Virus record (IMG/VR): IMGVR_UViG_3300031841_003180
Location: 1-20,333 of that record
DNA from: a virus
DNA length: 20,333 bases
Reading direction: 5' to 3' (one strand)
Numbering within the stretch: position 1 is the stretch's first letter; each line of letters starts with the position of its first letter. Of the stretch, positions 1 through 20,333 are shown one piece after another. The notes under the pieces are model-generated. The model had not been told where the DNA came from and did not search any database. It saw only the letters and a program-made list of their open reading frames with translations. Made by a program: the position numbers and the translations under genes.

Positions 1-483
1 AATGCGGTCCGTCGCAATTTTTTCGGATGACGCGATTTGCTTCTCAAGCTCTTTGATGCGCTGCTTGCGGTCCCTGCGCGCCTCGCGCGACTGCTGCTCG
101 CGGGTCTTGCCAGACTCGCTAGCAACAAATGTGCGCTGCTTGTCGGCTTCGCCTGCTTGGAACGTCCGCTGCTTGTCAGCTTCGCCGCCCTCAAACGCTT
201 GCGCTGACCCCTGTCGGCGATCTAGACCCGCCTGCTCAACGCCTTGCATCTTTTCTCTCGATGCAATCTCCATGCTCAGCATCGTGCCTCGCTGAGCGAT
301 TTCCTGCCTCTTTAGGCGCAGGCCCTGACGCTCGAGATCAAGCCCAACGCGCTTAAGCTCCTGATCTTCCTTGGCAAACTTCTCTGCGACCTGCTGCCGA
401 CGACGCTCTTCAATGGCGTCAGCAACTCCAGCCACAGGACTGCCGCGCCCTGCCTCAACGTGCGCTACAAACAGCCTTGCCAT
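1..483 (-). CDS. Partial coiled-coil protein, probable internal virion protein (3' end beyond the window)
   Basis: The frame is open from an ATG at 483 to the window edge, giving 161 residues without a stop. The ATG shares bases with the TGA of the upstream gene (TGATG), and a GGAG lies about 10 nt upstream. The visible protein is rich in Arg, Lys, Gln and Glu with almost no hydrophobic core, so a long helical or coiled-coil structure is likely. Residues about 102-112 and 113-123 are a tandem repeat (ADKQRTFQAGE then ADKQRTFVASE), encoded by two 33-nt units. Its place at the end of the tail genes, after the nozzle, fits a DNA-ejection or internal core protein as in T7-like and P22-like phages. 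That role is inferred from position and composition only; the C-terminal part cannot be judged. Confidence 0.72.
   Translation of the reverse strand, partial: MARLFVAHVEAGRGSPVAGVADAIEERRRQQVAEKFAKEDQELKRVGLDLERQGLRLKRQEIAQRGTMLSMEIASREKMQGVEQAGLDRRQGSAQAFEGGEADKQRTFQAGEADKQRTFVASESGKTREQQSREARRDRKQRIKELEKQIASSEKIATDRI
115..180 (-). repeat. Two-unit 33-nt in-frame tandem repeat
   Basis: Units 148-180 and 115-147 encode nearly the same 11 residues, ADKQRTFQAGE and ADKQRTFVASE. The DNA copies differ at several third positions, so the duplication is not recent. Eleven residues equals three helical turns, which suits a coiled coil. Confidence 0.7.
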
Positions 484-953
484 CAGTCGTCATCTCCGTC
501 GAAGAAGCCGCCGCCAATCATGGAGCCCAGTTTCGCAAAATCGCCCGTGCTGCTTTCCGGCATTTCGCGAAGAATCATCGGGTACTCTTGGTTGCGGTAC
601 ACGTCGGCTCGCGCTTTGCCATACTCGTACCCCATCTGCTGCGTCTGGAAGGTTGCGTCGGCAATCGCTGCGCGCTGGCCGCGCATAGCAACGCTGCCCG
701 ACATACCGCGATCCATAGCGGCCTGTGTCGCCATAGCCATGTTTTGCGTCGCTAGCCGCTGCCCCAAAGCTGCCAAGTCCTGCTGGCTGCGGGTCAGCTC
801 CCCAAGCTCAGCATCGCGCATCTGAGCCTGGAACTCTAGGGCTTTCTGCTGTTGCGCAGCGTTGTACGCCTCAACTGCACGACGCCCACGGCTGTCCCTA
901 CTGTCGCCAAAAAGGCCGCCTGCAAGGCCGCCAACGATGCTCCCCCAACCCAT
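483..953 (-). CDS. Probable internal virion / ejection protein, 156 aa
   Basis: The protein begins with a glycine-rich, membrane-active-looking segment (GWGSIVGGLAGGLFG, residues 2-16). A long Gln/Ala/Arg-rich helical region follows (about 25-125), then a glycine-rich acidic tail ending GGGFFDGDDD. Small proteins with a glycine-rich hydrophobic N-terminus and a long helix, placed just after the nozzle gene, are typical of podovirus internal or ejection proteins such as T7 gp14 and P22 gp7, but no specific family is recognised. The start is well supported by AGGAG six nt before the ATG. The gap from the previous stop is 2 nt, and the stop overlaps the next ATG. Confidence 0.75.
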   Translation of the reverse strand: MGWGSIVGGLAGGLFGDSRDSRGRRAVEAYNAAQQQKALEFQAQMRDAELGELTRSQQDLAALGQRLATQNMAMATQAAMDRGMSGSVAMRGQRAAIADATFQTQQMGYEYGKARADVYRNQEYPMILREMPESSTGDFAKLGSMIGGGFFDGDDD

Positions 954-955
954 GT

Positions 956-1627
956 CTAGCTCCTGTGTCGATGTATGTTGTGATCGTTGTAGATAAGTTC
1001 AGCGGCAAAGAGGCCGGGCTGGCCTGATGCGGGCGCTGACACCGCATCGCAAGTCACGCGCACAGTCAGGTGCGTATACGACAGATCGGGCACGTTGATA
1101 CTCACAGTCTCGAGGCCCGCTACGTTGTCGAAGACGAGGTCTGACTTGAACGTCGTCGTTTGGTCTGGCGTCGTCGTTTGAGTTGCCCCGTCCTTGCGCC
1201 ACCAAACATCGACGGTAAACGTGCTGCTGTTCAGGCGCCCGCCGACAGGCCACAACAGCAGCGACAAGCGCACGTCAGCGCCGTTATTCATGGCGGCGGG
1301 GCGGCGCAGCGTCCAGCTCACGGCCTCTGTTGCAGCCATCTGATAACCGTGACTGCCGTTGTCCTCAACGGCAGTCGGCACTTTGTGAGTCACGCCAGAG
1401 CCGGCAATCGGTAGCTCGACGGCATTGAGCTGATCGCCAATGTGCTTAATCTCGATGCTGCCGTCAGAGCCGCGCTGCATTTGCACGCGGCTGTAAACAT
1501 CAAGCGTGCGCATACCCCGCCCCGATGCCCGCCGCTCGCGCGCTGAAGCGCTACGAATGCGTTGCGCGCCCTGAGGCGGGCGAGCCAGCAGCTGCTGTTG
1601 CCTTTGCCGTCGGGAGAACTGGCTCAT
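956..1627 (-). CDS. Tail-region structural protein with basic N-terminus and beta-rich C-terminus
   Basis: The start at 1627 is preferred because its ATG overlaps the nozzle stop as ATGA; a 19-residue extension to 1684 would lie inside the nozzle gene. The product is 223 aa. Residues 1-40 are very rich in Arg and Gln with few hydrophobics, suggesting a flexible arm that binds DNA or a partner. The rest alternates polar and hydrophobic residues (for example STFTVDVWWRKDG and LETVSINVPDLSYTHLTVRV), as in a beta-sandwich. It lies between the nozzle and the putative ejection proteins, so a role at the tail tip or as a nozzle-associated appendage is likely, but this is positional inference. No family was recognised. 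Confidence 0.78.
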   Translation of the reverse strand: MSQFSRRQRQQQLLARPPQGAQRIRSASARERRASGRGMRTLDVYSRVQMQRGSDGSIEIKHIGDQLNAVELPIAGSGVTHKVPTAVEDNGSHGYQMAATEAVSWTLRRPAAMNNGADVRLSLLLWPVGGRLNSSTFTVDVWWRKDGATQTTTPDQTTTFKSDLVFDNVAGLETVSINVPDLSYTHLTVRVTCDAVSAPASGQPGLFAAELIYNDHNIHRHRS

Positions 1628-4600
1628 CGACGCAGATCGCCTCCGTAGTCCTGCTTGGCGTACCCGCCTTCCCACGCCCAGCACTCGTCGGGTGACGCGT
1701 TACGCAAGCGCATAAACAGGTGATCACCGCTGATGCGCACAAGGCGTCGATCGTTACGACCGGGCTGCAGCGTGCCGCGCGCGACGGCATCGCCCAAGTT
1801 CTCGGGCTCATCAGTCGAGAAGAACTCGTAGTTGCAGCCGTTGCCGGTGGGCGACAACACGGCGCCAAACTCGGTCAGCTGCGTAGCCCCCTGATATGGC
1901 GTGTTAACCATAGGGCCAATCGTGACGTAGCTGTCGATGGCAACGTTGGTGCTGTTAGTTTTCTCGTCGCTGCGCGCAATGCTTGACACGCTGTCGGGCA
2001 AGCAACGAATGCGTCCATCTTCGCCCCCCAGCAGCAGCACGCGATCTTGCGGCAGGTCGCCGTTAGCGCGCCGCAGGCACGTCGGCTGAATGAGGTCCGT
2101 AGACGCGATACCGAAACGGTCCTTATGCCAAGACTGAGTGGGCACCTCGTAGAACCAATGATCGATCAGCGCCCCGCCGCCACCCTTGGGCACCTGCATG
2201 ATGTGCACGCCTTCGTCGACTGGGTTCCATGCTAGCTCGACTCGATAGCTCGTAAAGTCAATGCTGCGCAGCTGGTACTCAACGCTATTGAGGCTAACGC
2301 GCACAGGCCGACTTTGCGGCTGCATAAAGTACAAACCGCCATCGGACCCGAAAAACCACAAGTTGCCTTCAGGGTCCTTGCACCACGCGTGGCCGAACGC
2401 AACGCCCGTCTGGTCGCTAATGAGATCGAAAAAGCTGTTAGCCGCAAGCGGGTCGCCAGCCAGAGCCCACAGCGTTGAATCGCCACCAAACAGCAATAGG
2501 TCGTCCGTCCACGGGATAACCGCGTTGATGGCGTCGGGCACCTGCCCGGCTTGACTAGTAGACGACGAGACAGCGTCGATGACCGTAGGCACGTCTGGCA
2601 CAAAGTCCCAGTTGGTCGGATCGCCAACCTTGCTCATGTGCCAGGTGCCCGGAAAAGGCGCCTCACGGGCAATCACCAGCCGATCGCGCCAGTAGCTAAT
2701 CAGTTGACAGAACTGTGGAATAGATCCAGCGGACGCAACTAGCTCTTCAACATCACCATTGGCGCCTTTGACCGGGTTAAACGCCCAATACTTAATGCCG
2801 TCGGTGTAGTAAGCACGCTCGAACCCGACGGCTGAGTCGACGTAGCCGTTGGTGTCAAACACCGCGTTGTTAGTCGGCGCTGTGTACCCAGAGGCGGTGT
2901 GCTGCTTGAGGGTGTCGCCTGCTACCGCCGCGACGTACACCGTTCGACCCGTGCCGTTGAGGCCGGTGTCGTAATCGAGTGTGCGATAAGCAGCCATGGC
3001 GCCCATGACCTCGTTGCTAATGCCAACGCCCGTTTCGAAGCCTTCGCCAAAACGAGAAGGCAGCACATTTTGGCTGCGATCGATGGTCGTGTCTGTGCTG
3101 CCCGTGTCGTCAAGCTTGAACGCCGTCGAAGTTGTAGCGTAGTCGTACGGCACAACCAGCAGTCCTTTAGCTCCGCCAAAGTTGTAGGCATCGCCGCGCG
3201 GGGCAAAATAAGTGTTGCCCGTCTTGTCAACGTGAATTGTTTGTTCGCGCAACTGAGTAGCCGTCATGCCGCCCAGGTCATAGCTCCACGCCTCGGTAGG
3301 TTGCGTGTCGCCAGGGGCTGCATGCATTCGCATGTTGGGCGTTGCGGTTGCGTTGGTGAAGACGGTTTGCGCTGCGTCAGTCCGATCAGTCCAGGTGCCG
3401 TTAACCTGAACATAGCTAGTAGAGGTCAGCGTAGTGCGCACATCCGGGTGCGTGATCGTAAGCTCGCCGGTTGACGTACCGCTTGGCCAATCAGGCGTAA
3501 CGCGCGCAATCACGGAATTAGGCGCACAGGCGCTGTATAGCGGATTGCTCGAGCTGCCGTAGGTGGTGTCTTTGATGTACCACACGGCCATGACGTAGCA
3601 AGCGTCAATCAGGCCAGCCCACTCGGCAACAGTATTGACGGAGGCGCTGACGCTGCCCAACGAAACAGTAACGGTGCAAGAGGTGGCCGTAGCCGTCACG
3701 CGAACAGGGAAACCGCTACTTACATGACCGCTCACAAACTCGATGGTCAGAGTGCAAATTGTGCCATCGGACTCTCGCGGTCCCGCGACGACCAAAGAAT
3801 CGCCCGCAGTTGGCGAGCCGGTAATAGTCAACGTTTGTGTCGTGGCGGCATCCCAGCGCGTGTTGCCAATGCTGCTAAACAAAGCAACGCCAGAACTTGC
3901 AGCGTCCGGCACCGGTTGACAGCCTGAGCCCGTGCCGAGGAGTGCGCGCGTGTCGCCAATGTAGCTCCGACTGGCTGCGACGTTCCAGTTGGTGTCGTCC
4001 TCTGGGCGAAAGTTAAACGCCGTGACGCCCTGGCCGAAGGTTGTCATCGGAACTAGCGCCGTGCTGTCAAGGTCGTGCACAGCTGTGTACCCCCAGCGCT
4101 CATTGCTAATGCTAACGCACAGCAAGCTGCCCGATGCGTTGCGAGAGGTGCTGAGGCGACCGACAGCTCGATAGCCCGGATTCTTCCAATAACACGCTGA
4201 GGGCGGCGCGAACCTACTGTCGCCAGCGACATGCGAGCCGTCAAAATGATCAGCTAGGCTGCCGTCCTGCCAACGAGCGTCGTGAACGTGTATCTCCGAT
4301 AGCGTAATCGTGCCGACTTGCGTGTAGTCGATCACCTCGACAAGTTTGTATTGGCACGCGACATCTGAACTGCTTTCGGTGCGTGGCGTCCCCGCTGGAA
4401 CATCCGACACATCGAGGTCGTCGCGCTTAACAAGCAAAATGTACAGCTTGCCATTGAGCAGAACCATGTCGTGGATCTGCGAGCCAGTTTCCGTTGAGAT
4501 GTTGTGCTGGTCTACCAGAAACGGTTCCGGTTCAGAGTACAGGTCATAGACGAATAGCTGGATGCCCCTCGCGAATAGGAGGTAACCCAAGTCGTCAGGA

Positions 4601-5076
4601 AACGCAACGCGTGGTACATAGTCGGGTCCATCACTAGCAACAATGCTGGCGGTTTTGACTATTTGCATGTCCTCGTTGTAGACATGCATTATGCCGAATC
4701 CAACAGCCTCGGTGTATACGCAGAACTCGCCTGACGAATTGGATCGCAAGACGCGCTCTTGATCAAAAAAACTGTTGATTTCGGTGCCTTCGTGCTCAAC
4801 AGCTAGCGCTGTGCGCACACTTGAGCTGTCGCCCGTGTTGGCGCTGACCGGAATGACCGCGATGTTGCGGATCTTTTCGGTGCTGTTAAGCTGATCTTCG
4901 TTGTCGCGAAAGATCGACATCCCAGCGCGTTGTGCGCCGCGGAACCTGCCCGTGCGAGGGTCGCGCGTGCGCATGTTGCGCTCATCCCGAGAGGTCAACT
5001 CCTCCTGGAATGCATACCCGTACGTTTCACTAAGGCCCTTGGCCGGGTACGGGATGTAGATGTCTTCGCTTGCCAT
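1624..5076 (-). CDS. Tail nozzle (tail tubular protein B / T7 gp12-like), 1150 aa
   Basis: This is the distal tube of a short tail, through which DNA leaves the virion. The N-terminus has the pattern seen in nozzle proteins: PAKGLSE (11-17), then SRDERNMRTRDPRTGRFRGA (29-48). The C-terminal half carries propeller-like repeats, including LISYWRDRLVIA (792-803), FPGTWHMSKVGDPTNWDF (808-825), DDLLLFGGDSTLWAL (858-872) and GNLWFFGSDGGLYFM (904-918). T7 gp12 is about 790 aa, so this protein is much longer. Part of the excess is a Thr/Ser/Val-rich stretch at about 408-555 with no propeller signature, probably an inserted domain. The gene directly follows the adaptor (TGATG overlap), the usual adaptor-nozzle pair. 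The nozzle call is confident; the exact domain limits are not. Confidence 0.9.
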   Translation of the reverse strand: MASEDIYIPYPAKGLSETYGYAFQEELTSRDERNMRTRDPRTGRFRGAQRAGMSIFRDNEDQLNSTEKIRNIAVIPVSANTGDSSSVRTALAVEHEGTEINSFFDQERVLRSNSSGEFCVYTEAVGFGIMHVYNEDMQIVKTASIVASDGPDYVPRVAFPDDLGYLLFARGIQLFVYDLYSEPEPFLVDQHNISTETGSQIHDMVLLNGKLYILLVKRDDLDVSDVPAGTPRTESSSDVACQYKLVEVIDYTQVGTITLSEIHVHDARWQDGSLADHFDGSHVAGDSRFAPPSACYWKNPGYRAVGRLSTSRNASGSLLCVSISNERWGYTAVHDLDSTALVPMTTFGQGVTAFNFRPEDDTNWNVAASRSYIGDTRALLGTGSGCQPVPDAASSGVALFSSIGNTRWDAATTQTLTITGSPTAGDSLVVAGPRESDGTICTLTIEFVSGHVSSGFPVRVTATATSCTVTVSLGSVSASVNTVAEWAGLIDACYVMAVWYIKDTTYGSSSNPLYSACAPNSVIARVTPDWPSGTSTGELTITHPDVRTTLTSTSYVQVNGTWTDRTDAAQTVFTNATATPNMRMHAAPGDTQPTEAWSYDLGGMTATQLREQTIHVDKTGNTYFAPRGDAYNFGGAKGLLVVPYDYATTSTAFKLDDTGSTDTTIDRSQNVLPSRFGEGFETGVGISNEVMGAMAAYRTLDYDTGLNGTGRTVYVAAVAGDTLKQHTASGYTAPTNNAVFDTNGYVDSAVGFERAYYTDGIKYWAFNPVKGANGDVEELVASAGSIPQFCQLISYWRDRLVIAREAPFPGTWHMSKVGDPTNWDFVPDVPTVIDAVSSSTSQAGQVPDAINAVIPWTDDLLLFGGDSTLWALAGDPLAANSFFDLISDQTGVAFGHAWCKDPEGNLWFFGSDGGLYFMQPQSRPVRVSLNSVEYQLRSIDFTSYRVELAWNPVDEGVHIMQVPKGGGGALIDHWFYEVPTQSWHKDRFGIASTDLIQPTCLRRANGDLPQDRVLLLGGEDGRIRCLPDSVSSIARSDEKTNSTNVAIDSYVTIGPMVNTPYQGATQLTEFGAVLSPTGNGCNYEFFSTDEPENLGDAVARGTLQPGRNDRRLVRISGDHLFMRLRNASPDECWAWEGGYAKQDYGGDLRR

Positions 5077-6143
5077 CAGGACGGGCCTGCAGTCGAGTTG
5101 AAGTTGTAGAGGTGATCGTAACCGCGCCGTACAGTCATGGCTGCGCCGTTGCGCATCGAACCGATGTGCGCCGTGTCAGTCTTGTCGCGCTCAGCCGCGG
5201 CCTTAAACGACGCGCCCTGACGAATGCTCATCAGCCGCGTGTCCACGTCTGCCTCCGACTCGCGCTCATAACCACGAGCAATCGCTCGCACAAGCTGCAG
5301 GTACAGCGACTCGCACCATTGCGGCACCGCCACTAGCTGGTTGTCGCTTTCCAGCGCCTGCCACCCGCGCCGGTAGTACACCATGATGCGGTTGTCGTCG
5401 CTGACTGACGGCGTCGGCCACATTTCAAGCCGCGCTCGCACAGGGCCTAGGTTAACACCCGTATCGTGCTGCGTTGCTGTAATTGCTGCGGGGACCGTCA
5501 CGGTCTGGCTGTTGCCGCGCTCGCCCTCCTTCTGATGCGTTAGCGTGACAGTCGCGTTGTTGACGGTAGCCCTCAAGAACAGGCCCGGCGCATCGTTAAT
5601 GACCTTGGCCAGCGTTGTTGCGCTGTCTGCTGCCGTGGCTCCGATTTGCATGTAACGCGTTGTGGCGTCATCGTCATCGGTCGCTGCTACGGTCGTCTTG
5701 AAGTTGATCGTGACGCTAGGGTTGTAAGCGTCACTAATCGTCATGCTAGTCCCATTGACCAGGGCCCCAACCACTAGCGTCGTGCTCGCAGCAGCGCCTC
5801 GCGGGGCGTAAACAACAGCCGCGTGATACTCGAATGACGGCGCAGTTGCCAGGGCGCGCAACTCCAGCAAATGCGCCTGCGTGGTCATCCGAATGCCGGC
5901 GCTCAGGCCATTTTCCAATTGCAGCGCCATGATTTCGCGAAAGTCATCCGGCAGCCACACATAGTCTTGGTCCTTGGTAAGCGGCAGCGTTTGCTGAGCG
6001 CCCTCAAGCCAAGTCCAATGGTGCATGTTGCACAGGTACTCCCCCGCATCGTTGAGAATGCGGTAGGCGCCAATGCTCGGCACATCTACAGACGCCAGCG
6101 TGTGCCTAATGTGTGCAACGGCGTCTGAAGCAAGCAGAGTCAT
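5076..6143 (-). CDS. Head-tail adaptor (T7 gp11-like) with an inserted beta domain
   Basis: The adaptor ring joins the portal to the nozzle. Adaptor-like features are the aromatic helix end HHWTWLEG (41-48), LPLTKDQDYVWLPDDFREI (53-71), RLEMWPTP (238-245) before a strand MVYYRRGW (254-261), and a C-terminal helix with QWCESLYLQLVRAIARGYER (275-294). Known adaptors run about 165-230 aa; this one has 355. The excess sits between VVYAP (110-114) and VRARLEMWP (235-243). It has the layout of a small beta module found in many phage tail proteins: SVTINFKTTV (143-152), then ADSATTLAKVIND (172-184), then VTLTHQKEGERGNS (199-212). The ATG overlaps the upstream stop (TGATG), and its own stop overlaps the nozzle ATG. 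Adaptor assignment is strong from position and motifs; the insertion is inferred. Confidence 0.86.
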   Translation of the reverse strand: MTLLASDAVAHIRHTLASVDVPSIGAYRILNDAGEYLCNMHHWTWLEGAQQTLPLTKDQDYVWLPDDFREIMALQLENGLSAGIRMTTQAHLLELRALATAPSFEYHAAVVYAPRGAAASTTLVVGALVNGTSMTISDAYNPSVTINFKTTVAATDDDDATTRYMQIGATAADSATTLAKVINDAPGLFLRATVNNATVTLTHQKEGERGNSQTVTVPAAITATQHDTGVNLGPVRARLEMWPTPSVSDDNRIMVYYRRGWQALESDNQLVAVPQWCESLYLQLVRAIARGYERESEADVDTRLMSIRQGASFKAAAERDKTDTAHIGSMRNGAAMTVRRGYDHLYNFNSTAGPS

Positions 6144-7564
6144 CAGGACCAGCTGCCGTCAGAGTTTTGCGCGCCGATCGCCAGCACCTCTAGCGATGTA
6201 TTGGCAGATCCGCTAGCGCCGCTCACGTCTAGCTTGATGCGAGGGTAAGTGCCATCGTTTGCCTGAACCTCCAGCGGGCATTTATACAAAAGTGCCGCGG
6301 ACGCCGCGGTAATGACAACGCCTAGGTGGCACAGCGTGACGGAGTCGCTTGCGTTTAGTTCCAGCTCGACCGTCATAAGAGCGCCCGTACCTCCCATCTC
6401 TTTGACCGACACCCACAGCCCTTTAGTGCCTACCGGCAGCGCAGGCGTGTTGTCGGTCCCAGAGGCTGTCGTCACCGTCAGGGTGTCGTGGTAAACGTTG
6501 ATGTTGTCGGTGTCGACGGTGATGACGCCATCGACGTTGACCAGCGGAGAGTTAGAGTAAGCCATGACGGTCCAAGTGTGGGTCAGGGACTGAAACGCCC
6601 CAGGGTTGACAATGTTGCCGGTTCGGGTTTGGCCGGTGATGTCCTCACGCGGCACGTTAGAGTTGACATCCGGCCCAACGCCCACAAGGCGCGCGTCGTT
6701 GCCGTCAGCCGTAACAAGCTTGTAGGTTTGTGTGCTGTAGATAACGTTGTTGCCGTCGCTCGCAACGGTGGGGTCGACGCCAACGTCCCAGGTTTGACCG
6801 CCTGCCAGCTCATCAGTCGCAAACGGGTTGGTCGCACCGCCGACATTGTTAGTGCCGGTTTGGGTCAGGGTCCCTGAGTGCGCTGAGCTGTTGTAAAAGT
6901 AAGACCGCAGGCTGAACACAAGGTTGTTAGTAAGCTCAAGAACAATGTCGGTGCTTGAGCTGCTGCCAACAATGATGGCGTGGGACTCCGTGTCGAAGGT
7001 GTTGTTGATAATCTTGTAGTGCGCCTCAGCCCGAGTGCCACGAACATCTACGCCGCGCGAAGACTCCGTGACACAAAGATTGTTTTGCACGAAGACCGGC
7101 GCTGCCGCGCTACCACCTTGGTCCAAGACAATACAGTTGCCGATAATGGCTCGCATCGCGCAGCCGTCTACGACAACCCCGACGGCAGTCACGTCGTTGA
7201 CGTTGACGCAATTGCTAGTGGTGGCAGTAAAGGACAGGCCCTGAACCCGCGTGTACTTGTCGTTGATGGTACACACCAGGGATCCCGCGTCGCGGGTGAT
7301 AAGAGCGCCGCTGTCAATGTGCCCACGCCGGACGCCTTCGGCGGCGCGATACGTCACATTCCGAGTTTCGTCGGCGTTGATGCCTGAGGTTCTAATTTGC
7401 CAATAGCCGTCGTATTTGCCGGTGTCGATCTCAAAGACGATGGCAACATCTAGCGCAACCAAGTCGGTGCCGCCCGCAATGGTGGCAACGTCAGCCTCTG
7501 CGAGCTGCGGCGTAGCATAGTCGCCGCCGCTGGGCTTAATCGTCTTCGTGATAACCGTGACCAT
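6143..7564 (-). CDS. Right-handed beta-helix protein, probable fibre or spike
   Basis: The N-terminus (TKTIKPSGGDYATPQLAEAD, 6-25) is the entry motif common to pectate-lyase-like beta-helix proteins. Residues about 100-245 show short repeated rungs, each with a ring of Asn, Val and Thr: VQGLSFTATTSNCVNV, NCIVLDQGG, VQNNLCVTESSRGVDV, YKIINNTFDT, LELTNNLVF. The stretch PREDITGQTRTGNIVNPGAF (305-324) matches the closing segment seen in many bacterial beta-helix proteins. A separate beta-rich domain fills about 330-473. The gene sits between decoration and adaptor genes, where some phages encode head fibres; a receptor-binding or polysaccharide-degrading spike is the alternative. No catalytic residues could be identified. 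It overlaps both neighbours at TGATG junctions. Confidence 0.82.
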   Translation of the reverse strand: MVTVITKTIKPSGGDYATPQLAEADVATIAGGTDLVALDVAIVFEIDTGKYDGYWQIRTSGINADETRNVTYRAAEGVRRGHIDSGALITRDAGSLVCTINDKYTRVQGLSFTATTSNCVNVNDVTAVGVVVDGCAMRAIIGNCIVLDQGGSAAAPVFVQNNLCVTESSRGVDVRGTRAEAHYKIINNTFDTESHAIIVGSSSSTDIVLELTNNLVFSLRSYFYNSSAHSGTLTQTGTNNVGGATNPFATDELAGGQTWDVGVDPTVASDGNNVIYSTQTYKLVTADGNDARLVGVGPDVNSNVPREDITGQTRTGNIVNPGAFQSLTHTWTVMAYSNSPLVNVDGVITVDTDNINVYHDTLTVTTASGTDNTPALPVGTKGLWVSVKEMGGTGALMTVELELNASDSVTLCHLGVVITAASAALLYKCPLEVQANDGTYPRIKLDVSGASGSANTSLEVLAIGAQNSDGSWS

Positions 7565-7947
7565 CAGACACCCGCCTTGTCGGTGCGTAGGGCCACGATC
7601 TCGGCCCAGGTCTTGGTAATGGTGGGGGCGCCGGGATCATCGTGCGCCACCCATGTAAGGTTTGCCGCGTCAGCCAGCGTGACCTGATACCGGCGCTTGC
7701 CTAGGATCTCGCGCCCCGCGTCAGGGTCCTGCGGGTCAATCAGATCGCCCTCCCACGGGTCCATGAGCGCTCGCACGTCGGGGTCCGTGTGATCCTTGTC
7801 GGAGCAATAGACAAACGCGAAGCCGCTGTCCTGCGGCACCACGGCGTTGCCCGGGAACAGGTGCCCGTCTAGCACTTGGACAACATCGTTATCCGTATAC
7901 GACAGCCCGCCGCTGGGGGCCGCTGTGATAATGAGGGCGTGGGCCAT
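7564..7947 (-). CDS. Small conserved-looking structural-region protein, 127 aa, function unknown
   Basis: The protein has a beta-rich N-terminal half (ALIITAAPSGG, DVVQVLDGHLFPGNAVVP, FAFVYCSDKD). An acidic, proline-rich middle with WEGDLIDPQDPD follows, then a C-terminal part with KRRYQVTL and TKTWAEIVALRTDKAGV. I do not recognise the family. The ATG at 7947 has no clear Shine-Dalgarno sequence and lies 57 nt after the decoration gene, separated from it by a strong GC-rich hairpin. It is joined to the beta-helix gene by a TGATG overlap, so it may be co-made with that protein, perhaps as a head-surface partner. Confidence 0.75.
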   Translation of the reverse strand: MAHALIITAAPSGGLSYTDNDVVQVLDGHLFPGNAVVPQDSGFAFVYCSDKDHTDPDVRALMDPWEGDLIDPQDPDAGREILGKRRYQVTLADAANLTWVAHDDPGAPTITKTWAEIVALRTDKAGV

Positions 7948-7964
7948 GTCGTAGTTGGGGGTGT

Positions 7965-7990
7965 GGCGCGGGAGCCGGAGCCCCCGCGCC
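7965..7990 (-). promoter_or_regulatory. GC-rich hairpin between decoration gene and the 127-aa gene
   Basis: GGCGCGGG (7965-7972) pairs perfectly with CCCGCGCC (7983-7990) around a 10-nt loop, in the 57-nt gap after the decoration gene. Read on the minus strand it is followed by a C-rich, not U-rich, stretch, so it is not a standard intrinsic terminator. It could protect the 3' end of the abundant capsid/decoration message, mark a processing site, or reduce downstream expression. Confidence 0.5.
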
Positions 7991-8004
7991 GTTGTCAGCC
8001 TAGA

Positions 8005-8484
8005 TCAGGCGTCCTGGTTGCCCGAGAAGCCGTTGAGGCCGTCGAACAGGACCTTCTTGACGTCGCCGTCACCGCCAGCCTCAAGGGCGTAGCCGATGAC
8101 CTTCTCGCCGTTGGCGGCCACATCCAGCGCAAGGCTGGCAGCCGTAGCGGCGAGAGCGTCACCAACTGCGGTGCCAGCACCGTCGTACTCGGCGTCAACG
8201 ATGCCGGAGAGGGCGAACTTGCCCTCAGCGCCGATGGCGACATCCTCAAGCGCGCACACGAAGATGCCGCACTTGATGTCGTCAACGCCATCAGCACCAG
8301 TACCGGGGGCGGCAGTCGTGTCGAACACCACCACGGTTCCCTCGGGGCTGAGGTCCGTGATGGTCCGCGACACGGCCACGACCTGACCCTTGGTGATGGC
8401 CGCATGAGCCTTCAGGGTGACGGTGTGGGTGCGAATGTCGATGCCCTTCGCGCCGGGCTTGGCGATTCCGAAGAAACTAGCCAT
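8005..8484 (-). CDS. Putative head decoration / capsid cement protein, 159 aa
   Basis: This short, Ala/Gly/Val-rich, beta-rich protein directly follows the capsid gene. Its pattern of strands and turns (AAITKGQVVAVSR, GTVVVFDTT, CGIFVCALEDVAIGAEGKFA, LSGIVDAEYDG, ANGEKVIGYALEAGGDGDV) resembles the DUF2190-type capsid cement fold, in which a modified coat value is followed by repeated G-x-V strands. Such proteins bind and stabilise the mature capsid. The start is firm: AGGAGGT lies seven nt before the ATG in a 19-nt gap after the capsid stop, implying strong expression. The decoration role comes from position, size and composition; a specific family match is not certain. Confidence 0.74.
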   Translation of the reverse strand: MASFFGIAKPGAKGIDIRTHTVTLKAHAAITKGQVVAVSRTITDLSPEGTVVVFDTTAAPGTGADGVDDIKCGIFVCALEDVAIGAEGKFALSGIVDAEYDGAGTAVGDALAATAASLALDVAANGEKVIGYALEAGGDGDVKKVLFDGLNGFSGNQDA

Positions 8485-8500
8485 TGTGTTTACCTCCTAG
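8485..8500 (-). promoter_or_regulatory. Near-consensus ribosome binding site of the decoration gene
   Basis: On the minus strand the sequence reads TAGGAGGTAAACACA followed by ATG, with AGGAGGT seven nt from the start. It is among the best Shine-Dalgarno matches in the cassette and predicts high expression. Confidence 0.8.
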
Positions 8501-8503
8501 GGA

Positions 8504-9646
8504 TCAGAAGCCAGAGATGGCGCCGGACGGGTAGACAATGCCCTGACGCTGACGCGACCGGCAAACGAAGTTGTACCAGCTGTCCACCGGAACGATGGTG
8601 GTGAAAGGCTGGTTCGGGTGGCGCATCGACGGGTGCTGGTACATGTACCGCGTCGTGTGGAAAACGAACTTGAGGTAGTTCGCGTTAATGAAGTAGTAGC
8701 GACCGCCAGTAGCGGTAGCACTCGTTTCACTTCCGGTGCCAGGGTAGCCCGCGTACTCGTCCAGCTTAGGCGCGTACACAAGGTCGATACCAGCGTACTT
8801 GGGTTGCATGTACGCAGGGTCTTGACGCGAGGCGGTGACGAACGTGTCCTGCGACGCACGCAGCAGCTGCTGGTAGGCAGTCTGGCCGCGCTTGGAGCAG
8901 GCAATGAACATCGCGTTCAGCGACGGGTCATCGAAGTACTCCTGATGCGACGGGGGCGGCACGAACTGCACGTCCAGGAACATGTTGTCGAACGCGCGAA
9001 TCAGGTTGCCCGCGTCGTCCGGCGTCAGGTTCGCGTAGGTCTGCGTTTGCGGCTGCCACTTAGAGTACGTGGCCGCGCTCAGACCCTGAAGGTCGTTGCT
9101 GCTCGAGTTCCAGTAGACGCCGTTGGTTTCCTCGTTGATGAACGCCGGGAGGCTGTACGGCTTGGTGCCGTTCGTGTCCTCCATGTCGGTTTTGCTGGGG
9201 ACCTCAAACAGAGCGTCCTCCATGCCGTTCATGATCGAGGTCCAGAGTCGCTGCTCTTTGATGCGCTTCAGCCGCTTGTAGGCGGTGTGGCGCGCAGAGC
9301 GACCCAGGCCGGTGCCGACGTTGAGTTCAACTTCAGCATCGGTGTAGGCCATGTGGTCCACACAGAAGCGCCAGTTGATCTCCCAGTTCTCGACGACCTG
9401 GGGGTTTTCCCAGGTGAAGGTCTGGTTCGGCTCGTAGTACTGGAAGGTGCTCTCCTCATCGAACAGGATGGTGTCCTTGATGGACGAACCGCCCTGCACG
9501 GTTTCAGAGGGTCCCTTGCCCCGAAGAAAGCGGCGAAGAAGGTAGTTGTTCTTGCACGCCTCGTTAACAACGTCCTCGGCGCTCGTCAGGTACGACGGGC
9601 CGGTCGTGTCGATGAAGTCAGTAAAAGTCGAAAGTGCAGAAGCCAT
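8504..9646 (-). CDS. Major capsid protein, 380 aa
   Basis: Length and position between scaffold and decoration genes are right for a podovirus coat protein. Features resembling coat proteins of marine and environmental podoviruses include the N-terminal helix with EACKNNYLLRRFLRGKGP (29-46) and the loop-strand region YYEPNQTFTWENPQ (70-83) followed by NWEINWRFCVDHMAYTDAEV (87-106). A charged helix with RHTAYKRLKRIKEQRLW (119-135) and an aromatic C-terminus with TTIVPVDSWYNFVCRSRQRQ complete the picture. An HK97-type fold is expected from this gene neighbourhood but cannot be proved here. The ATG is preceded by AAGGAG at six nt, inside a 21-nt gap, one of the few gaps in the operon. A 347-codon open frame on the opposite strand is a compositional shadow. 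Confidence 0.9.
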   Translation of the reverse strand: MASALSTFTDFIDTTGPSYLTSAEDVVNEACKNNYLLRRFLRGKGPSETVQGGSSIKDTILFDEESTFQYYEPNQTFTWENPQVVENWEINWRFCVDHMAYTDAEVELNVGTGLGRSARHTAYKRLKRIKEQRLWTSIMNGMEDALFEVPSKTDMEDTNGTKPYSLPAFINEETNGVYWNSSSNDLQGLSAATYSKWQPQTQTYANLTPDDAGNLIRAFDNMFLDVQFVPPPSHQEYFDDPSLNAMFIACSKRGQTAYQQLLRASQDTFVTASRQDPAYMQPKYAGIDLVYAPKLDEYAGYPGTGSETSATATGGRYYFINANYLKFVFHTTRYMYQHPSMRHPNQPFTTIVPVDSWYNFVCRSRQRQGIVYPSGAISGF

Positions 9647-9667
9647 CTCTTACTCCTTTGAGATGCC

Positions 9668-10639
9668 CTAGCGGCCAGTCAGCCTGCGTGCGCGCTCCCG
9701 TGCATCTGGAGCACCACTTTCCAGAATCGCGAGGATTTCGTCCTCAAGCTGGGAAGGGTCCTTTTCGGGCACGGGCACAACGCCGTCAGAACGTGACGGG
9801 ACGCCATTAGATCGGTAAGTACGAACAGTATCTTTGGCCTCTTGGGCCTGTTGGCGCAGCTCCTCGCGGAACTCAAACGCAATAGCGTCCTCCATGAGCG
9901 CCCGCATGTCGCTGACGCCCTGTTCTTCCGCAAGCTTAGTCATTCGACCGACGACGCGGCCAAAGCCCTCGCTATTGGGATCGGACACTTGCGGATATTG
10001 CTCGACAAGCTGTTGCCGTGTCGCTTCAACTTGCTGTCGCGCCATCCACTCCTGCATCCCTGCAAGCTGTTGCTTGAAGGGCTCGACCACAGCTGCGTAA
10101 GAAGCAGCCAGCAGGCTCGTGCTTTCATCGTCTAGATCGACAGCCTCAGCAAACATTCGAGCGGCGTTTTGAAGGTGATCGTCGGTGACATCCTTCGGGG
10201 TGGCCTCTGCAACTGCGGGCTCCTCGGGTTGCTGACGACTCTCCTCATCCGCTTCACTTGGCTGCGGCTGCTTAGCCTCAGAAAGCTTTCGGTCAACGTC
10301 CGTCTGCACCTTCTTGCGATGGGCAGCCAGACGGGCAATGGCCTCGTCGCTAAGCGCGGCTAGGTCATCTTTCGAAAACCCATCGCGCCGCAGGACGCTC
10401 CAGGCCTCTTCAATGTCTCCCGTGTCGGAGACTTGCTCGGTTTCAGCAGCAGGCGCAGCCTCTGCAGCTGCCTCTTCTGCCGCCGGAGCCTGCGGTGCAG
10501 GCTGTTCATCGTCAGGGTCATCCCCGTCGATTTGCATGAGGACTGCATCCTCGCGCTCATCGGCAAGTTGTTCAGCTGTCGCCTGGGGCGCAGCGGTCGT
10601 CTCGGGGGCCTGCTCAGGCTGGGGAGTGGTTTCAGTCAT
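9668..10639 (-). CDS. Capsid scaffolding protein, 323 aa
   Basis: It lies between the portal-side small genes and the capsid gene, the usual scaffold position. The protein is acidic, rich in Ala, Glu, Gln and Pro, with a disordered N-terminus (about 1-75) and alternating helical stretches. A long helix at about 180-225 contains EPFKQQLAGMQEWMARQQVE. A charged C-terminal helix (LEDEILAILESG then ARERARRLTGR) could be the coat-binding end, since scaffolds of P22 and T7 also use basic C-terminal helices. It would assemble the procapsid with the portal and leave before packaging. The ATG overlaps the previous stop (TGATG). There is no enzymatic motif, and no protease gene is visible nearby. Confidence 0.83.
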   Translation of the reverse strand: MTETTPQPEQAPETTAAPQATAEQLADEREDAVLMQIDGDDPDDEQPAPQAPAAEEAAAEAAPAAETEQVSDTGDIEEAWSVLRRDGFSKDDLAALSDEAIARLAAHRKKVQTDVDRKLSEAKQPQPSEADEESRQQPEEPAVAEATPKDVTDDHLQNAARMFAEAVDLDDESTSLLAASYAAVVEPFKQQLAGMQEWMARQQVEATRQQLVEQYPQVSDPNSEGFGRVVGRMTKLAEEQGVSDMRALMEDAIAFEFREELRQQAQEAKDTVRTYRSNGVPSRSDGVVPVPEKDPSQLEDEILAILESGAPDARERARRLTGR

Positions 10640-10836
10640 CAGAGTTCGTCGTATTCGATGGTGATGCCCTCTTTGTCACGCGCACGGGCCATGCTGTTCT
10701 CAATTTCGCGCCGGTTGGTGAACACCGGGCGTCCCTTGCTATCGAACTGGCCCTTGTGATGCTTCCAGTTGCGAGGCAGCTGGTTGCTGGCAAAGTTCGG
10801 CGTCTTCTTGACGATGATGTTGAAGCGTTTGCTCAT
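10639..10836 (-). CDS. Small conserved-type phage protein, 65 aa, unknown function
   Basis: The product starts SKRFNIIVKKTPNF and ends with an acidic tail. Its middle, GQFDSKGRPVFTNRREIENS, followed by MARARDKEG, resembles a segment found in short uncharacterised phage proteins and loosely the C-terminal part of FmdB-like small proteins, but no zinc-binding cysteines are present. The start is firm: AGGAGG lies about six nt before the ATG, which overlaps the upstream stop as ATGA. The stop overlaps the scaffold ATG. It belongs to the run of small genes between portal and scaffold. Its role is not known. Confidence 0.75.
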   Translation of the reverse strand: MSKRFNIIVKKTPNFASNQLPRNWKHHKGQFDSKGRPVFTNRREIENSMARARDKEGITIEYDEL

Positions 10837-11117
10837 TTCTTCCTCCTGGTTTTGCGCGCCTTGCCGGGGCTGATGCGCGCAGATCGTGTTGCTTTGCGGG
10901 CTGCGGGCGTGTTCTTGGCTACTTGCTTGCCCGCTCTGGTTGCCTTTCGCTTGGCAGCGGTGGTTGCAGCATACTGACTGCTGCTTAGCTTTTTAATGGC
11001 CGCCGACGGCATGTAGCGCTCGCCTGTCGCCTTAGTCCCCTGGGTCGAAGGCTTACCAGATTTGGTACGCCATTTCTCCTTAGTCCAGTTCTTCAGGCTG
11101 CGCTGCGGCTTCTTCAA
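10833..11117 (-). CDS. Small very basic protein (DUF5872-like motif), TTG start, 94 aa
   Basis: I set the start at a TTG (11117) that overlaps the preceding TGA as TTGA. GGAGGAGG lies nine nt upstream, the best ribosome binding site in this part of the operon. An upstream ATG at 11183 would overlap the previous gene by 70 nt and add residues unlike the rest. The protein begins KKPQRSLKNWTKEKWRTKSG and continues with KPSTQGTKATGERYMP and SSSQYAATTAAKRKATRAGK, then a Lys/Arg-rich tail. The W-x-T-K-S-G, G-E-R-Y-x-P and Y-A-A-T-x-x-x-K pattern recalls the DUF5872 family of phages and large viruses; that match is from memory and should be verified. Strong positive charge suggests binding to DNA or to the acidic scaffold. 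Confidence 0.8.
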   Translation of the reverse strand: MKKPQRSLKNWTKEKWRTKSGKPSTQGTKATGERYMPSAAIKKLSSSQYAATTAAKRKATRAGKQVAKNTPAARKATRSARISPGKARKTRRKK

Positions 11118-11302
11118 TCGCGGTAGCCTCCTCCGGCCTGCTTGTACTGTTGAGCCAGCATCTGAGCCTTGCGTGCCGACCATTGGCCGGGCTTGCCGCC
11201 TTTGCCGCCAGCCTTGATGCGCTCAAACAGACGCTTCCGCATCGTGGGGCGGGTGTAGTTGCCCGCCTCGTTCACCCGGCTCTTACTTTTCGATTTGGCC
11301 AT
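11114..11302 (-). CDS. Small basic phage protein (SARKAQMLAQQYK motif), 62 aa
   Basis: The ATG at 11302 is chosen because the protein then begins MAKSKSKSRVNEAGNY and stays uniformly basic; an extension to 11362 adds a stretch of Thr/Ala/Pro that overlaps the upstream gene more. Characteristic segments are GNYTRPTMRKRLFERIKAG, GGKGGKPGQWSARKAQ and MLAQQYKQAGGGYR. I recall very similar short proteins in many marine podoviruses, always of unknown function. It overlaps the upstream membrane-protein gene by 20 nt and ends in the TTGA overlap with the next gene. A packaged DNA-binding or scaffold-binding role is possible because of the charge; this is inference. Confidence 0.78.
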   Translation of the reverse strand: MAKSKSKSRVNEAGNYTRPTMRKRLFERIKAGGKGGKPGQWSARKAQMLAQQYKQAGGGYRD

Positions 11303-11480
11303 GGAGCTCGTGGTTGCAGTAGGGGCAGCTAGGGTGAAAGGTGCCAGCGGCAATTGCGTCAACGCGAGCAGCGATCAGCACCATCTGTTTGTCGGTGTGC
11401 AGCACCGTGGTGAAGATCCATGTGACCATGCCCAGCACCAGGGCGGTCATGATCGTGTTAAGATCAATCTTGATCTGCAT
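11283..11480 (-). CDS. Single-pass membrane protein with a CxxC motif, 65 aa
   Basis: The ATG at 11480 overlaps the previous stop (TAATG), which is why it is preferred to a GTG six nt upstream. Residues 7-28 (LNTIMTALVLGMVTWIFTTVL) form one hydrophobic helix. A short helix (about 30-45) and a His/Cys tail with HPSCPYCNHELHG (49-61) follow. The CPYC pair with neighbouring histidines could bind a metal or form a disulphide. One membrane segment and small size would suit a holin, spanin or accessory membrane protein, but no endolysin is adjacent. Its place among basic head-region proteins is unexpected for a lysis gene. Function unknown. Confidence 0.74.
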   Translation of the reverse strand: MQIKIDLNTIMTALVLGMVTWIFTTVLHTDKQMVLIAARVDAIAAGTFHPSCPYCNHELHGQIEK

Positions 11481-11776
11481 TACCACTTAACCCTGTTGGC
11501 CCAGTATGCCGCGGACATCTTGCCCTTAGCGATGTTCTTACCGTGGCGCGCTTTGAATGACTTGCGCTTGGCCTTCATGCGATCCGACTCGCCCGGCTTC
11601 GGCTTGCCCGCAGTCTTGGCGCCCTTCTCACCAAATCGGATCGTCTTGACCTGATCCCCCTGCTTAGCCACGACGATGTGGCTCTTCTTGGGGTGCCCAG
11701 GAGTCCGCTTAGGCTTGTTGTAGCCAGACACGCCTGCGCGCGCGAGGCGCGAGTCTTTCTTCTTAGGTGTTGCCAT
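11480..11776 (-). CDS. Small very basic phage protein (SFKARHGKNIAKGKMSAAYW motif), 98 aa
   Basis: The product is strongly basic. It begins ATPKKKDSRLARAGVSGYN, continues with KRTPGHPKKSHIVVAK and KTIRFGEKGAKTAGKP, and ends with SFKARHGKNIAKGKMSAAYW and ANRVKW. I recognise this as a type of short protein that recurs in podoviruses and other environmental phages, usually annotated only as hypothetical. The middle segment, IVVAKQGDQVKTIRFG, looks like a small beta-hairpin. The ATG overlaps the portal stop (TAATG) and the stop overlaps the next ATG, so it is translationally coupled to the portal. Possible roles are DNA binding in the head or a portal or scaffold partner; none is shown by the sequence. 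Confidence 0.82.
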   Translation of the reverse strand: MATPKKKDSRLARAGVSGYNKPKRTPGHPKKSHIVVAKQGDQVKTIRFGEKGAKTAGKPKPGESDRMKAKRKSFKARHGKNIAKGKMSAAYWANRVKW

Positions 11777-13674
11777 TACATTGCGGAGTTCATGCCCTGG
11801 ACGCCTTGCGGCGGCCCGGTCTGCGCCTGCTGCTGCATAGCTTGCAGCATTGCGGCCATTTCTTGCCCGGCCATGGGCACCACTTTCGACGGCGGAGCGC
11901 CAGTCGCAACGCCCTTCGGCGCATCCTTGCCCATGCGCGGCTGAAGGCTTTCAGATTGCGCAATGACCGCTGCTTGCCTCTGCATTGACAAGTCTTCGGC
12001 TAGCCGTTCCAGCAGCTTGGCGTCAACCAGCTCGACCATGTCGGGCGCATTCATGGCGTTGCCGATTTTGCCGAAGTGGTCCTTCCACGGGTAGTCGGGG
12101 AAAGCCTGCATCAACTGCAGACTGTTCAGCAGCATCGTGTGCATCTCCATGGCGCGCTTTTGCGCAAGCCCCTCCGACGCACGCTCCATGCTGTAGGGCT
12201 CGATCTCAAGCTCAAGATCCTCAAAGCTGTAGTCAGCCCCTTCGTGTCCTCCGCCCTGGAACACCAGCTCCGTATCAGGCGGCAAGCTCAGCTCTTTCAT
12301 GGCATCCATGTCCAGAGGGAACTTGATCGTGTCGTCGTGATACATGTAGAAGGCGACACGCGTCAGCACGGAAACCGTCGCGTCCGTGAAGCTCTGCTTG
12401 ATGAACGCAATACGCGTGTTGGCCGCCTCTGACGCAATGCTGTGCTCTGTAGCGGTGCCGGAACCGCTGACGCTGCCGCGCAACGCCTCGTCCATGCCCA
12501 GGACGCGGTCAGCGCGTTGACGGCAGGTTGCAATCCAGTTGGCCTGCTGCTCAGTTTGGCCGCCCAGCACAAACTCTTGGACCAGCGCTTTGCCGTCCTC
12601 GAACGGGACGACAGCTACATAGTCGTGCTCGACGTTCTTTACGAGCTGAGCGGTGCGCGGGTCGTTGACGCCGACGATCCGCTTGTGCTTGAGCATGCTC
12701 TGGCTGGCCGCCATCACATGATCGTTGAGATCGGTAACTTGAGCCTCGACTGCGCACAGCGGCGACAGGGGGTAGACGCGATCCGGAACTTTGTACGCGC
12801 CAAACACCACATACGGGCCCGTTTCCGGGCCGTAGTACGGTCGTGGCTCACGCACGAAAGCGCTCTGGGCGTCGTCGTCGTCGTAGCTGCCCAGCGGTTG
12901 ATTGCAGCCCAAGGTGTAGATTGTCCCGTGAAAGCCAGACTTGGCTCCGGGGCTGTCATCTAGCTCCACCTCAGGGACGTAGATCTCGTAGCAGTAGACC
13001 TCGTTGCGATTGGGCGTGCCCTCGTACCCGTAACCGTGCTTGCGGTTGGGGTCGTCTTGCTGGCCCAGCGACTCAATGGCCTCTGCATTCCAGCCCTGCT
13101 CAGGCTGGGCTTTTGCTAGGTCAATCAGGTCCTCTTTGTCCATTCGCCACATGTGCCCCATGAAGCGCGCACTTTCGATGCGCTCAGCTTCCGGGTCAAT
13201 GAAGAAGCGTCGCGGGGCAATCCGCTCGCAGGCTGGCCAGGCTGGAGTTTCGGACGCTTTGTAGGGCGTGCTGTTTGGGCTCGCGTATTTCTTCTTGTGG
13301 TCAGGGCGCACCATGCAAACGCCGTAGCCCAGCAGCATGTCGCTGGCCACCTCGACTAGCATTTTGCGCAGCTTTGCGTCCCGAGCCCAACGGTTCATGC
13401 CGTGGCGCAGGGCCTCTGCTACGTCTTGCTGAGTGCCTGGGCGCCTGGAGCTGACCTGCACGCGCGGGTTGTCAAACACTAGCCGGGGCACCATCAACGA
13501 GACGTACTCGTAGTAGGTGTTCTCAGGAGAGTACTGGTTGGTGTCGCCAGTTCCGTCGTAGTACGGGCCGTGATACCGCGCGACCTTGTCTTCGTAGCCC
13601 TCAAGGTGCTTATCGCGGTAGGTGATAGCCGAGTCAATTTCGGCCATGAGGGCCTGGGGCGTTGTCTTGAGCAT
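11776..13674 (-). CDS. Portal protein, 632 aa
   Basis: The portal dodecamer forms the DNA channel at one capsid vertex and docks both the terminase and the adaptor. The gene lies directly after the large terminase (TAATG overlap, GGAGG ten nt before the ATG). The N-terminus has a helical stem-like segment followed by ARYHGPYYDG (32-41), SPENTYYEYVSLMVPRLVF (49-67) and NPRVQVSSRRPG (69-80), a pattern common in portals of short-tailed phages. APRRFFIDPEA and a later helix rich in Gln and Met fit the wing and stem. The C-terminus is low-complexity (EMAAMLQAMQQQAQTGPP), like the flexible barrel or tail of P22-size portals. Length agrees with podovirus portals of about 530-725 aa. No truncation or frameshift is visible. 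Confidence 0.9.
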   Translation of the reverse strand: MLKTTPQALMAEIDSAITYRDKHLEGYEDKVARYHGPYYDGTGDTNQYSPENTYYEYVSLMVPRLVFDNPRVQVSSRRPGTQQDVAEALRHGMNRWARDAKLRKMLVEVASDMLLGYGVCMVRPDHKKKYASPNSTPYKASETPAWPACERIAPRRFFIDPEAERIESARFMGHMWRMDKEDLIDLAKAQPEQGWNAEAIESLGQQDDPNRKHGYGYEGTPNRNEVYCYEIYVPEVELDDSPGAKSGFHGTIYTLGCNQPLGSYDDDDAQSAFVREPRPYYGPETGPYVVFGAYKVPDRVYPLSPLCAVEAQVTDLNDHVMAASQSMLKHKRIVGVNDPRTAQLVKNVEHDYVAVVPFEDGKALVQEFVLGGQTEQQANWIATCRQRADRVLGMDEALRGSVSGSGTATEHSIASEAANTRIAFIKQSFTDATVSVLTRVAFYMYHDDTIKFPLDMDAMKELSLPPDTELVFQGGGHEGADYSFEDLELEIEPYSMERASEGLAQKRAMEMHTMLLNSLQLMQAFPDYPWKDHFGKIGNAMNAPDMVELVDAKLLERLAEDLSMQRQAAVIAQSESLQPRMGKDAPKGVATGAPPSKVVPMAGQEMAAMLQAMQQQAQTGPPQGVQGMNSAM

Positions 13675-15113
13675 TAGCTGTAAACCTCCGCGTGTACGTC
13701 GCTGTGCCCGAGAAGGTCGCCAAGGCTGCCGTCGGGGTATTCGGGGATCGAAACCTCCATGCTCATGTCACGGTTCCACATGAACATGGCTGCATAACGC
13801 AGGCAGTCCATGGCGTGATCGCTGCATGTGGGGTCGGGGCGCTCTTTGATGGGCGCACCGTCGCGGCTCTTGGCCCACACATAGCTGGGAATCTCTTCCT
13901 CTAGGCAAGTCGGCTTCTTTGCGTCAATGCGTGCCTTGTCCTGCACAAGCTGGCTGCCTCTGCAGATGTAAATGCGCGGCCCGTTGTCGACCTTTGAGAG
14001 TCCCCATCGCACCATGTCAATGCCGCTGCGAATGGGGTTACGAGCCTTCCGGGCAATACGGTTGCCGTCACGGCCCCGCGCAGATCCTAGCCGGTCGTTG
14101 AACAACCGAATGTACTCGGGCTCGCTGGGGTCGCACACGAGAGCGGACAGCGGGTAATCCTCGTTGGCTTCAAGCACTTGCTCGGCCCACCAGTCGCTGT
14201 TCTCGCCGGTCTTGTAGATTTCGAGAACGCGGTACATGCGATCATCGTTGACAGCCCAGATCTGCAGGCAGCCAGGGTGGCGCAGGCCTTTATCGTAGGC
14301 GCCAAAGTACCACTTGGGCTCGGGCATGTCCTCGAAGTCCACCATGTGAACTGCGGGATCCCAATCCTCGTAGATGATGCCCTCTTCGCTCGCCCATTTG
14401 CCTTCGTAGAGGTTGGCGCGACGCGCCCCCGTCAGTTTGGCGAGGATGCCGAGGACGTATGCTTCGCCATTCTTGGTCCATGTGCCCTTCTTGTGGTCGA
14501 AGTAGGACGGGTTGTCCTCGTGCCGCGACAGCAGGCGCACCCGCTTGTCTTGCCTGTGGCGATCAGGAACCTCGCGGAACCCCTGCGGGAAGTGCGTGTT
14601 CAGCCAATGGAACTCGCCCGCCGGGTTGGTGTCGGCAACCCGCATTTGCCACGGCATTTTGAAGTTGCGATTGGCGCGCGCCAGCCATTCCCAGGTGTCC
14701 GCCGTAATCTCGCGGGCCTCAAAGACGGCAATCACGTCATATTGCGTGGAGAACGTCTTAGCGGGCTTGTCCAGACCACCGACCACAATGTGCGAGCCGT
14801 TGGGGTAGTGGTAGTTCTGCCGCGTGTTGCGGCTGCTCGTGCCGTGGATAGCGGGATGGTTCTCCCACAGCACGTCTTGCTCGAAGGTGACAAGCACCGA
14901 TTCGGTCAGGGACTCCCGCGTTTGACGCAGCAGCAGGCAGCGGATGCCCGCATAGCGCTCACACAGGAAGTTGATGTACTCGAGAAGCGCGCGAGTTTTG
15001 CCCGTACCGGCAGGCCCCTCCATCAGCAGCTCGTTGGCTTGCAAGTTCCACAGCTCTCGTGCAGCGCCATGCGGCGTGTACTCATGCACGACCTCTGTGA
15101 CTTGCTCGCTCAT
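13674..15113 (-). CDS. terL: Terminase large subunit (packaging ATPase and nuclease), 479 aa
   Basis: This motor pumps DNA into the procapsid and cuts the concatemer. The ATPase half shows Walker A MEGPAGTGKT (31-40), a Walker B-like YDVIAVFEA (125-133, with E132 as likely catalytic carboxylate and Phe in place of the usual Asp), and the coupling motif ADTNPAG (160-166). The nuclease half shows an RNase-H-like set: Asp274 in GAYDKGLRHPGCLQIW, Asp328 in ALVCDPSEPEY, and Asp432/Asp436 in SDHAMDCLRYA. The length matches the family. The ATG overlaps the upstream stop as ATGA, with no separate ribosome binding site. The portal gene follows directly. The call is secure from motifs and neighbourhood; the headful or cos mode cannot be told. 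Confidence 0.95.
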   Translation of the reverse strand: MSEQVTEVVHEYTPHGAARELWNLQANELLMEGPAGTGKTRALLEYINFLCERYAGIRCLLLRQTRESLTESVLVTFEQDVLWENHPAIHGTSSRNTRQNYHYPNGSHIVVGGLDKPAKTFSTQYDVIAVFEAREITADTWEWLARANRNFKMPWQMRVADTNPAGEFHWLNTHFPQGFREVPDRHRQDKRVRLLSRHEDNPSYFDHKKGTWTKNGEAYVLGILAKLTGARRANLYEGKWASEEGIIYEDWDPAVHMVDFEDMPEPKWYFGAYDKGLRHPGCLQIWAVNDDRMYRVLEIYKTGENSDWWAEQVLEANEDYPLSALVCDPSEPEYIRLFNDRLGSARGRDGNRIARKARNPIRSGIDMVRWGLSKVDNGPRIYICRGSQLVQDKARIDAKKPTCLEEEIPSYVWAKSRDGAPIKERPDPTCSDHAMDCLRYAAMFMWNRDMSMEVSIPEYPDGSLGDLLGHSDVHAEVYS

Positions 15114-15547
15114 ACTGACAGCGCGCTCTTGACGTAGAACATTTCGGTCCAGCGAATCGTGCCGTAGGCCGTTGTCTCGAACGCAAACTCGGCCTGGAAC
15201 CTGCGACCCGCGGTGTACGCTGCGCCGCTTGCGCGAACGCGATAAATGAAGTTGTAGCCCTCGCTGTCGAGCCCGTTCCAGAACCCGTCATTAGTCAGCG
15301 CAGAGCTTGACGTGGCCGTTAGCAACACGTCTGACAGGTTGTTGTCAGCCTGATTGCTCTGGAACACTTGCCGCCCGTTAGTGCCGGTGCCCAGGCTGTC
15401 CTTGCTGATGTCGTAGATGCGGATCTGGAGGGCGTCGCTGTTGCTGCCTCCGCTGCCTGAAATGTCGGCGCGAGACAAGATGACGTTGTCTGGCCGTCGC
15501 ACTCGGGCGACAAACCAGATGTCGTTACCTTCAATGACCGTTTCCAT
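15110..15547 (-). CDS. Beta-rich protein of unknown function upstream of the terminase, 145 aa
   Basis: The frame is open back to 15592. The only ATG is at 15547, which I use, but it lacks a Shine-Dalgarno sequence. A GGGGAG stands just before GTG/TTG codons at 15592 and 15589, so a start with up to 15 more residues is possible in a genome that uses TTG elsewhere. The protein looks like a beta-sandwich: NDIWFVARVRRPDNVILSRA, ALQIRIYDISKDS, YNFIYRVRAS and FQAEFAFETTAYGTIRWTEM. Such domains are common in fibre- or head-associated proteins. It ends in an ATGA overlap with the terminase. I do not recognise the family, and it is unusual to find a virion-like beta protein directly before the terminase. 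Confidence 0.76.
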   Translation of the reverse strand: METVIEGNDIWFVARVRRPDNVILSRADISGSGGSNSDALQIRIYDISKDSLGTGTNGRQVFQSNQADNNLSDVLLTATSSSALTNDGFWNGLDSEGYNFIYRVRASGAAYTAGRRFQAEFAFETTAYGTIRWTEMFYVKSALSV

Positions 15548-15613
15548 AGCGTCTATAGGTGTGGCGGCCCCTGCCAAGCCAGTGCGCAACACACTCCCCA
15601 GCGGCTGGCGCGG

Positions 15614-15718
15614 TTATGAGGAGCCGCCACTTATCGCTGCGCCGCGCCCCACAATCGTGACTTGCGCCACGCGTGAGGCCACGGCATGCCCCGATTGAGC
15701 GGTAGAAACGACGATCAA
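15614..15718 (-). CDS. Possible 34-aa protein with TTG start
   Basis: The TTG at 15718 overlaps the stop of the preceding gene as TTGA, the same junction used by the gene at 11117. The reading frame gives IVVSTAQSGHAVASRVAQVT then IVGRGAAISGGSS and fills the otherwise empty gap up to about 20 nt before the next gene's earliest start. Composition is Ala/Val/Ser/Gly-rich, beta-like. There is no good Shine-Dalgarno sequence upstream, so translation would depend on coupling. Size and start codon make this tentative; a 100-nt untranslated gap is the alternative. Confidence 0.35.
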   Translation of the reverse strand: MIVVSTAQSGHAVASRVAQVTIVGRGAAISGGSS

Positions 15719-15921
15719 CCGCCGTAACCCATACGGGCCCCGCGAACGCGCTTCATCTTGCTCTTCTTGGCAGTCCGAGCGGCGGCGCCACGAGCGCCAG
15801 CAGACATGCCGCGCTTACCGGCCTTCTTGCTGGCTTTCTTGCCAGCCTTCTTCATGGCCTTCATAGCCGCTTCTTTCCCCTTCTTCGTGTAGGGGAACTT
15901 CTTTCCGTTGACGTTAGGCAT
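15715..15921 (-). CDS. Small Lys/Ala-rich basic protein, 68 aa
   Basis: The product begins PNVNGKKFPYTKKGKEAAMK and continues with repeated KKAGKK units, Gly/Ala-rich turns and Arg-Gly ends. The opening motif (G-K-x-F-P-Y-T-K-x-G) is one I recall from many short phage proteins of unknown role. Histone-tail-like composition suggests that it binds DNA or an acidic partner. The start ATG follows the previous stop after one base (TGAtATG). It lies between the two terminase genes, together with other small unknown genes. Confidence 0.78.
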   Translation of the reverse strand: MPNVNGKKFPYTKKGKEAAMKAMKKAGKKASKKAGKRGMSAGARGAAARTAKKSKMKRVRGARMGYGG

Positions 15922-15922
15922 A

Positions 15923-16408
15923 TCAGTACGAGTTGAAGGGGACAGGTGTCATTTGACCGTCTTGGCCAAACTGCTCTTGTTGCAGCGCAAGGCGCTGCCG
16001 GTACTCCGACAGGGCCATGAGCTTCGAGGCGCGCCGATGGCTGCCGAGGTTCATGTCAGACATGTCGCCCAACCCTCCGAGGATGTCGGTGTTGGCAAAG
16101 CCCTGGGTAAGGCCCTGCTTGGCTTGTGCGCGCCGCTGGCTGTACGCGTACTGAGCCATGCGCATACGGTCGGCTTCGTACTGGTCGAGCTTCTCTTGTC
16201 GCGCTGCCGCCATGCGCGCGCGTTCTTTGCGCTGCATGAGGACCTGCGACATCATTGGTCGCTGCGCAACAGTTACTGCCTGCCCGATCGTATTGCGAGC
16301 GCTAAAGCCAGGGCCCGACGGGCCACCAATGCCGTACAGGCCGCCCCCAGTAGTGCCGGGTGTCAGAACAGAGGCCAAGTTGGCCGCCAGCCCGCTGTAG
16401 TCGATCAT
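15923..16408 (-). CDS. Helical Gln/Arg/Met-rich protein of unknown function, 161 aa
   Basis: The ATG overlaps the small-terminase stop as ATGA, and GGAGGA lies nine nt upstream, so the start is firm. The N-terminal 40 residues are Gly/Pro/Thr-rich (TPGTTGGGLYGIGGPSGPGF). A long helix rich in Arg, Gln, Met and Ala follows (about 50-100), with RMRMAQYAYSQRRAQAKQ-like composition. The C-terminal part contains SKLMALSEYRQRLALQQEQF. This glycine-rich start and Gln/Arg helix resemble the putative ejection proteins at the other end of the cassette, so a virion-internal role is possible. No family was recognised. Confidence 0.76.
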   Translation of the reverse strand: MIDYSGLAANLASVLTPGTTGGGLYGIGGPSGPGFSARNTIGQAVTVAQRPMMSQVLMQRKERARMAAARQEKLDQYEADRMRMAQYAYSQRRAQAKQGLTQGFANTDILGGLGDMSDMNLGSHRRASKLMALSEYRQRLALQQEQFGQDGQMTPVPFNSY

Positions 16409-16716
16409 TGCTCAGGGTCCTCCGGCTCTAGCAGCCGGGGCTCAGCAAAACCGTAGCGCTTGACGTGATGCTCAGTCTCGACGACAGCCTTCTTGACGAC
16501 GGCCCCGTCGATGCGGTCCCACAGCATCTCGAGGACTTTGTGGTCCCCCATGCGGGCTTTGTGGACCATGCCCATGACGATCTGCTCCAGGTACTCCGGG
16601 TTCTCGCGCAAATAACGCTTAAGAGCTGCACCTAGGCTAGGCCCCCGCTTGTGCGGGCGCAAACCACGGTCAAGCTCAGCAGCTGCTGTTGCCGGAGTTT
16701 TGCGAGCGGCGCCCAT
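16405..16716 (-). CDS. Putative terminase small subunit, 103 aa
   Basis: A basic, flexible N-terminus is followed by LGAALKRYLRENPEYLEQIV, then MGMVHKARMGDHKVLEMLWD and RIDGAVVKKAVVE. The pattern of an alkaline helix, then A-x-x-G-D-x-K-x-L-x-x-L-x-D-R-I-D-G, is found in small DNA-binding packaging proteins (the DUF5681-type group), where the residues near DRIDG close a helical domain. It would recognise phage DNA and hand it to the large subunit. It lies four genes before terL and starts with a TAATG overlap. No classical helix-turn-helix can be proved by eye, so the assignment rests on this motif, size and location. Confidence 0.62.
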   Translation of the reverse strand: MGAARKTPATAAAELDRGLRPHKRGPSLGAALKRYLRENPEYLEQIVMGMVHKARMGDHKVLEMLWDRIDGAVVKKAVVETEHHVKRYGFAEPRLLEPEDPEQ

Positions 16717-16952
16717 TACTCAGACCAGGGCTCCTCCAGCACGGTGCCTTCGGGCTTGTCCTCTTGAGGCTCTGCGACCGGCTCGTCAGCTTCCGCAGCC
16801 TCTGCCTCTTCGACCGCCTCTGCAGCGTCATGGACAGCTGCCGCAGCCAGCTCTTGAGCCTCTTGAGCAAGATCAATTGCAGCCTGTGCCTTGGCCTGGA
16901 GCCACATGCGACGGCGCTTCTTGCGCCCGTGGTGGTTGGTCGGAAGATCCAT
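16716..16952 (-). CDS. Small Ala/Glu-rich protein with basic N-terminus, first gene of the virion operon
   Basis: From the ATG at 16952 the product is 78 aa: a basic patch (GRKKRRR, 9-15), a helix rich in Ala and Gln (AKAQAAIDLAQEAQELAAAA), then an acidic Ala/Glu/Pro tail ending EEPWSE. A GTG start at 16982 would add ten residues (LGACGKLLA); I prefer the ATG, although neither has a good ribosome binding site. It is the first gene of the leftward operon, just inside the divergent control region, and overlaps the small-terminase ATG (TAATG). A dipole of basic head and acidic tail could link DNA and protein; function unknown. Confidence 0.65.
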   Translation of the reverse strand: MDLPTNHHGRKKRRRMWLQAKAQAAIDLAQEAQELAAAAVHDAAEAVEEAEAAEADEPVAEPQEDKPEGTVLEEPWSE

Positions 16953-16962
16953 GGCTAGTAGC

Positions 16963-16992
16963 TTGCCACAAGCGCCCAGCACATGCTAGGGT
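16963..16992 (+). promoter_or_regulatory. Weak candidate promoter for the rightward 97-aa gene
   Basis: TTGCCA (16963-16968) and TAGGGT (16987-16992) are 18 bases apart, with TG one base before the -10-like hexamer (an extended form). The distance to the ATG at 17039 is suitable. The -10 match is poor, so this is a suggestion only. Confidence 0.2.
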
Positions 16993-17024
16993 GGCCGGGC
17001 GGTTTGGGGGGGCTTTGCCTTTGT

Positions 17025-17053
17025 ATCTTACTGTGACTATGACTGTCCAGCAA
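17025..17053 (-). promoter_or_regulatory. Candidate promoter for the leftward virion operon
   Basis: On the minus strand TTGCTG (17053-17048) is followed after exactly 17 bases by TAAGAT (17030-17025), a partial sigma70-type match of three and four out of six. It would start a transcript about 65 nt before the ATG at 16952. It overlaps the beginning of the rightward 97-aa gene, so the two directions would compete. The call rests on spacing and position only. Confidence 0.3.
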
Positions 17054-17332
17054 GAACGCACCGCCCGCCTCATGCGTACTCTCTACGGACTTTGGCAGGA
17101 TCGCGCTGTCGAGGATCCCAGGGTCTACACCACCGGGGACAAGTACAGCCCCCACATGCTGCAGACCGAGGGGGAGCCGCTGCCCAGGCAGACTCTACGG
17201 GGCCTTGTAGCCCGCGATTGGCTCTGGATCACCAAAGAGCCGCGTGGGCCCAAAGAGCGCCCCAAGGGCTCCCTGTGGCTCACAGACGAAGGCCAGGACA
17301 TTGTGCTTGCAATGAGAGAGGCCGAAAGCTGA
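17039..17332 (+). CDS. Putative winged-helix DNA-binding protein, 97 aa
   Basis: This is the first rightward gene, divergent from the virion operon. The ATG at 17039 is the only good start, though it has no Shine-Dalgarno sequence. The layout fits a winged helix: an N-terminal helix with RTARLMRTLYGLWQ (8-21), a polar middle (YTTGDKYSPHMLQTEGEPL), a likely recognition-helix region with RQTLRGLVARDWLWITKEP, and a wing ending SLWLTDEGQDIVLAMREAE. The L-T-D-E-G signature after a basic turn is typical of the wing-to-helix step in many small regulators. Its position at the switch between divergent transcripts suits a repressor or activator of the phage programme. The fold is inferred by eye and the target is unknown. 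Confidence 0.66.
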   Translation: MTVQQERTARLMRTLYGLWQDRAVEDPRVYTTGDKYSPHMLQTEGEPLPRQTLRGLVARDWLWITKEPRGPKERPKGSLWLTDEGQDIVLAMREAES

Positions 17333-17372
17333 GCACATGCTGAACTCTGGGAAATTTTTGTAATCCCGATGT

Positions 17373-17430
17373 ATGGGACCCGCTCAGCTGGTGCGGGGGA
17401 GAGACACGGGGGGGAGTGATGGGACCCGCT
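17373..17430 (+). repeat. 12-bp direct repeat ATGGGACCCGCT, 46 bp apart
   Basis: Copies at 17373-17384 and 17419-17430 are identical. Each contains the 7-bp palindrome GGGACCC, so each could bind a dimeric protein. The start-to-start distance of 46 bp is a little over four helical turns. Confidence 0.6.
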
Positions 17431-17469
17431 GCCAGACCGAACCGGCAGGTGGGTATGGGGGTGGGGGGT
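17395..17469 (+). other. G-run cluster, possible G-quadruplex
   Basis: The plus strand carries G-runs of 5, 7, 3, 3, 5 and 6 bases between 17395 and 17469, densest in GGTGGGTATGGGGGTGGGGG (17448-17467). The cluster could form a quadruplex in single-stranded DNA or RNA and act at an origin or in transcription control. It is seen in sequence; the folding is inferred. Confidence 0.4.
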
Positions 17470-17575
17470 GCGCGGCCACAGACAGGCCCGCTCGCCCGTT
17501 GCTGGACTTGAGTTGCGCATGGCGCGTCCACGCGAGGCAGGGAGCTTCCCATGGCCTATGCAAGTGCTAACCACT

Positions 17576-17610
17576 CGCCCTTCATGCGCATTATGCGATC
17601 GCGAAGGGCG
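17576..17610. repeat. Compound palindrome with 8-bp arms
   Basis: CGCCCTTC (17576-17583) is perfectly inverted as GAAGGGCG (17603-17610). Inside the 19-bp spacer lie a smaller inverted repeat CGCAT-T-ATGCG (17587-17597) and the overlapping 8-bp palindrome GCGATCGC (17595-17602). TAGAAT follows immediately (17611-17616) and could be a -10 element, although no matching -35 is seen. Nested dyads of this kind suit an operator or a recombination or origin site. Confidence 0.55.
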
Positions 17611-17768
17611 TAGAATGGCCAGAAATCACCCCTCCTTACGCGCGCGCGGACACGCGCCGCGGACGCGCCCACACCCACGCGCTGTCTCCGACCGCAGGTG
17701 AGGGTGCCGTTCCGGGCTGTTCCGGAGCGGCGCTTGTTTCTCTCGCTGCGCCCGGAGGCGCACACACG

Positions 17769-18338
17769 ATGACCCGACTCACTCTCAAGTCCCTGTCCGC
17801 GCGGATCGACGCGCAGGACTCCAAGCTCGACCAGATCCTCGCCGCGATCGCGGGTGACACGCCTGCGGATCCCGCGCCCAAGCGCAAGCGCAAGGCCGAG
17901 CCGAAGCCGAAGCCCCAGGCCGCCGATGCGGGCGGTCGCGCGGGATTCCTCGCGCAGCTGTGCGTGGCTGCGGCGGGGTTCAACGACCTGCGAACGCACA
18001 CGATCCCCGCGTGGGTCGCGAGCGGACGCGTCGACGAGCGCTTGCCCGTCGTCGCCGCGAAGCGGCGCAAGCTCTGGGACGGTCCCAAGGGCCTCGCGGG
18101 TCGGCTCGCGGATGCGGGCCTGCTGACCGAGGGCCACGCGCTTGCGGATGCGATGCGCGATGCCTGGGAGGACCTCGATTGGGCGGCCCTGGAGCGTCAC
18201 GCACTCGAGATCGCGAGCGAGGTGCTCGCGGGTTCCGGGCGCAAGCGCAAGGCGGTCGTGCGAGGCGCGAGCGCGGAGATCGCGAAGCGCAGCAACGGCT
18301 ACAAGGCTCTCGCGCAGCTGGAGGCCATCGCGGGTTGA
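17769..18338 (+). CDS. GC-rich single gene of unknown function, 189 aa
   Basis: The ATG at 17769 has GGAGG ten nt upstream. The N-terminus (LTLKSLSARIDAQDSKLDQI, 4-23) is a heptad-like helix that could oligomerise. A Pro/Lys/Arg linker (PKRKRKAEPKPKP) follows, then an Ala-rich domain with CVAAAGFNDLRTHTIPAWVA, a basic patch (AAKRRKLWDGPKG) and further helices. I do not recognise it. Codons are strongly CGC/GCG/CTC-biased: 17821-17880 has 43 G+C of 60, against 33 of 60 at 2761-2820. The gene stands alone between the non-coding region and two tandem terminators, which with the composition suggests a recently acquired moron-type gene. A DNA-binding role is possible from the basic linker. Confidence 0.8.
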   Translation: MTRLTLKSLSARIDAQDSKLDQILAAIAGDTPADPAPKRKRKAEPKPKPQAADAGGRAGFLAQLCVAAAGFNDLRTHTIPAWVASGRVDERLPVVAAKRRKLWDGPKGLAGRLADAGLLTEGHALADAMRDAWEDLDWAALERHALEIASEVLAGSGRKRKAVVRGASAEIAKRSNGYKALAQLEAIAG

Positions 18339-18359
18339 CCTGCGCGTAGCGGGCCGATC

Positions 18360-18396
18360 GGTCCCTCGCCCCTCGCGGGTGAGGGACCTTTTTTTT
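18360..18396 (+). terminator. Strong intrinsic terminator after the GC-rich gene
   Basis: GGTCCCTCGCCC (18360-18371) pairs with GGGTGAGGGACC (18377-18388) in a 12-bp stem with one G-U pair and a 5-nt loop, followed by eight T residues (18389-18396). It begins about 20 nt after the stop at 18338. Confidence 0.9.
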
Positions 18397-18409
18397 GTCT
18401 GCACTTTCC

Positions 18410-18438
18410 GCCTCGGCGCTCGGCGTCGGGGCTTTTTT
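18410..18438 (+). terminator. Second, tandem intrinsic terminator
   Basis: GCCTCGGCG (18410-18418) pairs with CGTCGGGGC (18424-18432), nine pairs including two G-U pairs, around a 5-nt loop. Six T residues follow (18433-18438). It lies only 13 nt after the first T-run and ends 22 nt before the ATG of the next gene. Confidence 0.75.
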
Positions 18439-18442
18439 CATG

Positions 18443-18450
18443 CCTAACCC
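18443..18450 (+). promoter_or_regulatory. CCTAACCC element 10 nt before an ATG
   Basis: This 8-base element is separated by exactly ten bases from the start at 18461, where no Shine-Dalgarno sequence is present. An identical element stands at the same distance before the ATG at 19213. Confidence 0.4.
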
Positions 18451-18460
18451 AAACCAAACC

Positions 18461-18769
18461 ATGACCCACAAGACCGAACCCCAGGCCCTTCAGGCCGTCC
18501 TCTGGAGTCGCGAGATCCCCGCGCGCCTCCTTGCCAACCCTGACCACGACGAGCGACGCGACCTCCCGTGGCTTCGCGTCGCCGTGATGCCCGTCCGCTC
18601 GTGGGAGCGTTGGACCATCAACGAGCGCATCCCGCGCTCCTCGTCGTTGCGTCGCACGAGCGACGGACGCATGGTCCAATGGACCGTTGTTGCCGAGCCT
18701 GCATTCGCGCCTTGCACCTGCGAGACGCGCGTCTGGCCCACCGATTCCGCCGAGTGGGAGGACGAGTGA
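18461..18769 (+). CDS. Unknown small protein, first gene of the rightward operon, 102 aa
   Basis: The ATG at 18461 is used; another in-frame ATG at 18440 touches the terminator T-run and adds seven Asn/Pro/Gln-rich residues. There is no Shine-Dalgarno sequence; instead CCTAACCC ends ten nt before the ATG. Recognisable segments are AVLWSREIPARLLANPDHDE, RRDLPWLRVAVMPVRSWERW and DGRMVQWTVVAEPAFAPCTC, a mix of strands and turns with two Cys near the end, closing with an acidic tail. No family was recognised. The stop overlaps the next ATG as TGATG, so the short membrane peptide that follows is coupled to it. It is probably an early, host-interaction or accessory gene, judged from position only. 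Confidence 0.72.
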   Translation: MTHKTEPQALQAVLWSREIPARLLANPDHDERRDLPWLRVAVMPVRSWERWTINERIPRSSSLRRTSDGRMVQWTVVAEPAFAPCTCETRVWPTDSAEWEDE

Positions 18770-18855
18770 TGCGTGCCTCCATCGAACGCGCAATCATCGA
18801 GTGCATGTGGCTTGGCTTCATGCTGTTCCTGTTCTTCCTGCTTTGGGCGGTGTGA
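18769..18855 (+). CDS. 28-aa membrane mini-protein
   Basis: The ATG overlaps the previous stop (TGATG), and GGGAGGA lies eight nt upstream, the best ribosome binding site in this operon. The product is a short amphipathic start (RASIERAIIE) and one hydrophobic helix (CMWLGFMLFLFFLLWAV) that reaches the C-terminus. Such single-span peptides act as holins, toxins or small membrane regulators; nothing here decides. Its ribosome binding site and coupling make it a credible gene despite its size. Confidence 0.62.
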   Translation: MRASIERAIIECMWLGFMLFLFFLLWAV

Positions 18856-18856
18856 T

Positions 18857-19000
18857 ATGGACCTACTCAAGCTGCAACAGGAGGCCGCCTTGCGTGAGCT
18901 GCGTCGTGAGGCAAAGGCCCAAGCCCGCATGCTGTCCTGCCTCATGGTGCTTTGCGCCTTGCAGGCCATCGTGATCCTGGCGTGGATGGTGTTCTCGTGA
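18857..19000 (+). CDS. 47-aa membrane mini-protein with charged N-terminal helix
   Basis: The ATG follows the preceding stop after one base. The first 24 residues form a charged helix (LLKLQQEAALRELRREAKAQ), and residues about 25-47 form one membrane span (MLSCLMVLCALQAIVILAWM then VFS) at the C-terminus, like a tail-anchored protein. With the adjacent 28-aa peptide it makes a pair of single-span products, reminiscent of holin/antiholin pairs or of small membrane exclusion proteins. No lysin gene is near. The stop overlaps the next ATG (TGATG). Confidence 0.64.
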   Translation: MDLLKLQQEAALRELRREAKAQARMLSCLMVLCALQAIVILAWMVFS

Positions 19001-19191
19001 TGCCGTTGCGCCTCAAGCTGTTGGCTCGTCGCCTTGTGCATGAGCATCCCGTTTCCACGAGCAAAGCATATGCATTGTGCCGTGGCTGCACCGTGCTGGA
19101 GCTGGAGGGAATCGCACGCATGCTGCGTGACCATCCCGCCTCCAACGTCGTCCGTCGCGTCTTGTCCGAGAGGCGATGGTTCCTTTCCTGA
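19000..19191 (+). CDS. Unknown basic protein, 63 aa
   Basis: It begins with a TGATG overlap. The protein is Arg/Leu-rich (PLRLKLLARRLVHEHPVSTS), has a CRGC pair at about residues 27-30, and continues as helices (VLELEGIARMLRDHPASNVV then RRVLSERRWFLS). The helix-turn-helix-like spacing of small hydrophobics and Arg suggests nucleic-acid binding, but this is weak. A 21-nt gap follows before the next gene. Confidence 0.62.
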   Translation: MPLRLKLLARRLVHEHPVSTSKAYALCRGCTVLELEGIARMLRDHPASNVVRRVLSERRWFLS

Positions 19192-19194
19192 AAC

Positions 19195-19202
19195 CCTAAC
19201 CC
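19195..19202 (+). promoter_or_regulatory. CCTAACCC element 10 nt before an ATG (second copy)
   Basis: Identical to 18443-18450 and again exactly ten bases before an ATG (19213) that lacks a Shine-Dalgarno sequence. The element lies in the 21-nt gap between genes, apart from any coding need. Confidence 0.42.
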
Positions 19203-19212
19203 GTATTGCGAC

Positions 19213-19689
19213 ATGCAAGACACCACCTTCAATCCCGCAGGCAAGGCCCTCAAAGCCTTGCGTGCAACCCTCATCTACCCCGAACGCAAGATGCTCCACG
19301 CCCTGGTGCTGGATGCTCTTGCGTACATCGACTCGCATCACACGACTGCAACGCCGCCGCCTTACAAGCTGCCGCCGTTCAGTCGTGTCGAGTTCATGAA
19401 GCTCTCGCACGATAGTGCGAAGGCCCATGCAATCGACCGCCTTGAGCGCCAAGCGGCTGCGATGGGCGGCGCCATCACGCCTGAGCGTGCCGAGGAGATC
19501 CTGCGTACGGATCTTCGGCACGAGATGAGCGTGTGGTATACACGAGCTCTGCACATGTTCGAGACTGTCGAGCTTGCAGACATGACCCTCAGGCATCGCC
19601 ACGCTGCGCCTCCTGAGGCAAGCAACGAGCCGGATCCCCCGGCTCCCGCATCCCCCCTTGACCCCACCAACCTCAACCCCAGCAACTGA
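19213..19689 (+). CDS. Unknown helical protein with Pro-rich tail, 158 aa
   Basis: The ATG has no Shine-Dalgarno sequence; the same CCTAACCC motif as before the 18461 gene ends ten nt upstream. Residues about 1-50 and 60-125 are mainly helical (GKALKALRATLIYPERKMLH, AIDRLERQAAAMGGAITPER, RHEMSVWYTRALHMFETVEL). They are joined by TPPPYKLPPFSR, and the C-terminal 30 residues are Pro/Ala/Asn-rich and disordered. No family was recognised. It lies mid-operon, one base before the DUF3846-like gene. Confidence 0.72.
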   Translation: MQDTTFNPAGKALKALRATLIYPERKMLHALVLDALAYIDSHHTTATPPPYKLPPFSRVEFMKLSHDSAKAHAIDRLERQAAAMGGAITPERAEEILRTDLRHEMSVWYTRALHMFETVELADMTLRHRHAAPPEASNEPDPPAPASPLDPTNLNPSN

Positions 19690-19690
19690 C

Positions 19691-19987
19691 ATGAACATCC
19701 AGTTCGCGCTTCGCATCGACGAAGACCAATCCATCGAGCCCGAGGGCATCACGCCCAACGACCCCGACGAGGGGTTCACGCTTGCCGAGTGCTACGAGCA
19801 TCTCGGTTGCGACACCATCGACGTTGTGCCGTTCACTCCGCCCCTTCCGGGCAACCCTGAGTGGATTGCCATCATCGACGACAACGGACGCATCAACGGG
19901 CGAGGGTTCAACCTTGCAGCCTCGTTCATGTCCAATGTGGAACTGTACGGCACCGTCATCCTTTGCCCGTCGGGGTGGCTCAAATGA
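19691..19987 (+). CDS. DUF3846-like protein, 98 aa
   Basis: The ATG lies one base after the previous stop. The pattern matches my recollection of DUF3846 proteins: an N-terminal strand (NIQFALRID), then a helix and strand CYEHLGCDTIDVVPF (with G-C-D-T-I-D-V where the family has G-G-x-I-E-x-V). A strand-turn EWIAIIDDNGRING (the D-E/D-x-G turn) follows, then GFNLAASFMSN and LYGTVILCPSGW. Such proteins are common in phage, plasmid and conjugative-element accessory regions and have no settled function. The stop overlaps the next ATG as ATGA. Confidence 0.62.
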   Translation: MNIQFALRIDEDQSIEPEGITPNDPDEGFTLAECYEHLGCDTIDVVPFTPPLPGNPEWIAIIDDNGRINGRGFNLAASFMSNVELYGTVILCPSGWLK

Positions 19988-20333
19988 GCGACGACATCAA
20001 GCCCGACGACCCCGGCAGGTGGGCCGACTCCTGCATGGCGTACATCGGAGTGTGTGCCGCCATCGTGGACGATGTGTTCCCGTCGTACTTTGACCAGCAC
20101 CGCATGCACAAGGGCAACATCCAAGATGACGCCCGTAGCAAGCTGGTCGATCGCATCTTGCAGCAGCTGCACTCCCCGCAGCGTGCCGTTGGTGTGATCC
20201 TCACGGCGACTCCCGAGGAGTACGCCAAAGCATGGGCCCTTGCCGTGATGCAGGGCGAAACCATGGATTCCGATGCTGGCAGTCCCGAGCGCATGCTCGC
20301 TGCCTTGCGTGACGTTGACGCCTTCGCTGATCG
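19984..20333 (+). CDS. Unknown protein, 3' end beyond the window
   Basis: The frame opens at an ATG overlapping the previous stop (ATGA) and runs through the window edge for 116 codons with no stop. The visible part contains DPGRWADSCMAYIGVCAAIV, SYFDQHRMHKGNIQDDARSK, LVDRILQQLHSPQRAVGVIL and a Ala/Glu-rich helical end. Acidic residues are frequent at the start. No family was recognised. The continuous coupling places it in the same operon. Confidence 0.66.
   Translation, partial: MSDDIKPDDPGRWADSCMAYIGVCAAIVDDVFPSYFDQHRMHKGNIQDDARSKLVDRILQQLHSPQRAVGVILTATPEEYAKAWALAVMQGETMDSDAGSPERMLAALRDVDAFAD

Follow-up and report, generated by a model that had tools for sequence, protein, structure and literature searches.

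A discrete insert, probably related to a tail-sheath domain, in the head-tail adaptor of uncultured short-tailed phages

Introduction

Adaptors are usually seen as conserved plumbing. The window analysed here (the whole stretch of DNA, a virus record of 20,333 bases) belongs to a group of uncultured short-tailed phages in which an adaptor ring joins head to tail, and its adaptor appears too long for that part alone: is the excess a domain of its own or ordinary length variation, where else does it occur, and what might it do at the neck of the particle? A sequence-only reading had proposed that a module known from phage tail proteins interrupts the adaptor's beta domain. Its claims are taken up below where the results bear on them.

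Materials and methods

Relatives were gathered with the terminase (59 loci) and then by an adaptor profile scan (49 loci). The adaptor alignment has 40 rows (the window, 12 terminase-derived loci and 27 of the 49 profile-scan loci); an earlier, smaller one had 13. Left out among the terminase-derived loci were L039 and L049, which nearly duplicate L037 and L048, and L011 and L047, which are partial, together with 22 profile-scan loci: contigs already represented (L061, L067, L069-L071, L073, L074, L076-L083 and L092, with L082 and L092 partial), near-copies (L063, L075, L086) and fragments (L084, L087, L102). The core tree has 39 rows with both insert types removed, L068 being left out for its missing start; the insert alignment has 17 of the 19 insert rows, without L045 and L072. 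An insert profile was run over 6,020 six-frame segments from 114 records. Absence from a list of fold matches was given no weight as evidence.

An SU10/T7-like adaptor and its neighbours

Against Pfam SU10_adaptor the window's adaptor scores 34.1 bits, above the gathering score of 27. Its gene lies between the capsid gene and a probable nozzle gene (so called from place, size and relatives), an order that fits an adaptor of an SU10/T7-type podophage; the immediate neighbours are genes for a 473-aa protein and for the 1150-aa nozzle protein, and the cluster also holds terminase, portal and capsid genes (Table 1). Pfam and PHROG searches gave no family match for the nozzle ORF. Its tblastn matches in relatives are mainly to residues 1-171 and 711-1150, the middle being mostly without a match.

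Table 1. Features of the adaptor region, in positions of the window.
Feature	Position	Strand	Basis
Probable nozzle gene, 1150 aa, adjoining the adaptor gene	1624..5076	-	ORF; assigned by place, size and relatives
Head-tail adaptor gene, SU10/T7-like, 355 aa	5076..6143	-	Uninterrupted ORF; Pfam SU10_adaptor; fold matches to solved podophage adaptors
Adaptor core, C-terminal part, residues 232-355	5079..5450	-	Predicted model and 40-row alignment
Inserted domain, adaptor residues ~116-231	5451..5798	-	Absent from 13 insert-less relatives; separate alpha/beta domain in model; tail-sheath and FliD matches
Adaptor core, N-terminal part, residues 1-115	5799..6143	-	Predicted model and 40-row alignment
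Place of the B-type insert of relatives, between residues 58 and 59	5967..5972	-	40-row alignment; nothing inserted in the window

The 473-aa protein, encoded just upstream of the adaptor at 6143-7564, is a candidate fibre or spike. It has relatives in L005, L011, L018, L033 and L055, with two to three homologous stretches in L005, L011 and L033 by tblastn; among 14 relatives with a full-length adaptor, none had a tblastn match to it, and in those of the 14 that were examined other small proteins take its place. Two further oddities of the relatives may be recorded here: in L055 the portal match is in three pieces by tblastn (4781-6681), perhaps through frameshifts, and L110 has an ORF of 3,478 aa on the minus strand (3644-14080), perhaps for a giant internal virion protein.

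By tblastn at E<=1 against 50,697 phage records, from which records of the window's own genome or very close to it were possibly excluded, the adaptor had no homologue; used alone it matched nothing among viral contigs, and a search of genome contigs gave no relative. Against PDB sequences its matches were at chance level (best E 0.36; adaptor profiles, best E 0.48 and 1). No phage record was matched by the portal, nor by the adaptors of L097 and L090 (respectively without an insert and with the B-type insert described below), and the insert alone had a single non-significant match there, at E 3. The terminase matched 270 records, every one below 60% identity.

A discrete insert shared by one clade of adaptors

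Adaptors in the 40-row alignment have one of three layouts. In 19, including the window's, 112-131 residues stand between the motifs VVYAP and RLEMWPTP (layout A); 13 are without an insert and have a total length of 232-247 aa; and in the remaining 8 the extra residues, 72-83 of them, form a different insert at a second hairpin of the dock (layout B). The window's VVYAP ends at residue 114 and its RLEMWPTP starts at residue 238, so that the insert does lie between them, as had been proposed. With 116 residues in this region of the window as against 2-5 in the 13 insert-less relatives, and with 18 further rows keeping an insert at the same place, which is beyond chance, a discrete insert in the adaptor is confirmed. 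The insert profile is also matched by two partial adaptors outside the alignment, those of L047 (E 5e-16) and L087 (E 2e-4).

The sequence-only reading had the right object with somewhat wrong edges. It had given the insert residues of about 115-235, for which about 116-231 is the better estimate, and its coordinates for the domain, 5379-5793, take in about 24 residues of the core (232-255). The excess length, put at 120-150 aa over T7 gp11 or P22 gp4, amounts to 108-123 aa against the 13 insert-less relatives, 105 aa against SU10 gp11 (250 aa) and about 160 aa against T7 gp11, whose length is here that of its solved chains (190-196 aa). The same length in all known homologues would have told against an insert; 13 relatives are without it.

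Layout A rows (18 of the 19 are in the core tree) form one clade with support 99/97, and account for a single change on the tree. Insert-less and layout B rows are intermixed there, with three changes each and some long branches. Since the adaptor chains in the list of fold matches are 181-243 aa long, the insert-less state is probably the older one.

The B-type insert stands before the LPxDF strand in L085, L088, L089, L090, L093, L095, L098 and L101. A model of the L089 adaptor (pLDDT 78.3) gave weak fold matches for it, to the lambda tail tip (Z 7.2) and phage endosialidases (phi92, Z 6.9 and E 0.02), and family searches found nothing below E 0.045; it is therefore left unnamed.

Predicted fold and its resemblances

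The model of the window's adaptor, made from the 40-row alignment (pLDDT 80.5, pTM 0.59), is a helix bundle with a beta "dock" domain between helices, as in SU10/T7-type adaptors. Helices at residues 5-16 and 23-40 are followed by the first dock strands up to VVYAP; the chain then leaves the dock at one hairpin for an excursion (about 117-232) of strands and one helix (171-184) that makes a domain of its own, and returns to the last dock strands (RLEMWPTP) and the C-terminal helices, which lie between 275 and 322. Blocks of the insert have pLDDT 76-94, save for 63 at residues 201-210. Residues 329-355, where a C-terminal segment embracing the portal would be expected, are below 50. With a pTM this modest, the model is an uncertain guide to how core and insert are placed relative to each other, and it does not fix the direction in which the insert points.

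Core and insert resemble different proteins. The best match of the core is an adaptor chain, 9k09_d (Z 13.9, rmsd 4.2, 205 residues); by source, its Z scores are 13.9 for cyanophage A4, 13.1 for Pa223, 12.5 for KHP30, 12.3 for SU10 and 9.4 for T7. The insert matches residues 91-186 of the A-1(L) tail sheath (8kee_C: Z 10.7, rmsd 2.4, 89 aligned residues, 28% identity), the sheaths of PhiTE (Z 10.2), Milano (9.4) and Mu (9.3), flagellar-cap FliD (Z 8.3-8.8; at best rmsd 2.3 over 96 aligned residues) and a flagellin (Z 8.2). In Foldseek the best adaptor row and the best sheath row both have E 9e-5. The model thus has two domains, as the sequence-only reading had it; one continuous domain would have told against that reading.

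Sequence profiles agree with these matches in part. Scanned alone, 9 of 17 inserts matched the tail-sheath PHROG 165 at E<=0.1 (best 3.8e-6; window 7.5e-5), as did none of the 13 insert-less adaptors, and together with the sheath folds this bears out the proposal of a module known from phage tail proteins. The Pfam sheath domain PF17481 was matched by the window's insert alone among the 17, at 18.8 bits, under the cut-off of 31.4; Flagellin_IN was matched by 7 of the 17 (best E 0.0015), the window's not among them; and single inserts also weakly match unrelated Pfam families. With sequence in only partial agreement and the Pfam score below its cut-off, the insert is best called a likely relative of the tail-sheath extra domain, not a filed member of that family. 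For the SU10_adaptor family itself the insert-less members gave 12 matches out of 13 at E 0.01, the insert-bearing ones 4 out of 13 at E 0.1. Alignment by profile to SU10 gp11 is too weak (E 0.009 with a probability of 4%; in a second comparison, E 0.14) to relate the insertion hairpin to the SU10 fibre dock loops.

Fast divergence and probable exchange and copying of the insert

Among the 171 pairs that the insert-bearing rows make, all but one have an insert less similar than the core; between the window and the other rows the core is 44-70% identical and the insert 15-45%. The contrast is sharpest in close relatives, in pairs picked by hand, with p values (Fisher) uncorrected for that choice. 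L044 and L072 differ at none of 239 core residues, with a core dS of 0.07 as against 0.59 in the insert, and the insert excess has p 1.3e-10 at synonymous and 6.5e-13 at nonsynonymous sites; for L031/L037 the values are 3.2e-4 and 1.4e-8. In L025/L056 the excess is in nonsynonymous sites only (p 5.6e-5; synonymous p 0.077), and L044/L045 have little (p 0.16 synonymous, 0.037 nonsynonymous). The raised synonymous rate favours exchange by recombination over selection on single residues. Trees point the same way for L031, which goes with L037 in the core tree (99/92) and with L053 in the insert tree (92/89, or 86/87 once more rows are added). Insert dN/dS is 0.12-0.46, below 1 wherever computable, with which relaxed constraint plus recombination would also fit.

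In its behaviour the insert thus resembles an exchangeable module. Recombination extends to the core, which is a mosaic too: its parts on either side of the insert have very different dS in L031/L053, L058/L053 and L058/L031, and for L031/L053 it is the insert that has the greater similarity.

Does the insert follow other variable DNA of these phages? L031 and L037, compared over about 13 kb, stand for the most part at 95-100% identity; this falls to 82% in the capsid gene, to 87-88% in the adaptor insert and to 92% in parts of the nozzle, and it also drops at the far upstream end. The middle of the capsid protein (window 8504-9646), at about residues 129-320, is an island of divergence in L031/L037, in L044/L045/L072 and in L025/L056, and the small genes between capsid and adaptor genes in L044, L045 and L072 are almost wholly different despite the otherwise close relation of these phages. 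Between L044 and L045 almost nothing of the stretch from capsid gene to adaptor gene is alike, and the insert is still 96-98% identical. For the variable capsid part (residues 129-320) dS is 0.617 in L044/L045 and 0.197 in L044/L072; for the insert it is 0.095 and 0.59. In this one trio, then, the insert moves independently of both the upstream DNA and the variable capsid part, and the idea that it tracks either is weakened to that extent.

The module also occurs outside the adaptor. Besides the adaptors, the insert profile strongly matched (E 7.9e-20) the nozzle ORF of L027 (10949-14266). Over 128 aa this copy has 46% identity with the insert in the L027 adaptor, to which it is sister in the tree (95/85; 92/85 with four more distant rows), both nesting within the L027/L066 pair (95/92; 96/95 with the four extra rows). 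The simplest reading of these trees is that the module was copied from adaptor to nozzle in the L027 lineage. A candidate copy in the window's own nozzle (residues ~402-508) was dropped, with E 0.12 and no match in the six-frame profile scan. Weaker matches (E 1.4e-4 to 5.7e-3), to be taken as leads, fall within the nozzles of L093 and L101 and, in L031, L032, L034, L035 and L044, within a large ORF upstream of the terminase; tree positions are unsure for those that were placed, and the two upstream ORFs scanned, of L031 and L044, had no PHROG match.

Discussion

The fast divergence of the insert, the insert-focused changes in two close pairs, the tree conflict for L031 and the nozzle copy are new. 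The best overall explanation, to which we would give a probability of about 0.6, is an adaptor of the T7/SU10 type with a gained module in its dock, for which an exposed contact domain is the likeliest role. An ancestor of this uncultured clade would have gained, probably once, a compact alpha/beta module of a kind present on tail sheaths and flagellar caps; seated in a hairpin turn, it would leave the adaptor ring still able to assemble and the core free to keep its usual job of joining portal to nozzle. Twelve copies would then stand on the outside of the neck: the channel of one known adaptor is too narrow for them (40 A at its narrowest in T7, according to the accessible text of PMC6702177), and the core is fixed while the insert varies.

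What would such a ring of modules do? A tentative answer is that they are accessory contact domains varying with the host surface, for example through weak binding to glycans or envelope. A wider and more doubtful version would make the adaptor ring a variable surface and its dock hairpins cassette sites (two sites, two module types), with modules recombined and also passed to the nozzle as copies; the diversity of the twelve adhesion domains on the neck would then arise apart from that of capsid and fibres. Among roles, host-surface contact is favoured over a brace for the neck, and that over a holder for fibres. As a brace, the insert would fasten the ring onto the capsid or onto adjacent subunits and steady the head-tail joint, its sequence drifting because the fold alone mattered. 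Purifying selection on the insert is in keeping with this, as are the attachment domains of the RcGTA and phage R4C adaptors, which bind the capsid in the accounts consulted (PMC7296036, PMC10276861), and the part proposed for sheath domain II of phage 812 as a stabiliser of the sheath disk (PMC9230969, in the portion available). It is nevertheless rather unlikely: within the trio L044, L045 and L072 the variable capsid part is closest in a different pair from the insert (this is one trio, and the insert could still bind constant surfaces of the capsid), the L027 copy is in the nozzle, a protein expected further from the capsid, and the RcGTA paper, as far as its accessible text goes, states that no adaptor of T7 type had been shown binding to a capsid (PMC7296036).

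The sequence-only reading had put forward fibre holding or protection of the collar as possible roles. A further place for a tail fibre or spike to dock seems less likely again. It would suit an insert within the dock domain, described as holding fibres in T7, SU10 and P-SCSP1u in the texts at hand, and the candidate fibre or spike of 473 aa is encoded just upstream, with its relatives in five loci; yet that protein is without a tblastn match in the 14 relatives with full-length adaptors, the insert stays nearly the same in L044 and L045 where the DNA before the adaptor does not, and the adaptors of T7 and SU10, from what could be consulted of PMC6702177 and PMC9509320, dock fibres without such an insert. 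The T7-type fibre N-terminal family was found in none of 10 records, possibly fragments, by a scan in which none of 14 control genomes exceeded the cut-off either. Could the module be a passenger, spread by recombination among tail genes and tolerated in a permissive hairpin, with no selected role? Its absence from some relatives, the signs of recombination and the copy in a nozzle are what one would expect, but every one of the 19 rows in the insert-bearing clade has it at one and the same place, and this, with a dN/dS below 1, makes the idea improbable. Ordinary length variation in one continuous adaptor domain, with no separate module, is very improbable indeed: adaptor lengths do vary and the pTM is modest, but the sharp alignment gap, the separate fold matches of core and insert and the occurrence of the module in another protein, the L027 nozzle, largely refute it.

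The window's adaptor looks less like plumbing than like the carrier of an exchangeable, tail-sheath-like module, one that links short-tailed and contractile-tailed phages at the level of domains. Should it make contact with the host, the neck would join the places at which that contact is tuned. The relatives of A-type, B-type and insert-less layout make a natural comparison set.

Comparison with known systems

The closest counterparts of the core are SU10 gp11 and T7 gp11, which share the helix bundle with its beta dock and a gene near those for capsid and nozzle. They differ in length, the listed solved adaptor chains being too short at 181-243 aa to hold the module, and for SU10 the accessible text describes protruding fibre dock loops and no further domain (PMC9509320). 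T7 and SU10 adaptors already possess the dock, so the window's insert is an addition to it. The RcGTA and R4C adaptors are alike in having a beta domain outside the capsid, and the RcGTA paper includes the T7 adaptor with those that have an attachment domain; from the parts of those papers available, the beta domain (N-terminal and Ig-like in R4C) makes the contact itself, whereas the window has a further module inside a dock-type domain.

For the insert the nearest counterpart is the extra domain of myophage sheaths (Phage_sheath_domII; A-1(L), PhiTE, Milano, Mu), with fold matches of Z 9.3-10.7 and a weak sequence match, in a contractile sheath instead of a short-tail adaptor and with the window's score below the Pfam cut-off; the matched stretch of A-1(L), 91-186, also differs from its domain II as published, 364-460 in the text seen. 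According to the portion of PMC9230969 consulted, sheath extra domains lie away from the tube, with stability or adsorption as proposed roles. FliD D2-D3 with Flagellin_IN is a less certain counterpart: FliD matches in fold (Z 8.3-8.8) and Flagellin_IN matches 7 of 17 inserts, not including the window's. The insertion domain of the XM1 sheath is itself reportedly similar to FliD D3 (PMC10457771, seen in part); these are flagellar-cap and sheath proteins, and the window's is an adaptor. PMC10575957, PMC10966104 and PMC11915804 were also consulted in part.

In the open-access literature, largely consulted without full text, no description of an insert of this kind in an adaptor was found. Among the matches listed from BFVD, 18 of 50 are proteins of 283-614 aa aligned over at least 320 columns (rmsd 12-23), and one of these 18 long rows is named as a head to tail adaptor; the design of an adaptor with an insert may be commoner than has been described.
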